NCBI RefSeq assembly: GCF_014696925.1
Contig: NZ_JACJQY010000011.1
Span: 1-64,000, forward strand
Source: Phormidium tenue FACHB-1050
GTDB lineage: Bacteria > Cyanobacteriota > Cyanobacteriia > Pseudanabaenales > Pseudanabaenaceae
Reading direction: 5' to 3'
Length of the DNA: 64,000 nt
In this document: positions 1 to 64,000 of the stretch, piece by piece
Layout of the letters: each line of letters begins with the position of its first letter
Numbering within the stretch: position 1 is the first letter of the stretch
Notes under the pieces: generated by a model
Told to the model about the DNA's origin: nothing
The model's database searches: none
Seen by the model: the letters and a program-made list of their open reading frames with translations, nothing else
Translations under genes and position numbers: made by a program

Positions 1-711
1 AATTAGTAAATCGCCATCCTCCAGACGCATCGCCGCAATATAAAGCCAATGTTGCCAAACTAGTCTGGGCTTGGACAATACTTTTGATTGACCAGCTTGG
101 AGGTCTTGGAAACAAACGTCAGCCCGTAGTTGTTTCTGCCCATCGTCAAGCAAGGTGTTTTTACGAATACGGATACGAAAACGGGTACATGGGTCACTAA
201 TCAAGTAATCAAACCATTCTTCCCCCACAAATTCACGGTCTGCGGTCAAAAAGTCGATTTTACGATCTCCAAATATTTCCAGAAAACGATTACACAATTC
301 ACAACGTTCACGGGTGTTTGAGTTACCTTTTTTATCCAGCATCATCCAGACCAACGGGAATGCGATACCGTGATGCACTACCCCCAATGTCAGCACATTA
401 AACACCGTCTTACCGAATCTCCAATCGGTGCGGTCGATACTGATTACCCATGGTTCGGGTATTTTCATTACTTTGACGACCATTAAAGCGATGCTTTCAT
501 AGTCCACTTCAAACTCCCTGAAAAATCTCTGTAACCGCTTATAGTGTGATGCGACTTTGGCTTCACCACTAAATCCTGTCGCTATTTCCGCTAGGTTTAC
601 TGTCTTTACTCGCATTAATGCGATCAAGAACATCGACACAAATAAGAGTCTTGCTCCATTCCATTGCAGATGTTCATGCAACTTTTCTCGAAATAGGTTA
701 ATCTCTTTCAT
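1..711 (-). CDS. IS4-type DDE transposase, C-terminal part cut by window edge
   Basis: The reverse strand is open from an ATG at 709-711 to base 1, giving 237 residues with no stop, so the 3' end lies outside the window. The translation starts MKEINLFREKLHEHL and carries ISIDRTDWRFGK, the usual context of the first catalytic Asp in IS4-family DDE transposases, and FLTADREFVGEEWF, the second Asp. The third catalytic residue (Glu) would lie beyond the edge. The enzyme would cut and join the ends of its own insertion sequence. A perfect inverted repeat lies just upstream of the start. Family assignment rests on these motifs; the IS name and terminal repeats were not identified. Confidence 0.85.
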   Translation of the reverse strand, partial: MKEINLFREKLHEHLQWNGARLLFVSMFLIALMRVKTVNLAEIATGFSGEAKVASHYKRLQRFFREFEVDYESIALMVVKVMKIPEPWVISIDRTDWRFGKTVFNVLTLGVVHHGIAFPLVWMMLDKKGNSNTRERCELCNRFLEIFGDRKIDFLTADREFVGEEWFDYLISDPCTRFRIRIRKNTLLDDGQKQLRADVCFQDLQAGQSKVLSKPRLVWQHWLYIAAMRLEDGDLLI

Positions 712-753
712 AGGGGTTTTATTTGTGATGTGGTTATCTTTTATAAAACCCCT
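712..753 (-). promoter_or_regulatory. Hairpin in the transposase leader
   Basis: AGGGGTTTTAT at 712-722 is perfectly mirrored by ATAAAACCCCT at 743-753, with a 20-base loop, directly next to the transposase start codon. In several insertion sequences such a leader hairpin hides the ribosome site when transcription reads in from outside. That role here is inference. Confidence 0.5.
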
Positions 754-785
754 TCCTGCCTACTTTTGCAACTTTTTGTCCTGTA

Positions 786-1103
786 CTAAGTCGATTGATT
801 AAAATATGAAAGCGCACAATCATGTTCTTCTAGTCCAAAGTATGCGCTTCCTAATATGTGATGATAATATGCATCATTAGAAAGTAAAAGGGATTGTTCG
901 TTAAGATTCTCAATTGCTTTTTTAAATTTTCCAATTTGACAATATGCATTACTTCTATCCAATAATGCATCTAAGTTACTGGGATTTAGGTTGATCGCCT
1001 GCGTATGCTCTTTAATGGCTTCTTTATATTGCCCTTGAGCATAAAATTCTAGACCTTGTTGATAGTGCTTTGTGGAGAGTTCAGTATCGTTATTAAGTGT
1101 CAT
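786..1103 (-). CDS. Small tetratricopeptide-repeat protein
   Basis: 105 residues with about two and a half TPR units: YQQGLEFYAQGQYKEAIKEH, then LDALLDRSNAYCQIGKFKKA, then YYHHILGSAYFGLEEHDCAL. The alternating small and aromatic positions are those of TPR helices, which form protein-binding superhelices. There is no signal peptide or catalytic domain. The protein stops abruptly after the third unit (YFNQST), 75 bases from the start of the transposase, so the original C-terminus may have been removed by insertion of the element. The partner is unknown. Confidence 0.7.
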   Translation of the reverse strand: MTLNNDTELSTKHYQQGLEFYAQGQYKEAIKEHTQAINLNPSNLDALLDRSNAYCQIGKFKKAIENLNEQSLLLSNDAYYHHILGSAYFGLEEHDCALSYFNQST

Positions 1104-1165
1104 ATGAGCAAGTATTTATAAGCTTAATTTTATATTAACAAATCTAACGCAAAACCCTAAACCAC

Positions 1166-1390
1166 TTGCTCTCTCATACATCCCGCCAAAATCCCGAACT
1201 CTGCGTCTTAGACACGAGCACAACACCCGTCATTAACAACCTCTACGAAGCCAAAGCACTGCTAGAAATGACAAAGGGCAAAAGATTTGAAGAATTGAAA
1301 ACCTTCAGCACGATCGCCAATGCTCTCGCCATGCACGAAAAACTGATGCTCCATATCCGCTATAACCTTACTTTGATTATGCTAGGTTAA
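1166..1390 (+). pseudogene. Possible gene remnant, 74 codons
   Basis: An open frame from a TTG codon with no ribosome-binding site. The translation (including KALLEMTKGKRFEELKTF) looks protein-like rather than random but matches no family I recognise. It may be the 3' remnant of a larger gene that decayed beside the insertion sequence. It ends 27 bases before the next gene. Weakly supported. Confidence 0.25.
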
Positions 1391-1417
1391 AAATACTTTG
1401 CACTAAGGAGTGAACAG

Positions 1418-1687
1418 ATGACAACCAATAGCCCAACTGTATTTGCAGAAGAATTAGCCAACGAGCTAGACAAAATCCCTGAACAATATTGGTCAAACCT
1501 CTTACAGATTATTCGTTTGTTTCGTGAAAGTGTTACGCCAGTTACGCCAGTTTCACAAAGTCATTCTCAAGATCCTGCAATTGTCGAAGCGATCAAAGAT
1601 TTAGGGCTTGTCCATTCCATGCTAGAAGTCAAAGACGAAAAGCCTCTTAGTCTCCAAGAAGCCCTTGCCGAAATGGAAAGAGAATGA
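1418..1687 (+). CDS. Small acidic protein, antitoxin-like, function unknown
   Basis: 89 residues from an ATG preceded by AAGGAG at a good distance, so translation is well supported. The N-terminal half contains ELDKIPEQYWSNLLQIIRLF, an amphipathic helix of the kind seen in small cyanobacterial antitoxin-like proteins. The C-terminal tail is acidic (LQEALAEMERE). A short VTPVTPV repeat joins the halves. No toxin gene follows on the same strand; a complete toxin-antitoxin pair lies just beyond it on the opposite strand. Function is not established. Confidence 0.6.
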   Translation: MTTNSPTVFAEELANELDKIPEQYWSNLLQIIRLFRESVTPVTPVSQSHSQDPAIVEAIKDLGLVHSMLEVKDEKPLSLQEALAEMERE

Positions 1688-1729
1688 ACGTCAATTATTT
1701 TTTTGCATTTATTGTCGAAATAATCCGAA

Positions 1730-2125
1730 CTACATCATTATCTCGTTTAGCAGATCAGAAACAATTTGCAAAATCTCCTCAAACTTAACTGGCTGATATG
1801 GCAGTACAAAATCTTCATCACCTTCATGCAGATGATGAGGATAAGTTTCAATCTCAGGATGGTGAGCAGCATTGTCCCAACGTTTAATGAATTTCCCATC
1901 ATCACTTTGCCAATGGAAACTGTATTTAATCACCTCAACCTTATCTGATTGAATTTCAAAAAACTCAAACATTTCTAAAAGGCTATCATCTTGTAAAGTC
2001 AGCCGATATCGCCATAAACCTTTATTACCCTGTGCCTCTTCTCTAAGAATACTAAAACTTTTCACTGCTGGGCAAAGAGCAATTAATGACTTTATCAAAG
2101 CTAAATAATCTTCAGCAATCATCAC
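1730..2125 (-). CDS. TumE-family (DUF6516) toxin
   Basis: 131 residues. The centre has the family signature: SFHWQSDDGKFIKRWDNAAH followed by HPEIETYPHHLH. An acidic/hydrophobic C-terminal helix (EEILQIVSDLLNEI) follows. TumE-type proteins are small toxins of type II toxin-antitoxin modules, and the HPEIxTxPHHxH segment is their most conserved part. The start codon overlaps the stop of the upstream partner by four bases (ATGA), so the two are translated as one operon with the antitoxin first. Family recognition is by eye; the cellular target is unknown. Confidence 0.75.
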   Translation of the reverse strand: MMIAEDYLALIKSLIALCPAVKSFSILREEAQGNKGLWRYRLTLQDDSLLEMFEFFEIQSDKVEVIKYSFHWQSDDGKFIKRWDNAAHHPEIETYPHHLHEGDEDFVLPYQPVKFEEILQIVSDLLNEIMM

Positions 2126-2421
2126 AATGCTTGCTCTAGCCTGCTAATCTTAACTAAGAGATCCTTTCGCAACTCACATAAACTAAACCACTCAAACAGA
2201 TCCATCTCATCCCCTAATACTCCTGATTCAAACTGTTCTTGAAACTGATTAGAATTGAGCCTATAGGTCTGTTCAAACTTGCTAATATCACAGTCATAAA
2301 CAGCTAATTTCTGTCGATGACGATTTAACATGACACTAAGTAATTGACTGAGAATCCGATCTAATTCATTGCGATCGCTGCAATTTGCATTAAGTAGCTC
2401 TAATTTGTCTAATGTATTCAT
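2122..2421 (-). CDS. Antitoxin partner of the TumE-like toxin
   Basis: Begins MNTLDKLELLNANC. The C-terminal half holds YRLNSNQFQEQFESGVLGDE then MDLFEWFSLCELRKDLL, a pattern typical of the small helical proteins encoded before TumE/DUF6516 toxins in cyanobacteria. I chose the ATG at 2419-2421 over one at 2446-2448 because the upstream ATG lies inside an extended -10 promoter element and would not be transcribed. That gives 99 residues. No DNA-binding domain is obvious. Antitoxin role is inferred from overlap and gene order. Confidence 0.65.
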   Translation of the reverse strand: MNTLDKLELLNANCSDRNELDRILSQLLSVMLNRHRQKLAVYDCDISKFEQTYRLNSNQFQEQFESGVLGDEMDLFEWFSLCELRKDLLVKISRLEQAL

Positions 2422-2446
2422 GGCGTATACACACAACTCATTTAAC

Positions 2447-2455
2447 ATTATACCA
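2447..2455 (-). promoter_or_regulatory. Extended -10 promoter of the toxin-antitoxin pair
   Basis: The reverse strand reads TGGTATAAT, a perfect extended -10 (TG-N-TATAAT), placed so that transcription would start about 15 to 20 bases before the ATG at 2421. No good -35 is visible, as expected for extended -10 promoters. Confidence 0.5.
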
Positions 2456-2472
2456 ACGGTAATTTTTCCTAT

Positions 2473-2502
2473 AAAAAAGGCGGCGCTTGCGCCGCCTTTT
2501 TT
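2473..2502. terminator. Bidirectional terminator after chlH
   Basis: A GC-rich stem GGCGGCGC / GCGCCGCC with near-zero loop is flanked by six A and six T. It lies five bases beyond the chlH stop codon and works in both directions. It insulates chlH from the toxin-antitoxin operon downstream. Confidence 0.85.
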
Positions 2503-2507
2503 AAATT

Positions 2508-5500
2508 TTACTCTACACCTTCAATACGGTCTTCGAGTTCTTGATATAGCTCACGCAATCTATCGAGATTCTCTTCACTGGTTTCCCAATAGCCGCGACC
2601 ATTGACTTCTAGAAGAGTACCAACAATCTTACGGAACGAGTTGGGGTTGAGATTTTTGAGCCGATCGCACATCTCTTTATCGTTCACATAGACATCATTG
2701 ACATCTTCGTAAACCCAGTTATCCACTGCTCCAGCCGTTGCTGACCAGCCCATTGTGTTCACAAGGCGCTTGGAGATTTCGCGCACACCTTCATAACCAC
2801 TCTTCAGCATTCCCTCATACCATTTAGGATTGAGAATCTTGGTGCGGGTATCGAGGCGGACGGTCTCAGTCAGGGTGCGAACTTGAGCATTAGCTGTAGT
2901 GGTGTCAGCAACAAAGGAAGCTGGTTTTTTGCCATCTTTGCGGAGACTGCCAACGAGCTTGGTGGGGTCAGAGTCGAAGTAGTGGGATACATCGGTGAGA
3001 CTGATTTCTGACGAATCCAAGTTTTGGAAGGTCATGTCAACGGTCTTCAGAGAAGCTTCGTAAAGCTGACGCTGTTGGGTGTTGCTGACATTCGCACCAA
3101 AGGCGAAGGACTTGCGCGATAGATACATCTGTTGCAATTCTTCTTCGTTTTCCCATGTGCTGTTTTCCACAGCGAGGTTGACGTTAGAGGAATAGGAACC
3201 CGATGAATTACTGAATACGCGAGTTGCGGCTTGGCTAATCGTTAAGCCAAACTCTTCGGCTTGGGAGATCGCGTGTTTGCGGACAAAGTTCATTTCCAAA
3301 GGCTCATCAGCTTCGGCTGCCATACGCACGGCGCGATCGATCAAGTCCATTTGATTTACAAACAAATCACGGAATACGCCAGAGCAGTTGACGACCACAT
3401 CAACGCGAGGTCTTCCTAGTTCTGCGAGAGGAGTTAGTTCCAAACGATTGATGCGACCGAGGGCATCGGGCATGGGCTTTACGCCGATCATGCAGAGAAC
3501 TTGAGCGAGGGATTCGCCATAGGTCTTGATGTTGTCGGTTCCCCAGAGGACGACGGCGATCGTTTCAGGATAGACTCCGTTGTTGTCTTGACGTTGACGC
3601 TCCAATAGGCGATCGACTACGGTTTTCGCTGCTTGCACGGCCGCACTCGTAGGGATAGAGTTGGGATCGAGAGCGTGCATATTCTTGCCAGTGGGCAACA
3701 CCAGAGGATTACGGATGGGGTCACCACCGGGGCTAGGGAGAATATAGTCACCTTCGAGGGCCCGAATTAAACCGCCAAGTTCGTTATCGGCAACAATTTG
3801 TTTGAGACAGAACTCTAAAAACTCAAATAGAGGCTTGATGTCATCTTTATTGATATTGGGATAGCCATTCTCTTGGAAAACTTCAATCCAAGGCTCGGTT
3901 TTGCCCATTCTAAAGAAGTTAAGCACTGAGAGTTTAGAAACTCTGCCGTCGTCATCAGCCTTAGCTTTGACTAATGCACCTACAGCTTTATTGGCGATCG
4001 CGCGAATATTTGCCAAGAGTTCCACATCGGCGTAAATACCTTTGTCACTGGATTTGTATAGCTGTTCGATATCGCGTCCGATACATTCACACATGATCCG
4101 TAGTAAAGACTTCATGTTGTCTTCGGGGCGATCAAAACTGGCGATGCTGGTCAATACATCGGTGACATCTTCGACTTTAGGAGGTTCGCCAACAACGTGT
4201 AAGCCACAAGGGAGAACACGGGACTCGATTTCCATCAGCTTGTTGTACACCTGACCGATGACGTTATCGCGTTCTTCAAGGGACATTTCCTTAGCGTCTT
4301 GGTCAGGAAGTTGCACATCCTTATCCAGATTGACCAAGCGCACCTTGTCCATGATCGTGTTGGTGATTTGGACACCACGACCACCGAGGCGCAGATCCTT
4401 GTAGGACGCAATCAATTCGCTCAGTTCTTGTAAGTTGCGGCTCAAGCCAGCATTCTCAGGTGCAGGAGTGATGTAACTGATGATGGTGGCATAACCGCGA
4501 CGTTTAGCGATCGTTGCTTCCGATGGATTGTTGACTGCATAGTAATAGATGTTTGGCAATGCCCCAATTAAGCTGTCAGGGAAACATTCACCCGACATAC
4601 CCACCTGCTTACCTGGCATGAATTCCATTGAGCCATGGGTTCCGAAGTGGAGGACAGCATCGGCTCCCCAGATATGGTTGAGATAGGTGTAGTAAGCTAC
4701 AAATCCGTGGTGTGGCGATGCAGATTTACTAAATAGCAAGCGCATGGGGTCACCTTCATAACCAAAGGTGGGTTGCACGCCTACAAAGATATTTCCATAT
4801 TGCTTACCGTAAATGAGAAGATTCTGTCCATCAGAGTTGAGATGTCCAGGAGCGGCTCCCCATTGCTCGATAATGCGATCTACGTAGGGAGTATTAGCCT
4901 CATATTCGGGCACAGACATTTTATAGGCAACATTCAGTTCAGGGCTGCCAACCATAGCTTCAGGGTTATGCAAAATTTCGGACATCATGTCGTGGGATGT
5001 CTTTGGTAAGCCTTGCACATCATAGCCATTGTTGCCAAGAGCTTCTACAACCTTGTGAATGGAAGAGAATACATCCAAATAAGCAGCGGTTCCAATATTG
5101 CCTTTGTCGGGTGGGAAGCTAAAAATCGTGATGGCAAGCTTTTTCTCATGGCGAGGCTTGCGACGCAGATTTGCCCATTTGATCGCACGGTTGGCGATGG
5201 TTTCAAGGCGATCGCCGATCGCATGGGATCTTCCCGTCATACTATCGCGCCCCGAAAGCACGATGGGATCGAGTCCGCCATCGAGTTCTGGTAGCGCAAC
5301 CTGTAACGCTACTTGCACAGGATGTAATCCAAGATCGCTATCTTGCCATTCTTCAGTGGTTTGGAAGACGAGGGGTAAAGCCACCATGTAGGGACGATTT
5401 AGCTTCTCAAGGGCTTCGATCGCTTTGGGGTGATCTTGTTTAGCAGGGCCCCCAACTAATGCAAAACCAGTCAGTGAAACGACGCTATCGACGATCGCCC

Positions 5501-6512
5501 GATCCTTTTGCTTAGGATCATAGAAATATTCTTCAACTGCTTTTGAGAAATCTAAGCCCCCATTGAATACGGAAATCACCCTAGCCCCAAGGGATTCTAA
5601 TTCCTGCACCATCGCCACATAATGCGCGTCATCTCCTGTGACAAGGTGAGTTCTTGCCATGAGCAGCCCCACACATGGCGCGAGGGGATCTTTCATTTCT
5701 TCAGGAATATCTGTGCGCGAGTTAAACCAGTTTAAATAGTCGGCAGTAGTCTCAAACATCTTGGGAGCAAGGGGATGCCACAGCCCCATGTCTAAGTAAT
5801 TGACAGGATCTTTGATTTGTAAAGGTGCGGAACCATTTTCTTTTGCTCGCGCTTTGACCGTCGGCAGATAATTTTGGGCAAGCATCAACAAGAAATTTTC
5901 AAGGTTTTCCGTTGATCCCCCTAGCCAATATTGAAAGCTCAACATGAAGTTGCGAGCATCCTGCGCCTTATCCATCGGCATATATTTGAGAATCTTGGGC
6001 AGGGTCTGCACGACCTTGAGCATACTGTCTTGAAAAGAACTGCCTGATTTCTCTTTACGCTTCCGCATAAACTGGGCGATCGCGCTTTTCGACTGCCCCA
6101 GATTTTCCATACTGAATGAACCCATCTTATTAAGGCGCATCACCTCAGGCATCGATGGGAATACCACACAGGCGGATAGGCGATCTCGATGGGGTGCAAC
6201 TGCTTGGGCGATCTTCGTGGCGAGATCGTCAATAAAAATTAGTGAGGCAATAAAAATATCGGCTTCTGCAATATCTTCTTTAAAGGCTTCGTAATTTTCT
6301 GGACTACGTAGCTCCTCGATTAAATAGCCATTGACCTCAATCGCTAGATGAGAATTGTTTTTGTTGATTGACTTTACAGCCGCCGACATAGCGCTCTGAT
6401 ATTGAGGCTCAAGCACTACATAGACCAACTTCATTAAGACCCGACCCTGTAGATTTTCGGGAATGATACGTCTACCAGATAATGTTGCGATCGGTGGCAC
6501 AGAAGTGAACAT
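2508..6512 (-). CDS. chlH: Magnesium chelatase subunit H
   Basis: 1334 residues, the normal length for ChlH. This large subunit binds protoporphyrin IX and, with ChlI and ChlD, inserts Mg2+, the first committed step of chlorophyll synthesis. The N-terminal region (about 27-190, [17 protein letters not shown]) is the DUF3479-type domain of ChlH. The rest is the CobN/Mg-chelatase fold, including [17 protein letters not shown] near residue 620. The start has AAGGAG five bases upstream. It is transcribed alone and diverges from the Tic20-like genes across a 407-base spacer. ChlI and ChlD are not in this window. Confidence 0.98.
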
Positions 6513-6703
6513 GCAGTCTCCTTAAATTACTGTCCTGATTTTTTTTGGATGTTATGTATTGCGTTTGGTTATTGTGTTGCTAAAACTGTTACACAGAGTA
6601 ACAATTAGCAATTAAAGATTTATACCTATTCACTATTTAATACCAGACAAGCATTGCCGTGGTTGATTTTGGGCAATAAATGCAATAATTTTAAATTGAT
6701 TTG

Positions 6704-6750
6704 TTTACATTTCGTTACTTTTCGCAATATTTGCGACAACAAAATGTAAA
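6704..6750. promoter_or_regulatory. Nested inverted repeat in the chlH / Tic20-like divergent spacer
   Basis: TTTACATTTCGTT at 6704-6716 mirrors AACAAAATGTAAA at 6738-6750 with one mismatch, and an inner CGCAA/TTGCG pair sits between. The position between divergent genes suggests a regulator-binding site. The spacer 6513-6919 holds no gene; it contains this site and the hairpin element at 6798-6880. Confidence 0.35.
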
Positions 6751-6797
6751 TATTTTTTAAATCTCTTTAAAGAACTTGAGCTAAAATCGAATCCATA

Positions 6798-6880
6798 AGC
6801 AATCCTAAGCGGTTTGAGAGAGTTCGCCCCAAAGGGGTGAACTCTCTCAAACTGTATCCCACAAATGAATTAGGATTGCT
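6798..6880. repeat. Dispersed hairpin element, copy 1
   Basis: Outer inverted repeat AGCAATCCTAA (6798-6808) / TTAGGATTGCT (6870-6880) encloses a 19-bp hairpin (6812-6852, one mismatch, loop aaa). A second copy with the same outer ends is at 34415-34504, where the inner stem is perfect but of different sequence. Non-coding, MITE-like. Confidence 0.75.
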
Positions 6881-6919
6881 ATAAATCAAATAACAACAAA
6901 GAATTTAGAGAAAATAGTT

Positions 6920-7426
6920 ATGACATGGCAGCAATCTGTAACACCTCTCCACCGCTTTTATAGTTGCTTGCCTTACATATTGCCAATATCGGCGGGTGTA
7001 ATCTATGGGGCGACCTTGTTTCAGCAGTTCCCAATTCTCATACTTCCCTTTTTTCCGTTTATCTGGCTGTATGGAAATGTTTTAGCATTTCCTTTAGTAC
7101 CTGTGCTGGGTTTAACAGGCGAATTTTTCCTATTTATGGGATTATTCTTTTTGGTGGTGAGAGATGCTCGCGTTCCTCATTTTGTTCGCTTCAACACAAT
7201 GCAAGCTTTGCTAATGCAAATAGTTTTGTTTATTGCTCAGCTTTTATTTCAAGTTGTCCAACAGTTATCTAGCAATGGATTGCCATCTGTGATCAGTGCA
7301 ACCATCGCCAACACCATTTTTATTGGTACAACTCTAATAGCTGGCTATGCCATTTATCAAAGTGTCAAGGGTGAATATTCTGACATTCCTACTCTTTCAC
7401 AAGCTGCATCATTTCAGTGCGAATGA
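6920..7426 (+). CDS. Tic20/Ycf60-like membrane protein
   Basis: 168 residues with four hydrophobic segments. The signature HFVRFNTMQALL between helices 2 and 3 is that of the Tic20/Ycf60 family. In plastids Tic20 is part of the inner-envelope protein import channel; the role of cyanobacterial homologues is not settled. A second, diverged copy follows 82 bases later on the same strand, so this is a tandem duplication. The C-terminal tail (YSDIPTLSQAASFQ) is also shared with the second copy in pattern. Upstream lies a dispersed hairpin element. Confidence 0.85.
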   Translation: MTWQQSVTPLHRFYSCLPYILPISAGVIYGATLFQQFPILILPFFPFIWLYGNVLAFPLVPVLGLTGEFFLFMGLFFLVVRDARVPHFVRFNTMQALLMQIVLFIAQLLFQVVQQLSSNGLPSVISATIANTIFIGTTLIAGYAIYQSVKGEYSDIPTLSQAASFQCE

Positions 7427-7508
7427 TAAAAACTGATCTAGGTACAGATTTTATAGAAACTAGTGATATTTAGACAGTTGAAAACAATTTGAAAATCAAT
7501 AGAGATTT

Positions 7509-8012
7509 ATGACAAGACGTAGTTCAGTTTATAATTCAGATAAGTTATATGCAAGCTTAACTTATCTATTGCCAATTACCGCAGTAGTGGGATTTGGGGC
7601 ATTTTTGTTTGTCCAATTTCCCCCATTGTTTACTGTGTTTTTACCAGTTTTGAAGTTAAATCAACTTATATCTTTTTCAATTATTGATTTTATTTCAATC
7701 CGCCTTATTGCTTGGTTTTGCGTATTTATTTTTGTAGTTAGAAACTATAAGGTAAATCATTTTACGCGCTTTAATGCAATGCAAGCATTACTCTTAGATA
7801 TTATTGTTGCTCTCATGGGAGCAATAATTCAGATTTTAGAAGCAATTTTAGGACAATTTGCATTCTTTCCATTTATGTTGCAAATTATTGCGAGTGTTAC
7901 ATTTTTAGGAATAACAGCGGCCTTTATATATTCCGTATTTCAATGTATCCTTGGAAAATATGCTGATAAAATCCCTTTAATTTCTGAAGTTGCATACATG
8001 CAAGTGCGATAA
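7509..8012 (+). CDS. Tic20/Ycf60-like membrane protein, second tandem copy
   Basis: 167 residues, same plan as its neighbour: LYASLTYLLPITAVVGFGAF in helix 1, then HFTRFNAMQALLLDI between helices 2 and 3, then a final helix and the tail YADKIPLISEVAYMQ. Many positions outside the signature differ, so the duplication is not recent. The 82-base gap between the two genes has no terminator, so they are probably cotranscribed. Function as for the first copy: family known, cyanobacterial role uncertain. Confidence 0.85.
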   Translation: MTRRSSVYNSDKLYASLTYLLPITAVVGFGAFLFVQFPPLFTVFLPVLKLNQLISFSIIDFISIRLIAWFCVFIFVVRNYKVNHFTRFNAMQALLLDIIVALMGAIIQILEAILGQFAFFPFMLQIIASVTFLGITAAFIYSVFQCILGKYADKIPLISEVAYMQVR

Positions 8013-8131
8013 AAGTTAAAATCGCGAATTAGATGGATTAAAGGATGAGGCAGATTTCCAGACAGCTATAAAATGCAAAGTTGTTGGCTAGAGTAACGTG
8101 ATTTCAGGATAAGCTACAAAATTTTAAAAAT

Positions 8132-8215
8132 CAAAACAGTAAAAGCGTCGCAAAGCGAGGCTTTTACTGTTTTGGCTTCTAGAGATGGTTCGCGCCGCGA
8201 ACCATCTCTAGAAGC
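8132..8215. repeat. Double palindrome after the Tic20-like pair
   Basis: Two adjacent hairpins: 8132-8174 (20-bp arms, one mismatch, loop aaa) and 8175-8215 (19-bp perfect arms, loop gcc). The first, with its flank GGATAAGCTACAAAATTTTAA, recurs at 58530-58591 beside bfrB. It separates convergent genes and may also terminate transcription. Confidence 0.8.
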
Positions 8216-8241
8216 TAGTTTGAAATTAACCCGAACTAAGG

Positions 8242-9108
8242 TTAATTAGTTTGAGCTGATACAAAACGTTCGATCGCTGCGTAATCTTGATGTATTTGAA
8301 TATTGGTATATTTGCCACTTGTTTGTAATAGCGATCGCACTATTTCTGCTTGTCCAGACATTAGTTCCACAATCCAAAATCCGCCTGAGATTAAATATTG
8401 TGGTGCGATATTTACAAGTTCTCGAATAGCATCTAGTCCATCATTACCCCCATCAAGGGCTAAATGTGGTTCATGATTGGTAACTTCGGGCTGTAGATTT
8501 AAAACTTCGATACTGGGAATATAAGGCGGATTAGAAACTATTCCTGCAAGATAATTTTGTAAATTTAATTTAGCTAATGGCTCAAACCAACTGCCGTGAT
8601 GAAAATGAATTTGCTGATAATTTTTACTAGCATTAATTGTGGCAATTTCTAAAGCAGCTTGACTGTAATCAACTGCATGAATTTCTGCTTGCGGAAATTG
8701 CTGTGCTAAAGCGATCGCGATCGCACCACTGCCCGTACCTAAATCTACCCAAACACCATTTTGATAAATAGGATCTTGGCAATTCTCCTCAACAATATCA
8801 ATTATTAATTCGGTTTCAGGACGAGGAATTAATACGGTGGGAGATACTTGCAACTCTAAATTGCGCCATGCTACTGATCCTGTTAAGTACTGCACGGGAA
8901 TGCGATCGCTTAATCGTTTTTGCCAAAGTTGATCGAGTTTAGTTAATAATTCAGGTGTAATTTTTTGTGCGATATTAGGCGATCGCAATCTGAGGTCGAG
9001 TTTATCTAGCGAAGCGAGACTCAATATTAGCCAATCAAGTTCAAATGTTGGTACATTGCCTGTCTGAGCAGCGATATGACTGCGATCGTACCATTCCCAA
9101 AAATTCAT
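8242..9108 (-). CDS. prmC: Release factor glutamine methyltransferase PrmC (HemK)
   Basis: 288 residues from the ATG at 9106-9108 (MNFWEWYDRSH), preferred over an ATG 30 bases upstream because AGGA precedes it. The enzyme methylates the GGQ glutamine of peptide chain release factors. A Rossmann methyltransferase domain has the SAM motif VDLGTGSGAIAIALAQ near residue 119 and the catalytic NPPY (VSNPPYIP) near residue 190. The N-terminal helical domain is that of HemK/PrmC. It is transcribed toward the Tic20-like genes; a strong hairpin separates it from the small gene upstream. Confidence 0.95.
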   Translation of the reverse strand: MNFWEWYDRSHIAAQTGNVPTFELDWLILSLASLDKLDLRLRSPNIAQKITPELLTKLDQLWQKRLSDRIPVQYLTGSVAWRNLELQVSPTVLIPRPETELIIDIVEENCQDPIYQNGVWVDLGTGSGAIAIALAQQFPQAEIHAVDYSQAALEIATINASKNYQQIHFHHGSWFEPLAKLNLQNYLAGIVSNPPYIPSIEVLNLQPEVTNHEPHLALDGGNDGLDAIRELVNIAPQYLISGGFWIVELMSGQAEIVRSLLQTSGKYTNIQIHQDYAAIERFVSAQTN

Positions 9109-9157
9109 AGTTAATTTATCCTGCAATGCAATATGCAAGGGGCTGAAGCAACTTGTT

Positions 9158-9198
9158 AAATAAACAAAAGGCTCGCATTGCGAGCCTTTTGTTTATTT
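9158..9198. terminator. Terminator palindrome after the 48-residue gene
   Basis: Perfect 20-bp arms around one base, containing GGCTCGCA / TGCGAGCC and AAAATAAAC-type flanks giving a U tract on either strand. It overlaps the stop codon of the small gene at 9193-9339. Confidence 0.8.
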
Positions 9199-9339
9199 TT
9201 TGCGTTTATTCATGGCTTCGAGATAAGCCTGTTGGTAACTCAAAAAACTGTTATGCCATTCTTGAAAACGGCGATCGCCATCATGTACTAACATTTGACG
9301 ATACTTTTCCGAAGAAATATATGATTTTGAAGTTGACAT
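9193..9339 (-). CDS. Small basic protein of 48 residues, function unknown
   Basis: The reverse strand reads MSTSKSYISSEKYRQM and ends EAMNKRKK. The ATG is preceded by GAGGGG at normal spacing and the gene runs straight into a strong terminator, which together argue for a real gene. Aromatic and charged residues are spaced as in a single long helix (RRFQEWHNSFLSYQQAYLEA). It matches no family I can name. It lies upstream of prmC on the same strand but is separated from it by the terminator. Confidence 0.6.
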   Translation of the reverse strand: MSTSKSYISSEKYRQMLVHDGDRRFQEWHNSFLSYQQAYLEAMNKRKK

Positions 9340-9390
9340 AATACATACCCCTCTAAATTGAGCCTATTGTAAATGAAAGAGCACTTTTTA

Positions 9391-9502
9391 CCCCCTCTAA
9401 CTCCCCCTTGAAAGGGGGAGAATTTAGATTTAGGATTCCCCCTTTTAAGGAGAAAAATTTAGATTTATGCTTCCCCCCTTCCAAGGGGGGACTGAGGGGG
9501 GG
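9391..9502. repeat. C-rich / G-rich inverted repeat element
   Basis: Begins CCCCCTCTAACTCCCCC and ends with its approximate mirror, with two inner C5/G5 hairpins and the spacer AATTTAGATTTA twice. This type of element is common between genes in cyanobacteria. It reaches to within three bases of the serA stop codon. Confidence 0.7.
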
Positions 9503-9504
9503 AT

Positions 9505-11088
9505 TTACAGCTTCACCACAAAAGCATCAGTTACGCCCTGAATATGCACGATTTCATCAAGCAAACCGCTAGGCAAAGGATCGTCAATATTCAAGACCAT
9601 GACTGCTTCGCCGCGCACCATGCGACGACCGACTTGCATACTGGCAATGTTTACATTGAAATTGCCGAGTAATGAGCCAATTCTACCGATGATCCCTGGC
9701 ATATCACGGTGCAAAGTCAACAACATGTAGTGAGTTGGCGCAACGTTGATTGGAAATTCATTGATGCTAGTGATCCGAATTTCCGACTTACCAAGCAATG
9801 CACCAGTTACTTCTTGCTGACCTTGGCTACCATGAGCCGTCAAGTGAATTGAGCCACTGTAATCTTCAACGGAAGGATCGCGAGTTTCAGTAACGTGAAT
9901 ACCACGTTCTTTAGCCTCGATGCTGGCATTCACAAAATTAACTCGTTCGCGCAGAGCTGGAGAGAGCAAACCTTTGAGGGCAGCTACGACGATTGGTTGA
10001 CTTTCGCTATTAGCAATTTCACCTTGAAGCTTGACATTGAGAGTATCGACACGACCACCAGCCAATTGACCAACCAGATTGCCCAGCATTTCGGCAAGTT
10101 GCAGGTAAGGCTTGAGTTTTTGCCATACATCGGGACGCAATCCAGGGATATTCACCGCCGATCGCGCAGGTAAGCCAAGCAAGACATCACGGATTTGTTC
10201 GGCAACATCAACAGCCACATTGGTTTGAGCTTCTTCGGTAGATGCTCCAAGGTGAGGAGTCAAGATTACGTTTGCACCGAGTTCACGCAAACCAGAGTCA
10301 GCTTCGAGAGGCTCATTTTCAAATACATCAAGGGCGATGCCGCCAATTTTGCCGCTCTTGATTGCTTCAGCGATCGCTATTTCATCAATGATCCCGCCTC
10401 TAGCGCAGTTGATGATTCTCACGCCATCTTTCATGATTGCAATGCGATCGGCATTAATCAAATGTGCGGTTTCTTTAGTTTTGGGTAAATGCAATGTGAT
10501 GTAATCAGCTTCACGTAGCAAAATTTCTAGCTCAACCAGATGGACACCTAATTTCTCAGCACGTTCTGCGGTCAAGAATGGGTCATAGGCGAGAATCCGC
10601 ATTCCCAGAGACTTTGCAACCGTAGCAACGTGAGAGCCAATTTTGCCTAAACCAAGAATACCAAGGGTTTTCTTGTAGACTTCAACGCCAGTAAAACTCT
10701 TGCGATCCCACTTGCCACCCTTGAGGGATGCGTTAGCTGCGGGAATAAAGCGCGATAGCGACATCATCATCGCCAGAGTATGCTCAGCCGCCGCGATCGT
10801 ATTGCCTTCAGGAGAATTGACAACCACAATGCCCATGCGGGTAGCGGTTGGCACATCTACATTATCGACCCCAACACCAGCACGACCGATGATTTTGAGG
10901 TTTTTACCAGCTTCAACAGCTTCTTTGGTGAGCTTTGTACCAGAGCGAATCATGATCGCATCGTATTCAGGGAGAACTTGGATCAGTTCTTCAGGACTAA
11001 GGGTGGTTTTTACGTCAACGGTGGCGACTTGAGAAAGGATATCGATACCAACTTGATCGATGGGGTCAGAAACGAGAACTTTGGGCAT
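9505..11088 (-). CDS. serA: D-3-phosphoglycerate dehydrogenase
   Basis: 527 residues, the long form of SerA. It oxidises 3-phosphoglycerate to 3-phosphohydroxypyruvate, the first step of serine synthesis. The NAD-binding domain has LGILGLGKIGSHVATVAKSL near residue 145; catalytic Arg lies in INCARGGIIDE and His in LTPHLGASTEEAQ. A central allosteric substrate-binding domain follows, then a C-terminal ACT domain (LTLHRDMPGIIGRIGSLLG), the serine-sensing module. It appears monocistronic. The pgk gene for the enzyme that makes its substrate in glycolysis is also in this window but not linked. Confidence 0.97.
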   Translation of the reverse strand: MPKVLVSDPIDQVGIDILSQVATVDVKTTLSPEELIQVLPEYDAIMIRSGTKLTKEAVEAGKNLKIIGRAGVGVDNVDVPTATRMGIVVVNSPEGNTIAAAEHTLAMMMSLSRFIPAANASLKGGKWDRKSFTGVEVYKKTLGILGLGKIGSHVATVAKSLGMRILAYDPFLTAERAEKLGVHLVELEILLREADYITLHLPKTKETAHLINADRIAIMKDGVRIINCARGGIIDEIAIAEAIKSGKIGGIALDVFENEPLEADSGLRELGANVILTPHLGASTEEAQTNVAVDVAEQIRDVLLGLPARSAVNIPGLRPDVWQKLKPYLQLAEMLGNLVGQLAGGRVDTLNVKLQGEIANSESQPIVVAALKGLLSPALRERVNFVNASIEAKERGIHVTETRDPSVEDYSGSIHLTAHGSQGQQEVTGALLGKSEIRITSINEFPINVAPTHYMLLTLHRDMPGIIGRIGSLLGNFNVNIASMQVGRRMVRGEAVMVLNIDDPLPSGLLDEIVHIQGVTDAFVVKL

Positions 11089-11301
11089 AACGATTAAAAA
11101 ATGTACCAGTGCCTATAGCGGAAGGTTTGCGGCTACGCTTTAAATCCTAAACGCCCTTGAATCAATGCAAGATAAACGCTAGACATCGCGCAGCTTAGAC
11201 ACACTAAGACGACAATAATTGCTTACATTAATAATATTAAAGCAAAAATGAACGCTCCTACGTTTCAGTAACTTTAGAGTTGTAATCACTCTATGGCTAT
11301 T

Positions 11302-11348
11302 ACCCGAAAGAGAGTGGCGGCGCGAAGCGCCGCCACTCTCTTTCGGGT
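11302..11348. repeat. Long palindrome upstream of serA
   Basis: Perfect 21- to 22-bp arms (CCCGAAAGAGAGTGGCGGCGC and its complement in two halves) around a gaa loop. The 331-base gap 11089-11419 holds no gene: it contains the serA leader, this palindrome and the terminator at 11374-11418. Confidence 0.8.
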
Positions 11349-11373
11349 TGGTCTTTCAGTAGCTAGCTCTAAG

Positions 11374-11418
11374 ACTAAAAAGCTGATGAGTTGCTTGGCA
11401 ACTCATCAGCTTTTTAGT
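11374..11418. terminator. Terminator palindrome after the CHRD gene
   Basis: Perfect 21-bp arms with loop ttg, ending in a TTTTT run, two bases beyond the stop of the CHRD gene. Same architecture as the dispersed palindromes. Confidence 0.7.
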
Positions 11419-11419
11419 G

Positions 11420-12064
11420 CTATGACTGTACTTTCAAAATACCGCGTAACTCACCTGCACGGTTAGATTTGGTATGGAGATCAACGTACAAACCACCACT
11501 ATTAAGAGCTTGGAGTTGCTCAGCCGTTAGCGTATATTCGCCCTTAACATTACCGCTTACACCATCAGGATTAACTTGCACCTGCAAAGCATATTGGAAA
11601 GGACCATTTGCCTTAGCAGCGCCTCTATGAATATGTACACCCGAAGTAATGTTTGGATTAGGAGGAACTAGAGGATCAGTAGCATAATCACGTAGGGGAC
11701 TGCTCAAACTATAAAAACCACCACGCACAATTAACCGATCGCCGAAGAGAGCTGCTCCTACTACACCTGCTGCATTAGTTGTCACTGGACTGGGAGAAAT
11801 CTCATCACCTGATAATATTGCTGCAAATCTAGTGAAATTGACACTTTGGCTGATCAAATTACTTTCGGCAAGGAGTTCAGCTTCGGCTTGCTGTTGATAG
11901 ATGGTTAAACTGATAGAGTTATCAGCTAGCCGTGAACTAATGGTTGTAGGGGAGACATTATGAGATTGTGCTGGTGCGCTAATATTTATCGCAAGTAAAC
12001 AGATAGCGATACCAAGAGCTAGGCTATACAAAAACTTTTGATATCTCCTAAAAACCTTAATCAT
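11420..12064 (-). CDS. Secreted CHRD-domain protein
   Basis: 214 residues. A signal peptide or N-terminal anchor covers about residues 9-32 (SLALGIAICLLAINISAPAQS). A CHRD domain follows from about residue 75: FTRFAAILSGDEISP near its start, SGVHIHRGAAKANGP in the middle, and GGLYVDLHTKSNRAGELRG at the end. CHRD domains occur in animal chordin and in many bacterial exported proteins; their ligand in bacteria is not known. The protein is probably periplasmic or extracellular. It is transcribed alone and ends at a palindromic terminator. Confidence 0.85.
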   Translation of the reverse strand: MIKVFRRYQKFLYSLALGIAICLLAINISAPAQSHNVSPTTISSRLADNSISLTIYQQQAEAELLAESNLISQSVNFTRFAAILSGDEISPSPVTTNAAGVVGAALFGDRLIVRGGFYSLSSPLRDYATDPLVPPNPNITSGVHIHRGAAKANGPFQYALQVQVNPDGVSGNVKGEYTLTAEQLQALNSGGLYVDLHTKSNRAGELRGILKVQS

Positions 12065-12186
12065 ATTACTTTTACCGATTTAGTGAATTGGTTCTTTTTC
12101 TCTAGATTTCTCCAGTTACATTTTCTTACGCCCAAAAGTTGGATTTGGATGCAACCGTACTATATTGTTTCTGTTATATATATTTC

Positions 12187-12960
12187 ATGAATGTGCAATA
12201 TTTACTGATTTTTGGGGCGGCGCTATTGGCGGGTGGGATTAATGGAATTGCAGGAGGAGGCAGTTTTATTTTGTTTCCTGTTCTCATGTTTGTCGGCATT
12301 CCGCCAATAACTGCGAATGCTACCAATGCGATCGCTTTGCTGCCAGGGACATTAGCCAGTGCGGGAGCCTATCGTCGCGAATTTGATCAAGATAAGCGAT
12401 CGCTAATTCAAGTATGTATATTGGGGATAATTGGGGGGCTAGCAGGAGCAATTTTGCTTCTTAGAACGCCATCGGCAACTTTTTTACAAGTCTTGCCTTA
12501 TTTATTATTGACAGCAACATTAGCTTTTGCCTTTAGCAATAAAATGACGCTATGGGTTGAGCAGCAGCAATCTCGATTTGCGAAGCTCCGAGAATTGCGA
12601 ACAGTCTTCATTACGATCTTGCAATTAGTTGTGGCTGTGTATGGAGGCTTTTTTGGGGGCGGGATGGGGATTTTATTTCTGGCAACCTTTGCGCTGATGG
12701 GGATGACCAATATCCATCGCATGAATGCTTATAAGGTCATGCTTACTAGTTGTATTAATGCCGTAATTGTTATTCCTTTTGTCCATGCGGGGGTAATTCT
12801 TTGGCAAGAAGGGGCGATCGCAGCGATCGGTGCTTCTATCGGGGGATATATCAGTGCTTACTATGTCCAAAAGATTGCCCCCATAGTAGTAAAGCGCTTT
12901 GTGATTGGCGTTGGTTCCGCAATGACGCTGTACTTTTTTATTAAAAGTTGGTTTGCCTAG
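12187..12960 (+). CDS. TauE/SafE (TSUP) family permease
   Basis: 257 residues from the ATG at 12187 (MNVQYLLIFGAALLAGG). Two halves of about four membrane helices each carry the family's glycine-rich signatures: GGINGIAGGGSFILFP near residue 16 and VYGGFFGGGMGILFLA near residue 155. TSUP proteins export or import sulfur compounds or small organic anions; the substrate cannot be told from sequence. It diverges from the CHRD gene and is followed by a dispersed repeat. No sulfur-metabolism genes are adjacent. Confidence 0.88.
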   Translation: MNVQYLLIFGAALLAGGINGIAGGGSFILFPVLMFVGIPPITANATNAIALLPGTLASAGAYRREFDQDKRSLIQVCILGIIGGLAGAILLLRTPSATFLQVLPYLLLTATLAFAFSNKMTLWVEQQQSRFAKLRELRTVFITILQLVVAVYGGFFGGGMGILFLATFALMGMTNIHRMNAYKVMLTSCINAVIVIPFVHAGVILWQEGAIAAIGASIGGYISAYYVQKIAPIVVKRFVIGVGSAMTLYFFIKSWFA

Positions 12961-13002
12961 CATCAGCACAGACAAGCTGTGCTTTCCGCAAACGATTTAT
13001 TA

Positions 13003-13103
13003 TACCAATTCACGAAAGTGTGGCAACACTTTTGTGAATTAAAAACCAAGCCCAGTAAGGGTTTTAAAAACACAAAATGGCGTAGCCATTTTGTGTTTTG
13101 GTA
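13003..13103. repeat. Dispersed two-hairpin element (family B), complete copy
   Basis: A 101-bp unit bounded by TACCA and TGGTA and flanked by TTA/TA. Hairpin 1 is AATTCACGAAAGTG with its mirror; hairpin 2 is CACAAAATGGC / GCCATTTTGTG. The spacer CCCAGTAAGGGTTTTAAAA is shared between copies. Other copies: 27607-27707, 39408-39507, 48094-48194, an interrupted one at 23458-23672 and a half at 58652-58693. Confidence 0.8.
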
Positions 13104-13140
13104 TTACTTACAGTAATTACCAATCAAACAACTAGGACGA

Positions 13141-13191
13141 CTCAAAACCCATAAGAGGCAGCGCGAAGCGCTGCCTCTTATGGGTTTTGAG
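13141..13191. repeat. Palindrome overlapping the end of the TetR gene
   Basis: Perfect 24-bp arms around gaa, beginning CTCAAAACCCATAAGAGGC. The right arm contains the stop codon and last codons of the TetR gene (stop at 13178-13180). Confidence 0.8.
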
Positions 13192-13741
13192 TAATACCTC
13201 GACAGAGTTGATTTGGTAGTTGTTGAAGAACACGCCGAAATGGGGCAATATCTTTCAGGCTATGGGACAGAATCAAAGCACCCTGAATCATCATCATCGC
13301 ATCTTCACCACGCTCCTTTGCCAAAGTCTCCTCCAATCCTGCGGTGACTAGAACCTTTGCGATCGCCTCAATCCATCGCGAAAAAGCATCACTAATCTGT
13401 GCGTGAAATAGGTCATCACTTGACTGCTCCATCAGTAAAACTGCCCATAGGCAAGAATTTTGTCCCTCATTAAAAAATTTACTCACCTCATCACACATAG
13501 CCTGAAATTTAGCGATCAGTGGTTCTGGGCGATCGAGAATCTCTAATATGTTCGTCTCTAGCCAATTGTTGACATAAGTTAGAGCCGTCTCCGCCATTTC
13601 TGCCTTGCCTTTAGGGAAATGATGATAGAGACTAGCCTTCCCCAAGCCAGTCTCTTGAGAAATTTTGGAAAGAGTTACCCCCTCATAACCAAACTGGCGA
13701 AACAGCTTGATCAAAGTTGGGACATGAGTTTGTTTAGACAT
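13178..13741 (-). CDS. TetR-family transcriptional repressor
   Basis: 187 residues from the ATG at 13739-13741 (MSKQTHVPTLIKLF). An upstream in-frame start exists but its codons are part of a palindrome. The N-terminal helix-turn-helix is clear: GYEGVTLSKISQETGLGKAS then LYHHFPKGKAEM. The ligand domain has the C-terminal region seen in QacR/YxaF-type regulators. Two matching operator-like sites lie in the divergent promoter at 13899-13950, so it probably represses the GST operon and may respond to an electrophile or lipophilic compound. The last residues (ITQNP) are encoded by a palindrome arm. Confidence 0.92.
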   Translation of the reverse strand: MSKQTHVPTLIKLFRQFGYEGVTLSKISQETGLGKASLYHHFPKGKAEMAETALTYVNNWLETNILEILDRPEPLIAKFQAMCDEVSKFFNEGQNSCLWAVLLMEQSSDDLFHAQISDAFSRWIEAIAKVLVTAGLEETLAKERGEDAMMMIQGALILSHSLKDIAPFRRVLQQLPNQLCRGITQNP

Positions 13742-13755
13742 AGATTTCTTAGCAG

Positions 13756-13871
13756 AGGATTGATGGCGCGAAGCGCCATCAATCCTTTTGGGATTTAGCA
13801 ATATTTACTTATAGTTCTGCAATTTAGAAACTAATTTTTGGTGGCGCGGCGAAGCCGCGCCACCAAAAATT
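13756..13871. repeat. Two palindromes in the TetR leader
   Basis: 13756-13786 has perfect 14-bp arms (AGGATTGATGGCGC) around gaa; 13833-13871 has 18-bp perfect arms (AATTTTTGGTGGCGCGGC) around gaa. Both separate the TetR start from the operator region. Confidence 0.75.
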
Positions 13872-13898
13872 GGTTTTTATTTTATAGCAAAGTCTTTG

Positions 13899-13950
13899 TT
13901 GACATTATACCGAACGAACAGTACAGTATCAGTATACCGAACGAACGGTA
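13899..13950 (+). promoter_or_regulatory. Promoter of the GST operon with two TetR-type operators
   Basis: TTGACA at 13899-13904 and TACAGT at 13922-13927 are 17 bases apart, a good sigma-70 promoter. TACCGAACGAACAGTA (13908-13923) fills the spacer and TACCGAACGAACGGTA (13935-13950) covers the start of transcription; starts are 27 bp apart. The TACCG/CGGTA ends are inverted repeats. Binding by the adjacent TetR protein would block this promoter. The repeat is seen; the regulator assignment is inferred from position. Confidence 0.75.
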
Positions 13951-13996
13951 CAAAAACCTCAAATTTTAACTTTCCTCCTGAAAAACAGGCAATGCA

Positions 13997-14599
13997 ATGA
14001 TTAAGCTACATGGTCACGAAATCTCTGGTAACAGCTACAAAGTACGTTTAATGTTGTCATTGCTCAATCTTGAGTATGAATGGGTCAGAGTCAATCTAAT
14101 GAAAGGCGAACATAAATCACCAGAGTATTTGGCAAAGAATCCTTTTGGGCAAGTTCCTTTGCTGGTCGATGATGAAACTCAAATTGCTGATGCTCAGGCG
14201 ATTTTGGTCTATATAGCCAGAAAGTATGGTGGCGAACAATGGCTACCTACCGATGCATTACCAATGGCGCAAGTCGTTCGTTGGTTGTCAACGGCTGCAG
14301 GTGAAGTCCGTCAAGGTCCAGAGAATGCAAGACTGTTCTATCTATTTGGAGCAGGAACGAAGATCAATATTGAACGCGCTACTGAAAAATCTCATTTCAT
14401 TCTCAAACAACTTGATCAACATTTGAGTACCAGAAATTGGCTAGAGTGCGATCGCCCTACGATTGCCGATGTTGCTATCTATCCCTACATTTCCCTCGCT
14501 AAGGATGGCAAGATTGAACTGGAAGCTTACTCTCATGTTTTAAGTTGGATGGAGCGATTTCAGAAGCTATCTGGCTATGTACCAATGTTAGGAGCTTAA
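13997..14599 (+). CDS. Glutathione S-transferase family protein
   Basis: 200 residues. The N-terminal thioredoxin-fold domain (1-78) begins IKLHGHEISGNSYKVRLMLS, with the cis-Pro loop NPFGQVPLLVDD and a glutathione-contact turn IADAQAILVYIARKYG in which the usual Glu-Ser is Asp-Ala. The C-terminal helical domain carries RPTIADVAIYPYISLA. Such enzymes conjugate glutathione to electrophiles; the substrate is unknown. First gene of an operon: four bases to the next gene, under the TetR-type promoter. A detoxification role fits that context. Confidence 0.92.
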   Translation: MIKLHGHEISGNSYKVRLMLSLLNLEYEWVRVNLMKGEHKSPEYLAKNPFGQVPLLVDDETQIADAQAILVYIARKYGGEQWLPTDALPMAQVVRWLSTAAGEVRQGPENARLFYLFGAGTKINIERATEKSHFILKQLDQHLSTRNWLECDRPTIADVAIYPYISLAKDGKIELEAYSHVLSWMERFQKLSGYVPMLGA

Positions 14600-14603
14600 A
14601 CCG

Positions 14604-15197
14604 ATGCCCAGACAATTTGGCACGATCGCCTTCACTCCAGCAGTGAAAGCCATGCAAGAAAAAATGGGTTCCCGTGAGAATTACGAGCGCTTTGTGGCAA
14701 ATGGTGCTGACAATAACAGGGTTACTCCTGACATCGCTCAATTCATAGCAAGTATGGAAGGATTTTATCTTGGAACTGTCACTTCCAATGGCTATCCATA
14801 TATTCAGTTTCGTGGCGGTAAGGCAGGATTTTTAAAGGTTCTTGATGAGAAAACGTTGGGCTTTGCTGATTATCGTGGCAATGTGCAGTATATCTCGGTG
14901 GGCAATCTTTCAGAACATGATAAAGCATTTCTATTTTTAATGGATTATCGAAATCGTCGCCGTTTGAAAATCCTCGGTCGTGCAAAGATTGTGGAAGACG
15001 ATCCTGAGATCCTTGCTCAAGTCCAAGATCGCGACTATCCAGCCACCGTAGAACGGGCGATCGTTTTTGAAATCGAAGGCTGTGATTGGAATTGTCCGCA
15101 ACATATTCCTGTGCGCTATTCGCAGGCTGAAGTGGAAGCAATGCAAGCTAGAATTAGTGAATTAGAGCAACTTCTAGCTGAGGCTAAGAACTCATAA
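14604..15197 (+). CDS. Pyridoxamine 5'-phosphate oxidase-like FMN-binding protein
   Basis: 197 residues. The split-barrel fold of the PNPOx-like superfamily is indicated by FYLGTVTSNGYPYIQFRGGK near residue 55, FADYRGNVQYISVGNL near residue 92, and LMDYRNRRRLKILGRAKIVE near residue 112. A C-terminal helix follows (VEAMQARISELEQLLAEA), probably a coiled coil. Members bind FMN or F420 and reduce or oxidise small molecules; this long form is often listed as a pyridoxamine 5'-phosphate oxidase family protein but need not act on vitamin B6. It sits between the GST and cupin genes, with gaps of 4 and 2 bases. Confidence 0.88.
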   Translation: MPRQFGTIAFTPAVKAMQEKMGSRENYERFVANGADNNRVTPDIAQFIASMEGFYLGTVTSNGYPYIQFRGGKAGFLKVLDEKTLGFADYRGNVQYISVGNLSEHDKAFLFLMDYRNRRRLKILGRAKIVEDDPEILAQVQDRDYPATVERAIVFEIEGCDWNCPQHIPVRYSQAEVEAMQARISELEQLLAEAKNS

Positions 15198-15199
15198 TT

Positions 15200-15853
15200 A
15201 TGAAACTCCATGCAGATTTGAGCCAGCGCGTTGTCGTCGAAAGTGAATCCCTCGATTGGGTGGATTCCCCTATGGTTGGTGTCCAACGCCGAATGCTCGA
15301 GCGAGATGGCGAAGAAGTCGCAAGAGCAACCTCGGTCGTCCGCTATGCTCCTGACAGTCATTTTTCAGCGCATACCCACTGCGGTGGCGAAGAGTTTTTG
15401 GTCTTAGAGGGTATTTTCTCCGATGAGTATGGAGACTATCCTGCGGGAACCTATATTCGTAATCCTGTGGGTTCAACCCATACGCCTTTTAGCAAAGAGG
15501 GTTGCACGATTTTAGTCAAGCTCTGGCAAATGCATCCCGATGATCAACAACGAGTAGCGATCGCCACCAAGGAAACGCCTTGGGCTAATGGCTTAGTCAA
15601 GGGGTTACAAGTAATGCCATTGCATAGCTATGGAACCGAGAATGTTGCCCTCGTGAAATGGGATGCAGGTACTTACTTTCAGCCTCATATGCATTTAGGC
15701 GGTGAAGAGATCTTTGTAGTTGATGGAGTCTTTGAGGATGAGTTTGGTGCTTATCCCAAGGGGACTTGGTTGCGGAATCCTAGCGGCAGTCGGCATATGC
15801 CGTTTAGCAAATTAGGTTGTCTGATTTATGTCAAAGTAGGGCATCTGAGCTAA
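15200..15853 (+). CDS. Two-domain cupin protein, ChrR-like
   Basis: 217 residues made of two homologous cupin domains. The first has AHTHCGGEEFLVLEGIFSDE (near residue 56) and the second PHMHLGGEEIFVVDGVFEDE (near residue 157); each then has YPxGTWxRNPxGSxHxPFS. The HxHxGGEE and later His would ligate one metal per domain, as in the zinc-binding C-terminal domain of the anti-sigma factor ChrR. No anti-sigma domain is present, so this is a stand-alone enzyme or sensor. Third gene of the TetR-controlled operon, so part of the same stress response by inference. Confidence 0.88.
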   Translation: MKLHADLSQRVVVESESLDWVDSPMVGVQRRMLERDGEEVARATSVVRYAPDSHFSAHTHCGGEEFLVLEGIFSDEYGDYPAGTYIRNPVGSTHTPFSKEGCTILVKLWQMHPDDQQRVAIATKETPWANGLVKGLQVMPLHSYGTENVALVKWDAGTYFQPHMHLGGEEIFVVDGVFEDEFGAYPKGTWLRNPSGSRHMPFSKLGCLIYVKVGHLS

Positions 15854-15887
15854 TCTATTTTCTGTTTTTATCGTTGCTTTTAAAGAT

Positions 15888-16457
15888 ATGAAAACGCAAA
15901 GTATTCTGTCTAACATCGTTCTATATGGTCGCTCGATATGGCAGATAGTGCGATCGCGTCTTAGTCCTAAAAAAGGGATTGAGGATATCCTGAACTACCG
16001 ATATATCTCGGACAAATTAGCTACAAGTGGTCAACCAACCGCCACAGAGCTGAAATTAATTAGTCAAGCAGGATATAAAACTGTTCTCAATTTAGCTCCG
16101 CCAACTGCTTCCAATGCTCTGCCAGAGGAACAAGCGATCGCAACTAGTTTGGGAATGAATTACATTAACATCCCCGTTGTTTGGGATAGTCCGACAATGG
16201 CAGACTTTAATCAGTTTTGCGATGTAATGGAAAATCACAAAGATCAACTAATTTTTGTTCATTGTGCGATGAATATGCGCGTATCTGCATTTATGTATCT
16301 CTATCGTCATTTGAAGATGGGAGTCCCTGCCTCAGAAGCTTATTCAGCCATGAAAACCATCTGGGAACCCAATGCTACTTGGCAGCAGTTTATTGAAACG
16401 GCGATCGCTTCTAATCAAAGTAACTTCCGAGCAAGCGAACCTCAAGAAAATTTTTAA
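15888..16457 (+). CDS. Protein tyrosine/dual-specificity phosphatase-like protein (DUF442 type)
   Basis: 189 residues. The core reads YRYISDKLATSGQPTATELK, then AGYKTVLNLAPPTASNALP, then the P-loop region IFVHCAMNMRVSAF. This is the beta-lactamase hydrolase-like/DUF442 branch of the cysteine phosphatases. The P-loop here is HCAMNMR, Cys-X4-Arg, one residue shorter than the canonical Cys-X5-Arg, so catalytic activity is uncertain. It follows the cupin gene by 34 bases and probably belongs to the same operon. Its last codons form the left arm of a palindrome. Confidence 0.8.
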   Translation: MKTQSILSNIVLYGRSIWQIVRSRLSPKKGIEDILNYRYISDKLATSGQPTATELKLISQAGYKTVLNLAPPTASNALPEEQAIATSLGMNYINIPVVWDSPTMADFNQFCDVMENHKDQLIFVHCAMNMRVSAFMYLYRHLKMGVPASEAYSAMKTIWEPNATWQQFIETAIASNQSNFRASEPQENF

Positions 16458-16530
16458 AAGCATCGCAAAGCAATGCTTTTAAAAATTTTCTTGGTTTGAA
16501 TTTGAGCGCAAAGCGCTGTAAATTAACTAT
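16444..16530. repeat. Family C palindrome element overlapping a gene end
   Basis: 20-bp perfect arms (AAGAAAATTTTTAAAAGCAT) flank a nine-base centre; the left arm includes the last codons and stop of the phosphatase-like gene. The right flank TTGGTTTGAATTTGAGCGC then AAAGCGCTGTAA is the constant end of family C. Confidence 0.75.
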
Positions 16531-16549
16531 TAACTAAATCCTAAAAACT

Positions 16550-16972
16550 ATGGAAACTAAACCACCTCTTCCTCCATTTACCTTAGAAACCGCCAAAGCC
16601 AAAATCCAAGCGGCGGAAAATGCTTGGAATACTCGCGATCCCGAGCGCGTAGCCCTTGCCTATACTGAAGATTCTGAATGGCGCAATCGTAACGAATTTG
16701 TAAATGGACGCGATGAAATTAGAGAATTTCTCAAACGTAAATGGGCAAAAGAACTAGACTATCGATTGAGAAAAGAACTTTGGTGTTTTATGGATAATCG
16801 CATTGCGGTGCGATTTGAGTATGAATATCATGACGAAGCAGGTAATTGGTATCGTGCCTACGGCAATGAAAATTGGGAATTCGCGGAAAATGGCTTGATG
16901 ATGCGCCGCTTTGCTAGCATTAACGACTTAGCTATCCAAGAAAGCGATCGCAAGTTTCGCTGGGAACGTTAA
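16550..16972 (+). CDS. DUF1348 / NTF2-like protein
   Basis: 140 residues with the SnoaL/NTF2-like cone fold typical of DUF1348: [20 protein letters not shown], then [20 protein letters not shown], then [19 protein letters not shown] and [20 protein letters not shown]. Length matches the family. DUF1348 proteins have no agreed function; the fold usually binds a small hydrophobic ligand. It lies 92 bases after the phosphatase-like gene with a palindrome between, so it may be a separate transcript or the end of the detoxification operon. Confidence 0.88.
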
Positions 16973-16974
16973 AT

Positions 16975-17068
16975 TTACAACACTTTGCGCTTAAATCCAA
17001 ACCATGAAGATTTTTGAAAGTGTTGCAAAGCAACACTTTCAAAAATCTTCATGGTTAGTTTGATCGGT
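16975..17068. repeat. Family C palindrome element, reverse orientation
   Basis: Perfect 27-bp arms (17000-17026 and 17030-17056, loop aaa), with the family flank ACAACACTTTGCGCTTAAAT on the left and TTTGATCGGTAA on the right. Confidence 0.8.
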
Positions 17069-17120
17069 AACTGATGTTACGTGGAACTCAGATGATGAAT
17101 CTCTTGCTGGTAGCGAAGCA

Positions 17121-17192
17121 GGGCAACCACGGGGGGATTGCCCCTACCTGTAAATCTTAGATCTTGTAGGGGCTGTGCCCCCGTGCCAGCCC
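17121..17192. repeat. G-rich inverted repeat element
   Basis: GGGCAACCACGGGGGGATTG is answered by its approximate complement about 30 bases later; inner GCCCCTAC / GTAGGGGC pair. Together with the neighbouring family C element and the terminator it fills the gene-free stretch 16973-17282. Confidence 0.65.
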
Positions 17193-17247
17193 TAGACTTT
17201 CGCCATCGCAAGAATTCCTTCCACGTAACATCAGCGATAATTGCTGT

Positions 17248-17284
17248 AAACGAAAAAGCCGTGCTCAGCGCGGCTTTTTCGTTT
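17248..17284. terminator. Terminator after the SGNH fusion gene
   Basis: AAACGAAAAAGCCG / CGGCTTTTTCGTTT with a ten-base loop; overlaps the stop codon of the gene ending at 17283. Confidence 0.75.
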
Positions 17285-19571
17285 AAGGATTTGGTGGACA
17301 CCAGAATAGATTTTGACTAGATATGCCAAGAGATTCAAGAATCTCCTTCATCTTTTTAGCACATTCCATCCAATAGTCTTGGTTGTCATACATCCAGTCG
17401 GGACTGAAGTGGAGATCGTAATGGAGCAGATTGGGAATATTTGCAAACTCGTCAGATGTTTGCTTAGAAATAAGCAACACACGGAATGGCTTGCCCTTAC
17501 ATTTAATCGTTAGCTTCTCGATCAGATCAAGTACATAGCCGCGATTAGTTACGCCAGTACGCACAAATAAAACTTCATCGCAATGATCCAGAGTGTATAA
17601 AAATCTCTTTGCCCGCGCCGAATAGCGAACCCGCATTCTTTCATGAATCGGCTGCATATTATTCGCAGGATCGTCAGTATCTTCGACTTCGTGCCCAAAG
17701 GATAAGCCAGACCATTTAGAATGATAGACTCTCCCTTCTTCAATATTGTAATGGAGATAATCAGGGTTCCACATGTCTCGGAAGTCATTCATTACCATGT
17801 CTGACACATCGCCTAGATTTGTGGAACGTGCCAAATCAAAGGGAAATGCTGGCCCATCATATTCCATTTTGTATAAGAGCATTCTCGCCGCACAGCGATC
17901 GCCTAATGGCAAAATGGCAATGCGATTAATTTCTGATAGTTTACATTTGTATTTGAGCAGCATTGTCGATTTGACTGGCGCTTTGACGCGACTCTCTAAA
18001 CCCTGCTCGCCAATCATCATCGTCCGAAATGGTGCTTCTGGATTGGCGGGATCGTGATAAACTCCCGCAGGCATGGCTGCTAGAGCAGACCGAATTTCTT
18101 TCCACATCGGATGGATGTTATATTCTTCTTCAGATTCATTGATAATCCGAATCGTGCGATCGCCTTCTTTGAGAATCCCTAGGTGTCCATCATAGTAAAG
18201 AATTTCTGCATTTTGAGGAGCAAAAAACTTAAGAGCAGAGCAATATTGAAGATCGACTCCAATCGGAATTTTAACTGTATTCTCAATTGAGCCATTAAAC
18301 CCAACTGAAAGCAATGGAACCAAGCCTAACTCATCATTTTTAGAGACATATGATGTACCAAAGGTTAAGCCAGCCTTGCGCTTCAGAGCTTCTTGTAATT
18401 CCTTCCAAGTAGGAGTGATATTGTAAGTATATTCAGACTTATTGATAATTCTCAAGGTCTGAGATTCAGGGTTAGCAAACACTTGAAATCCATATTTATC
18501 TTCATAAATAGAAATCTCGGATGTTTTGCTAGAATGCAATATTAGTCTTTGTGCTTGCGATCGCTGAACTCGATCAATCTGGAAAATGTCGAGATTAATC
18601 GCTTGAAACATTAGCTCATGTCCTTGGGAATTGGGATGAGCCACATCTAGAGATATGTCATGTTTCCAGCCTCCATAACCATTGTCCAATGCATCGAGCC
18701 AGTCAAGCATAGGCACTCCCCACTTCAACATGCGATGGTGAGTATCGCGCAGCAACCACGCATGTTCGGGGGTATAGTCTCCATGAGGATATAGACCACC
18801 AATAATAGGTAATGCACCTAAATCTTGAGTCATCTTGATTAATTGCAGTAACCCACTCTCAAAGCGACGCTGCACCGCTCTGCGATCATGTGGACGACAA
18901 TAAGCTAGTCCTTCATTTCCCAAGGAAAGAGAAATGATCACTACATCTGGTTTTTCAGGCGCAACAACCGAAGTAAAGCGTTCAATCGTGCTGGTGACAT
19001 TTGCCCCCAATTGTGATCGATTGACCAGTTGATGCCCATATTTTTCTTGCAAAGCTTGTCCTAGATGACTTGCCCAACCTTTGAGCAGCCAAGCACTACA
19101 TCCCATCGCCACAGAACTACCGATGACTAATACTTTAAGTCCATCTGGTGAGGGGATTGCTGATTTTGAGTCTGGAGCTAAGGCGATCGCCTTTTCCAAA
19201 TATCCATAGGGATATGCAGGAATATAACCAAAAGCTTGATCATCCACAATAATTGTCGAGGTTGAGGAATTAGTATGATCTAGTTCAATCGGAACCCATC
19301 GATTAGCAACATTTTCACATTCCCATTCAGTTTTGCCATTGGCTGCAACTCGTACATACTTATACTCAATTTTTGCTTCAGATTTTGCTTCAGAGTCAGG
19401 CAAGGTTAACGGATCAATTTCTACATCTACCCACCAAATTGGGTAGCGATCGCCTGATGTACGCAAAGGTAAATATTTTTTAATGTCCCACGATCCCAAT
19501 TGAGGAATCGAACCGACCATACCAATCATTTCCCCACTTTGAGTGGGAGCTTTTACCTGAAATCGATACAT
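17283..19571 (-). CDS. CBM20 - SGNH hydrolase - DUF1796 fusion protein
   Basis: 762 residues from the ATG at 19569-19571 (MYRFQVKAPTQSGEM); an earlier in-frame start is inside a palindrome. Residues 3-100 are a CBM20 starch-binding domain (GMVGSIPQLGSWDIKKYLPL, IEYKYVRV). Residues 145-345 are an SGNH/GDSL esterase: VLVIGSSVAMGC (Ser near 152), SLSLGNEGL, and DVAHPNSQGH (Asp/His near 309). Two related segments about 98 residues apart follow (RIINKSEYTYNI and RIINESEEEYNI, each then WKE). The C-terminal 215 residues, from RIAILPLGDRCAARM, match DUF1796, a papain-like cysteine peptidase family. No signal peptide is seen. It probably modifies a polysaccharide or glycoconjugate; substrate unknown. 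Confidence 0.85.
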   Translation of the reverse strand: MYRFQVKAPTQSGEMIGMVGSIPQLGSWDIKKYLPLRTSGDRYPIWWVDVEIDPLTLPDSEAKSEAKIEYKYVRVAANGKTEWECENVANRWVPIELDHTNSSTSTIIVDDQAFGYIPAYPYGYLEKAIALAPDSKSAIPSPDGLKVLVIGSSVAMGCSAWLLKGWASHLGQALQEKYGHQLVNRSQLGANVTSTIERFTSVVAPEKPDVVIISLSLGNEGLAYCRPHDRRAVQRRFESGLLQLIKMTQDLGALPIIGGLYPHGDYTPEHAWLLRDTHHRMLKWGVPMLDWLDALDNGYGGWKHDISLDVAHPNSQGHELMFQAINLDIFQIDRVQRSQAQRLILHSSKTSEISIYEDKYGFQVFANPESQTLRIINKSEYTYNITPTWKELQEALKRKAGLTFGTSYVSKNDELGLVPLLSVGFNGSIENTVKIPIGVDLQYCSALKFFAPQNAEILYYDGHLGILKEGDRTIRIINESEEEYNIHPMWKEIRSALAAMPAGVYHDPANPEAPFRTMMIGEQGLESRVKAPVKSTMLLKYKCKLSEINRIAILPLGDRCAARMLLYKMEYDGPAFPFDLARSTNLGDVSDMVMNDFRDMWNPDYLHYNIEEGRVYHSKWSGLSFGHEVEDTDDPANNMQPIHERMRVRYSARAKRFLYTLDHCDEVLFVRTGVTNRGYVLDLIEKLTIKCKGKPFRVLLISKQTSDEFANIPNLLHYDLHFSPDWMYDNQDYWMECAKKMKEILESLGISSQNLFWCPPNP

Positions 19572-19642
19572 AGAAATGTCTTCTGTGGATAGGACTTGAT
19601 TAGTTCTGCCTACTGTAGCTACTTGTTTTAAGGCAAGTCCCA

Positions 19643-19691
19643 CCCCCATTGATGAGATGTGGCTCGAAGCAACGCATCTCATCAATGGGGG
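19643..19691. repeat. Palindrome in the leader of the SGNH fusion gene
   Basis: 17-bp arms (CCCCCATTGATGAGATG and complement) around a 15-base centre containing tcgaagc. It would be coding only if the far-upstream start were used. Confidence 0.65.
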
Positions 19692-19867
19692 GGGCTGTCT
19701 TAGCAAGATCGGCTATAGCTATAACAATCATTAAGTATTTAGGGCGATCGCCTCAGGTTTGAACTGTCTTAGAATCTATCACTCATTAGGTTTTAAGTCT
19801 GTTTTAGAAACTACAGCTAGCTATCCAGAAATATCGTTATTGATTGCTCAAAATTGGAGAACAACAA

Positions 19868-19928
19868 AATAAGAAACCGATTTTTGATGGTGAGGCTTTG
19901 CCTCACCATCAAAAATCGGTTTCTTATT
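19868..19928. repeat. Long palindrome upstream of pgk
   Basis: Perfect 29-bp arms around ttt, beginning AATAAGAAACCGATTTTTG. With the palindrome at 19643 it is the only recognisable structure in the 518-base gap 19572-20089, which also holds the pgk promoter. Confidence 0.85.
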
Positions 19929-20089
19929 AAATTACAGCGCCATGATAATTCAATTTCGTCGCCAGAAAATTAAGAGGTAGCACAAAGAGCTGTCTCTTAT
20001 TTTTTGGAGTTTTAAACTGGACGGAATTCGGTAAAATTATTAAGACATTGTAAAAAAGCAACTTTATATACTACGAGTATAAAAATTTT

Positions 20090-21292
20090 ATGGCGAAGAA
20101 GAGTCTTGCAAGTTTGACTGCTACGGAATTAGCAGGCAAGAAAGTTTTAGTAAGAGTTGATTTTAACGTTCCTCAAGACGAAACAGGCAAAATTACCGAC
20201 GATACCCGTATTCGTGCAGCATTACCAACCATTAAGTATCTCACCGAAGCTGGCGCTCGCGTAATCCTCACTAGCCACTTCGGCAGACCTAAGGGTGTTA
20301 CCGAAAGCCTCCGCCTCAATCCTGTAGCAGTACGTTTATCGGAGTTACTTGGTCAGCCCGTTGTCAAAACCGATGATTGCATTGGTGACGCAGTTGCTGC
20401 TCAAGTTAATGCTCTTAACAACGGCGATGTTGCTTTGTTAGAAAACGTGCGTTTTTATCCTGAAGAAGAAAAGAACGATCCTGAATTCGCCAAAAAACTA
20501 GCATCTTTGGCTGACATTTATGTAAATGATGCCTTTGGTACTGCCCACCGCGCCCATGCCTCAACTGAAGGCGTAACCAAGTACATCAGCACCTCAGTTG
20601 CTGGTTTCTTGCTTGATAAAGAATTGCAATATTTGAGCGGTGCGATCGACAATCCTAAGCGTCCTTTAGCAGCGATTGTTGGTGGTTCTAAGGTTTCTAG
20701 CAAGATCGGCGTAATCGAAACCTTGCTCGATAAGGTCGATTATTTGTTGCTCGGCGGCGGCATGATCTTCACCTTCTACAAAGCTCGTGGCTTGAGTGTT
20801 GGTAAGTCTCTCGTTGAAGAAGACAAGCTAGACTTAGCTCGAGCCCTTGAAAAGAAAGCCGCAGAACGTGGTGTCAAGTTCTTGTTGCCTACTGATGTAG
20901 TTGTAGCTGATAATTTCAAACCCGATGCCAATGCTCAAACCGTTAGCATTGACAATATTCCTGATGGTTGGATGGGCTTGGATATTGGACCAGACTCCGT
21001 AAAGGTATTCCAAGAGGCGCTTTCAAATTGCAAATCTGCAATCTGGAATGGTCCTATGGGCGTATTTGAGTTTGATAAGTTTGCGGTTGGTACTGAAGCG
21101 ATCGCGCATACTCTTGCCGATCTCACAGCCACTGGTACAATCACTATCATCGGCGGCGGCGACTCCGTAGCTGCGGTTGAGAAGGTTGGTGTTGCTGACA
21201 AGATGAGCCACATCTCCACTGGTGGTGGTGCAAGCTTAGAATTGCTCGAAGGCAAAATCTTACCTGGTATCGCTGCTTTGAACGAAGCTTAA
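20090..21292 (+). CDS. pgk: Phosphoglycerate kinase
   Basis: 400 residues, full length. It transfers the acyl phosphate of 1,3-bisphosphoglycerate to ADP, or the reverse in the Calvin cycle. The N-terminal domain has [16 protein letters not shown] and SHFGRPKG for substrate binding; the conserved [20 protein letters not shown] follows near residue 145. The C-terminal nucleotide domain has GPMGVFE and [13 protein letters not shown], then [14 protein letters not shown]. Codon use is high-expression-like (few HIP1 sites, regular third positions). Monocistronic, with a terminator shared with the convergent COP23 gene. Confidence 0.98.
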
Positions 21293-21293
21293 T

Positions 21294-21342
21294 ATTTCCG
21301 TTAAAAAAAGGGGCGCGATGCGCCCCTTTTTTTAACGGAAAT
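21294..21342. terminator. Bidirectional terminator shared by pgk and the COP23 gene
   Basis: Perfect 23-bp arms around gat, with GGGGCGC / GCGCCCC and seven-base A and T runs. It starts just after the pgk stop and includes the stop codon of the convergent COP23 gene. Confidence 0.9.
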
Positions 21343-22141
21343 TATCGGGATTGAGTCGTCTACCGCCACTAGTAAAGCCATTGTTAGCCAGACTTGCACC
21401 AGTGCCACCATCACTAGGATCAAGGAATGGCTTCAAGTACAAGTTGCCACTACGTACATTGGATACCGTGCGGCTTGGTGATAGCACTGAACCAAGGACA
21501 CCATTAATTCCTCTAAGATCAATGCCTAAACCAAGATCACCAGTGATGTCATTTAAAGAGCGATCGCGTCCGCGATAAGTATTCACAGCCGTGGTTTGTT
21601 GACCGCTATCAGCCGTAGCAAGATTGCCAAACACCTGATCGCGAGTGGCGATCGGATCTTGACCATTGGGAACGGTCAAGACAATACGACAGGCTGAATT
21701 TTTATCAGTCGTGGCACAGATCACGTTATAGCCGTTTTCAGTACTGGTTCGCATTTCTAGCAAACCATCGGGACGATAGGACTCTAAACGACGACTAATT
21801 TCATTGCAACGTCTTTCAGGTGACCAACCATCGCCCATGAGGCTAGGAGCAGCCCAAGGGAAATATTTTTGGGGTTGACTCTTAGGTTGATAAACCACAA
21901 TATACTGACCATCACGCGCTTGACAGCTAAAACGAGCCGTTTTGTTGTCCGTAGGATTAGCAGCTTTGTCGTTGGGATTTTCGGAGGGAAGCGTGGAGGG
22001 ATTTGAGCTAGGGCTGGTCTCGACAGGAATAATCTGCGCGAAACTAGGGCTTGCGACTAGAGGCAAACTAAGGGCGATCGCCGATAAGCAGCCAAATTGC
22101 TTTCGCAAAAATTTTGGTAAATTTCGGGTTGAGTAGTTCAT
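21332..22141 (-). CDS. COP23-domain exported protein
   Basis: 269 residues from the ATG at 22139-22141 (MNYSTRNLPKFLRKQ), chosen because a signal peptide follows at once (LSAIALSLPLVASPSFAQ); an upstream start would bury it. The domain from about residue 68 matches the cyanobacterial circadian oscillating protein COP23 family: RFSCQARDGQYIVVYQPKS, then WSPERRCNEISRRLESYRPD and VICATTDKNSACRIVLTV. Paired cysteines suggest disulfides in an exported protein. A Ser/Pro/Asn-rich linker lies between. The molecular function of COP23 is unknown. Confidence 0.85.
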   Translation of the reverse strand: MNYSTRNLPKFLRKQFGCLSAIALSLPLVASPSFAQIIPVETSPSSNPSTLPSENPNDKAANPTDNKTARFSCQARDGQYIVVYQPKSQPQKYFPWAAPSLMGDGWSPERRCNEISRRLESYRPDGLLEMRTSTENGYNVICATTDKNSACRIVLTVPNGQDPIATRDQVFGNLATADSGQQTTAVNTYRGRDRSLNDITGDLGLGIDLRGINGVLGSVLSPSRTVSNVRSGNLYLKPFLDPSDGGTGASLANNGFTSGGRRLNPDNFR

Positions 22142-22320
22142 AGGATTAGCGGGTGTGTGAGGATTAGTAGACAAATCAAGGCTTCCCCCCAGATATATTT
22201 TGTGACTCTTGCGTAGAACGCCTATGAGATTGCGCGTCACTTTTTCTGATTCTAACTATAGATCCTTAGATCTTTCTATAGTTGCATGACCTTATGTTCA
22301 GAAAATATGTTCCCTCCAAC

Positions 22321-22359
22321 AATAAAAAAAGGCTGTGCTTAGCACAGCCTTTTTTTATT
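22321..22359. terminator. Terminator after the FAH-family gene
   Basis: GGCTGTGCT / AGCACAGCC with a one-base loop, flanked by A7 and T7 runs. Abuts the stop codon at 22359-22361. Confidence 0.85.
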
Positions 22360-23180
22360 TAGTCATTAATTTCGCTTTCTTCCGTCTCATCGTCAGACGG
22401 TAAAGGCGATCGCAAGATTACAGTGTTATGCAATTTACCAATCCCCTCGATTTCAATATAAATGCGATCGCCTTCTTGCATCGGACCAACACCTTCAGGC
22501 GTACCCGTGAGAATGATATCCCCTGGCAGTAAAGTCATAATTTGGCTAATGTAAGACACGATATAATCTGGTGAAAATACCATTTCCTCGATTGAGGCAG
22601 CCTGAAAAGGCTTTTTAGTATCATTTACAAAGGTCTGCAACATCGCAGTAGGACTGATTTCGCGCACAATCCACGGTCCCAAGGGACAGAAAGTGTCAAA
22701 GCCCTTACCCCTAGTCCATTGACTATCGCTTCTTTGGAGATCCCTTGCAGTCACATCGTTGGCGATCGTGTAGCCCCAAATCGCAGCGATCGCTTGATTA
22801 GGTGTGACATTAAAACAATGAGAACCAATCACCAATGCTAGCTCACCTTCATATTCCACCCGTTTAGATTGTGGTGGAATAGCTATTTCTGCTTCAGGCG
22901 CAATAATTGTCGTAGGTGGCTTTAAAAATATAATTGGCTCTTTTGGTACTTCTCCACCCATTTCCGCAGCATGAGCGGAATAGTTTTTACCTACAGCAAC
23001 AATCTTGCTCGGTTCGCAGGGAGCTAAAAGTTGATAAGTATCTGGCGCAAGTAATTCTCCATTTGGCTCCCCTCCCAGCCAAGGTGCTGTATTGAGTAGC
23101 TTTATAGATTGGTTCAACTCTAACAGCCCATAATAGACTTTCCCTTGGGAAGTTTTCACGCGAACATAACGATCCGCCAT
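22359..23180 (-). CDS. Fumarylacetoacetate hydrolase family protein
   Basis: 273 residues. The FAH fold starts after a short N-terminal domain: KIVAVGKNYSAHAAEMG, then IFLKPPTTIIAPEAEIAIP. Metal-binding acidic residues are in RVEYEGELALVIG (Glu-x-Glu) and IANDVTARDLQ (Asp), and the substrate loop is SQWTRGKGFDTFCPLGPWIV. The C-terminus has PGDIILTGTPEGVGPMQEGD. Members cleave C-C bonds or decarboxylate acylpyruvates (for example FAHD1); the actual substrate is not predictable. It is monocistronic. Confidence 0.92.
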   Translation of the reverse strand: MADRYVRVKTSQGKVYYGLLELNQSIKLLNTAPWLGGEPNGELLAPDTYQLLAPCEPSKIVAVGKNYSAHAAEMGGEVPKEPIIFLKPPTTIIAPEAEIAIPPQSKRVEYEGELALVIGSHCFNVTPNQAIAAIWGYTIANDVTARDLQRSDSQWTRGKGFDTFCPLGPWIVREISPTAMLQTFVNDTKKPFQAASIEEMVFSPDYIVSYISQIMTLLPGDIILTGTPEGVGPMQEGDRIYIEIEGIGKLHNTVILRSPLPSDDETEESEIND

Positions 23181-23274
23181 AGCATCTTATTTGTATCTAA
23201 ATATTAAGAGGGGGAACCTAGCAGCCTTGATTATATAGCAATCACCATCATAAACCTAGGAAGGTGCGGTGGCT

Positions 23275-23437
23275 CAGCAATTCTCATTATAAAAATAGTT
23301 TTTTTGAAAGCTCGCCGTTGGCAAGCTTTCAAAAAAAATGATTTTGGTGTTTCCAGCGCCGAAGAGTTTTGTAATTTGATAAGGAACCAAATTTTTGATG
23401 GCGCGGCTCCGCCGCGCCATCAAAAATTTGGTTCCTT
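23275..23437. repeat. Family D element and a 27-bp-arm palindrome
   Basis: 23275-23380 begins CAGCAATTCTCATTATAAAA-like, holds an 18-bp hairpin (23299-23337) and ends near GTTTCCAGCGCC; a relative is at 49868-49976. Immediately after, 23381-23437 is a palindrome with perfect 27-bp arms (AAGGAACCAAATTTTTGATG start) and loop tcc. No gene occurs in 23181-23838. Confidence 0.75.
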
Positions 23438-23457
23438 GTTTTACGGCAAAGCTCTAA

Positions 23458-23672
23458 TATCAATTCACGAAAATGTTGCCACGCTTTTGTGAACTATAGC
23501 TGTCGCCATTTTTGTTAGGACATAAAACCCAGATAGTGTGAGGCGGCGCGAAGCGCCGCCTCACACTATCTGGGTTTTGATTTGTCCTGGTACAGGTAGC
23601 TATAGCTATAAAAACCAAACCCAGTAAGAGTTTTAAAAACACAAAATGGCGTAGCAATTTTGTGTTTTGGTA
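23458..23672. repeat. Family A element inserted in a family B element
   Basis: Family B left half (23458-23493, TCAATTCACGAAAATGTTG) is interrupted by a full family A element (23494-23605) bounded by CTATAGCT / AGCTATAG, after which the B right half resumes (AAAAACCAAACCCAGTAAG to TGGTA). The A core is a perfect 26-bp palindrome, 23524-23578, around gaa. Confidence 0.75.
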
Positions 23673-23673
23673 T

Positions 23674-23713
23674 AAGTCCAAAATGAACCGCGATCGCGGT
23701 TCATTTTGGACTT
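23674..23713. repeat. 40-bp perfect self-complementary sequence
   Basis: AAGTCCAAAATGAACCGCGA is followed directly by its exact reverse complement; the centre is CGCGATCGCG. There is no loop at all, unlike the other palindromes. Confidence 0.85.
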
Positions 23714-23763
23714 TCTTTTTGGTCTTACTAAGCTAGTTTGAGGTATACAACCGCAAGTTGTTT

Positions 23764-23830
23764 CTAAGTAGCTAAGCAAGGCTTGAGCCTCCCGCTACGC
23801 GGGAGGCTCAAGCCTTGCTTAGCTACTTAG
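23764..23830. repeat. Palindrome with perfect 32-bp arms before the symporter gene
   Basis: Arms CTAAGTAGCTAAGCAAGGCT... (32 bp each, 23764-23795 and 23799-23830) around tac. It ends eight bases before the chosen symporter start, so its hairpin could affect translation initiation. Confidence 0.85.
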
Positions 23831-23838
23831 CTGTTTTT

Positions 23839-25089
23839 ATGTTAGTAAATTGGAATATGAGTCTATCTACATTCATCCTAGTTTCGCTTGCCTTTGGAGT
23901 TGCCTTTGGAACTCTATTAAATACAACTTTCCCTCAGAATATTGAACTAATTAATCAAAGTTTTTTAGCTCCAGTTGGGGAATCTTTTTTAAGGTTAATT
24001 CAATTTGTAGTTGTTCCCATTGTTTTTTCTTCTTTAATCATGGGATTAACCCGAATTCAAGGAGCAGGGCAAGTGGGCAGATATACAGTCAAGTTAATGA
24101 CCAGTTACTTGATTACTAGCTCAATAGCACTTTGTGTGGGTATGGGGACAGCCTATTTTTTGCAACCTGGTAGTGGTGTGACAGGCTTCTCTATGTCTGA
24201 GAATATTAGTATTACAGAAGCTCCTTCTCTCATATCTTGGTTAGTGAGCCTAATTCCTGTCAATCCATTAGAAGCTCTCAGTACTGGCAATCTATTGCAA
24301 ATCATTTTTTCGGCAGTTCTACTAGGCATAGGCGTGCAACTTGCTAAAGAGAAAGCCAAACCCTTTGTCGAATTCATTGAAAGTATCTATCACATTAGCG
24401 AAAAGACTTTATCCATAATTTTGTATGTCGCTCCTTTGGGTGTATTTGCCCTCATGAGTTCTACGATCGCTACTCAAGGATTAGAACTAGTTGCTAAATT
24501 ATTTCTCTATGTTTTGGGTTTAGTGATTGCTTCTTCGATCATGATTTGTCTGGATATGCTGGTTCTGTTTATTCTCAAAGCTGATCCTTTAAGATTTCTA
24601 CGTAGTCTTTCAGAGGCGATCGCCCTAGCGTTTGGGACAGCTAGTTCTAATGCAGCGCTGCCCGTGGTATTACAAAATATTCAAGAGAATTATGGATTGC
24701 GTGAAGAAATAGCCAGCTTTGCCATTCCCCTAGGTACTGCACTCAAACGTGATGGTGCAGCAATTTTACAAGGATTTAATGCCTTGTTCGTAGCTCAAAT
24801 TTACCAAGTTCCCTTAACGCCTTCCCTATTAACTGCGATCGCCGTTAGTAGTTTGTTGGTTTCCTTTAGTACTCCTGGAGTTCCTGGCTCAGCCCTAATC
24901 ACAATGGCAACTGTGCTTTCAGCTTCAGGATTGCCATTAGAAGCGATCGCTTTAGTTGCAGGAATTGATCGGCTTACCGATGGCTTTAAAACTGTTGTCA
25001 ATATTATTGGTAATAGTGTTAACGCTATTATTCTCAGTCATTGGGAAGTAGAACAAATATCTGAAGTAGAACAAATAACTGCTATCTGA
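23839..25089 (+). CDS. Dicarboxylate/amino acid:cation symporter (DAACS family)
   Basis: About 416 residues from the ATG at 23839; another ATG at 23857 is also possible, and the sequence before 23839 is a palindrome. Eight membrane helices of the GltP/DctA type are seen. Signatures include FLRLIQFVVVPIVFSSLIMG near the N-terminus, the re-entrant loop serine motif FGTASSNAALPVVLQNIQ, helix 7 and DGAAILQGFNALFVAQIYQ, and the second re-entrant loop FSTPGVPGSALITMATVL. It imports glutamate, aspartate or C4-dicarboxylates with Na+ or H+. Transcribed alone. Confidence 0.93.
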   Translation: MLVNWNMSLSTFILVSLAFGVAFGTLLNTTFPQNIELINQSFLAPVGESFLRLIQFVVVPIVFSSLIMGLTRIQGAGQVGRYTVKLMTSYLITSSIALCVGMGTAYFLQPGSGVTGFSMSENISITEAPSLISWLVSLIPVNPLEALSTGNLLQIIFSAVLLGIGVQLAKEKAKPFVEFIESIYHISEKTLSIILYVAPLGVFALMSSTIATQGLELVAKLFLYVLGLVIASSIMICLDMLVLFILKADPLRFLRSLSEAIALAFGTASSNAALPVVLQNIQENYGLREEIASFAIPLGTALKRDGAAILQGFNALFVAQIYQVPLTPSLLTAIAVSSLLVSFSTPGVPGSALITMATVLSASGLPLEAIALVAGIDRLTDGFKTVVNIIGNSVNAIILSHWEVEQISEVEQITAI

Positions 25090-25122
25090 ATAAAAACCTC
25101 TGCTTAGCAGAGGTTTTTATTC
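25088..25122. terminator. Bidirectional terminator after the symporter gene
   Basis: Perfect 17-bp arms GAATAAAAACCTCTGCT around one base, ending TTTTTATTC; starts at the symporter stop codon and lies before the convergent psb28 gene. Confidence 0.88.
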
Positions 25123-25144
25123 GGAATTTACTTTAAGACCTCAT

Positions 25145-25486
25145 TTAGGCTTTGTTTAAACTCATCCCATTAGACTCAGCATAACGATTCATAAATCTCA
25201 GGAAGCGCTCCCAATCACGTTCGCCTTCAATTTTATGAATTGCTTCAATCCCTGCTGATTTACCATTGATGAATTTGGCGTTGACGTTGCGTGTCACCAT
25301 TTCGCCTTCTTCATCAATCATATACATTCCCAATATCTCATTATTGTTAGCATTCTCGCCACTCATGCATTTAGGTGAATCGAAGATAAATACTGCAACA
25401 CTCGTATCTCCGTCCTTAGAGCGCGTAATTTTTACATCGGTGGCTTCTTCGTCAATACCGAGCGCCAACTGTATTCTTGCTGTCAT
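25145..25486 (-). CDS. psb28: Photosystem II assembly factor Psb28
   Basis: 113 residues, full family length. The sequence runs RIQLALGIDEEATDVKITRS, SVAVFIFDSPKCM, then MYMIDEEGEMVTRNVNAKF and the C-terminal RFMNRYAESNGM. These are the conserved parts of Psb28 (older name PsbW-like/Psb13). It is a soluble protein on the cytosolic face of thylakoids that binds assembling CP47-containing photosystem II intermediates and helps chlorophyll protein biogenesis. The gene is single and lies between the symporter terminator and purU. Confidence 0.93.
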   Translation of the reverse strand: MTARIQLALGIDEEATDVKITRSKDGDTSVAVFIFDSPKCMSGENANNNEILGMYMIDEEGEMVTRNVNAKFINGKSAGIEAIHKIEGERDWERFLRFMNRYAESNGMSLNKA

Positions 25487-25605
25487 TTTTTAAAACCTTG
25501 ATCTAAAACTTTGAATAAGACTTTTTTAAAAGCACATTTGTATTAACATAACTCAAAATTAACACTCATTAACAGTAAAGGTGTAGCTTTGTAACAGCTT
25601 TACTG

Positions 25606-26478
25606 TTAATCAAATACTACTGTTCGCAACCCTAAGCCTGAACTTGCCGATTGTCCATAAATTAATACACGGTTTTGTAAATGTTGTCTGACGGCTCTAG
25701 CTAAGACAATGCGCTCTAAGTCTTTGCCTTTGCGAATCAGGTCAGTAACCGAATCACGATGCGAAACTCGAATGACATCCTGCTCAATAATTGGACCTTC
25801 ATCTAATTCCTCAGTGACATAATGAGCTGTTGCACCAATGATTTTTACACCACGCTTATAGGCGCGATGATAGGGATTTGCACCTGCAAAAGCGGGTAAA
25901 AATGAATGGTGAATATTAATAACTTGCGAGAACTGTGAGAGAAAGTCTGGACTCAAAACTTGCATATACTTCGCGAGAACGACTAAATCAATCTTGTATT
26001 GTTTGAGTAAAGCAAGTTGCTGCTTTTCTTGCTCCAACTTATTTTCTGGCGCGATCGCCATATGATGATAATTAATCCCGAAGTTATGGGCAACTTTTTC
26101 TAAATCTGGGTGATTGCTAATCACCACAGGGATCGTCGCTGAGAGTTCGTGCGATCGCTGCCGTAAAATCAAATCGTACAAGCAATGATCTTGCTTAGAG
26201 ACAAAAATGGCAATCCGACGCACATAATCAGAAAACTGAATACTCCATTTAGCATGAATTTCAGTTGCTAATTTCTCAAAGGTCGGCTTAATTTCTGATC
26301 GCGCTAAATCGAAGTTTTCCAAGTCCCACTCAACACGCATCAAAAACAATCCCGCCGTACTATCAGCATGTTGATCGGCATGGAGAATATTCCCACCGTG
26401 GGAAAATACCCAGTCCGAAATTTTTGCCACTAAGCCTTTTTGGTCAGGACAAGAAACTAATAAAGTTGCAGTAGTCAT
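25606..26478 (-). CDS. purU: Formyltetrahydrofolate deformylase
   Basis: 290 residues. An N-terminal ACT domain (SCPDQKGLVAKISDWVFSHG) precedes a formyltransferase-fold catalytic domain with VVISNHPDLEKVAHNFGINY and the active site VINIHHSFLPAFAGANPYHR, IIGATAHYVTEELDEGPII (Asn, His and Asp catalytic). The enzyme hydrolyses 10-formyl-THF to formate and THF, balancing the one-carbon pool. Both domains are complete. It shares direction with psb28 and the alkyltransferase-like gene upstream, with repeats between. Confidence 0.96.
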   Translation of the reverse strand: MTTATLLVSCPDQKGLVAKISDWVFSHGGNILHADQHADSTAGLFLMRVEWDLENFDLARSEIKPTFEKLATEIHAKWSIQFSDYVRRIAIFVSKQDHCLYDLILRQRSHELSATIPVVISNHPDLEKVAHNFGINYHHMAIAPENKLEQEKQQLALLKQYKIDLVVLAKYMQVLSPDFLSQFSQVINIHHSFLPAFAGANPYHRAYKRGVKIIGATAHYVTEELDEGPIIEQDVIRVSHRDSVTDLIRKGKDLERIVLARAVRQHLQNRVLIYGQSASSGLGLRTVVFD

Positions 26479-26520
26479 AGTGTTCGTCGTGCTTTGTAGC
26501 CATTTTTGCTGAATTAATAT

Positions 26521-26573
26521 CCAAATTTTTGATTAAAAGGGTTGCTTTGCAACCCTTTTAATCAAAAATTTGG
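26521..26573. repeat. Palindrome overlapping the alkyltransferase-like gene end
   Basis: Perfect 25-bp arms (CCAAATTTTTGATTAAAAGG start) around ttt. The right arm encodes the last residues and stop of the gene ending at 26558 (SQIFD). Confidence 0.85.
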
Positions 26574-26902
26574 GATTTGTTTGGATGCCATAGATATTTT
26601 CGCAGATCGATCTTACCTGCATCATTAAAGCTAATTCCTTCATTTTCCAGTAGCGATCGCTGCAAATAGTCTGTACCAAAACGCAAAGGCGAAAGAGAAA
26701 TCTCACCCTTAGCATTGACTACACGCTGCCAAGGAATATCCGAATTTTGCATGTCGACTCGATAGAGCGCATAGCCCACTACCCGCGCTTTGCCCGCCAA
26801 ATTTGAAAGTTCAGCGACCTGTCCATAGGTAGCCACAAATCCTTGGGGAATTTGCCGCACAATTTCATAAATACGATTATAAGTTGTGGTATTACTACTC
26901 AT
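26558..26902 (-). CDS. Alkyltransferase-like (ATL) DNA-binding protein
   Basis: 114 residues of the MGMT DNA-binding domain: YEIVRQIPQGFVATYGQVAE, then ARVVGYALYRV and a recognition region IPWQRVVNAKGEIS. In true O6-alkylguanine methyltransferases the active site is PCHR; here it is PWQR, with the acceptor Cys replaced by Trp. That defines ATL proteins, which bind O6-alkylguanine without repairing it and flag it for nucleotide excision repair. Length is normal for ATLs. The extreme C-terminus comes from a palindrome arm. Confidence 0.9.
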   Translation of the reverse strand: MSSNTTTYNRIYEIVRQIPQGFVATYGQVAELSNLAGKARVVGYALYRVDMQNSDIPWQRVVNAKGEISLSPLRFGTDYLQRSLLENEGISFNDAGKIDLRKYLWHPNKSQIFD

Positions 26903-27031
26903 GGCGGTTGCCTATAGTGTAAATTTATACTCTTTATAGATTTAGTGACTTGAATCACTTCCATTTCCGTAAAACTTTAGCTACTATGGTAAATGTCAAA
27001 ACACTAAGACATTTGCACTGGAGATACTTCA

Positions 27032-27343
27032 ATGCTAGCGGCGGAATGCATCGATTCCAGAGCTACCGTAAATTTAGAGGAAAAGCGCCGAACGACGACA
27101 CGCATTGCTATGCGTGTTCCGAGAAGCTGCTATGGAGAGCCTATTATTTCTCGCCTCTCTTGTGAACACGGTTTAATTGTGACAATTATTGCTGCACTTC
27201 TAGGCGAAAGTCCAGAAGATGATGGCTGGTTCACGTTAGAACTAACTGGAACAACTCAACAAATTCAAAGTGGAATTATTTATCTAGAAGAGCTAGATTT
27301 AGAAATTTGGGATAAAACGGCTGTCGAAGACGAAAGCTGGTAA
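27032..27343 (+). CDS. NIL-domain protein
   Basis: 103 residues, start supported by GGAG eight bases upstream. Residues 22-97 form a NIL domain, the ferredoxin-like fold first seen at the C-terminus of the methionine transporter ATPase MetN: TRIAMRVPRSCYGEPIISRL, then HGLIVTIIAALLGES and DGWFTLELTGTTQQIQSGI. There is no ATPase. Stand-alone NIL proteins in cyanobacteria are thought to bind a small molecule or act in regulation; function is not known. A 7-bp inverted repeat (AAATGTC / GACATTT, 26991-27014) lies just upstream. Confidence 0.85.
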   Translation: MLAAECIDSRATVNLEEKRRTTTRIAMRVPRSCYGEPIISRLSCEHGLIVTIIAALLGESPEDDGWFTLELTGTTQQIQSGIIYLEELDLEIWDKTAVEDESW

Positions 27344-27353
27344 ACACTTAGAA

Positions 27354-27384
27354 AAAAGAAAGCTTGTTTAGCAAGCTTTCTTTT
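27354..27384. terminator. Terminator after the NIL gene
   Basis: AAAAGAAAGCTTG / CAAGCTTTCTTTT, 13-bp perfect stem with TTTT end, 11 bases after the stop codon. Confidence 0.8.
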
Positions 27385-27417
27385 CATAACCAATTAAATA
27401 GAAAGTTTTATTTATAT

Positions 27418-28000
27418 CAAAAAGAAATGTGGCGCATCGCACCACATTTCTTTTTGGTATGGGGGTTACCTAATAAGTACAACGCACTCATTAAACAACC
27501 TGTAGCAGTGTAAGTTTTGCTTAGGACATAAAACCCAAAAGATGAGTGGCAGCGCTAAGCGCTGCCACTCATCTTTTGGGTTTTGATTTGTCCTAGCTGT
27601 CTCTTATACCAATTCACGAAAGTGTTGCCACACTTTTGCGAATTAAAAACCAAACCCAATAAAGGTTTTCAAAGCACAAAATGGCTACGCCATTTTGTGC
27701 TTTGGTATTACGTTGATATATAGCTGTCGCCATTCTTGTTAGGATATAAAACCCAAATAATGTGAGGCGGCGCTTCGCGCCGCCTCACATTATTTGGGTT
27801 TTGATTTGTCCTGATACAGGTGGCTATAGCTATAAAAGCAATCCCAGAAAGGGTTTTAAGTTGTCATTTTACCGTAAGCAAAATAACAACCGCTATACTA
27901 AAGTGGTTTGCAATCACCCCCAAACCAAGAGATTTTTTGAAAGTGTTTCAAAGCAACACTTTCAAAAAATCTCTTGTGGTTCGTTTGATCGGTAATTGCT
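27418..28000. repeat. Cluster of five dispersed palindromic elements
   Basis: No gene occurs in 27344-28005. In order: hairpin 27418-27456 (18-bp arms, loop atc); family A-type palindrome 27530-27584 (26-bp perfect arms, loop taa) with flanks AGGACATAAAACCC and GGGTTTTGATTTGTCCT; complete family B 27607-27707; complete family A 27719-27829 with perfect 26-bp core 27748-27802 (loop ttc); family C in reverse, 27890-28000, with 25-bp-class arms. This is the densest array in the window. Confidence 0.8.
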
Positions 28001-28005
28001 GGAGT

Positions 28006-28647
28006 TTACTTGTTAGGCTGAGGAGTTAGACGTAAGTAAGGCTTAATAGGGTTGAAACCTTTAGGAAACTTGGTCTTAGCTTCTTCGTTAGAAATTGAAG
28101 GGACAATCACGCAATCATCGCCATCTTTCCAGTTGGCAGGTGTCGCAACGCTGTAGTTGTCGGTCAATTGCAATGAATCAATTACACGTAGAATTTCATC
28201 AAAGTTGCGACCTGTGCTAGCTGGGTAGGTCAAGCTAAGGCGAAGTTTTTTGTTGGAGTCAATGATAAACACCGATCGCACAGTTAAGGTGTTACCTGTT
28301 GCCGAGTTAGGGTGAATCATGTCATAAAGTTCTGACACTTTCTTATCTTCGTCAGCCAAAATTGGGTAGTTAAGGGTAGCGCCTTGGGTTTCTTCGATAT
28401 CGCCAACCCAGCCTTTGTGGGATTCAACACCATCAACGCTCAAAGCGATCGCCTTGATATTGCGCTTATCAAATTCAGGCTTGAGCTTAGCCACAGTTCC
28501 AAGCTCGGTGGTGCAAACAGGGGTGAAATCTTTGGGGTGAGAAAATAGAATTGCCCAGTTATCGCCAATCCACTCATGGAAATTGATCACACCTTCGGTG
28601 GAGTCTTGAGTAAAATCGGGTACGGTATCGCCTAAACGCAGTGTCAT
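28006..28647 (-). CDS. 1-Cys peroxiredoxin (Prx6 type)
   Basis: 213 residues from the ATG at 28645-28647 (MTLRLGDTVPDFTQD), chosen because this is where family members begin. The peroxidatic cysteine is in LFSHPKDFTPVCTTELG near residue 46, with conserved Thr and, later, Arg (RSVFIIDSNKKLRLSLTYP). The C-terminal dimer domain has PANWKDGDDCVIVPSISNEE and GFNPIKPYLRLTPQP. No resolving cysteine of the 2-Cys kind is present. The enzyme reduces hydrogen peroxide and alkyl hydroperoxides in the cytosol. Monocistronic. Confidence 0.95.
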   Translation of the reverse strand: MTLRLGDTVPDFTQDSTEGVINFHEWIGDNWAILFSHPKDFTPVCTTELGTVAKLKPEFDKRNIKAIALSVDGVESHKGWVGDIEETQGATLNYPILADEDKKVSELYDMIHPNSATGNTLTVRSVFIIDSNKKLRLSLTYPASTGRNFDEILRVIDSLQLTDNYSVATPANWKDGDDCVIVPSISNEEAKTKFPKGFNPIKPYLRLTPQPNK

Positions 28648-28755
28648 AGTTTTAAAGTTAGTCTTCTTTGTTACAAATCTAAGATACAAGATTACTGGAA
28701 AAACCGCTAGCCCTATAGAGCGGTATTCCCATCGCTTTACTGTAGATTATGACAT

Positions 28756-28808
28756 AAAACTGATAAATTAGAGATAGTGCTTTGCACTATCTCTAATTTA
28801 TCAGTTTT
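28756..28808. repeat. Palindrome between the peroxiredoxin gene and tRNA-Leu
   Basis: Perfect 25-bp arms (AAAACTGATAAATTAGAGAT start) around ttt. Confidence 0.85.
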
Positions 28809-28928
28809 GATTATTGACATTGTGCAATCTTTACAGGAAACTTAATAACTGCCAGTTAGATGCTTATGCTATTTAAATTCGTTAGCTAAAAATTAACAAC
28901 TAATAGCAAAATCTCACAAATACTAATC

Positions 28929-29010
28929 GCGGAACTGGCGGAATTGGTAGACGCGCATGTTTCAGGTACATGTGTTGAAAGACTTGGGGGTTCAAGTCCC
29001 CCGTTCCGCA
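28929..29010 (+). tRNA. tRNA-Leu (anticodon CAG)
   Basis: 82 bases. Acceptor stem GCGGAAC pairs with GTTCCGC; D-arm GGCGGAATTGGTAGACGC has the leucine-type GGTAGAC; the anticodon stem-loop CATGTTTCAGGTACATG presents CAG; a short variable arm precedes the T-arm GGGGGTTCAAGTCCCCC. The discriminator is A and CCA is not encoded, so it must be added after transcription. A terminator follows at once. Confidence 0.96.
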
Positions 29011-29015
29011 TTAAT

Positions 29016-29050
29016 CAATAAAAAAGCTCGTAAAACGAGCTTTTTTATTG
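29016..29050. terminator. Bidirectional terminator of tRNA-Leu and the methyltransferase gene
   Basis: CAATAAAAAAGCTCG / CGAGCTTTTTTATTG, perfect 15-bp arms with loop taaaa; includes the stop codon of the convergent gene. Confidence 0.9.
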
Positions 29051-29722
29051 TCGAAAAATAATCGCCTGATTGCCACCTTTTTGTAATTCGTAATCCACTT
29101 GAATAATTTCTGAGCTAATACCTTCTTTGACTAAGATGCTGCAAACTTCATCAATGTAAGGCGATCGCGCTTGAGCCAAATTTAATAATGGGAAAATTCG
29201 CACTTCTTCGGCGATGCGACATAGTTCGCGGATTGATTCTAAATGGAATTCAAAACTAAGATGTTCGGAATAGAGAAATAGAAAATGTGAACATAGGGCA
29301 AGCTGAAATTGCTTGTCTTGAAAATCTAGTTTGGGTAATTCGGCATTGAGATATCGTCCTTCAATTTTGCCGCGATCATAATCTTCAAGAAATATAGCGA
29401 TCGCCTTCTCACGATTTGCCCGTAAATCTTCAGGAGACTTGTGATAGCTCCAGACCCAGTTATTTGGTGTATTGCGAACCTGTTCGATAATGGTGTCTAC
29501 GCAAGCATCAAAGCGACTTTTAATTTCTGAGCCAGTAAACTGATAAATCGGATCGATCGAGGTAACTTGATAACCTGCGGCAGTCATTTCCGCATTAAAG
29601 CTTGCTGGTCCGTCACCGATGCCAATTATGGATTTAAGGCGATCGCTTTCTGTAAGCGCAAACATTAACTCATATTCGGTTTTAGACCGTCCAAACGGCA
29701 CAACGCGATCTAAGATCATCAT
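29045..29722 (-). CDS. SAM-dependent methyltransferase-like protein
   Basis: 225 residues. A Rossmann-like start IIGIGDGPASFNAEMTAAGY and VTSIDPIYQF resemble methyltransferase motifs I and II, and the late FQLALCSHFLFLYSEHL is the usual motif IV region. Central residues (RANREKAIAIFLEDYDRGKI) form an inserted helical segment. Proteins of this kind are widespread in cyanobacteria as conserved class I methyltransferase-like proteins without a known substrate. The GxGxG is GIGDGP, slightly degenerate. It lies 32 bases downstream of the cold-shock fusion gene and is probably cotranscribed with it. Confidence 0.75.
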   Translation of the reverse strand: MMILDRVVPFGRSKTEYELMFALTESDRLKSIIGIGDGPASFNAEMTAAGYQVTSIDPIYQFTGSEIKSRFDACVDTIIEQVRNTPNNWVWSYHKSPEDLRANREKAIAIFLEDYDRGKIEGRYLNAELPKLDFQDKQFQLALCSHFLFLYSEHLSFEFHLESIRELCRIAEEVRIFPLLNLAQARSPYIDEVCSILVKEGISSEIIQVDYELQKGGNQAIIFRQ

Positions 29723-29754
29723 GATTTATAGCTAAGGTATAGTTTTGACTGATT

Positions 29755-30342
29755 TTATCTTGGTGCTTTACGCCATCCACTAGCGATCGCCTCAGACTCA
29801 GAACAAAACCATTTCTCTCCTTTGCTTCCATCAATGTTGGTTGTAGCATAATCTTCCATATTCGGCAGGTGATAAAGCTTGCCCCCTGTATTCACTGAAA
29901 TATTGCCTTTAATATTGCAACCACGCACAAAGTTAGTCACAGGAGAAATTGAGCTAATCCCTAAACCAATCAAAAACATTACAGGTAATACATTATGTAT
30001 ACCTTTACGCATATCGCGTTTGTTGGTTTGGGTATTGCTATTTATGCGGTTGTCTGTAGATTTCTTATTAGCTGTTTGGCTAGAATTGTGCGATCTTTGT
30101 TTTGAGACTGTAGGTTGGTTGATAACACCTTGAATTGAGGCTTTAGAAGCCCGTATTTTTCCATTGGCTTCAGTAGCTTTTTCGTAAAAGATAGTATCTC
30201 CCACTACAGGGCGACGACTAGCCCCTTTTAATACGCTTATATGTAGGAAAACTTCTTTACTGCCATCATCAGGTTTAATAAATCCAAACCCTCGATCATC
30301 TTTCCAAGTAGTTAATTGCCCCTGACAGGAAAAAGACTGCAT
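29755..30342 (-). CDS. Cold-shock domain protein with membrane segment and C-terminal sunset-type domain
   Basis: 195 residues. Residues 1-70 are a cold-shock OB fold: GQLTTWKDDRGFGFIKPDDG (RNP-1) and EVFLHISVLKG (RNP-2), which bind single-stranded RNA or DNA. A low-complexity linker rich in Asn, Ser and Lys follows, then one hydrophobic segment (VLPVMFLIGLGISSI) near residue 115. The C-terminus, CNIKGNISVNTGGKLYHLPN then GEKWFCSESEAIASGWRKA, matches the small Cys-containing domain called sunset. The order implies an RNA-binding cytosolic part tethered to the membrane. Role unknown. Confidence 0.82.
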   Translation of the reverse strand: MQSFSCQGQLTTWKDDRGFGFIKPDDGSKEVFLHISVLKGASRRPVVGDTIFYEKATEANGKIRASKASIQGVINQPTVSKQRSHNSSQTANKKSTDNRINSNTQTNKRDMRKGIHNVLPVMFLIGLGISSISPVTNFVRGCNIKGNISVNTGGKLYHLPNMEDYATTNIDGSKGEKWFCSESEAIASGWRKAPR

Positions 30343-30413
30343 AAAATATCGTTATTTAGTCTTATTTCTAGATTAACCCAAAATGACAGCTTAGATTTCC
30401 AAGAAAAATATAA

Positions 30414-30448
30414 AAAATGCAGACGATATATTGTATCGTCTGCATTTT
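30414..30448. terminator. Terminator after ftsH
   Basis: AAAATGCAGACGATA / TATCGTCTGCATTTT, perfect 15-bp arms, five-base loop. Lies between ftsH and the cold-shock gene, both on the reverse strand. Confidence 0.8.
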
Positions 30449-30490
30449 ATGAAAATTAATTCAAAGTAGTTGTTTTTAGAGCAGTTTTAA

Positions 30491-32362
30491 TTACAAAGCT
30501 GCTGACAACTTCAAATCACTGGTTTCCAAAATCTGTTGTAGCTCTTCAGCATCAACGGTTTCGCGCTCAATTAAATCATGAGCAATCTTATCCAAAACAT
30601 GACGGTTATCAACGAGAAGTTGCTTGGCACGACGATAAGCATCAGCCACTAAAATACCAACTTCTTCATCAATAGTTGCAGCAGTTTCTTCAGAGAAGTC
30701 ACGCTCAGCAGCAATGTCACGACCGAGGAACATATTGCCATTGGAACGACCAAGAGCAACAGGTCCAAGCTTCTCACTCATTCCAAAACGCATCACCATT
30801 TGACGAGCAGTCGAAGCAACTTGTTGAAGATCGCTAGATGCACCAGTGGTAACTTCCTCATCACCAAAGACAATTTCTTCAGCGATGCGACCACCGAGGG
30901 CAACTGCCATCTGGTTTTGCAAGTAAGCGCGGCTTTGCATTCTCTCTTCAGTAGGCAAGAACCATGTCAAACCACCAGCACGACCACGAGGAATGATTGT
31001 TACCTTTTGGATTGCGTCATAGTCTGGCATCAATGCTCCAACCAGAGCATGACCAGCTTCATGGTAAGCAACTAATTCTTTGCGCTTTTCGCTCATCACG
31101 CGGTCTTTTTTCTCAGGTCCAACCAAGACGCGATCGACAGCATCATTGATTTCATCCATGGAGATTTCAGTCAAGTTGCGACGTGCGGCAAGAATAGCAG
31201 CTTCGTTCAACAGGTTAGATAAGTCAGCACCTGTAAATCCGGGGGTACGACGGGCAATCTTTTCAAGATCGACATCCTTAGATAGTGTCTTGCCGCGTGC
31301 ATGGACTCCGAGAATTTCTAGACGACCTGCAAAGTCAGGACGATCAACAACTACTTGGCGATCAAAACGACCTGGACGTAGTAAGGCTGCATCCAATACG
31401 TCAGGACGGTTAGTTGCGGCAACGATGATGATGCCTGTGTTACCTTCAAAGCCATCCATTTCGGTGAGCAATTGGTTCAAGGTTTGCTCGCGCTCATCGT
31501 TACCACCACCGAGACCAGCACCACGCTGACGACCGACGGCATCAATTTCATCGATGAAGACGATACAAGGGGCATTTGCCTTGGCTTGCTCGAATAGGTC
31601 ACGCACACGGGATGCACCGACTCCGACGAACATTTCGACGAATTCGGAACCAGAAATACTGAAGAAAGGTACACCAGCTTCCCCTGCAACCGCACGGGCT
31701 AATAGAGTTTTACCAGTTCCAGGAGGCCCAACAAGCAGTACGCCCTTAGGAATCTTTGCGCCGACAGCGGTAAAGCGATCGGGATTTTTGAGGAAGTCCA
31801 CAACTTCAGTAAGTTCAAATTTGGCTTGCTCAATACCAGCCACATCAGTGAAAGTTACTTGGGTTTGAGGCTCCATTTGCACACGAGCACGGGACTTACC
31901 AAAGTTCATGGCTTGGTTGCCTGGTCCAGATTGAGCACGGCGTAGTAGGAAAAATAAACCGACTAATAGCAAAATTGGCAAAATTAAACTGCTCAAGGTT
32001 TGGACTAAAGCACCGTCAGTACGACGGGGAGCTACATCTAGTTCAATTTTGTTCTCTTGAACAACTTTGCCAAACTCAGGATCGTTAGGTAGATTTACCC
32101 GAACTTTTTTCTTGCCTTCGGGGCCACCAGGGACTGTTACTTCCGCAAAAGTGCGATCAGGGCTAAGGGTGATTCTGGAAACGCCAGCAGGTTTTTTCCT
32201 GATTTCTTCGAGTAGCTTGCTATAGCGCCATTCGCCTTGAGTGGGAGGCTGACTATCGAGCAGGGTTGTTCCTAATGTGATAACAACAATGCCGAGCAGT
32301 GCGTATAAACCAAAATTTTTCCACTTTTTATTATTATTGTCGTTTTTATTATTGCTTTTCAC
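30491..32362 (-). CDS. ftsH: ATP-dependent zinc metalloprotease FtsH
   Basis: 623 residues from a GTG at 32360-32362 preceded by GGAG; a TTG at 32407 is the alternative but lacks a ribosome site. Asn/Lys-rich N-terminus, membrane helix [19 protein letters not shown], periplasmic or lumenal segment, second helix [15 protein letters not shown]. The AAA+ domain has Walker [20 protein letters not shown] and Walker [13 protein letters not shown]; the protease has zinc-binding [13 protein letters not shown]. The N-terminal [10 protein letters not shown] resembles the FtsH1/FtsH3-type cyanobacterial paralogues. It degrades damaged membrane proteins such as photosystem II D1 in hexameric complexes. 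Single gene. Confidence 0.96.
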
Positions 32363-32502
32363 TACTACCGCTCCATCGATAAAAGTGTTCTTAGATGATT
32401 TTGCCAAGAACGAATGATTTAATTAACTAATCTTAACGCAAGCAGTCTAGGATCTGTTCAAGTCAGTGCAGAATCCGTCTTTGGATCGATAGTAATGCGA
32501 TT

Positions 32503-32545
32503 CCAATATTATCGAGGTGGGCTTAGCCCGCCTCAATAATATTGG
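32503..32545. repeat. Palindrome in the divergent ftsH / DUF389 spacer
   Basis: 20-bp arms CCAATATTATCGAGGTGGGC and near-complement (two mismatches), loop tta. Confidence 0.7.
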
Positions 32546-32589
32546 GGTTTAATCGTTCTTTAGACATTGAAAAACGATAATTTACCAAT

Positions 32590-34383
32590 ATGGCTAAATA
32601 TATAGACTTGTGGCAAACTTATCGCGATCGCCTTGCCGCGCAAATGGGGGTGGATGAGCAACGTAAAACTGAGGTGTATTTAGAAATTTCGCAAGCTGCG
32701 ACTTTAAGAGATACAACCTATTGGTTACAAATCATTTTTGCAGCAGGAATTGCAACATTAGGTTTGGTGCTGAGCAGCCCTGCGGTAATTATTGGGGCAA
32801 TGTTGATTTCACCTTTAATGGGACCAATTCTTTCTCTCGGTTTATCATTGGCGGCTGGAGATTTGATTTTGTTAGCAAGAGCGATCGCCAATCTTGCTTT
32901 GAGTTGTTCTGTGGCAATTAGTTTTGCCATATTGCTGATTTTTACATTGCCATTTAAGGAGGCAACTAGTGAAATTTTGGCGCGAGTACAACCAAATACT
33001 TTGGACTTGGGGGTGGCGCTTTTCTCAGGAGCCATCGGCGCGATCGCAATTTGCCGTCCTATTAAAGGTGTCGTCACTTCGATTCCAGGTGTATCGATCG
33101 CGGTAGCGTTGATGCCGCCTTTATGTGTAGTTGGTTTTGGTATTGGGGTCGCTTTTAGTCTTAATTGGGTGGAAGGTTCCCAAATTGCTAAGGGGGGCGG
33201 CTTACTATTTCTCACAAATCTTGTAGCGATCGCCTTTTCGTCAGCACTGGTGTTTATTGCTTTGCATCTTGATACAGACCAAGTGCGTGAAACCGTCAAG
33301 GATTGGGAAGCTGGCGATCGCGAAAGTATGGCTGTACAGAATTTTCTAAATCGTTATAGCTTCTTGAAACTATTACGCCCGATTGGAAGCTTACCAGGAA
33401 GATTTTTGGTAGCAACATCAACGATTTTGGCGCTTTTAGTTCCCCTCAGTAATGCCTTTGGTAGGCTGGGTGAAGAGGTTACCCAGAAACAGCAACAGAA
33501 TGCCCTTCGCCGCAATGCAACTAATATTTGGCAAGCGAGATTTAGTAATGATCCAGATGGTCAGTTGCGCTCTTCGATAGAGCGGATCTCGATTACAGAA
33601 CAAAATCAGTTTGTGTCTTTACGATTAAATGTATTTACCAGCAAGCTTTATTCTGCGGCTGAAAAAGAACAGTATGTTCAAGAACTAGCTCAAAAACTTG
33701 GCAAAAATCCTCAACAAATTCAATTTGTTTTGACGGAGGTTCCCACTGCTTCTAATGAGATTTTGGCTAAGAAGGAAGAAGTTACTTTGCCTGTGGCGAT
33801 TAAACCACCTAGTCTAAGTGAATTGCAGTTTAATCTTTTACAGGATCTGGATACGACGATCGCTGATTTATCTTTGCCACCAAGGGTACAATTACTCGAC
33901 TATGCTATGACTACGGGTAAATCTAAGTCCTTGTTATTAGCAATTACCTATTTAAGCGATCGCCAAATTAGTACTGATGCCCAAGCCTTAGTAATTCAAG
34001 ATGTGAAGACAAGGATCGGCATAGCTGGGGCAAAGGTAAATTTAGAATATATCAATACCAATGGGGGAGAGATTATTTTTGAGGAGAATAAAACATCATT
34101 ACCTCATGACGCTAATACGAAACTCGATCAGATGGGGAGTTTACTAAAACGTTATCCTAATCTCAAGTTATTGATGTCAGTCAGTTTGCGGTATCTAGAG
34201 AGTAATGCGTTAAGAAAAGTGCGGACTCAAGCGATCGCTTCGTATTTAGAATCTAAATGGAAAATTCCCAATGAACGCATAGATATTACTCAAAATCTCA
34301 ATATCACAGATTCTGAATCCCAAAATTTACAACAGGATGGAAAAGTGTTATTTCAGTTTACGGTCAAGCCAAAAGAGGGATAA
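32590..34383 (+). CDS. DUF389 membrane protein with OmpA-like C-terminus
   Basis: 597 residues. The N-terminal half has about eight membrane segments of the DUF389/TIGR00341 type: DTTYWLQIIFAAGIATLGLV, then SSPAVIIGAMLISPLMGPIL (the family hallmark) and ITSIPGVSIAVALMPPLCVV-like motif (TSIPGVSIAVALMPPLCVVG). The C-terminal half is soluble; its last 110 residues (IIFEENKTSLPHDANTKLDQ, RKVRTQAIASYLESKW) have the pattern of an OmpA-like peptidoglycan-binding fold. The transported or sensed compound is not known. Transcribed alone, divergent from ftsH. Confidence 0.85.
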   Translation: MAKYIDLWQTYRDRLAAQMGVDEQRKTEVYLEISQAATLRDTTYWLQIIFAAGIATLGLVLSSPAVIIGAMLISPLMGPILSLGLSLAAGDLILLARAIANLALSCSVAISFAILLIFTLPFKEATSEILARVQPNTLDLGVALFSGAIGAIAICRPIKGVVTSIPGVSIAVALMPPLCVVGFGIGVAFSLNWVEGSQIAKGGGLLFLTNLVAIAFSSALVFIALHLDTDQVRETVKDWEAGDRESMAVQNFLNRYSFLKLLRPIGSLPGRFLVATSTILALLVPLSNAFGRLGEEVTQKQQQNALRRNATNIWQARFSNDPDGQLRSSIERISITEQNQFVSLRLNVFTSKLYSAAEKEQYVQELAQKLGKNPQQIQFVLTEVPTASNEILAKKEEVTLPVAIKPPSLSELQFNLLQDLDTTIADLSLPPRVQLLDYAMTTGKSKSLLLAITYLSDRQISTDAQALVIQDVKTRIGIAGAKVNLEYINTNGGEIIFEENKTSLPHDANTKLDQMGSLLKRYPNLKLLMSVSLRYLESNALRKVRTQAIASYLESKWKIPNERIDITQNLNITDSESQNLQQDGKVLFQFTVKPKEG

Positions 34384-34414
34384 TAAATCAGCTATGCTAC
34401 GTTTTGCGTGGCAG

Positions 34415-34504
34415 ATAGCAATCCTAAATAGTTTGAGAGATTGCGCCCCGAAGGGGCGCAATCTCTCAAACTATTTAATCTCACAAATGAAATAGGATTG
34501 CTAT
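34415..34504. repeat. Dispersed hairpin element, copy 2
   Basis: Outer inverted repeat ATAGCAATCCTA (34415-34426) / TAGGATTGCTAT (34493-34504) encloses a perfect 23-bp palindrome (34427-34475) around gaa. Same ends as 6798-6880, different arm sequence. Confidence 0.8.
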
Positions 34505-34528
34505 AGCTGATTTATTATTTGAATAATT

Positions 34529-35464
34529 ATGCGTATTGTATTTTTTGGAACTCCCGATTTTGCTGTTCCTACTTTAGAAAAATTATTGTCCGAACCAGAC
34601 TTTGAAGTGGTGGGCGTGGTATCACAACCCGATACAAGACGGGGACGCGGCAACCAAGTCAGTCCACCGCCTGTAAAAGCCGCCGCGATCGCCCAAAATC
34701 CCAATCTAAAAATTTGGCAACCCGATCGCCTCAAAAAGGATAAAAATGTACTCGCGGAACTGGAATCACTGGAAGCCGATGTATTTGTAGTTGTAGCTTA
34801 CGGTCAAATCCTTTCTCAAAAGATTCTGAATATGCCAAAGCATGGCTGCATTAATGTGCATGGCTCATTGCTGCCAAAATATCGCGGTGCGGCTCCAATC
34901 CAATGGGCGATCGCTAATGGTGAAAGTATTACAGGCATTACGACCATGCAAATGGATGCAGGTATTGATACAGGTGCGATGTTACTCAAAGCCGAATTAG
35001 AAATCTTGCCTGAAGACAATACAGACACCTTGAGTATGAAATTAGCTAACCTTGGTGCAGATTTATTAATTGATACTTTACGACGCTTACAGACGATTAC
35101 ACCTGAGCCTCAAGATGAAGCTTTATCCTGCTATTCACCAATGATTGGGCGCGAAGATTGGGAACTAAACTGGAAGCAAGAGGCGATCGCATTGCATAAT
35201 CGGATTCGTGCTTTCTATCCCAATTGCTATACAGATTTTCGTGAACAAAGATTGAAAATTACAAAGACAGAAGTTATTTCTGAAGATGAGAATCTTAATC
35301 TTGTGGGAACAGTGGCAGAGATTCGCAAAGGTAAAGGATTTGTCGTACAGACTGGTAAAGGGCTATTGCTAATCAAAGAAGTTCAGCCTGCGGGTAAAAA
35401 ATTACAATCAGGTTGGGATTTTGTTAATGGTATGAGAATAGCGATCGGCGAATCTTTGTCATAA
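34529..35464 (+). CDS. fmt: Methionyl-tRNA formyltransferase
   Basis: 311 residues. It formylates the initiator Met-tRNA using 10-formyl-THF. The catalytic domain runs MRIVFFGTPDFAVPTLEKLL, VVAYGQILSQKILNMPKHG, then the active-site INVHGSLLPKYRGAAPIQWA and MQMDAGIDTGAML (catalytic Asn, His, Asp). The C-terminal OB-like domain, from about residue 205, contacts tRNA (ENLNLVGTVAEIRKGKGFVV). Full length. A dispersed hairpin element lies directly upstream, so its promoter must be close to or inside that element. Confidence 0.97.
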   Translation: MRIVFFGTPDFAVPTLEKLLSEPDFEVVGVVSQPDTRRGRGNQVSPPPVKAAAIAQNPNLKIWQPDRLKKDKNVLAELESLEADVFVVVAYGQILSQKILNMPKHGCINVHGSLLPKYRGAAPIQWAIANGESITGITTMQMDAGIDTGAMLLKAELEILPEDNTDTLSMKLANLGADLLIDTLRRLQTITPEPQDEALSCYSPMIGREDWELNWKQEAIALHNRIRAFYPNCYTDFREQRLKITKTEVISEDENLNLVGTVAEIRKGKGFVVQTGKGLLLIKEVQPAGKKLQSGWDFVNGMRIAIGESLS

Positions 35465-35467
35465 AAA

Positions 35468-35491
35468 AGCCAAGAACTTGATTTCTTGGCT
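35468..35491 (+). terminator. Possible terminator hairpin after fmt
   Basis: AGCCAAGAA / TTTCTTGGCT four bases past the fmt stop; no strong T run follows. A second small hairpin, AACCCG / CGGGTT, lies at 35536-35553. No gene in 35465-35592. Confidence 0.4.
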
Positions 35492-35592
35492 AAAGGCTCA
35501 AGTCTGCTTCAACAGACTAAAAATTATTCTAATTAACCCGTTAAAACGGGTTTGAGCTTTTAGCCCGCAATTGAGTGCAGGGCTAATTTTGC

Positions 35593-36453
35593 TTATGGTT
35601 TCTTAACTGGATCGTTGCTAGGTGCTTGTGCTGGATCAGTGAAGGGAGCCTTTTGAGGAGGAAGAGCCGCTAGACGTTTTACTTCATCTTTAAACTCAGC
35701 AGGAGCAAGCTCTAAACCTTTATCAAAGAGTTTCTTAGCTTCATCTTCCTTACCTTGAACTTGTCTTAATTGAGCTTTGCCAACGTAGGGACGAAAATCT
35801 TTAGCATTTTCTTTGATCATTTGATCGTATGTAGCGATCGAGTCATCAATCCGATTTTGTTGACGATACACTTCCCCAAGAATCCAACGTACTGAACCAG
35901 TATCTACCGTATTTGCTTGGACTTTGTTAGCGGTTTCCGCAGTTTTGAGCGTATCTTGGAGAATCCCGATCGCCGCTTCAGGTCGTTTATCGTTTAGCTC
36001 AATACTAACTAGACTCTGGATTGCGGGGATATATCCTGGTTTTGTAGTCAAAATCTTGCGATACTCTGCGGACGCATTTTTAGGGTCTTTGAGTTCGAGG
36101 TAAGTGCGTGCCAAGGTCATCCGATATTCAGGCTGATCGGGGAAAGTGTCGGCAAGAGTTTGTAAAGGCTCGATAGTTTCTTTAACTTTGCCAAGTTGAT
36201 TTCTGAGATTTACCAGTCCAATCAGCGCAGTTTGATTTTTAGGATCGCTTTTTAGTACAGCCTCAAACCCCTCGATCTGAATTTTGATCCGCTCTTGCTC
36301 TGATGTATTTTGGTTGGGGGTATTAGCTGCTTGCTGGGCAGGTGGGGCAAACAAGCCACCGATCAGTGGGGCGATCGATACGCCCAAAAACGAGAGCGTA
36401 ACTACGATTAAGACCCCATTAATAATCCATTGCCTTGCTGTACGTTGTGTCAC
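35593..36453 (-). CDS. Membrane-anchored tetratricopeptide-repeat protein
   Basis: 286 residues. One N-terminal membrane segment (WIINGVLIVVTLSFLGVSIA) and a Gln/Asn/Ala linker precede about five TPR units, e.g. GFEAVLKSDPKNQTALIGLV, YRMTLARTYLELKDPKNASA, and RWILGEVYRQQNRIDDSIAT. The end is Pro/Lys-rich. The TPR region would lie outside the cytosol or, if the anchor is reversed, on the cytosolic thylakoid face. Such proteins in cyanobacteria are often assembly scaffolds; the partner here is unknown. Stands alone, convergent with fmt. Confidence 0.88.
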   Translation of the reverse strand: MTQRTARQWIINGVLIVVTLSFLGVSIAPLIGGLFAPPAQQAANTPNQNTSEQERIKIQIEGFEAVLKSDPKNQTALIGLVNLRNQLGKVKETIEPLQTLADTFPDQPEYRMTLARTYLELKDPKNASAEYRKILTTKPGYIPAIQSLVSIELNDKRPEAAIGILQDTLKTAETANKVQANTVDTGSVRWILGEVYRQQNRIDDSIATYDQMIKENAKDFRPYVGKAQLRQVQGKEDEAKKLFDKGLELAPAEFKDEVKRLAALPPQKAPFTDPAQAPSNDPVKKP

Positions 36454-36529
36454 GATATTTACCCTAAAATCAAATACATCATAGTCTACCCCAACTGTAA
36501 CTAGAGCCAGTCTTAATTAAGACATAAAA

Positions 36530-36762
36530 CAGCAATTCTCATTATGAAACTGATTCTATAGCAAAAAACGAGTTAGCTAGTACAAACCAAAACCCAAGAA
36601 TCGAGTGGCAGAGCTTTGCGCTGCCACTCGATTCTTGGGTTTTATGTCCTAAGCAAAACTTGCTTTGCTTGTAGCAATTACGAATTAAGGAACTTGCAAC
36701 TTAATAAAATACCAAATATAAAGCCAGAACCAATGGGGCGACTCCGCCGCCCCATTGGTTCT
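36530..36762. repeat. Palindromic elements upstream of the argZ 3' end
   Basis: Family D-like start (CAGCAATTCTCATTATGAAA), then AGTTAGCTAGTACAAACC and a family A2 palindrome 36589-36643 (26-bp arms, one mismatch, loop ttt) with tail TATGTCCTAAGCAAAACTTG, then a 15-bp-arm palindrome 36726-36762. They fill the 383-base gap 36454-36837, which has no gene. Confidence 0.75.
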
Positions 36763-36837
36763 AGGAAATCTGGATTGGCATCTTATTTTCTTGCAAATCC
36801 CTAAGATATTTTAGATTCGTGATTCGTGATTCCTAGA

Positions 36838-38955
36838 TTAAGCTGCAACAGCCACAGGACTGTCGAGTTTCTTCAATTGCTGCACTAGCAAGCTGAGGAA
36901 TAGCCCGACATCGGTGACAACGCCGACGGACTCAACAGAACCGCGATCTGAGAGTTTGGTCACCACCGCAGGATTGATGTCCACACAAACCATCTTCACA
37001 CCTGCGGGAGTCATGTTACCCACACCGATGGAATGCAGCATTGATGACAGCATCAAAATCATGTCAGCGTTGCGAATTTGTTCGCTGTACAGGCGTTGTG
37101 CTTCTAGCAAATCCATTACAGTGTCAGGCAAGGGACCATCATCACGGATGGAGCCAGCTAGTACAAAAGGAACCTCGTTCTTAACGCATTCGTACATCAC
37201 ACCAGTCTTCACAAAACCAGCTTCAACCGCTTTGTGGATGCTGCCATAGCGACGAACGGAGTTAATCACTTTCAGGTGATGGCGATGTCCGCCCTTGACG
37301 CTTACGCCACGTTTAAGATCGACACCGAGAGAAGTTCCCATTGAGGATTGTTCCATATCGTGAACCGCGATCGCATTACCACCGAGCATTGACTGTACAT
37401 AACCTTCACGAATTAAGTAAGCCAAGTGAGGAGCGCCGCCAGTATGCACGACTACGGGACCACAGGAGACAACTAACTTGCCACCGCGATCGCGAATTTG
37501 GCGCAGTTCCCATGCGATTTGCTCAACCACGAGTTCGACGCGACGTTCGCTAGATACACCCGCACCCATGAAGGAAAATTCTTCTTTCTTGGCGGTATCT
37601 CTAGCTTCAGGCTTACGCACAGTCCGCACGCCATCATAGCCAACTACTACGCGATCGCCTACAACTAGATCACGCAACAGCTTACAGGTAGCAGTTTTAC
37701 CATCAGGACTAATGGCGATCGCCGCATCCATGCGCTGATTAGTACAACGAATCCACTCACCATCCACACAGGCATCGGTAGGATAAATTGTAGATACATA
37801 GAAGTCATCGGGAGCAACGCCATCTTGCAAGACTGGCTCAAGATTTGCATCAGATGTGTCGCGATCCTGTAGGACTGCACCGATTTCAATCAGTTCACCC
37901 ATGATTGTTTCCATGAGGTCATGGGATGGGGCTGAAATACGGATTCTGGCTAAAGAAGTGCTTTGTCTTTGTTCACCAAGATTAAATTCCAAGACTTGAA
38001 AACTACCGCCATTATCGGTTACCAAATCAAGGGCGCGATTGATGATGCCAGAATCTAGCAAATGTCCTGTTAATTCGACAATTCTTGCTTCTACGCCGCC
38101 TTGCTCAATGGCTTGGTCACTGCTTTCTGCGGCAATAGGAACTTCAATGGTTCTCAAAGTTAGACATTTTGCTGCGCCACCCGCTTTCAAAAACTCAGTG
38201 AGAGGAGTTTCGATCACAGTAAAACCAGCGTTGGTAATGCGTTGTTTGAGGCGATCGCTGATTTTGTTCATTACTACATTGCGATCGACGTTGACCGCAT
38301 TACAAGCAAAATTCACAGCATCCGCTTCTTCGATCGCAATCCTCTTGTCCGCAGGAACGCGCATTTCAATCAAACGATTAGAATAAGAATCAAAGGCTGG
38401 TGGATAGTAAAGTAAATAGCCGCCTGTTAAAGGACAGAAGCAGGTATCGAGATGATAGAAGCGATTGTCAATTAAACGGAGGGAAAGGACTTCGACATCG
38501 AGCCATTTCGCTAAGTAAGGATGGGCATCTAGTTCTGAACGAAACCCATAGCCAGCCCATAGCCAACCACCACTGCGATCAAACAATGCATCACCTGCAC
38601 CTTCAAAGGGCAAATCCTTAGGCAGTTCAAAAACTGTAAAGCCCTTAGACTCAAACCATGCTTTGAAATAGGGTTCTTCGCCTTGACGCTCTTTGTGCAA
38701 AAAACGACTCAATACTGCTTTGTCACCTAATACTAGACCAGCGTTGGCGGTAAATACCATATCTGGCCAGCCCTTTTCGGGTGTCACTAGCTCGACATTA
38801 ACTAAACCCTTAAGGACTCCATACAGTTTTTGCCATTGCTCTACAGCGCGATCGCGGCTAGATTTGTGAACGTTGCCCTCCATCCAAGGATTGATCACAT
38901 AGTCTACGTCGTAGTGATCGGGGGCACACATCAGATAATTCAGTTGGGCAGTCAT
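36838..38955 (-). CDS. argZ: Arginine dihydrolase ArgZ/AgrE with C-terminal ornithine-processing domain
   Basis: 705 residues. The N-terminal 280 residues are an amidinotransferase fold (CAPDHYDVDYVINPWMEGN, PDMVFTANAGLVLGD, LPFEGAGDALFD, YHLDTCFCPLTGGYLLYYP; catalytic Cys in AGGAAKCLTLR). The rest is the LOR/SDH-type domain (TIGR00300) with SCGPVVVHTGGAPHLAYLIR and VPFVLAGSIRDDGPLPDT. In Synechocystis (ArgZ) and Anabaena (AgrE) this enzyme turns arginine into ornithine, ammonia and CO2; in AgrE the C-terminal part makes proline from ornithine. It drives the cyanobacterial ornithine-ammonia cycle and cyanophycin use. Single gene. Confidence 0.95.
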   Translation of the reverse strand: MTAQLNYLMCAPDHYDVDYVINPWMEGNVHKSSRDRAVEQWQKLYGVLKGLVNVELVTPEKGWPDMVFTANAGLVLGDKAVLSRFLHKERQGEEPYFKAWFESKGFTVFELPKDLPFEGAGDALFDRSGGWLWAGYGFRSELDAHPYLAKWLDVEVLSLRLIDNRFYHLDTCFCPLTGGYLLYYPPAFDSYSNRLIEMRVPADKRIAIEEADAVNFACNAVNVDRNVVMNKISDRLKQRITNAGFTVIETPLTEFLKAGGAAKCLTLRTIEVPIAAESSDQAIEQGGVEARIVELTGHLLDSGIINRALDLVTDNGGSFQVLEFNLGEQRQSTSLARIRISAPSHDLMETIMGELIEIGAVLQDRDTSDANLEPVLQDGVAPDDFYVSTIYPTDACVDGEWIRCTNQRMDAAIAISPDGKTATCKLLRDLVVGDRVVVGYDGVRTVRKPEARDTAKKEEFSFMGAGVSSERRVELVVEQIAWELRQIRDRGGKLVVSCGPVVVHTGGAPHLAYLIREGYVQSMLGGNAIAVHDMEQSSMGTSLGVDLKRGVSVKGGHRHHLKVINSVRRYGSIHKAVEAGFVKTGVMYECVKNEVPFVLAGSIRDDGPLPDTVMDLLEAQRLYSEQIRNADMILMLSSMLHSIGVGNMTPAGVKMVCVDINPAVVTKLSDRGSVESVGVVTDVGLFLSLLVQQLKKLDSPVAVAA

Positions 38956-39139
38956 AAATAAAAGTAAATGATTAGAGGAGAATGCAATTTTTGGTCACAT
39001 CCATACTGGCAGCTACCAAAAATTGCCAAACAATTGCAAAGCTGCCAATCTTTAATCATAACCTAATGCTTCATGCTGTAAGCCCTTATAAAAGTTATCG
39101 TCTCTTGATAATTGTTATCAAAAAATTTTTCATAGACTA

Positions 39140-39168
39140 TTGCAAATTATGGAGGAATAGTCTACATT
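39140..39168 (+). promoter_or_regulatory. Promoter of the candidate ncRNA
   Basis: TTGCAA (39140-39145) and TACATT (39163-39168) are exactly 17 bases apart. Transcription would start around 39172-39175, at the first base of a strong stem. Visual match only. Confidence 0.5.
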
Positions 39169-39171
39169 ACT

Positions 39172-39370
39172 ACTAGACCCATCCTATTCCCCCCCGTGTG
39201 GGTCTAGTATCCCCGAAATGGCAATTACTTCCGAAAGGGGTAAGCGCAAATTGGTAGACCTAAAGCTATCCGCTACACATACGGTATGGTGGCTACTAAT
39301 GCCGAAGGGATATTTTGTAATCCTACAACTAAATAAAACAAAAGGGTTCGCAATGCGAGCCCTTTTGTTT
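39172..39370 (+). ncRNA. Candidate structured non-coding RNA of about 200 nt
   Basis: Gene-free stretch 38956-39507. A promoter-like pair precedes, and a terminator hairpin (39336-39370) ends it. Stem 1 is ACTAGACCC / GGGTCTAGT (39172-39208) with a C-rich loop containing seven consecutive C. A multibranch domain then closes: ATCCC / GGGAT (39209-39213, 39307-39311), TGGCA / TGCC, an internal hairpin TTACTTCC-GAAA-GGGGTAA, and TTGGTAG / CTACTAA (39251-39257, 39293-39299). No start codon with ribosome site is present. I do not recognise it as tmRNA, 6S, SRP or RNase P RNA, nor a known riboswitch. It could be a regulatory sRNA. Confidence 0.5.
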
Positions 39371-39405
39371 AGTTAAAAAATCTCGCGTCGCGAGATTTTT
39401 TAACT
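39336..39405. terminator. Terminator hairpin followed by a second palindrome
   Basis: AAACAAAAGGGTTCGCA / TGCGAGCCCTTTTGTTT (39336-39370, one G-U) ends the ncRNA; AGTTAAAAAATCTCGCG and its complement (39371-39405) form a perfect second hairpin that can terminate moaA from the other side. Confidence 0.8.
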
Positions 39406-39407
39406 AA

Positions 39408-39507
39408 ACCAATTCACAAAAGTGTGGCAACGCTTTTGTGAATTGAAAACCAAACTCAGCAAGGGTTTTAAAAGTACAAAATGGCTACGCCATTTTGTAC
39501 TTTTGTA
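39408..39507. repeat. Family B element abutting the moaA stop codon
   Basis: ACCAATTCACAAAAGTGTGG start, second hairpin GTACAAAATGGCTACGCCAT region, end TTGTA directly before TTA, which is the moaA stop codon on the reverse strand (39508-39510). Confidence 0.75.
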
Positions 39508-40491
39508 TTAGCCGCCAATTTGGGACATGGTGCGAAAATAGCTTTTTTGCTCTCCAGTACCGCGATCGCGTTCTTTAAAATTAATTTCGTCCTTGAGATT
39601 TAGTAAATCACGTACCGCAATTCGTAACTCGGCAAAATTTTTGCCCTGACGCAATGCAGTTTTCAGATCAATTTGTCCCGCTTCATTTAATAGACATGGA
39701 CGCAATAGACCGTCAGCCGATAGCCGCATCCGATTGCAGCGATCGCAAAAACATTCAGACATTTGACTAATAAAGCCCAAAGTCCCCTTAGCATTAGGAA
39801 TTTGGAATACATCGGCAGGACCGTTACCTTTGCATTTGCCAACATCAAGCCCGTAGCGATCGCTTATTTGTTGGCGCAGAGTTGCTGAGTCCACCCAACC
39901 CTTATGGGTAAATAAGCTGTCGTTACCAATCGGCATAAACTCAATAAACCGAATATGCCAACGGCGATCAATACTTAGAGCCGCTAAATCTAATATTTCG
40001 CGATCGTTTACATCTGGCACAACCACTACATTTAATTTGAGTGGATCAAATCCCACCTCATGGGCTGCCAAGATCCCAGCCCAGACTTTTTCCCAGAGAT
40101 TTCGACCTGTAATTTGCCGAAACACATCGTGATCGAGGGAATCGAGACTAATGTTAATTCGCCGTAAACCTGCTGTATACAGTGGCTGAGCTAACTCACC
40201 AAGTAAAAAGCCATTGGTGGTCATCGACAAATCTTCTACCCCCTGTAAATTGGCGATCGCTTCTACCAAACTTACTAAATCTCGCCTTAGTAGCGGCTCT
40301 CCGCCCGTCAGCCGAAATTTTTTAAAGCCAAGGGGAATAAATACCTCTTGAATTAAGTTGATTAACTCATCATTGGTGAGGCTTTCCTGCGCTTGAATAT
40401 AATCGACTTCCGAGCCTTCAGGCATACAGTAGGTGCAGCGAAAATTGCAGCGATCGATCAAACTGATGCGAAGGTAGTCAACATTGTTCAC
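39508..40491 (-). CDS. moaA: GTP 3',8-cyclase MoaA
   Basis: 327 residues from a GTG at 40489-40491 ([15 protein letters not shown]); an ATG farther upstream gives 19 extra codons without homology, while AAGGA precedes the GTG. A radical SAM enzyme: N-terminal cluster [15 protein letters not shown], and a C-terminal second [4Fe-4S] cluster from [20 protein letters not shown]. It converts GTP to 3',8-cyclo-GTP for molybdopterin synthesis, with MoaC. The C-terminus is intact though the last codons FRTMSQIGG deviate from the usual double-glycine tail by one residue spacing. Stop codon abuts a dispersed repeat. Confidence 0.95.
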
Positions 40492-40520
40492 AGATTTAAT
40501 GTCCTTATGGCTGGCGTGGC

Positions 40521-40559
40521 AGAAATTAATTGTGGCGCGAAGCGCCACAATTAATTTCT
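40521..40559. repeat. Palindrome upstream of moaA
   Basis: Perfect 18-bp arms AGAAATTAATTGTGGCGC around gaa, 30 bases before the moaA start. Confidence 0.85.
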
Positions 40560-40659
40560 AATTTTGTAATTCGGGGCGTGATGTGCTGTAACTAATTTTT
40601 AGGTTTTGATTTGTCCTAGCTATATGATAGAAAAATAATTGATCAAGATGTTTTAAACC

Positions 40660-41580
40660 ATGACCTTACAGTACGCCTATATACGCGGGACATTTGTACC
40701 CCTCGAAGATGCCACAATCAATATCCGCACCCACGCATTTCTATATGGTACGGCTGTCTTTGAAGGAATTAAGGCGTATTGGCTACCAGAAGAAAATCGG
40801 ATGGCGGCATTTCGCCTAGCAGAGCATTATCAACGTCTCATCCAAAGTTGCCGCATTATTGGCTTGCAACATCCCCTTGATGTCGAGACGATGGTTCATC
40901 TCACGACCGAGTTAATCCAACGCAATCAGTGTAACTCTGCTACATATATCCGCCCGATTATTTACAAGTCTGACCTTCGGATTGGACCAATTCTCAAAGT
41001 TCCTCATACCCATGATGATTTTTGTTTGTTCAGCGTGCCGATGGATGGATATCTCGATACTAGCAACGGTATCAAAGTCGGTGTTTCTTCATGGCGACGT
41101 TTAGATGACAATGCAATTCCTGCTCGTGCAAAAGTGAATGGCGCTTATGTAAATACTGCTCTTGCGAAGACCGATGGTTATGCCTCTGGTTTTGATGATG
41201 TTGTTGTATTAACGAATGAAGGGCATGTCGCGGAAGGAAGTGCGATGAATCTCTTTTTAGTAAGAGATGGAAAACTAATCACTAGTTCGATTACTGACAA
41301 CATTCTCGAAGGAATTACTCGCAGTTCGGTAATAGAGTTAGCTGCTAAAGAATTAGGATTAGAAACTGTATCGCGCACAATCGATCGCACAGAGCTATAC
41401 ATTGCCGATGAAGCTTTCTTTGTTGGTACGGCTACTGAACTCGCTCCAATTACCAGCTTTGATCATCGTCCCGTCGGTGATGGCACAATTGGTGAGATCA
41501 CTAAGAAGCTTCGCGACTTGTACAGTAAAGCTGTTCAAGGACTTTTACCTGACTATCATCACTGGCTAACCAAGGTCTAA
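40660..41580 (+). CDS. ilvE: Branched-chain amino acid aminotransferase
   Basis: 306 residues, fold type IV PLP enzyme. It makes leucine, isoleucine and valine from their keto acids with glutamate. Motifs: RGTFVPLEDATINIRTHAFL, GTAVFEGIKAYW, the Lys region ARAKVNGAYVNTALAKTDGY, VAEGSAMNLFLVRDGKL, and ITRSSVIELA. The C-terminal ADEAFFVGTATELAPITSFD with GDGTIGEITKKL is the IlvE signature rather than D-amino acid or aminodeoxychorismate enzymes. Full length and monocistronic. Divergent from moaA. Confidence 0.96.
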   Translation: MTLQYAYIRGTFVPLEDATINIRTHAFLYGTAVFEGIKAYWLPEENRMAAFRLAEHYQRLIQSCRIIGLQHPLDVETMVHLTTELIQRNQCNSATYIRPIIYKSDLRIGPILKVPHTHDDFCLFSVPMDGYLDTSNGIKVGVSSWRRLDDNAIPARAKVNGAYVNTALAKTDGYASGFDDVVVLTNEGHVAEGSAMNLFLVRDGKLITSSITDNILEGITRSSVIELAAKELGLETVSRTIDRTELYIADEAFFVGTATELAPITSFDHRPVGDGTIGEITKKLRDLYSKAVQGLLPDYHHWLTKV

Positions 41581-41639
41581 GTTATTACCAGACGAGACCA
41601 TTGAAGCAATTTTGAATGAACGAGTTTACCTGACAGTCA

Positions 41640-41810
41640 ACAATAGCGGTCAATATAGCTATAGTCACCTATATCAGGACAAATCAAAACCCAAGTAGTG
41701 TGAGGCGGCACATCGCGCCACCTCACACTACAAAAGAGTTAGCTAGTACAAACCAAAAGCCAAGAATCGAGTGGCGGAGCTTTGCTCCGCCACTCGATTC
41801 TTGGCTTTTA
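41640..41810. repeat. Broken and intact family A palindromes
   Basis: 41640-41730 is a reverse-oriented family A element that breaks off after CACCTCACACTA, losing its second TTTGGGTTTT arm end. Directly after, 41755-41809 is an intact A2 palindrome with perfect 26-bp arms (AAAAGCCAAGAATCGAGTGG start) around ttt, flanked like the copy at 36589. Confidence 0.75.
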
Positions 41811-41833
41811 TGTCCTAAGCAAAACTTGCTTTG

Positions 41834-42559
41834 CTATATAGGTGGGAAGGAAGTATCACTTGTTTGTAAATTCAACATTTCTCTCTGCACATGCATTCCA
41901 ATTATTAAGGCATCTCTCAATAGAGAACTATACTGATTAGCTTGATTTTGAATTTCCAATGACTGTAAGGCGATCAGATTCTGCTCAATATTGTCAAAAA
42001 GCTGACGATCACCACTGAAAAAGCCCTGATGCTCACGCAGGATTTTTTCAGTAGTCAAACCACAAATTAGGCTATCCCTAGTTAGTCCTAGGGCTTGTAA
42101 GATATCATCTCGATGATTGAGATCAGCCGATTGATTGCCAACGGACTTGAGGCGATCGCAAATATCAACAGCGACAAGTACTTGATTATATTTATCCACT
42201 TCATCGAGAAGATGGGATAAACAAGCCATTTTCTTAGATCTTGTCCAAGCGAGTAGATTCCAAAATGTAAAGAGAATCAATGTAAGTGTAAATACAAAAA
42301 CAGCAAATCCAACTTGAGCCTGACGATTGTCGATGGATCTACCAAGAGATTGAAAAATCAAAATACTAATTGGCAAACTAAAAATTGAAATTAAGAATAA
42401 AGTGATAGCTTCACTCAGTAGGAAAGGAACTAAGTATCTAGGGTTTTTAAATCTAGTAATTCTATAAGCACTTCCAATGGATAACAGGCTAATTTCTTTT
42501 CCTGTGATCCTTTCTAAATCCTGTTCTGTAATCTGCAAATTTCTGATGTCAGTCTGCAT
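41834..42559 (-). CDS. Hypothetical membrane protein with two helices
   Basis: 241 residues. The N-terminal 45 residues are soluble, followed by two membrane segments (LLSEAITLFLISIFSLPISI and VGFAVFVFTLTLILFTFWNL) near residues 50-105, then a cytosolic helical region of 135 residues rich in Leu, Gln and Asp. No catalytic motif is visible. The gene lies 21 bases after the next gene upstream, so the two probably form an operon. I do not recognise a named family; it looks like a cyanobacterial conserved hypothetical. Confidence 0.75.
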   Translation of the reverse strand: MQTDIRNLQITEQDLERITGKEISLLSIGSAYRITRFKNPRYLVPFLLSEAITLFLISIFSLPISILIFQSLGRSIDNRQAQVGFAVFVFTLTLILFTFWNLLAWTRSKKMACLSHLLDEVDKYNQVLVAVDICDRLKSVGNQSADLNHRDDILQALGLTRDSLICGLTTEKILREHQGFFSGDRQLFDNIEQNLIALQSLEIQNQANQYSSLLRDALIIGMHVQREMLNLQTSDTSFPPI

Positions 42560-42580
42560 AGTTGTTCGAGAAGCTCAGAT

Positions 42581-43297
42581 TTATTGGAAAAACAAGTGCC
42601 TAATAGAATTCCAGACTGCTAGATAGAAATTGCCTTCGCGAGGACGAAACAGGTCGAATTTAGATCCAAAAGACCCAAAAAATGGTCTGAGCGTCCAAGC
42701 CATCTGACTACCAACAAAAGCATAAAGTCCCAGCCAGAATTTTAAAATTGATATCCTGACTTTGCGATTTTTGTCAATGGCTGTATCTTCTATGACCAAC
42801 TCTTTATCTGAGATAATAGTTTCCACTTTGGGAAGTAAAACTTGATAAAGAAAGTAAACCCCAATAATTCCTGTTAATGTGAATATAGCAACATTTAACA
42901 ATAGAAAAAAGGAGTAGTTATCCGTCGTAATCAAGAAGAACAAAGTGACTGGTGCGAAGCCAAATAGTAAAGTACTGGTAATCGTCACGGCACAAAGCAA
43001 AATAGCCGCATATTGACTCAGGCGAGTTTTTGCACCGAAGTAAACATTAAAGAAGTAGAGTGCAGGCAGGCAAATTGCTAGGGTGATAAGGAATAGGAAC
43101 GGTAATTTAGCAGCGGATGACAAAATCTGCATCCAAGAGCTAACTGCACCAATCAGTCCACCATAAATTGCTAAAAATATAGAGCTACAGACTAACAAAC
43201 CAAATATTTTGGTGTTGATCTTAATGCCATCATAGATTTCTTGAATAAACTGATCGCGATCGCTAAGTAACTCAATAAGAACTGAAAAAAACGGCAT
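42581..43297 (-). CDS. Multi-spanning membrane protein, Yip1-like topology
   Basis: 238 residues with about five hydrophobic segments: FGLLVCSSIFLAIYGGLIGA, LPFLFLITLAICLPALYFFN, YAAILLCAVTITSTLLFGFA, and two more. The N-terminus (LIELLSDRDQFIQEIYDGI) and the LPxLYFFNVYFGAK motif recur in a cyanobacterial family sometimes mislabelled as actin-binding WH2; the layout is closer to Yip1-type proteins. It is the upstream partner of the hypothetical gene at 41834. Function unknown. Confidence 0.75.
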   Translation of the reverse strand: MPFFSVLIELLSDRDQFIQEIYDGIKINTKIFGLLVCSSIFLAIYGGLIGAVSSWMQILSSAAKLPFLFLITLAICLPALYFFNVYFGAKTRLSQYAAILLCAVTITSTLLFGFAPVTLFFLITTDNYSFFLLLNVAIFTLTGIIGVYFLYQVLLPKVETIISDKELVIEDTAIDKNRKVRISILKFWLGLYAFVGSQMAWTLRPFFGSFGSKFDLFRPREGNFYLAVWNSIRHLFFQ

Positions 43298-43379
43298 AAT
43301 TTTTTGGGAATGAAGTTAAACTTGCTAACTTTGGACATGTTTAATAAATAAAAGTTCCTTGCTTCATACAGCCCATCTT

Positions 43380-43475
43380 ACAGCGCTTTGCGCTCAAACC
43401 CAAACCAATAAAAATATTGAAAGCATTGCTTCGCAACGCTTTCAATATTTTTCTTATGGTTCATTTGGTGATACA
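43380..43475. repeat. Family C element overlapping the mannosidase gene end
   Basis: Reverse orientation: ACAGCGCTTTGCGCTCAAAC, then 20-bp arms 43410-43429 / 43433-43452 (one mismatch, loop ttc), then TTCATTTGGTGATAC, which reaches into the 3' end of the mannosidase gene (stop at 43461). Confidence 0.75.
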
Positions 43476-46400
43476 GAAAAAAGTTTTAATTTCGTATGGT
43501 TTAAATGTGATTGTAAAGTAATTTAAAGTGATTTCATCTCGTGAAATCACAGTATTCCTCTTTTCCATTAAGTCGCATTCCCAAATCTTGTTTATTGGCA
43601 AAAGTAGATCTGAAATCTCAATATTGGTTTCAGTGTTTTTACCATGAGCTTCATAAAAACGCATAATCCAACCTGACTGATCTTGCGATCGCTTAAATGT
43701 GGAGAGAATGATGTTTGGAGCAGTAACTTGCAGAAAACTTTGTTGGTTTGCTTGAATTGGTGAACTTTGGAGAACAAGCGGATTATTTAATTCCTGAGCA
43801 AGTTGAACAATATTTGCTTCGCGCCAATCACCTTGATGGGGAACTAGCCGATAGATAAATTTATGATTACCGCGATCGCTATTTGGAGTCGGCCAGTTAG
43901 GACTACGCAGCAACGTAAGCCTCAGACAGTCAGGCTTAGCGTCATATCCATACTTACTATCATTGAGAATGCTTAAACCCAAACCCAAAGGATATTCTCC
44001 CGCCTTCGGAGGGAGAATATCCTTTGGGTTTGGAGAAAATGCAATATCTGCCCAATATTGAGCAGGGACTTCCCATTTAGCTTTGGCTTCAGGTGTTTCA
44101 CCTAAAGTACTACGCTGGATCGTTCCCATTGGGATTTCGTAAGTTGCGTAGGTTGATCTCCAATTTACAGGAAAAGCAACTTTGACTAGGGTGTACTCCT
44201 CTTGCCAATCGACCCAATTTTGTACGGTAATAAATGCTTCAAAAGCAGTTAGTTGAATCTCTTGGGTAAAGGTTGAATTACGGAATTTCTGAATAATGCG
44301 TAATGATATTAATAAACTACAATTTTCAATGATCTCAATTGATTCAAGAGTTGCAGATTCTAATTTTTTGTTTTCGTAATCTGGAGCAATATTCCATGCA
44401 TCCCAATATTGTCCTTTGTCTTCAAAAAACTGCAATTCACTAGCTGATTGCAGGATCGCTCTTTGTGATCGCTTATCAAACATTTGCGCGATCGCCCCAG
44501 TCGTGAAGTCAATCTCTACTTGAAGATACTGATTTTCTAGATAGTATCTATCGCTATCAAAATTAATCTTTAAAATCGCATCTGTCTCAGTGATGCCAAC
44601 AGATTCAAGCTCAGTAAATCCAAAACTAGGAATATTCTCTAACCAACACAAGGAAATATCTGGCTTTCTAACAAGTTGTGATCGCTGCCAGTTGAGAAAA
44701 TTCCATGCTTGCAGATTCTCGTTTCCTGAAGCTTCATGAGGGAGAAGGCGATCGCAGATTTCTCTTACTTCTGTCCAAGTGTGATCGGCATCGATAAATA
44801 CTTCTGGGATCGATGTCCCTGGTAAAATATCATGAAATTGATTTAACAATAATCCTTGCCATGCTTGTTCTAATTGGGCTTGAGGATAGGGGATTTTATT
44901 GATTAGAGAAGCGATCGCACTGTATTTTTCGGTATTACCTAAAAGAACTTCTAATTGGCGATTTTGTTGCTTCTGATCGGCTTTGGATGTGAAAGTGCCA
45001 CGATGAAATTCTAGATACAGTTCATCTTGCCAAATTGGTAAATCTGTGGGTAGTTTTGCTTTTACATTTAAGAGGAAATCTTCTAATGTACTGGGTTGCA
45101 TCTTAAAGAAGATTTGTGAATCAGCCCACTTACGACCCATATTCAGCATATCCGCAGTTGGTCCTCCACCATGATCGCCAACTCCATATAGCCATGCGGT
45201 TTCGGGGATATTGTGTTTTTCTTCTTGGTTGGCAAGATATTTAGTGATCGCAACAGGTTCCAATCCCTGACCTATTTCATTACTAAAATAAGTAAAAATC
45301 TGACTTCCATCCACACCTTCCCACCAAAAGATTTGATGAGGGAATTTGTTGGTATCATTCCACAAAAGCTTTTGGGTAACGAATGCCTCAAAACCACTTT
45401 TTAAAAGGATCTGTGGCATTTGCCAATGAAAGCCAAAAGTGTCAGGTAACCAAGCAATTTTGACTTCTCGATTAAATTTTTTCCGAAAATATTCTTGCCC
45501 ATAGAGAATCTGCCTGATTAAAGACTCTCCACTCGGCAAATTCCCATCTGGTTCTACCCACATGCCACCGATGAGTTCCCATTTGCCATTCGCCACTGCC
45601 GTTTGAATACGAGTAAATAATTCAGGATATTCCTGCTCCATCCATTGATAGGAAACAGCCGTACTTTGATTGAAAATCAGCTCTGGATAATGCTCTTGTA
45701 GATTCAAAGCTGAGGTAAATGTACGCTGCATTGCATTTTTGGTTTCCGCGATCGCCCATAACCAAGCCACATCGATATGCGAATTACCAAGAATATAGAT
45801 TTGGCGTTGTTTGAGAAATTCGCTATATTGCAAGAGAGGTTCGCGAATATTAGCTAGTTTATCGAAAAAGCGATCGCTTGCGATCACTTCAGATAAATCA
45901 AATAAAGCTATTAAATTCTTAGTAGCAGTTTCTAAAGGTTGTAAATCAATTTGATGCTTAGTAAAAATTGGAATATAGGTTTGGAGAATCTCTAGTTCAG
46001 TAGCAAACTTATCTGGGTCACAGGCTTGATGATGATATTCAAAAATTAGTTCTGAAAGTTGTAAAGCGCCAATATCATGCTTAGGACTATTGAGCTTGAT
46101 CTCTAGAGTAAATTGATCATTAGTCTCTGCATGATCGGTTAATAAAATTCGACATTTCTGATCAAACAAATCGCCTTCTTGGACTTTGTGATGATTAACC
46201 CATATCTCACAAATATCTGCCCACCAAATTAAATTTAAGCGAACTGTTGCCCCTAACGTTGATAATCCTGCATAAATCTCTGGTACTTGCCAAGTTTGTC
46301 TTAAACAGATATTTTCTTCCCTTTGTAAGAAAGATAACATCGGTTTATTTTGCTTAGAATTTACCGTTGCTAAATCCTCCCAAACACCTTGATTGTTTTG

Positions 46401-46487
46401 TCTTTGCCAATTACTGAGTATTGATAAATGCGAGCGAGATTTTAATTCATTAATAACTTCAGTCAAACTTTCTACTAAATCAATCAT
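43461..46487 (-). CDS. Glycoside hydrolase family 38 alpha-mannosidase
   Basis: 1008 residues from the ATG at 46485-46487 (MIDLVESLTEVINE), chosen for its AGGAG site. It removes alpha-linked mannose. The N-terminal jelly-roll part (to about 225) precedes the catalytic domain: ILGNSHIDVAWLWAIAETKN (zinc ligands), IGGMWVEPDGNLPSGESLI, and the nucleophile Asp in IAWLPDTFGFHWQMPQIL; YGVGDHGGGPT follows. The C-terminal beta domains contain LNDSKYGYDAKPDCLRLTLL. A 17-codon palindrome (43981-44031) is inserted in frame before that segment, adding NPKDILPPKAGEYPLGL-type residues. No signal peptide; probably cytosolic. Confidence 0.93.
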   Translation of the reverse strand: MIDLVESLTEVINELKSRSHLSILSNWQRQNNQGVWEDLATVNSKQNKPMLSFLQREENICLRQTWQVPEIYAGLSTLGATVRLNLIWWADICEIWVNHHKVQEGDLFDQKCRILLTDHAETNDQFTLEIKLNSPKHDIGALQLSELIFEYHHQACDPDKFATELEILQTYIPIFTKHQIDLQPLETATKNLIALFDLSEVIASDRFFDKLANIREPLLQYSEFLKQRQIYILGNSHIDVAWLWAIAETKNAMQRTFTSALNLQEHYPELIFNQSTAVSYQWMEQEYPELFTRIQTAVANGKWELIGGMWVEPDGNLPSGESLIRQILYGQEYFRKKFNREVKIAWLPDTFGFHWQMPQILLKSGFEAFVTQKLLWNDTNKFPHQIFWWEGVDGSQIFTYFSNEIGQGLEPVAITKYLANQEEKHNIPETAWLYGVGDHGGGPTADMLNMGRKWADSQIFFKMQPSTLEDFLLNVKAKLPTDLPIWQDELYLEFHRGTFTSKADQKQQNRQLEVLLGNTEKYSAIASLINKIPYPQAQLEQAWQGLLLNQFHDILPGTSIPEVFIDADHTWTEVREICDRLLPHEASGNENLQAWNFLNWQRSQLVRKPDISLCWLENIPSFGFTELESVGITETDAILKINFDSDRYYLENQYLQVEIDFTTGAIAQMFDKRSQRAILQSASELQFFEDKGQYWDAWNIAPDYENKKLESATLESIEIIENCSLLISLRIIQKFRNSTFTQEIQLTAFEAFITVQNWVDWQEEYTLVKVAFPVNWRSTYATYEIPMGTIQRSTLGETPEAKAKWEVPAQYWADIAFSPNPKDILPPKAGEYPLGLGLSILNDSKYGYDAKPDCLRLTLLRSPNWPTPNSDRGNHKFIYRLVPHQGDWREANIVQLAQELNNPLVLQSSPIQANQQSFLQVTAPNIILSTFKRSQDQSGWIMRFYEAHGKNTETNIEISDLLLPINKIWECDLMEKRNTVISRDEITLNYFTITFKPYEIKTFFCITK
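43981..44031. repeat. In-frame palindromic insertion inside the mannosidase gene
   Basis: Perfect 21-bp arms (AAACCCAAAGGATATTCTCC start) around a nine-base centre with ttc; 51 bp in all, exactly 17 codons. It begins with the same AAACCCAA as the family A palindromes. Confidence 0.85.
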
Positions 46488-46549
46488 TTTATTAACTCCT
46501 AATAGTTTAAATTTAAAAAGCAAAAGAAATACTTTGTACTTTTTTTACT

Positions 46550-47803
46550 TTACATTGATGTAATACCTTGGGCAGCAATCCAAGCAGTAGTCCAAGCATT
46601 TTGGAAATTAAAACCACCTGTCACACCATCAATATCTAATATCTCTCCCGCAAAAAATAAACCTGAGCAAATCTTACTTTCCATCGTCTGAAAGTTAACA
46701 TCTTGCAAGCGAATGCCGCCACAGGTGACAAACTCTTCTTTAAATACACCTTTACCTGCGATCGCATATTCACTAGCGGTTAATACATTCACAATTTGCT
46801 GAATTGCCTTATTAGAAATATCTGCCCAACGTTTCTCTAATTCTACTTCTGCTTTATCTAGCAAATATTCCCATAAACGTAGAGAAATATCGACAGGACA
46901 ATAATTAGAGATAAACTTTTTCGGCTGATCAGTTTTCGCAGTTAAGAGAATTTGCTTCACTGCTTCTACTTTGAGCGTCGGAATCCAATTAACAGCTAAT
47001 TTGGCTTGATAGTTACAATCGTGTAATTCTCGCGCCGCCCATGCCGACAACTTCAAAACGGCGGGTCCACTCAATCCCCAATGTGTAATTAACAAAGCTC
47101 CCGATTGTTCTAATTGATTGCGAGACTTTTTCTTTTCATTACTAGGATTTGAAGTTAGAAGCTTAACTGTGGCGGGATTTATGCTCACACCAGCGAGTTC
47201 ATGTAGTTTAGAATCTTTGATATTAAAGGTGAAAAGTGAAGGTACAGGAGGCTCTAGTTCATGACCTAGCGATCGCGCGATCGCATATCCAGATGGGCTG
47301 CTACCTGTAGCGAGTAATAGGCGATCGCAAACTAGATTTTCACCATTTTTAAGAATCACATCAAATTTGCTGTCGCCTAGATGCTCAATCTTCTGTACTA
47401 AAACATTATTGCGAAGAAAAACACCAGCTTTTTTAGCCGCAAACATCAAGGCTTCCACAATTGTTTCTGAATCATCAGTAACAGGAAACATGCGACCATC
47501 AGCTTCTGTTTTTAATTTTACTCCTTCGGCGTTAAACCAGCGCACTACATCCAACGGCTGAAAGCGAGAAAATGCACCTCGCAAAGCCTTCCCACCTCTG
47601 GGATAGTTCTGGACTAATTGTGAAGGTTCAAAACAATGATGGGTAACATTGCACCTCCCTCCACCTGAAATTCTCACCTTGGCAAGCGGTTGTCGTCCTG
47701 ACTCTAATAAAGTTACTCGCGTATGTGGTGATTGCGCTGCATGAATTGCCCCAAAGAAACCTGCTGCCCCACCGCCAATTACTACTACTTCTATACTTGC
47801 CAT
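46550..47803 (-). CDS. YhiN/HI0933-family FAD-dependent oxidoreductase
   Basis: 417 residues. The FAD-binding start is VVVIGGGAAGFFGAIHAAQS, then the family motif KVRISGGGRCNVTHHC and YPRGGKALRGAFSRF. The middle (LLATGSSPSGYAIARSLGHE, LLITHWGLSGPAVLKLSAW) and the C-terminal FAGEILDIDGVTGGFNFQNAWTTA-type segment (DIDGVTGGFNFQNAW) complete the signature. Family members are flavoproteins of unsettled reaction. The gene is 63 bases upstream of the mannosidase start and could be cotranscribed with it. Confidence 0.93.
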   Translation of the reverse strand: MASIEVVVIGGGAAGFFGAIHAAQSPHTRVTLLESGRQPLAKVRISGGGRCNVTHHCFEPSQLVQNYPRGGKALRGAFSRFQPLDVVRWFNAEGVKLKTEADGRMFPVTDDSETIVEALMFAAKKAGVFLRNNVLVQKIEHLGDSKFDVILKNGENLVCDRLLLATGSSPSGYAIARSLGHELEPPVPSLFTFNIKDSKLHELAGVSINPATVKLLTSNPSNEKKKSRNQLEQSGALLITHWGLSGPAVLKLSAWAARELHDCNYQAKLAVNWIPTLKVEAVKQILLTAKTDQPKKFISNYCPVDISLRLWEYLLDKAEVELEKRWADISNKAIQQIVNVLTASEYAIAGKGVFKEEFVTCGGIRLQDVNFQTMESKICSGLFFAGEILDIDGVTGGFNFQNAWTTAWIAAQGITSM

Positions 47804-47858
47804 GCTTAATTACTAATTTTGTCTAAACTATAGCAATGCAAGAGATAGCTTAGGACAT

Positions 47859-47913
47859 AAAACCCAAATAGTGTGAGGCGGCGCTTCGCGCCGCCACTCA
47901 TCTTTTGGGTTTT
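47859..47913. repeat. Chimeric family A palindrome with mismatched arms
   Basis: Left arm AAAACCCAAATAGTGTGAGG then CGGCGC; right arm GCGCCGCCACTCATC then TTTTGGGTTTT. The outer 10 and inner 7 bases pair, the nine between do not. Each arm half matches a different intact copy elsewhere (47963 and 27530). Flanks are TAGCTTAGGACATA and TATGTCCTAAGC. Confidence 0.8.
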
Positions 47914-47939
47914 ATGTCCTAAGCAAAACTTATAGCTGT

Positions 47940-48050
47940 AATCAAGTGTATTTGGACAAATCAAAACCCAAATAGTGTGAGGCGGCGCGAAGCGCCGCCT
48001 CACACTATTTGGGTTTTATGTCCTAACAAGAATGGCGACAGCTATACTAT
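47940..48050. repeat. Complete family A element, reverse orientation
   Basis: Core 47963-48017 has perfect 26-bp arms around gaa; flanks TTTGGACAAATCA and TATGTCCTAACAAGAATGGC then GACAGCTATA. The gene-free 47804-48324 consists almost entirely of repeats. Confidence 0.8.
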
Positions 48051-48093
48051 TGATAAATCCACAACTTTACTTAAAAGTTTTGATCATCTCTTA

Positions 48094-48300
48094 TACCAAT
48101 TCCCGAAAGTGTTGCCACACTTTTGGGAATTAAAAATCGAACCCAGTAGTGGTTTTAAAAACACAAAATAGTATAGCCATTTTGTGTTTTGGTATTACAG
48201 CAATTACCGATCAAACGAACTACAAAAAATCTGTGAAAGCGTCGCGAAGCAATGCTTTCACAGATTTTTGGGTTTGGGTTTGAGTGCAAAGCGCTGTAAT
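48094..48300. repeat. Family B element followed directly by a family C element
   Basis: 48094-48194 is complete B (TACCAATTCCCGAAAGTGTT to TGGTA). 48200-48300 is C: ACCGATCAAACGAACTAC, arms of AAAAATCTGTGAAAGCG type with centre cgaag, then GGGTTTGAGTGCAAAGCGC and TGTAA. Confidence 0.8.
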
Positions 48301-48324
48301 ACTTTTGTAGATTGCGATCGCATT

Positions 48325-48765
48325 CTACAAGAACCACCACATCAGTAATATTCCTAAGACAGAGCCAGCAACGACTTGGGCTGGTGTATGACCTAATAAT
48401 TCTTTAAGAGGATCGTGTTCTTCTTCAAACACTTCCACCATAATTTGATTAAGAACTTTGGCTTGCTTACCTGCGGCGAGGCGAATACCTGCGGCATCAT
48501 ACATCACGATAAAAGCGAAAACTGTAGCGATCGCAAATTGCGGTGTGTCCCATCCTTGAGTGCGTCCGATCCCTGTCGCCAGTGCCGAAACTAAAGCCGA
48601 ATGGGAGCTAGGCATACCACCTGTTTCAAATAGTACCTTGAATCTAATTTTCCCAAATTGGGCTAGCTCAATAAACAGTTTGAGGAGTTGAGCAGTCAAG
48701 CTAGAACATAAAGCAATTAGCAGAACTTGGTTATCGAGGATTTCGCCAACAGGATGGATGTTCAT
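48325..48765 (-). CDS. Divergent PAP2-family (DUF212) membrane protein
   Basis: 146 residues from the ATG at 48763-48765 (MNIHPVGEILDNQVL). Four hydrophobic segments and the motifs VLFETGGMPSSHSALVSALA and GIRLAAGKQAKVLNQIM, EEEHDPLKELLGHTPAQVVA mark the DUF212 family, related to acid phosphatase/vanadium haloperoxidase. The SHS and HTPxQV histidines are the putative phosphatase residues; the substrate is unknown, perhaps a prenyl or lipid phosphate. It follows crtE by 59 bases on the same strand, which fits a role with isoprenoid phosphates. Confidence 0.88.
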   Translation of the reverse strand: MNIHPVGEILDNQVLLIALCSSLTAQLLKLFIELAQFGKIRFKVLFETGGMPSSHSALVSALATGIGRTQGWDTPQFAIATVFAFIVMYDAAGIRLAAGKQAKVLNQIMVEVFEEEHDPLKELLGHTPAQVVAGSVLGILLMWWFL

Positions 48766-48824
48766 ATCAATTGCAACAATTTTAGGATCAAGAAAAAGGG
48801 TCAAGAAAAGTCGAGAAAGAAGGT

Positions 48825-49727
48825 TTAGTTTTTTCGAGCAGTGATGTAATCAGCAAGTGCCATCAGAGGTAACGCCGCATCGCCATAACTCACAAGTTGA
48901 GCTTTGGCTTGTTCTACGAGTTCCTGAGCCTTTTGCTGAGAGGTTTCGATGCCCCACAAGCTAGGATAGGTAACTTTTTGAGCGGCGATATCCTTACCAG
49001 CAGTCTTGCCAAGTTGCTCAGAAGTCGAGGTGATGTCGAGGATGTCATCAATGATTTGAAACGCTAAACCAATGTTATTAGCATAGGTGGATAAGCGTGT
49101 GATGTCAGTATCATTTGCACCAGCTAGTAATGCTCCACAGATGACACAGGACTCCAGTAAGGCGGCTGTTTTGTGAATATGGATGAATGTGAGGGTTTCA
49201 GCAGTTACATCGGGCTTACCTTCACATTCTAGATCAACGACTTGACCGCCGACTAAACCCGTTGCAGCTACCGCATGACCGAGATGGGCGATCGCCTTTA
49301 AAATTCGCTCTGCGGGTACACCCTTAGTTTGTTCTGCGATAAATTCAAAAGCGTAAGCCAGTAAAGCATCCCCCGCCAAAATTGCAATATCATCGCCATA
49401 AACCTTGTGATTCGTCGGTTTGCCGCGCCGAAAATCATCATTATCCATGGCTGGCAGATCATCATGGATCAATGACATCGTATGAACCATTTCCATTGCA
49501 CAGGCGGTGGGCATTGCTGAGGCGCGATCGCCACCAAGCAATTCACAAGCGGCAAGGCAGAGGATCGGACGCAAACGCTTGCCACCAGCCATTAGCGAGT
49601 AGCGCATGGATTCATAAATTTTTTCGGGATAGGTAACAGCGATCGAAGCATCAAGGGCTGCCTCAACCTCTTGTTTGAGATCGCGTAAATATTTATCTAG
49701 ATTGAATGCAACTGTTTGTGATGGCAT
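48825..49727 (-). CDS. crtE: Geranylgeranyl diphosphate synthase
   Basis: 300 residues. It condenses IPP with allylic diphosphates to make GGPP for carotenoids, phytyl chains and quinones. The first aspartate-rich motif is [20 protein letters not shown] and the second [39 protein letters not shown] precedes. The residues before the first motif ([14 protein letters not shown]) and length fit bacterial FPP/GGPP synthases; in cyanobacteria the single such gene is CrtE. It heads a likely operon with the DUF212 gene. Confidence 0.94.
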
Positions 49728-49867
49728 GGCTTAGCAATGATTTCGACAATAACTTCGACAATTTTGACAACAACTAAGGTCAACAATTGGGGCAAAATTT
49801 CTGACTATATCCAGAATGTATATTATGCAATGTCTTGCGATCTCTCACCTAAGAATTTGTTGATTGC

Positions 49868-50013
49868 CAGCAATTCTCATAGTAAAAGTCGGTTTTGTAA
49901 AAGCTCACCGTTGGCGGGCTTTTACAAAACTGATTTTGTTGTTTCCAGCGCCTTCGGCGCTGGAAACAACAAAATTATCGATTGCACCGCTTAAGGCTGT
50001 GCAATCGATAATT
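49868..50013. repeat. Three successive hairpins in the folD / crtE gap
   Basis: Family D start (CAGCAATTCTCATAGTAAAA) with an imperfect hairpin 49889-49935; a perfect 20-bp-arm palindrome 49934-49976 around ttc; and ATTATCGATTGCAC / GTGCAATCGATAAT (49975-50013), whose right arm contains the folD stop region. Confidence 0.75.
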
Positions 50014-50884
50014 TATTGGATTTAGCAAACTTTTCTTTGTAACTCCACAAGGTATTGTGCAGCAGCATAGTCACGGTCATGGGACCAACACCTCCAGGGA
50101 CAGGTGTAATGTGTGAAGCAACTTCACTAACACTGGCATAGTCCACATCGCCAACTAAGCGCGATTTACCTTCGTAGTCAGTAATACGGTTAATGCCCAC
50201 GTCAATTACTACTGCGTCTGGCTTCACCATCTCGGCAGTTACAAATTCAGGCTTACCGATCGCTGCAATTAAAATGTCAGCTTTGCGAGTAATTTCAGTA
50301 AGGTTTTTAGTGCGGGAATGGGCGATCGTAACGGTGGCATTTTCTTCGAGTAGCATTAGGGCGACAGGTTTACCCACGAGAATACTCCGACCGATTACCA
50401 CGGCATTTTTGCCAGCAATATCAATTTTGGCTTCGGCTAATAACTCCATCACTCCCGCAGGTGTACAACTCTGCAAGCCTAATTCACCCCGCACCAATTT
50501 ACCTAAGTTATTAGGATGCAAACCATCGGCATCTTTGGCGGGATCAAGGCGATTTAAGAGGGCGATCGCATCAAATTTGTCAGGCAATGGCAACTGAATC
50601 AAAATGCCATCAACACGATCATCGGCATTTAATTCATCAATAACTTGCTCTAGTTCAGTCTGAGTAACGCTTGCAGGAAAATGTTTGCCAAAGGAGGCAA
50701 TTCCTGATTTATGGCAGGCAGTTTCTTTGTTTTTGACATAGGCGGCACTAGCAGGATTGTCTCCCACCATTAGCACAGCTAGCCCCGGAGGACGACCATA
50801 CTGCGGTTGTAGTTGCGCGACTTCTTCGGCGATCGCCTTTTGCATCTTTTTTGCAAGGGCTTTGCCATCAATAATTATTGCCAT
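49991..50884 (-). CDS. folD: Bifunctional methylenetetrahydrofolate dehydrogenase/cyclohydrolase
   Basis: 297 residues. It interconverts 5,10-methylene-THF and 10-formyl-THF. Catalytic Lys lies in [16 protein letters not shown]; the second signature is [20 protein letters not shown]; the NADP-binding domain has [20 protein letters not shown] and the C-terminal [18 protein letters not shown]. Complete. With purU and fmt in this window it belongs to one-carbon folate metabolism, though these genes are not linked. It lies upstream of crtE on the same strand with palindromes between. Confidence 0.97.
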
Positions 50885-50973
50885 AGACTGCTATAGAGTT
50901 TTACTTTGCGATCGTTACCTACTATCTAAATGATTGTATCCCTTGATGTGAAATGATGGCGATCGCTCGCCAT

Positions 50974-51025
50974 TTTGAGCTTGACACTCTCAGTCGCTTT
51001 AGCGACTGAGAGTGTCAAGCTCAAA
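50974..51025. repeat. Palindrome between folD and the 41-residue gene
   Basis: Perfect 25-bp arms (TTTGAGCTTGACACTCTCAG start) around tt. It lies 15 bases after the small gene's stop and can serve as its terminator. Confidence 0.85.
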
Positions 51026-51039
51026 GAGAATATTAATGA

Positions 51040-51165
51040 TTAGTCATCCCAAAACTTAACTCTCAACATTGCCTCAATGTCACGGCTAAACTGCCATTGC
51101 TCAGGGATGTGATAGCCTTTTTTTCTCATACTCATCTCTGATTTATAAGTTATAGCCTGTGTCAT
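51040..51165 (-). CDS. Small protein of 41 residues, function unknown
   Basis: The reverse strand reads MTQAITYKSEMSMRKKGYHI and ends MLRVKFWDD. AAGGAG lies nine bases before the ATG, one of the best ribosome sites in the window. The sequence is mixed charged/aromatic with no membrane segment. It sits alone in the 478-base gap between folD and the RDD gene, with a palindrome on each side. No family recognised. Confidence 0.65.
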   Translation of the reverse strand: MTQAITYKSEMSMRKKGYHIPEQWQFSRDIEAMLRVKFWDD

Positions 51166-51204
51166 TTTGATATTGCTCCTTTGCCATAGTCTATCGAAGC
51201 TTTA

Positions 51205-51290
51205 AGTAGCACTAAGAAATTTTTGAGAGCGCCGCGAAGCGGCTATCTCAAAAATTTCTTTGGGTTTTCATTTAGCGCTTTGCGCTGTAA
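51205..51290. repeat. Degenerate family C element
   Basis: AAGAAATTTTTGAGAG arms imperfectly mirrored (51214-51261) around gaa; right flank TGGGTTTTCATTTAGCGC then TTTGCGCTGTAA. Confidence 0.65.
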
Positions 51291-51363
51291 GTGCAAGTAT
51301 AAAGGCATAGAATATAACTCTGTGCAATCATCCCGAATCAAGCAATCACAATAAGCAATCACA

Positions 51364-52260
51364 ATGGACTTCGAGCCAGCCTACAGCCGCTATCCCCTTG
51401 CTACGGTCAATCAACGCCTCGGAGCGCTCATCGTAGACTTTTTAAGTTGTTGGTTTATTTCCGAATTAACCGTATCAATCCTATCGATTGACCCAGCTAA
51501 CCCTCTGCATCTATTTATATTTATCTCGACATGGTTTGTCTTTCGGGTGTTTATTGCCGCCCGCGCACAGGGACAGAGCTTTGGCAGATGGCTAATCAGC
51601 ATTCGTGTGATTGATGCGGAATATGGCAAAACGGCTGGACTCGGTGCATTTATGAAGCGGGAGATATTTGTATTTATCTGCTCCATTTTTCTGATTAAAA
51701 CGATCACCTCCACCCTGATTGTCTTTGCATGGATTCCCTTTGTCGCCGATGCAGCTTTTGCGATCGTTGATAACGAAAAGCGTCAAGCCTTCCACGATCG
51801 CATCAGTGGCACGATTTCCATTCAAACCCGCAAAGGCTTTGAGATCGATGAAAAGCTGGGCAAACTCTTTAATCAAGCGGGGCAACAGGCAACGAAGCTC
51901 TATCAAAGTCGTCAAGACCGTGATTTATATGAAGATGAATATAGCGCTCCTCGCCCTAAACCTAAGCGCCGCCCCCGCACAAAATCACGCCCACCGCAAG
52001 ACTTTAATTTCGATCGCGACAGTGACTTTGATCGCTCTCCAGATCGTTACACCGATCCCTATGCTGAGCCTTTAGATCCGCCCAGAAATGTCTACAAAGG
52101 TGATGTTGATAGTTTTGATAATTGGGACAAAGATGATTCCCGTGATGATTTTGGCGATCGCCCTAAGTCTTATGGAAGTAACTATGATAAGCCCTATGAA
52201 AAACCTTACGAAGATGAACCACCAATTAAGCGATCGGCGCGTCGCCCCAGACGGAGATAA
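51364..52260 (+). CDS. RDD-family membrane protein with charged disordered tail
   Basis: 298 residues. The RDD domain occupies about 10-150: RLGALIVDFLSCWFISELTV (helix 1 with the family Asp), helix 2 LFIFISTWFVFRVFIAARAQ, then GRWLISIRVIDAEYGKTAG, a third helix, and KRQAFHDRISGTI, the typical end. From residue 180 the protein is disordered, rich in Asp, Arg, Pro and Tyr (PKPKRRPRTKSRP, DRDSDFDRSPDRYTDPY). RDD proteins are often Na+/H+ antiport-like or of unknown function; the tail may bind protein or nucleic acid. Single gene. Confidence 0.88.
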   Translation: MDFEPAYSRYPLATVNQRLGALIVDFLSCWFISELTVSILSIDPANPLHLFIFISTWFVFRVFIAARAQGQSFGRWLISIRVIDAEYGKTAGLGAFMKREIFVFICSIFLIKTITSTLIVFAWIPFVADAAFAIVDNEKRQAFHDRISGTISIQTRKGFEIDEKLGKLFNQAGQQATKLYQSRQDRDLYEDEYSAPRPKPKRRPRTKSRPPQDFNFDRDSDFDRSPDRYTDPYAEPLDPPRNVYKGDVDSFDNWDKDDSRDDFGDRPKSYGSNYDKPYEKPYEDEPPIKRSARRPRRR

Positions 52261-52319
52261 ATTACTAAAGCCCTTGAAGTTGAGCCTCGTAGGGGCGCAA
52301 CTTCAATTTTAATAAATGC

Positions 52320-53414
52320 TTAAACCAAACAACCCATAAAACCTTCACGGAGCTTGTCGCTCTCTAAATGTCTGCCAATGAAGACCAATTGATTTTTGCG
52401 GAGTTCATTGTCTTTCCAAGGGCGATCGCGAGTTGCATCAAACTGCATATGCACACCTTGAAATACCAAACGCTCATCAGAACCAGAGAGATTAATAATT
52501 CCCTTAGAGCGAAAAATATCTTGACCTTGAGTTTTCAATAGCTCACTAATCCAAGCTTGGAATTTGTAAGGATTGACCACACCTGCTTCTAAAATGCTGA
52601 CCGAGCCAACTTCCTCATCATGGATATGGTGATGATGTTCGTGGTGTTCATGCTCATGATGAGCATGGTCATGGTCGTGGTGATCGTGAGCATGGTCATG
52701 GTCATGGTCGTGATTATGTTCTTCTTTGACTTGAGCCGCGAGAAATTCTGGATTCTTCTCAAGAATGCGATTGAGGTCAAAGCCACCGACATTGAGAACT
52801 TTATTGATGCTGTCCTCAATATTCTCAGTATTGGTTTGATTTAATTGGACTCGATCAACTCTGGCTAAGACATTGAGATGCTTGATTTTCGCTTCTAATT
52901 CCACTAATTCAGCTTCAGTCACCAAATCAGTCTTATTCAGCAAAATCACATCGGCGAATCCAATTTGTTCGAGAACTTCGCGATCGCCCCAATGTTGTTG
53001 GACATGCTTAGCATCAACCACCGTCACCACCGCATCCAGCTCAACTTGTTTATGGATATCTTCATCCATAAAGAAAGTTTGAATCACAGGACCAGGATCG
53101 GCTAATCCCGTGGTTTCGATCAAGAGATGATCGAATTTATTGCGACGGCGCATCAGATTGCCAATAATCCGAATCAGATCGCCACGTACAGTGCAGCAAA
53201 TGCAACCATTATTCATTTCAAAAATTTCTTCGTCAGCACCGATGACCAGTTGCTGATCGATGCCCACTTCGCCAAATTCATTGACAATCACGGCAACTTT
53301 TTTGCCATGCTCAGCTGTGAGGATGTGATTAAGTAATGTAGTTTTGCCTGCGCCGAGGAAGCCTGTAAGGACAGTAGCGGGGATTTGTGATGTTGCGATC
53401 ATAGCCGATGCCAA
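52320..53414 (-). CDS. CobW/COG0523 G3E-family GTPase, putative metal chaperone
   Basis: 364 residues. P-loop TVLTGFLGAGKTTLLNHILT, metal site MNNGCICCTVRGDLI (CxCC), LIETTGLADPGPVIQ, and the guanine motif LLNKTDLV. A His/Asp-rich stretch of about 45 residues (near 228-272) precedes the C-terminal CobW_C domain (GSVSILEAGVVNPYKFQAWI). COG0523 proteins deliver Zn or other metals using GTP; the His-rich loop supports metal binding. No cobalamin genes are nearby, so a zinc role is more likely than CobW proper. Start at 53414; an ATG four codons later is also possible. Confidence 0.92.
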   Translation of the reverse strand: MASAMIATSQIPATVLTGFLGAGKTTLLNHILTAEHGKKVAVIVNEFGEVGIDQQLVIGADEEIFEMNNGCICCTVRGDLIRIIGNLMRRRNKFDHLLIETTGLADPGPVIQTFFMDEDIHKQVELDAVVTVVDAKHVQQHWGDREVLEQIGFADVILLNKTDLVTEAELVELEAKIKHLNVLARVDRVQLNQTNTENIEDSINKVLNVGGFDLNRILEKNPEFLAAQVKEEHNHDHDHDHAHDHHDHDHAHHEHEHHEHHHHIHDEEVGSVSILEAGVVNPYKFQAWISELLKTQGQDIFRSKGIINLSGSDERLVFQGVHMQFDATRDRPWKDNELRKNQLVFIGRHLESDKLREGFMGCLV

Positions 53415-53482
53415 TTGCCTGTGATGCTAATTAATTAAAGATGTACTGACCAAATTATAGCGCTCTTAATTTGTCGAGGCTT

Positions 53483-53686
53483 CTAACCGCCGCCAACAAT
53501 GGTGACGATTTCTAAGCGATCGCTGTTTTGGATAATCGTGTTTTCCCAGAGTTGACGATGCAAAATCTCGCCGTTATATTCCACGGCAACTAGGCGAGGG
53601 TTCATTCCTAAATATTTCAGCAATTCGATCATCGTGAGATTTGGCTCACAGGTGCGATCGTCACCATTTACTTGCAACGTAATCAT
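53483..53686 (-). CDS. thiS: Sulfur carrier protein ThiS
   Basis: 67 residues with the beta-grasp fold: MITLQVNGDDRTCEPNLTM, LLKYLGMNPRLVAVEYNGEI, and the tail RLEIVTIVGGG. ThiS carries sulfur as a C-terminal thiocarboxylate for thiazole synthesis; the family ends in Gly-Gly, and here there are three glycines, so the exact carrier terminus is one residue longer than usual. In cyanobacteria thiS is often linked to thiE or thiO; here it is alone, on the same strand as the CobW-type gene's upstream side. Confidence 0.9.
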   Translation of the reverse strand: MITLQVNGDDRTCEPNLTMIELLKYLGMNPRLVAVEYNGEILHRQLWENTIIQNSDRLEIVTIVGGG

Positions 53687-53766
53687 AGATATTAAGTTTA
53701 AACTCTGATTTTCAATATTGACTTAGAGATCTTATACTGCTTACTAAAAATGATACCTGTGTGTCT

Positions 53767-56274
53767 ATGTCACAACCTACACCAGACAATACGTCAGACT
53801 TGCCTGTGATCGCCTCGCCTAATGTCGTCATAAATCCTGAAATAGGACTGAGTGAAGCTGAAGTCGCTGATCGAAAGCGGCGTGGTGATATCAATGTCGT
53901 GGTGATGCGTTCGAGTCGCACCTATAAAGACATTTTCCAAGAAAACGTTTTTACATTATTTAACGTTACCTTTGGCGTGGTCTTAGTCTTGATGATGGCG
54001 CTTGGACAAATTACCGATGCGTTCTTTTCAGGATTTTCAGTATTTATGAATATTCTTGTGGGTGTTGCACAGGAAATTCAAGCCAAGCTGACGCTAGATA
54101 AACTGGCTTTGTTGTCGGTGCAGAAGGTAAAAGTGCGGCGTGACGGTGAATCGAAAGAGGTTCCTGTGGGTGAGGTGGTACGTGATGATCTGATCGAACT
54201 GAATCCGGGCGATCGCGCTCCTGTGGATGGCGCAGTGTTGGTATCCCAAAATGTGGAAATGGATGAATCACTGCTTACAGGGGAATCCGATCCTGTTGCT
54301 AAACAAATTGATGACATTGTGCTGTCGGGTTCCTTCTGTTTAGCGGGAAGTTGCGTATTTCGTGCCGACAAAATTGGCAATGAAAGCTATGCAGTGAAGC
54401 TATCGCAGTCTTCGCGTGTGTATAAGCGAGTCTTTACACCTTTACAGAAAAAGATTGATGTTCTCGTCGAAATTTTTGTGCTAGTGCTGATTGTGGCGGC
54501 GTTCTTGCATGTCGCATCTAGTCTTAATTCGGGGCGGACGATGGTGGATACGATTCGCTATGCTTCGGTAATCATCAATAGCTTCGTGCCAGCAGGTTTA
54601 ATCCTATCGATTAGCGTAGCCTTTGCGATCGGTGCGGTGGAAATTAGTAAGCGGCGCACCTTGATTCAAAAGATCAATGCTGTTGATTCGATGAATAGTG
54701 TGCGGATTCTTTGTACTGATAAAACAGGAACGCTGACCCAAAATAAGCTTGTCGTTAAAGAGATTGTGCCTTTGGGTGATACCGATGAGGATTCACTCCG
54801 CGAGTTAATCGCTCTCTACACAAATCTAATGGGTTCTCAGAATAGCAGTGCCAAGGCGATGGCAACTTTTACGGATAAACCCAGATCTCCAGCCAAGTTT
54901 GTTAGCGAAGTTCCCTTTAGTTCTGGACGTAAATGGGGGGCGATCGCGATTGATATCGGCACAACAATCATGGTTGGTGCGCCCGAAATCTTATTTACCA
55001 ATCCTGAAATGCAGGAAAAAGCCAAGCAATACGGAAGACAGGGATTGCGGGCGATCGCTGTGGTTACTAGTGAAGATAGTTTTGATGTTTCTGAAAAAAA
55101 TCCCGCCTTGCCAACTAATCGACGCGATCGCGGATTGGTCTTACTCGAAGATAGTCTCCGTCCTGATGTAATCGAGACGATCGCCGAATTACAAAACAAA
55201 AATATTCGCCTCAAAGTAATTTCAGGCGATAGCGTCGAAACCGTCGCCTCAATCGCCCGTCAGGCAGGAATTGCGGTTCCCGATGATGCGGTGTTTACAC
55301 AAAAGACTTTAGAAGCGATGGATGCGCCCACCTTTAGTCGAGCCGCTGCTTCTGGCGCAGTCTTTGGCAGGATCACCCCCGACATGAAACGTCGCCTAAT
55401 TTCGTCAATGGTCAAGCGTGGCGGCTATGTGGGGATGGTTGGTGATGGGGTCAATGATGTGCCAGCCTTTAAGGAAGCGCAACTGGCGATCGCCATGAAT
55501 GATGGCGCACAGATCAGTAAAGATGTAGCGGATATCGTCTTACTGGATAACAATCTCTCAGCCCTACCACAAGCCTTTAGCGCAGGAGATGACATTAAAC
55601 AGAAGATTCTCTCTACGGCTCTACTCTATCTCACCAAAAATATTATGGTGATTTTGACGATTTCCTTTGCAGGATTTGTGCAACTTCCCTTTCCCGTGGA
55701 GCCGCGTCACATGACGGTTTTGACAATGGCTGTAGTGGGTTTTCCGACGATTTGGATTGCCTTTGGCTGGCTAAAAACTGTGAGACTTGAGAATTTCTTA
55801 CGCGATGTCTTGGGCTATAGCTGTATTGCTGGTATTTTTGGGGCGATCGCGATGACCATCGGCTATGTCTTTTCCTATTACATTAGCGGTTGGGCTTTGC
55901 TTAAAGTTCCCTATAGTTCAACTGTGATTAGCACCGAGGCTTTTGCGGATATTGCTAGAGGTCAAGCACAATGCGTGAGTACTTTTATTGGGATGCTTTT
56001 CTGTCTATTTGTATTTTGGAGTATTACTAATATATCGATATGGAAAGTGAATACTCTTCTCAAAAACTCTACAGCTGCGATTCTGGGGATTTTATCGGTT
56101 GGAATTTCAGTGATTTTGATGTTAGCTTTCCCAACATTTTTTCAAATAAAAGTCCCCGATCAGTTTGGTTGGTCGATGATTATCTTTTTGCCAACTGCTA
56201 GTTATTACACATTACGCATGATGCAGTCTAGCAAGTTGTTTCGTCATTTGCCGCGCTATCTCACTCAACCCTAA
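53767..56274 (+). CDS. P-type cation-transporting ATPase, CtpE-like
   Basis: About 835 residues; ATG at 53767 (MSQPTPDNTSD), with a GTG two codons earlier. P-type core: LNPGDRAPVDGAVLVS, LLTGESDPV, phosphorylated Asp in ILCTDKTGTLTQN, MVGDGVNDVPAFKEA. Ten membrane segments are visible. Helix M4 reads NSFVPAGLILSISVAFAIGA, in place of PEGL; this and the size resemble CtpE-type Ca2+/Mg2+ pumps rather than heavy-metal P1B ATPases (no CPx, no N-terminal metal domain). The ion is inferred. Single gene, followed by a small membrane protein. Confidence 0.9.
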   Translation: MSQPTPDNTSDLPVIASPNVVINPEIGLSEAEVADRKRRGDINVVVMRSSRTYKDIFQENVFTLFNVTFGVVLVLMMALGQITDAFFSGFSVFMNILVGVAQEIQAKLTLDKLALLSVQKVKVRRDGESKEVPVGEVVRDDLIELNPGDRAPVDGAVLVSQNVEMDESLLTGESDPVAKQIDDIVLSGSFCLAGSCVFRADKIGNESYAVKLSQSSRVYKRVFTPLQKKIDVLVEIFVLVLIVAAFLHVASSLNSGRTMVDTIRYASVIINSFVPAGLILSISVAFAIGAVEISKRRTLIQKINAVDSMNSVRILCTDKTGTLTQNKLVVKEIVPLGDTDEDSLRELIALYTNLMGSQNSSAKAMATFTDKPRSPAKFVSEVPFSSGRKWGAIAIDIGTTIMVGAPEILFTNPEMQEKAKQYGRQGLRAIAVVTSEDSFDVSEKNPALPTNRRDRGLVLLEDSLRPDVIETIAELQNKNIRLKVISGDSVETVASIARQAGIAVPDDAVFTQKTLEAMDAPTFSRAAASGAVFGRITPDMKRRLISSMVKRGGYVGMVGDGVNDVPAFKEAQLAIAMNDGAQISKDVADIVLLDNNLSALPQAFSAGDDIKQKILSTALLYLTKNIMVILTISFAGFVQLPFPVEPRHMTVLTMAVVGFPTIWIAFGWLKTVRLENFLRDVLGYSCIAGIFGAIAMTIGYVFSYYISGWALLKVPYSSTVISTEAFADIARGQAQCVSTFIGMLFCLFVFWSITNISIWKVNTLLKNSTAAILGILSVGISVILMLAFPTFFQIKVPDQFGWSMIIFLPTASYYTLRMMQSSKLFRHLPRYLTQP

Positions 56275-56324
56275 TCGAAAGATCGTCACTGCGCGATGTT
56301 CTTTCTTAATCTAAAATTCACACT

Positions 56325-56858
56325 ATGAGCATGATGAAATCTAGAACTGTCAAACGCCCGATCGCTATTACCATTCTCTCAACTATGATGATGGGGATGA
56401 GTATCGTCTTGGTTTGCGATCGCATTCTTAATTTTTATATCTATCGTTTATTAGATGGCAACGTTCCTTTAGTAGATAGTAATTCTATTAATTTACAATT
56501 AGTTTCAGATATTGCTTTTTTAGGATTTAGTATCGTGCCAATTCTATTGGCGATCGGGTTGTGGTATTTAAAATCTTGGGCAAGATTTCTAAGTTTGTGT
56601 TTCTTTAGTTCCATCATGTTTCCTGCGATCGCCGCTTCTCTTGATTGGATTTCACCACCATCTGCTGACAAGTTGCTAGAAATCCCTACGGTTTTTGATG
56701 ATGTTCTTAGTGTAGATGCCTCAATCCCAGCTTCGCGTCTGATTATTCTTAATCCATATATTGCTTTTGGCAGCGCGATCGCCCTTGCTATTCTGCTTAC
56801 CCCTGCGATCTCTAAAGCATTTCGCCCTCATCCTAGTTCTGCAAATTCAGAAGACTAA
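56325..56858 (+). CDS. Hypothetical membrane protein
   Basis: 177 residues with about four membrane segments: IAITILSTMMMGMSIVLVCD, LVSDIAFLGFSIVPILLAIG, RFLSLCFFSSIMFPAIAASL, and AFGSAIALAILLTPAISKAF. The motif LAIGLWYLKSWARFLSL is seen in small cyanobacterial membrane proteins. No functional residues. It is 50 bases after the P-type ATPase gene, so cotranscription and an accessory role are possible. Confidence 0.75.
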   Translation: MSMMKSRTVKRPIAITILSTMMMGMSIVLVCDRILNFYIYRLLDGNVPLVDSNSINLQLVSDIAFLGFSIVPILLAIGLWYLKSWARFLSLCFFSSIMFPAIAASLDWISPPSADKLLEIPTVFDDVLSVDASIPASRLIILNPYIAFGSAIALAILLTPAISKAFRPHPSSANSED

Positions 56859-56943
56859 AAGAAATTTACCTTTTACCTAATCTTTAAGGTCAGTTGAGAT
56901 TAAATTGGCGTATCAGTTCCTATTTTCTTCCTCAAAAATATGC

Positions 56944-57123
56944 TTACACTCTTGAAAGCTTGCCTGAGCATTGCTGCATAACCCGATGGGCTTCTTCAGT
57001 GCAGCAGCCACATTCTTTACCCAATCGCGTTAACTCCGATAGCATAGCGATCGAGCAAGCGCCTTTGCTCACAGCTTTTTGAATATCTTTCTCGGTTACG
57101 GCATTACAAATACAAATGTACAT
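56944..57123 (-). CDS. bfd: Bacterioferritin-associated ferredoxin
   Basis: 59 residues. MYICICNAVTEKDIQ at the start and LGKECGCCTEEAHRVM later give the four-cysteine pattern Cys-x-Cys ... Cys-x2-Cys of Bfd [2Fe-2S] proteins; length and spacing are normal. Bfd donates electrons to bacterioferritin so that stored ferric iron is released. It is divergent from the two bacterioferritin genes, and a Fur-box-like site lies 53 bases upstream of its start. That combination fits iron-starvation induction. Confidence 0.92.
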   Translation of the reverse strand: MYICICNAVTEKDIQKAVSKGACSIAMLSELTRLGKECGCCTEEAHRVMQQCSGKLSRV

Positions 57124-57175
57124 CTTTACTTTAATTCCTTTAAAAAAATATGTAATAAAAGTAATTGCATCTTAT

Positions 57176-57190
57176 TGCAAATTATTATCA
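57176..57190. promoter_or_regulatory. Putative Fur box in the bfd / bfrA divergent spacer
   Basis: TGCAAATTATTATCA matches the 7-1-7 Fur consensus TGATAATnATTATCA at 12 of 14 positions, including a perfect right half. It lies 53 bases before the bfd start and 271 before bfrA, so bfd is the more likely target. The remaining spacer (57124-57460) shows no gene. Confidence 0.5.
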
Positions 57191-57460
57191 ATATTGTCGC
57201 CTACACTCGATAAATCCGTCAAGTCAAAAATTTTAAATTTGGCATAATTATGCCTTTAAGCGAAAACGTCTATAACTTAAGGCTGACTACCAAATACATC
57301 GAAAAGACTATGCTGTAGAGTCTTTTCATGGATTGTCTCTAGACTGTATTCTTTAGCGTAAGTCCTATAAATGTTACACTCTGAAAATTCTGAACTTTAA
57401 ACTACTTAGTCAAGTATGATAAATAAGGTAATGCAACTGATTAAACTAGGGTAATCCTAT

Positions 57461-57925
57461 ATGCAAGGAAATCTAGACGTAAAACGTCAGTTAAACGAAG
57501 CTCTTAAAGCTCAATTAACAGCCATTAACCAATACTTTCTTCATGCCCGAATGTGCAAGAACTGGGGATTAAACCAGCTTAATGATCGGGAATATCGTTA
57601 TTCCATCAAGGCGATGAAGCAAGCCGATGAGCTAATTGAAAGAGTTCTTTTTCTAGAAGGATTACCCAATTTACAAAGTTTAGGTAGTCTTCGGATTGGA
57701 GAGAATATACCTGAATTACTAGGCAGTGACCTTACTCTATGTACTGAGATTTTGAATGGGTTGAAAGCGGCTGTCGTGACTTGTGAAACTCAGCAAGACT
57801 ATGTAAGTCGGGATCTGCTAGCCAAACTGATAGAAGATACTGAAGAGCAGATTGATTGGCTAGAGTCTCAAGTTTGGTTAATTGAAAACTCAGGCTTACC
57901 CAACTTCTTACAGTCGATGGTTTAG
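57461..57925 (+). CDS. bfrA: Bacterioferritin, heme-binding subunit type
   Basis: 154 residues, ferritin four-helix fold: LKAQLTAINQYFLHARMCKN, YSIKAMKQADELIERVLFLE, YVSRDLLAKLIEDTEEQIDW. By comparison with E. coli Bfr, heme ligand Met52 is present (KAMKQAD) but the ferroxidase ligands are lost: Glu18 is Gln, Glu51 is Ala, His54 is Gln, Glu94 is Cys, Glu127 is Thr, His130 is Gln. It therefore cannot oxidise iron alone. This is the cyanobacterial BfrA type, which pairs with a di-iron subunit. That partner follows 75 bases later. Confidence 0.9.
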   Translation: MQGNLDVKRQLNEALKAQLTAINQYFLHARMCKNWGLNQLNDREYRYSIKAMKQADELIERVLFLEGLPNLQSLGSLRIGENIPELLGSDLTLCTEILNGLKAAVVTCETQQDYVSRDLLAKLIEDTEEQIDWLESQVWLIENSGLPNFLQSMV

Positions 57926-58000
57926 TTTTTTGAGAATAGATAACAAATGTAATCTATTAGATCCGCTAGGTTCCTTTAAACAATATTAAGTGAGAAAATA

Positions 58001-58468
58001 ATGAAAGGCAGTGATAAGGTTTTACAGCAGTTGTCAAAGTTGTTGAGTGGTGAGTTGGCTGCTCGGGATCAATATTTCACACACTCACGCATGTATGCTG
58101 ATTGGGGATTGAATAAGTTGTATGAACGTATTAACCATGAAATGGCGGATGAAACCCAACATGCAACTTGGTTGATTGAGAGAATTCTATTTCTGGAAGG
58201 TACACCCGATCTGTCTCAGCAAGATGGGTTAAATATTGGCAAAACTGTTCCTGAAATGCTGAAGAATGATTTGGACTTTGAATATAAAGTAATTGTTGAT
58301 CTCAAAGAGGCGATCGCGGTTTGTGAGGTTGAGCAAGATTACCAAAGCCGCGATATTTTACTCAAAATACTTGTAGATACAGAGCAGGATCATGCTTATT
58401 GGTTGGAAAAACAGCTTAAGCTCATTGATCAGATTGGCTTACCTAACTATTTACAATCACAAGTTTAG
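58001..58468 (+). CDS. bfrB: Bacterioferritin, ferroxidase subunit type
   Basis: 155 residues: [40 protein letters not shown], and [20 protein letters not shown]. The ferroxidase ligands corresponding to E. coli Glu18, Glu51, His54, Glu94, Glu127 and His130 are all present, while the heme Met52 is Thr. It is the complement of the upstream subunit, so the two probably assemble into mixed 24-mers that bind heme and oxidise and store iron. Same division is known in Synechocystis. Followed by a long palindrome. Confidence 0.92.
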
Positions 58469-58478
58469 TACTTACTCC

Positions 58479-58706
58479 CTTATCCCTAATTAGTGGTGCG
58501 AAGCGCCGCACCACTAATTAGGGATAAGCTACAAAATTTTAAAAGCCAAAACAGTAAAAGCCTCGCTTCGCGAGGCTTTTACTGTTTTGGCTCCTAGAGA
58601 GGGTTCGCGCCGCCTCACACATCTCCTAACAAGAATGGCGATCGCCTAATACCAAAGCACAAAATGGCGTAGCCATTTTGTATTTTGGTATTAGGCGATC
58701 GCCATT
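58479..58706. repeat. Fused palindromes between bfrB and the glycosyltransferase gene
   Basis: 58479-58528: 22-bp perfect arms, centre aagcgc. 58545-58591: perfect 22-bp arms around ttc, second copy of the element at 8132. Then a fragment of the 8175 hairpin joined to a family A tail (CCGCCTCACAC, CTCCTAACAAGAATGGCGA). Then 58634-58706, arms of 35 bp (two mismatches, loop gta), a half family B whose right arm encodes the end of the glycosyltransferase. Confidence 0.8.
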
Positions 58707-59833
58707 TCAAAAGCTTGACAAACTGAAGGAATCGAAAACTTAGCTTGGGCTTGGATATAGGCTGTCTCGACTATTCTCTGAGTAGCTCCAAGATCGCTAA
58801 AAATTTCTTGCATAGCATCAGCGAGTAATTGCGGATCATTTGGTGGAATCAGTAAACCTGTGACTCCATTTTCGATAATTTCGCTAGTGCCACCGCCAAT
58901 GGTAGCGATCGCAGGACGTTTTGATAATTGAGCCTCCACAATGACTCTGCCAAAGGGTTCGGGAGCCGTCGAGCAATGGGCGATCGCATCGCAAGCTTTC
59001 ATTAAAGCGGGAATGTCTTGCCGAAATCCTAGCCAATGGACGCGACCTTTGAGGCTTTCCTGCGTTGCTATATTCTTGAGCTTTTCTGTATATTCGGCTT
59101 CTCCAAAGAGAGCTTCACCGACTAACAACACATGCACATCAGGGAGTTTACTAGCGGCTTCTAGCAAAATATGTTGTCCTTTCCAATAGGACAGACGGCT
59201 AAACATACCAATCAAAGGGCGATCGCAAGGAAGCCCTAGTTCTTCGCGCAAAGTTGCTTGATTATCATTAATTTGGTCAAATTTTTCACTATCAAATCCG
59301 TTATAAACCGTGCGTAGTAATTTGCGATTGCCTCCTGCGGCGAGAAAAGCTTCCCCTGTGGCTTGAGAGTTAACGATCACTCTGGTGGCAAACCAATTAG
59401 CTAATGTGACTGCGATCTTGCGATTTGTAGAGCTAAAAATATTTGCCGTCAAAATATCGTGCAAGTGCCACACGACGGGCGCACCACCAAATAATCGAGC
59501 GATCGCAGCTACCACAAATCCTTTTTGGTTATTGGCATGAATTAAATCAAAATCTTTGCTTTTTTTAGCAACTTGTTTCCCCAGTCTCCATAGATCCCCA
59601 ATAGATTTGAGTGAAGCCAATCCACTTGATACTTTCACCTCAGCAAGCGATCGCGATGCTTGCAAAACCTCAACCTTTACGCCTAAATCTTCGAGTCGAT
59701 TTTTTAAGATACCGTCAGTGAGCAATACTACTTGACTAGTCTCACGATAAGCATGGGCAAAGTCTAGTAAACAAAGCTCTCCCCCACCTAAGACTGCGGT
59801 ATAGCTCACAAACAAAATTTTTTTTATATTCAT
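58691..59833 (-). CDS. Glycosyltransferase family 4 protein
   Basis: 380 residues from the ATG at 59831-59833 (MNIKKILFVSYTAVLGGGEL). Two Rossmann domains of the GT-B fold: the N-terminal acceptor domain and the C-terminal donor domain with LIGMFSRLSYWKGQHILLEA, LVGEALFGEAEYTEKLKNIA, and the EX7E-like EPFGRVIVEAQLSKRPAIAT, GGGTSEIIENGVTGLLIPPN. It transfers a sugar from a nucleotide donor to a lipid or polysaccharide; the acceptor is unknown. Its stop codon comes from a dispersed repeat. The DUF928 gene overlaps no part of it. Confidence 0.9.
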   Translation of the reverse strand: MNIKKILFVSYTAVLGGGELCLLDFAHAYRETSQVVLLTDGILKNRLEDLGVKVEVLQASRSLAEVKVSSGLASLKSIGDLWRLGKQVAKKSKDFDLIHANNQKGFVVAAIARLFGGAPVVWHLHDILTANIFSSTNRKIAVTLANWFATRVIVNSQATGEAFLAAGGNRKLLRTVYNGFDSEKFDQINDNQATLREELGLPCDRPLIGMFSRLSYWKGQHILLEAASKLPDVHVLLVGEALFGEAEYTEKLKNIATQESLKGRVHWLGFRQDIPALMKACDAIAHCSTAPEPFGRVIVEAQLSKRPAIATIGGGTSEIIENGVTGLLIPPNDPQLLADAMQEIFSDLGATQRIVETAYIQAQAKFSIPSVCQAFEMAIA

Positions 59834-59884
59834 GTCTGGTAGTGTAATCAACTTTGAGTAATTCTTTGCGGTGAGGTCTGTAAT

Positions 59885-60883
59885 TTACTTGTCAGTAATT
59901 TGCTTGTTTTTGGTCACATCAGCATTTAAAAAACCAATAAAAGAATCAAAATCAAGGTTTTTATTAGTTACAAATCCTGATTTCAAAATTTCATTTCTGG
60001 CTGTTCTAGCTTTTAGATCTTCGGGTTTAAAGTTTAGCCAACGGGTATAGCCATCGATCGCCTCAAACCAATATCCTGCTTCAGCATAAATCTTGGCGCG
60101 ATCGCGAAGAGTCAATGCTCGATTCAAAGACTTTTGAATCGTGTCATTAGGTGGGGTATAAACAATCCAGCCGCTTGCCGTAACTTCCTTGGCACGTTTA
60201 TCCTTTACAGTGATTTGCCAACGATAGGTTTTAGATGGTTGCAAAGCAGCAGCGATCGGTAATTTGAAGCTAGATAAACCGCTAGACATTTTTAGATCAG
60301 TTTGAAAAATCGTAATCGATTTATCTCCCTCTGAGGTGGTGAGGCTAAACTTCCCTACAAAGGTATTTTTCGTGGTTACTTTAGACGGATTGTTTTCGAG
60401 ATTATCAATTTCTGATGCAGAAGCTTGAGCATTTTGATCGCGTAAATGCCAATAAAGCGTAGGTTGTGAAATCGCTGTCCTTGCCCCATCTTCAGGCGTA
60501 ATCAAGATCAGTAACGGTAGTTGCTGCGCTCTCAATAGTTGCTGTTGACTATCGATAGGGGCTGATGAAGCGCCACCTCTAAGCGTTGTGGGGGGAGTGA
60601 TAGGGACAGATCTATCAATGTCTAAGTCGCGATTGACAAGTCTTGTACCTCCACCTGTGCTTGCAGTTTTGGGTAGACCTAAGCCATAATTAGTGCCGCT
60701 AAATTGGGCTACTAGCCAAGTTTGCGCGATCGCATCTAATCGCAGTAAGTCGCTAGGTACTGCCACACTCGACAAAGAACAGATCAGGGTTGTAAAGATA
60801 CTACTGAGATAAGTACGAAAAGTTAGCTTGTTAGTTACAGCGGTCAAAGAATTTCTTTGAGGAACAGATACTTTACATCTCAT
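59885..60883 (-). CDS. DUF928-type exported protein
   Basis: 332 residues. N-terminal signal segment (TYLSSIFTTLICSLSSVAVP). Then a beta-rich domain: LLILITPEDGARTAISQPTL, SGLSSFKLPIAAALQPSKTY, RWQITVKDKRAKEVTASGWI, and a helical C-terminus resembling a TPR pair (RAKIYAEAGYWFEAIDGYTR, LKARTARNEILKS). This order is that of cyanobacterial DUF928 proteins. They are exported or membrane-associated and of unknown role. It is upstream of the glycosyltransferase on the same strand with a 51-base gap, so an envelope-related operon is possible. Confidence 0.8.
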   Translation of the reverse strand: MRCKVSVPQRNSLTAVTNKLTFRTYLSSIFTTLICSLSSVAVPSDLLRLDAIAQTWLVAQFSGTNYGLGLPKTASTGGGTRLVNRDLDIDRSVPITPPTTLRGGASSAPIDSQQQLLRAQQLPLLILITPEDGARTAISQPTLYWHLRDQNAQASASEIDNLENNPSKVTTKNTFVGKFSLTTSEGDKSITIFQTDLKMSSGLSSFKLPIAAALQPSKTYRWQITVKDKRAKEVTASGWIVYTPPNDTIQKSLNRALTLRDRAKIYAEAGYWFEAIDGYTRWLNFKPEDLKARTARNEILKSGFVTNKNLDFDSFIGFLNADVTKNKQITDK

Positions 60884-60974
60884 AAATTTCAGAGCTATGC
60901 GCGTAAAATGGCTAGTAAGTATTTGCTAAGTAATAGCAGTCATAGCATATGAGCATCACTTTATCTAAATCAAC

Positions 60975-61319
60975 TCATGATGAGTGAACATTCACATTCA
61001 CATCCAAACACTCGACTATTTCATTCAACTCAGAGATCGCTCGAACTAGCCGATCGCGCAAAGCATCGTCAAGCTTGGGATTTTGCAAAGCTACCTCTTG
61101 GATGGCGGCTAACCATTGTGCGATCGGGACATGGCTAACGGCGGCGCGTAGTCCCATATTGGTGAGGATCGCAAGATAAAAACCTTTGAAATCATCTGGG
61201 TAGCCGTAGTCATAGAAGCCGTCCCATAGCTCTAGTTTTTCGGGTGTGTAGGCTTCGTATTGTTCTAGTGTGATTGGGGTGCGATCTCTTTGGGGTTGGG
61301 GGAGGGGAGGTTGTGGCAT
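60975..61319 (-). CDS. Conserved hypothetical protein, 114 residues
   Basis: Starts with a Pro/Gln-rich stretch (MPQPPLPQPQRDRTP). The core, ITLEQYEAYTPEKLELWDGF then FKGFYLAILTNMGLRAAVSH and WLAAIQEVALQNPKLDDAL, resembles the N-terminal part of some Uma2-like cyanobacterial proteins (TPEKLELWDG) but without the nuclease core. The C-terminus is an amphipathic helix pair. No signal peptide or membrane segment. Role unknown; conserved feel, no family name certain. Confidence 0.65.
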   Translation of the reverse strand: MPQPPLPQPQRDRTPITLEQYEAYTPEKLELWDGFYDYGYPDDFKGFYLAILTNMGLRAAVSHVPIAQWLAAIQEVALQNPKLDDALRDRLVRAISELNEIVECLDVNVNVHSS

Positions 61320-61348
61320 GGGTGGTTTTAGAGTTTAAGAATGTAAGT

Positions 61349-62095
61349 TCATTGACAAGGTGTAGGTGTAACGCTTACAAGTTTTGCTATTTTTAAGTTG
61401 CTTCCCTCCTTAGCTAATTTAAATGTACTCAGCCTACAGTAATCAGATTTACTCTCACTTTCAATAAGTTTTCTATTTTGATAAAAAAGGTATGTACCTT
61501 TAACAAAAACATCCAGATAAAATCCTTTATCCTCTTCAGATATAAATTGGCGAATTATTCGAGTTTTTTGAGTACCAAATCTAAAATATGCGTTTCTACT
61601 TTTCAACCACTTAATTGACTGCTTACATTCTTCTTTTTCACATCCTTCTGTCTGCTTATACCTTTCACCAGTTATATATTTTTTTGCTTCTTCTAAGTTG
61701 TATGTTTGTCCGTAAAGACTATTAAGAAAATTAATATCAAAATAATTCGATATCAGTTCATTTACTTCTGATTCTTTAGGGATCTCTTGAAATTCATAAA
61801 CTATATCCTGCTTGAAGAATCTAGATGATGGATTGTCAATATATTTGCTTAGATTGCTAATATCAACATACCTAATTAATAGTATGCCTTCAATGATAAT
61901 TAGCAAGAAACCAATTTGAAGAAAAAATATTCTTAGCCTTTTTGGAAATGAAATAATTTCTAAGCTAATAATCTCTCCACCTAGCTTTAGGTTACAAAAA
62001 CTTAGCAATACAAAAACAATTCCAACAGTTAGAAAAGGATATATATTCCATAATGATGTAAAGACTCCTATAAGCCAACTAAAAAAATTACCCAT
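61349..62095 (-). CDS. Hypothetical two-helix membrane protein, AT-rich
   Basis: 248 residues. Two membrane segments (WNIYPFLTVGIVFVLLSFCN and IFFLQIGFLLIIIEGILLIR) in the first 80 residues, then a soluble domain of 165 residues with five cysteines, including EGCEKEECKQS, and a run of beta strands (GFYLDVFVKGTYLFYQNRKL). Codon third positions are strongly A/T and it has no HIP1 octamer, unlike its neighbours, which suggests recent acquisition. No family recognised. Confidence 0.65.
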   Translation of the reverse strand: MGNFFSWLIGVFTSLWNIYPFLTVGIVFVLLSFCNLKLGGEIISLEIISFPKRLRIFFLQIGFLLIIIEGILLIRYVDISNLSKYIDNPSSRFFKQDIVYEFQEIPKESEVNELISNYFDINFLNSLYGQTYNLEEAKKYITGERYKQTEGCEKEECKQSIKWLKSRNAYFRFGTQKTRIIRQFISEEDKGFYLDVFVKGTYLFYQNRKLIESESKSDYCRLSTFKLAKEGSNLKIAKLVSVTPTPCQ

Positions 62096-62190
62096 AAATT
62101 TTAAAAACTATAAATTTAGTTAAATATTCGGCTTAAACCACTCATAACAAACTAGTTGCACATCCTCCTTTTTGATAAGTTATTTCATAT

Positions 62191-64000
62191 TCAGCCACTC
62201 CTCAAGTCATCTAAAAACTCAGAAGCAGGATCGACACCTGTAACTAATAGGTAATCTCTCGCACGGGTACAAGCTACATAGAGCAAATGCCTTTCAGTGT
62301 TGTAAACCTCCTCTAAATCAGATTCATCGCTGATATTTTCGACTCGCTCCTGTAGTGGTAAAACCTCGTCATCGCAAGCCATGACAACTACAGCCCGAAA
62401 CTCTAAGCCTTTGGCTAGGTGCATGGTGCTAACTGCAATACGTCCCTCGGCAAAAGACAATCGATCGCTTAATTCAACAGGTTTTACACCAGCTTCCATA
62501 ACTGCGGCGATTGCTCTTTCTATTTGAGGTTTGTCGCGAACGAATACACCGATTTCTTCGGGTTGAATACCATTGGCTAGATGATTGGCAATCCACTGAG
62601 CAACGTATTCACCTTCAGCATCATCGTCATCCAGAATTTTGATTTCTGGGGCTTTACCATTGAACACAGAAATGGTGTCTTTCCGTAGTTCTTGGTTCCC
62701 GTCCACATCAGCGATAGAACTAGGCAATAGGCGATCGGCGGCGGTGCGAATTTGGAATGAAGTACGGTAATTAATCGTGAGAGTTTGCGATCGCCCTCGG
62801 ATATCAACACCTAAAGACTTCCACGAAAAAGGCTGTTGAAATATGCGTTGTCCCAAGTCACCTGTAAAAAATAGGCTATCGGGTCTTTGTGTGCCGATTG
62901 CTGCCAAGAAGCGAAGCTCGGCAATACCCATGTCTTGACATTCATCAACGATCGCAAACTGGAATGGGTAAACATTAGTTTGGGTAATCGACTTGGTTAC
63001 AGCACAGAAAACTCCTGACCATGTAATTAGATTTTGCGATCGCAACCAATTCTTGACCTCTTGAAACACTTCCCAGAGTATTTCCCGTTGTTTGCTTCCT
63101 AGCCTAGTCTTTCTGCCTAAACGGGTCACATCTCGATAGTCTTCCCATGTGTCCAGTTGCCAAGCATCAACGACATCGTTCCATTCATCCCATAGCAATG
63201 ACTCGGAAAACTTGCGGTTAGGGTTTTGAGTAGCGATTGCCACTAACTTAGCCCGCACTTTTAACGGATCGGCAATTTTGAGATTACCTAAAGGCTTGTA
63301 AAGCTCCCATGCAATATCTTGAATGGAACTAACTCTAATGCGATTAATCACCTTTGTATCGTTGCCAATTAACCTGTCTAGCTTGATTTGCAAAGCATTG
63401 GCTAGGGCTGGAGAAAAGGTGGTTAGTAATAGTTGGGCATTGGGATATTTACGGGCTAAGAATACGGCGCGATGTAAAGCAACAATAGTTTTACCCGTTC
63501 CTGCGGAACCAGATACACGGGCTGCACCGCTATAGTCTCGTCCGACTAGCGATCGCTGACTGGGATGCAAGAATACTGTCCACTTTTCCCAAGGATAATC
63601 AAGAGCTTGTTGCAATTCTTCGGCATTGCTCATGATACGGAATCGGCGCTGTGCGTCAGGATGATCGAAAGGATTGACCGCAGTTGTCGGAATAGTTGGT
63701 TTAGGTTTGCCGCCTGTGGCAATTTCTAGCAATGCTTCGGCGGCTTCTTGAGGCAAGTGATCGACCATATCGAAAAGTCGATCTTCATTGGCGGATTTGA
63801 CATCAGAAATCCATTCTAGAGGTATGCCATAACTAAGCAAATCATCATCAGAGATATGGGCAAATAGTAGTTTTTTAGCGGTTGGTTTAGTGGATAGTGG
63901 AAAGTTTTTAGTGGTTAGATCCGATTTCTGGCTATCCACTGCCCACTTTTCACTAACCACTTCTTCATCCGTCTCGCGAACTTTGACAAGTTGGGCGGCT
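62191..64000 (-). CDS. UvrD/Rep-like helicase, N-terminus cut by window edge
   Basis: Open to the last base of the window, about 603 residues visible. Helicase motifs: ARVSGSAGTGKTIVALHRAV (I), FAIVDECQDMGIAELRFLAA (II), FTGDLGQRIFQQPFSWKSLG (III), TINYRTSFQIRTAADRLLP (IV), STMHLAKGLEFRAVVVMACD (V), and RHLLYVACTRARDYLLVTGV (VI). The visible start, AAQLVKVRET, resembles the linker that follows a RelE/ParE-like domain in many cyanobacterial helicases of this type; that domain would lie outside. A repetitive linker (63889-63960) follows. Likely ATP-driven 3'-5' DNA unwinding; cellular role unknown. Confidence 0.88.
   Translation of the reverse strand, partial: AAQLVKVRETDEEVVSEKWAVDSQKSDLTTKNFPLSTKPTAKKLLFAHISDDDLLSYGIPLEWISDVKSANEDRLFDMVDHLPQEAAEALLEIATGGKPKPTIPTTAVNPFDHPDAQRRFRIMSNAEELQQALDYPWEKWTVFLHPSQRSLVGRDYSGAARVSGSAGTGKTIVALHRAVFLARKYPNAQLLLTTFSPALANALQIKLDRLIGNDTKVINRIRVSSIQDIAWELYKPLGNLKIADPLKVRAKLVAIATQNPNRKFSESLLWDEWNDVVDAWQLDTWEDYRDVTRLGRKTRLGSKQREILWEVFQEVKNWLRSQNLITWSGVFCAVTKSITQTNVYPFQFAIVDECQDMGIAELRFLAAIGTQRPDSLFFTGDLGQRIFQQPFSWKSLGVDIRGRSQTLTINYRTSFQIRTAADRLLPSSIADVDGNQELRKDTISVFNGKAPEIKILDDDDAEGEYVAQWIANHLANGIQPEEIGVFVRDKPQIERAIAAVMEAGVKPVELSDRLSFAEGRIAVSTMHLAKGLEFRAVVVMACDDEVLPLQERVENISDESDLEEVYNTERHLLYVACTRARDYLLVTGVDPASEFLDDLRSG
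63889..63960. repeat. In-frame repetitive linker in the helicase gene
   Basis: Units of the kind AGTGGATAG, AGTGGTTAG and GTGGAAAG occur in both orientations, e.g. 63889-63897 against 63932-63940 and 63911-63918 against 63953-63960. The gene stays in frame through it and translates as a Ser/Thr/Lys-rich linker. Confidence 0.6.

Follow-up and report, generated by a model that had tools for sequence, protein, structure and literature searches.

Between argZ and moaA of a Pseudanabaena-type cyanobacterium, the window (the whole 64,000-nt stretch of DNA that was analysed) contains an RNA unit at about 39140-39374 on the plus strand that very probably specifies a stand-alone c-di-GMP-binding RNA. 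As judged from sequence comparison, the gene would encode an sRNA of about 150-200 nt that comprises a 5′ hairpin with a run of C in its loop, a c-di-GMP-I aptamer and an end at a U-tract or terminator (Table 1). The complete arrangement is seen again in 87 distinct RNAs of the Pseudanabaenaceae and the Thermosynechococcus/Acaryochloris family. Taken as a whole, these observations are best explained by a stand-alone c-di-GMP-sensing sRNA whose C-loop would act in trans, a reading that we place slightly above even probability.

Table 1. Features of the RNA locus and its flanking genes, in coordinates of the window
Feature	Coordinates	Strand	Details
argZ	36838-38955	minus	NF052231, 1349.8 bits
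Promoter-like element	39140-39168	plus	TTGCAA 39140-39145, 17-base spacer, TACATT 39163-39168
5′ hairpin	39175-39205	plus	Stem AGACCCAT/GTGGGTCT (halves 39175-39182 and 39198-39205), loop CCTATTCCCCCCC
C7 run in hairpin loop, presumed contact site	39189-39195	plus	C4-C8 in 87/87 RNAs
Closing helix P0	39208-39312	plus	TATCCC 39208-39213 with GGGATA 39307-39312; extends the aptamer
c-di-GMP-I riboswitch aptamer, RF01051	39210-39306	plus	Full length (1-87), 36.9 bits, gathering score 35
Ligand-contact positions	39220; 39248; 39302	plus	G20; A47; C92
GAAA tetraloop	39233-39236	plus	
Tetraloop receptor	39259-39263; 39285-39289	plus	CCTAA/TATGG
U-rich tract	39311-39324	plus	Directly 3′ of closing helix P0
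Intrinsic terminator hairpin	about 39335-39374	plus	AACAAAAGGGTTCGC..GCGAGCCCTTTTGTT; from the fold
moaA	39508-40548	minus	TIGR02666, 341.1 bits

Aptamer identity and predicted ligand

The central part of the RNA, which the sequence-only reading had described as the multibranch domain of a candidate novel structured RNA, is indeed a structured domain but not a novel one: in an Rfam scan of 571 bases with permissive settings, it matches the c-di-GMP-I riboswitch (GEMM-I, RF01051) above the gathering score, with E = 1.2e-5. The likeness covers the secondary structure, the GAAA tetraloop, its CCUAA/UAUG receptor and the ligand contacts G20, A47 and C92, the numbering of which we take to carry over from Vc2 through the Rfam consensus alignment. 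Among the family members, G20 and A47 are each present in 87/87, position 92 is C in 79/87 and U in 8/87, and the P2 loop is GAAA in 83/87, the remaining 4 being gapped in the alignment; on the receptor side, CCUAA is found in 54/87 and GUAUG in 61/87. RF01051 is also matched at 35.1-46.5 bits by 15 RNAs from 14 of the 20 homologous loci tested, which were found by DNA search or with a custom model, independently of Rfam, and one further homologous RNA matches the GGC variant below that variant's cut-off. The identity of the aptamer is thus well supported.

The c-AMP-GMP (cGAMP) variants of GEMM-I are marked by A at position 20; the G that occupies this position throughout the family argues for c-di-GMP over c-AMP-GMP as the predicted ligand. 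The host genome encodes 28 GGDEF domains, so that c-di-GMP is almost certainly made.

Neither the Rfam scan of the whole window at the gathering threshold nor the genome-wide RF01051 search of the host genome picked up the aptamer, in each case because of speed filters. Since standard filters can miss an above-threshold aptamer on a long sequence, gene-less GEMM-I RNAs may be under-annotated. Rfam matches to miRNAs and other sRNAs at about 39330-39450 were rejected as palindrome-derived and far under the gathering scores.

Covariation and non-coding status

The RNA folds with a minimum free energy of -72 kcal/mol, and the z-score is -5.2 if the terminator is included; with the terminator excluded, the z-score is a modest -1.9, so that folding energy alone is no proof of an RNA and the verdict has to rest on comparison with relatives. 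An alignment of 23 distinct sequences has 97.9% of its cells paired, and ten pairs have changed on both sides. Conserved covariation in relatives, on which the sequence-only reading had made its structured RNA depend, is found: there are 30 compensatory cells, compared with 7.0 +/- 2.1 in shuffles (0/500), and sliding the partners by 1-3 columns reduces them to 1-5. In this set the covariation is located in the 5′ stem, P2 and P3. The closing helix P0 is invariant within the 24-sequence set from which the covariance model was built; once the wider set is considered, it shows covariation, for example an A-T/G-C exchange, with its five inner pairs paired in 85-87/87. Selection at the RNA level is observed in the covariation of all four helices.

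An ATG frame of 52 codons (39218-39376) overlaps the RNA and begins within the aptamer. It was rejected as a coding sequence: the stretch folds and covaries as an RNA, and the frame is broken by indels in related genera. A free-standing transcription unit devoid of coding potential, as originally proposed for this stretch, is what the comparison of sequences points to.

The 5′ hairpin and its C-run

The strong first stem that exposes seven C, already noticed in the sequence-only reading, is real, and it is the C-run that is conserved: a hairpin with a C4-C8 loop is found in all 87 homologues on about 50 different stems, compared with 9% of shuffled leaders that have a C-loop hairpin of such kind. 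Compensatory changes occur at three pairs of the stem in 6 of the 23 distinct sequences; among relatives, AGACCC/GGGTCT gives way to AGGGCT/AGCCCT and the loop ATCCTATTCCCCCCCGTG remains unchanged. In the window genome, the stem can be extended to 39171/39209.

The motif of the loop, A/U-U-C5-7-G, does not vary and is accessible, the mean predicted unpaired probability of the C-run being 0.92. That G-runs mask the C-loop within the molecule was rejected as a conserved feature, given that 49/87 RNAs lack GGGG elsewhere in their sequence. With the C-run predicted to be unpaired and a potential GGGG partner absent from so many members, the run is not maintained for internal pairing.

Predicted ends of the RNA

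The -35/-10 pair with 17-base spacing that had been pointed out upstream of the hairpin is present; its sequence is unremarkable, and its position is conserved in homologues. The loose pattern TTGNNN-16..18-TANNNT has 159 matches in the window, and the TTGCAA/TACATT pair was not listed by the promoter scan of the window. In the alignment of congeners, TTGCAAAT and the -10-like hexamer recur throughout the genus, and TANNNT occupies one fixed position just 5′ of the hairpin in 33/78 homologues, forming a clear peak relative to the neighbouring positions. Because this peak lies directly upstream of it, the C-loop hairpin is the likely 5′ end of the RNA, and from the conserved position we infer that the RNA would have a promoter of its own.

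At the 3′ end, at least 5 T in the 8 nt after P0 are found in 81% of homologues versus 6% of control windows, and it is possible that the aptamer stem itself forms the 3′ end at the U-tract. The strong terminator of the sequence-only reading is a real feature as well, and aligned congeners have a hairpin at its place, with sequence changes. Classical terminators at most 90 nt downstream are enriched in the family (19/76 copies versus 6/149 controls); three-quarters of the copies are without one within this distance.

The gap between the RNA and moaA is filled by more palindromes at 39373-39507, namely GTTAAAAAATCTCGCG/CGCGAGATTTTTTAAC, TTCACAAAAG..CTTTTGTGAA and AGTACAAAATGGC..GCCATTTTGTACT. 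A palindrome like that of the terminator is found again at 9153-9198, and the terminator may therefore derive from a dispersed hairpin repeat. An origin of the RNA itself from a REP-like repeat was rejected: the RNA is single-copy in the host genome, and the terminator palindrome is the only part of it that recurs there. That the locus is a decayed riboswitch remnant or a functionless hairpin repeat is hardly credible; palindromic repeats occur frequently in this genome and make up the stretch just downstream, but invariant ligand contacts, compensatory changes and promoter spacing conserved across two families all speak against this explanation.

Distribution and copy number

BLAST detected the RNA in 24/26 genomes of the same genus, counting that of the window, and also in three further genera of this family. 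The covariance model, for which 24 sequences of the BLAST set were used, gave full-length matches that include the 5′ hairpin in 30/38 genomes of the window's own family and in 28/29 genomes of a second family, which consists of Thermosynechococcus, Acaryochloris, Petrachloros and related genomes. Among 386 evenly drawn genomes of the phylum, the custom model, whose E-values are rough, yielded no further family under strict filters that could hide divergent members elsewhere in the phylum. Under the same kind of filters, RF01051 itself was found above its cut-off within the class only in a member of the present RNA family. In two genera of the window's own family, GGDEF proteins are present but no copy of the RNA was detected, which speaks against the proposed role in c-di-GMP signalling.

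Within the genus of the window there is one copy per genome, and the same holds for the Thermosynechococcus genomes. Elsewhere multiple copies, at most 12 per genome, are dispersed. The Acaryochloris/Thermosynechococcus family shows copy-number expansion, with 12 copies in genome G447 and 7 in G439; tandem pairs occur in G442 and G447 (L120:1501-1645 and 2022-2169; L135:1546-1696 and 1865-2015).

Genomic context

The lack of a cis gene is well supported. In the window, the next gene 3′ of the RNA is moaA, in convergent orientation, and the nearest downstream gene on the plus strand, a branched-chain transaminase at 40660, lies past it. In a set of 73 copies, with genes called by a simple ORF method, 32 are followed by an ORF on their own strand and 41 by one on the other strand (binomial p = 0.35), and 40 of the next-ORF families turn up a single time; because copies that are orthologous within one genus do not count as independent, these and the following context counts are inflated. 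The context varies between genera and even among the copies of one genome. A same-strand ORF is present within 120 nt in 7/73 copies, whereas 11/12 control c-di-GMP-I riboswitches have a same-strand ORF that starts within 110 nt (Fisher p = 1.6e-8). The controls were RF01051 matches in members of the same phylum, called non-photosynthetic by inference from their position outside the class, and were examined with the identical ORF caller; the stretch read near these 12 riboswitches contains no C-run hairpin.

Neither in the window nor, in general, in the family does the RNA occupy the place of a cis riboswitch, the 5′ leader of a same-strand gene. An ordinary cis riboswitch for a downstream gene, or read-through antisense control of moaA, is thus very improbable, despite the fact that this aptamer class normally acts in cis and that a terminator follows. 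The Thermosynechococcus copies do have a gene in common on their own strand, about 150 nt 3′ of the RNA, but two copies from this genus (L111 and L116) have opposite-strand neighbours; antisense control is further opposed by the absence of moaA from beside the RNA in other genera. The sequence-only reading had remarked on a positional link to argZ, which finds no support, as unrelated genes flank the RNA elsewhere; because the neighbours change between genomes, control of either argZ or moaA by the RNA was rejected. Conserved, sometimes present in many copies and with no adjacent gene to control, the RNA is probably a free small RNA rather than an ordinary riboswitch.

Proposed function and alternative roles

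Under the proposed mechanism, the RNA would be transcribed from its own promoter, as the conserved promoter position and the terminators suggest, and would bind c-di-GMP, as predicted from the RF01051 match and the conservation of the contact nucleotides. The ligand would then close the aptamer stem P0 beside the U-tract and could thereby set 3′-end formation, stability or folding, and hence the amount of free C-loop available to G-rich sites of target RNAs, or to a protein. The RNA would in this way be a trans-acting output of c-di-GMP signalling. Action in trans through the C-loop seems to us a little likelier than its absence. Pairing of the C-loop with Shine-Dalgarno sites, as suggested in the sequence-only reading, is putative; in the host genome, the complement of the loop of the window RNA has 358+387 matches compared with 361+337 for the reversed control, that is, no excess, and the best match besides the RNA itself lies inside an ORF. 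The broader proposal of a lineage-wide cyanobacterial family of c-di-GMP-gated trans-acting sRNAs, each a gene-free aptamer joined to a C-loop effector hairpin and dispersed in up to 12 copies, we rate as evenly balanced.

The closest precedent is merRNA of Bdellovibrio bacteriovorus, a 445-nt stand-alone RNA that contains a c-di-GMP riboswitch, lacks a downstream ORF, is massively expressed, has been reported from the Bdellovibrio lineage only and was proposed by its authors to serve as a reservoir (PMC3627812). The layout of a stand-alone non-coding RNA with a c-di-GMP aptamer is in the present case predicted from sequence; unlike merRNA, the present RNA would be about 150-200 nt long and is cyanobacterial, distributed over two families, sometimes multi-copy and equipped with a C-loop. 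By analogy, the main rival to trans action, though a doubtful one, is a c-di-GMP reservoir or sponge, in which an abundant RNA would sequester c-di-GMP and the C-loop hairpin would merely stabilise the 5′ end. Multi-copy genomes would increase the dosage of such a sponge, but the single copy per genome in the genus of the window limits it unless expression is very high, and a hairpin that served stability alone would have no need of a loop with C4-C8, yet this loop is kept in every member while the stem turns over.

Alternatively, the C-run could be a protein-binding site, with c-di-GMP switching the capture or release of the protein. This is unlikely, although the constant and accessible loop motif and the lack of enrichment of complementary genome sites would both suit it; there is no candidate protein, and sequence does not separate protein binding from RNA pairing.

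c-di-GMP governs aggregation and motility in cyanobacteria. If the preferred reading of a trans-acting sRNA is true, this conserved aptamer, which has no gene attached and an unchanging effector loop, would give c-di-GMP a new type of output, and a lineage-wide family would amount to second-messenger output in the form of trans-acting RNA. The merRNA precedent, so far a lone one, would also gain strength, and gene-less riboswitch matches would be read differently. Thermosynechococcus, which is genetically tractable and has a single copy, is suited to test such aptamers as true trans-acting sRNAs.

Comparison with known systems

Compared with the c-di-GMP-I riboswitch class, the present RNA lacks a cis gene and has, in addition, the 5′ C-loop hairpin and a closing helix that runs into the U-tract. 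Among RNAs derived from riboswitches, SreA of Listeria, a by-product of a cis-acting SAM riboswitch, is reportedly proposed to act in trans, and the B12 riboswitch RNA Rli55 of the same genus is said to sequester a protein. The present RNA, for which trans action is likewise proposed, differs in its predicted ligand, c-di-GMP, and in having no cis gene. C-rich-loop sRNAs, such as the UCCC-motif sRNAs of Staphylococcus, have no metabolite aptamer. What the present RNA has in common with them is a single-stranded C-run that is a candidate for seeding on G-rich or Shine-Dalgarno sites, its C-loop pairing being putative.

The raiA-motif RNA or ModT resembles the present RNA in being structured, conserved, stand-alone and connected with c-di-GMP physiology; it affects c-di-GMP levels through dccA and is not known to bind c-di-GMP (PMC11706538); the structures of the two RNAs differ. 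No description of a c-di-GMP riboswitch in oxygenic cyanobacteria was found in the open-licence literature searched, and an earlier report elsewhere is possible; the papers on cyanobacterial c-di-GMP that were searched mention riboswitches only generally, as tools, or for c-di-AMP.

Variant copies and related loci

The eight members with U92 retain G20 (L105:4784-4936, L040:1501-1652, L090, L100, L101, L128, L143 and L164) and are mostly Acaryochloris copies; they may have an altered ligand specificity or be non-binding paralogues. Among L156, L161, L162 and L165, and also L104 and L081, some copies have an insertion of roughly 40 nt in P2 and the g6 copies have an enlarged P3; the core is kept.

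Outside the class, c-di-GMP-I riboswitches of other members of the phylum (L166-L173, L175-L177 and L179) lie 5-109 nt 5′ of same-strand ORFs. In several of these genomes, the riboswitch-linked ORFs code for putative exported proteins that resemble one another and have a DYDSLIV-like motif; these could possibly form an uncharacterised c-di-GMP regulon.
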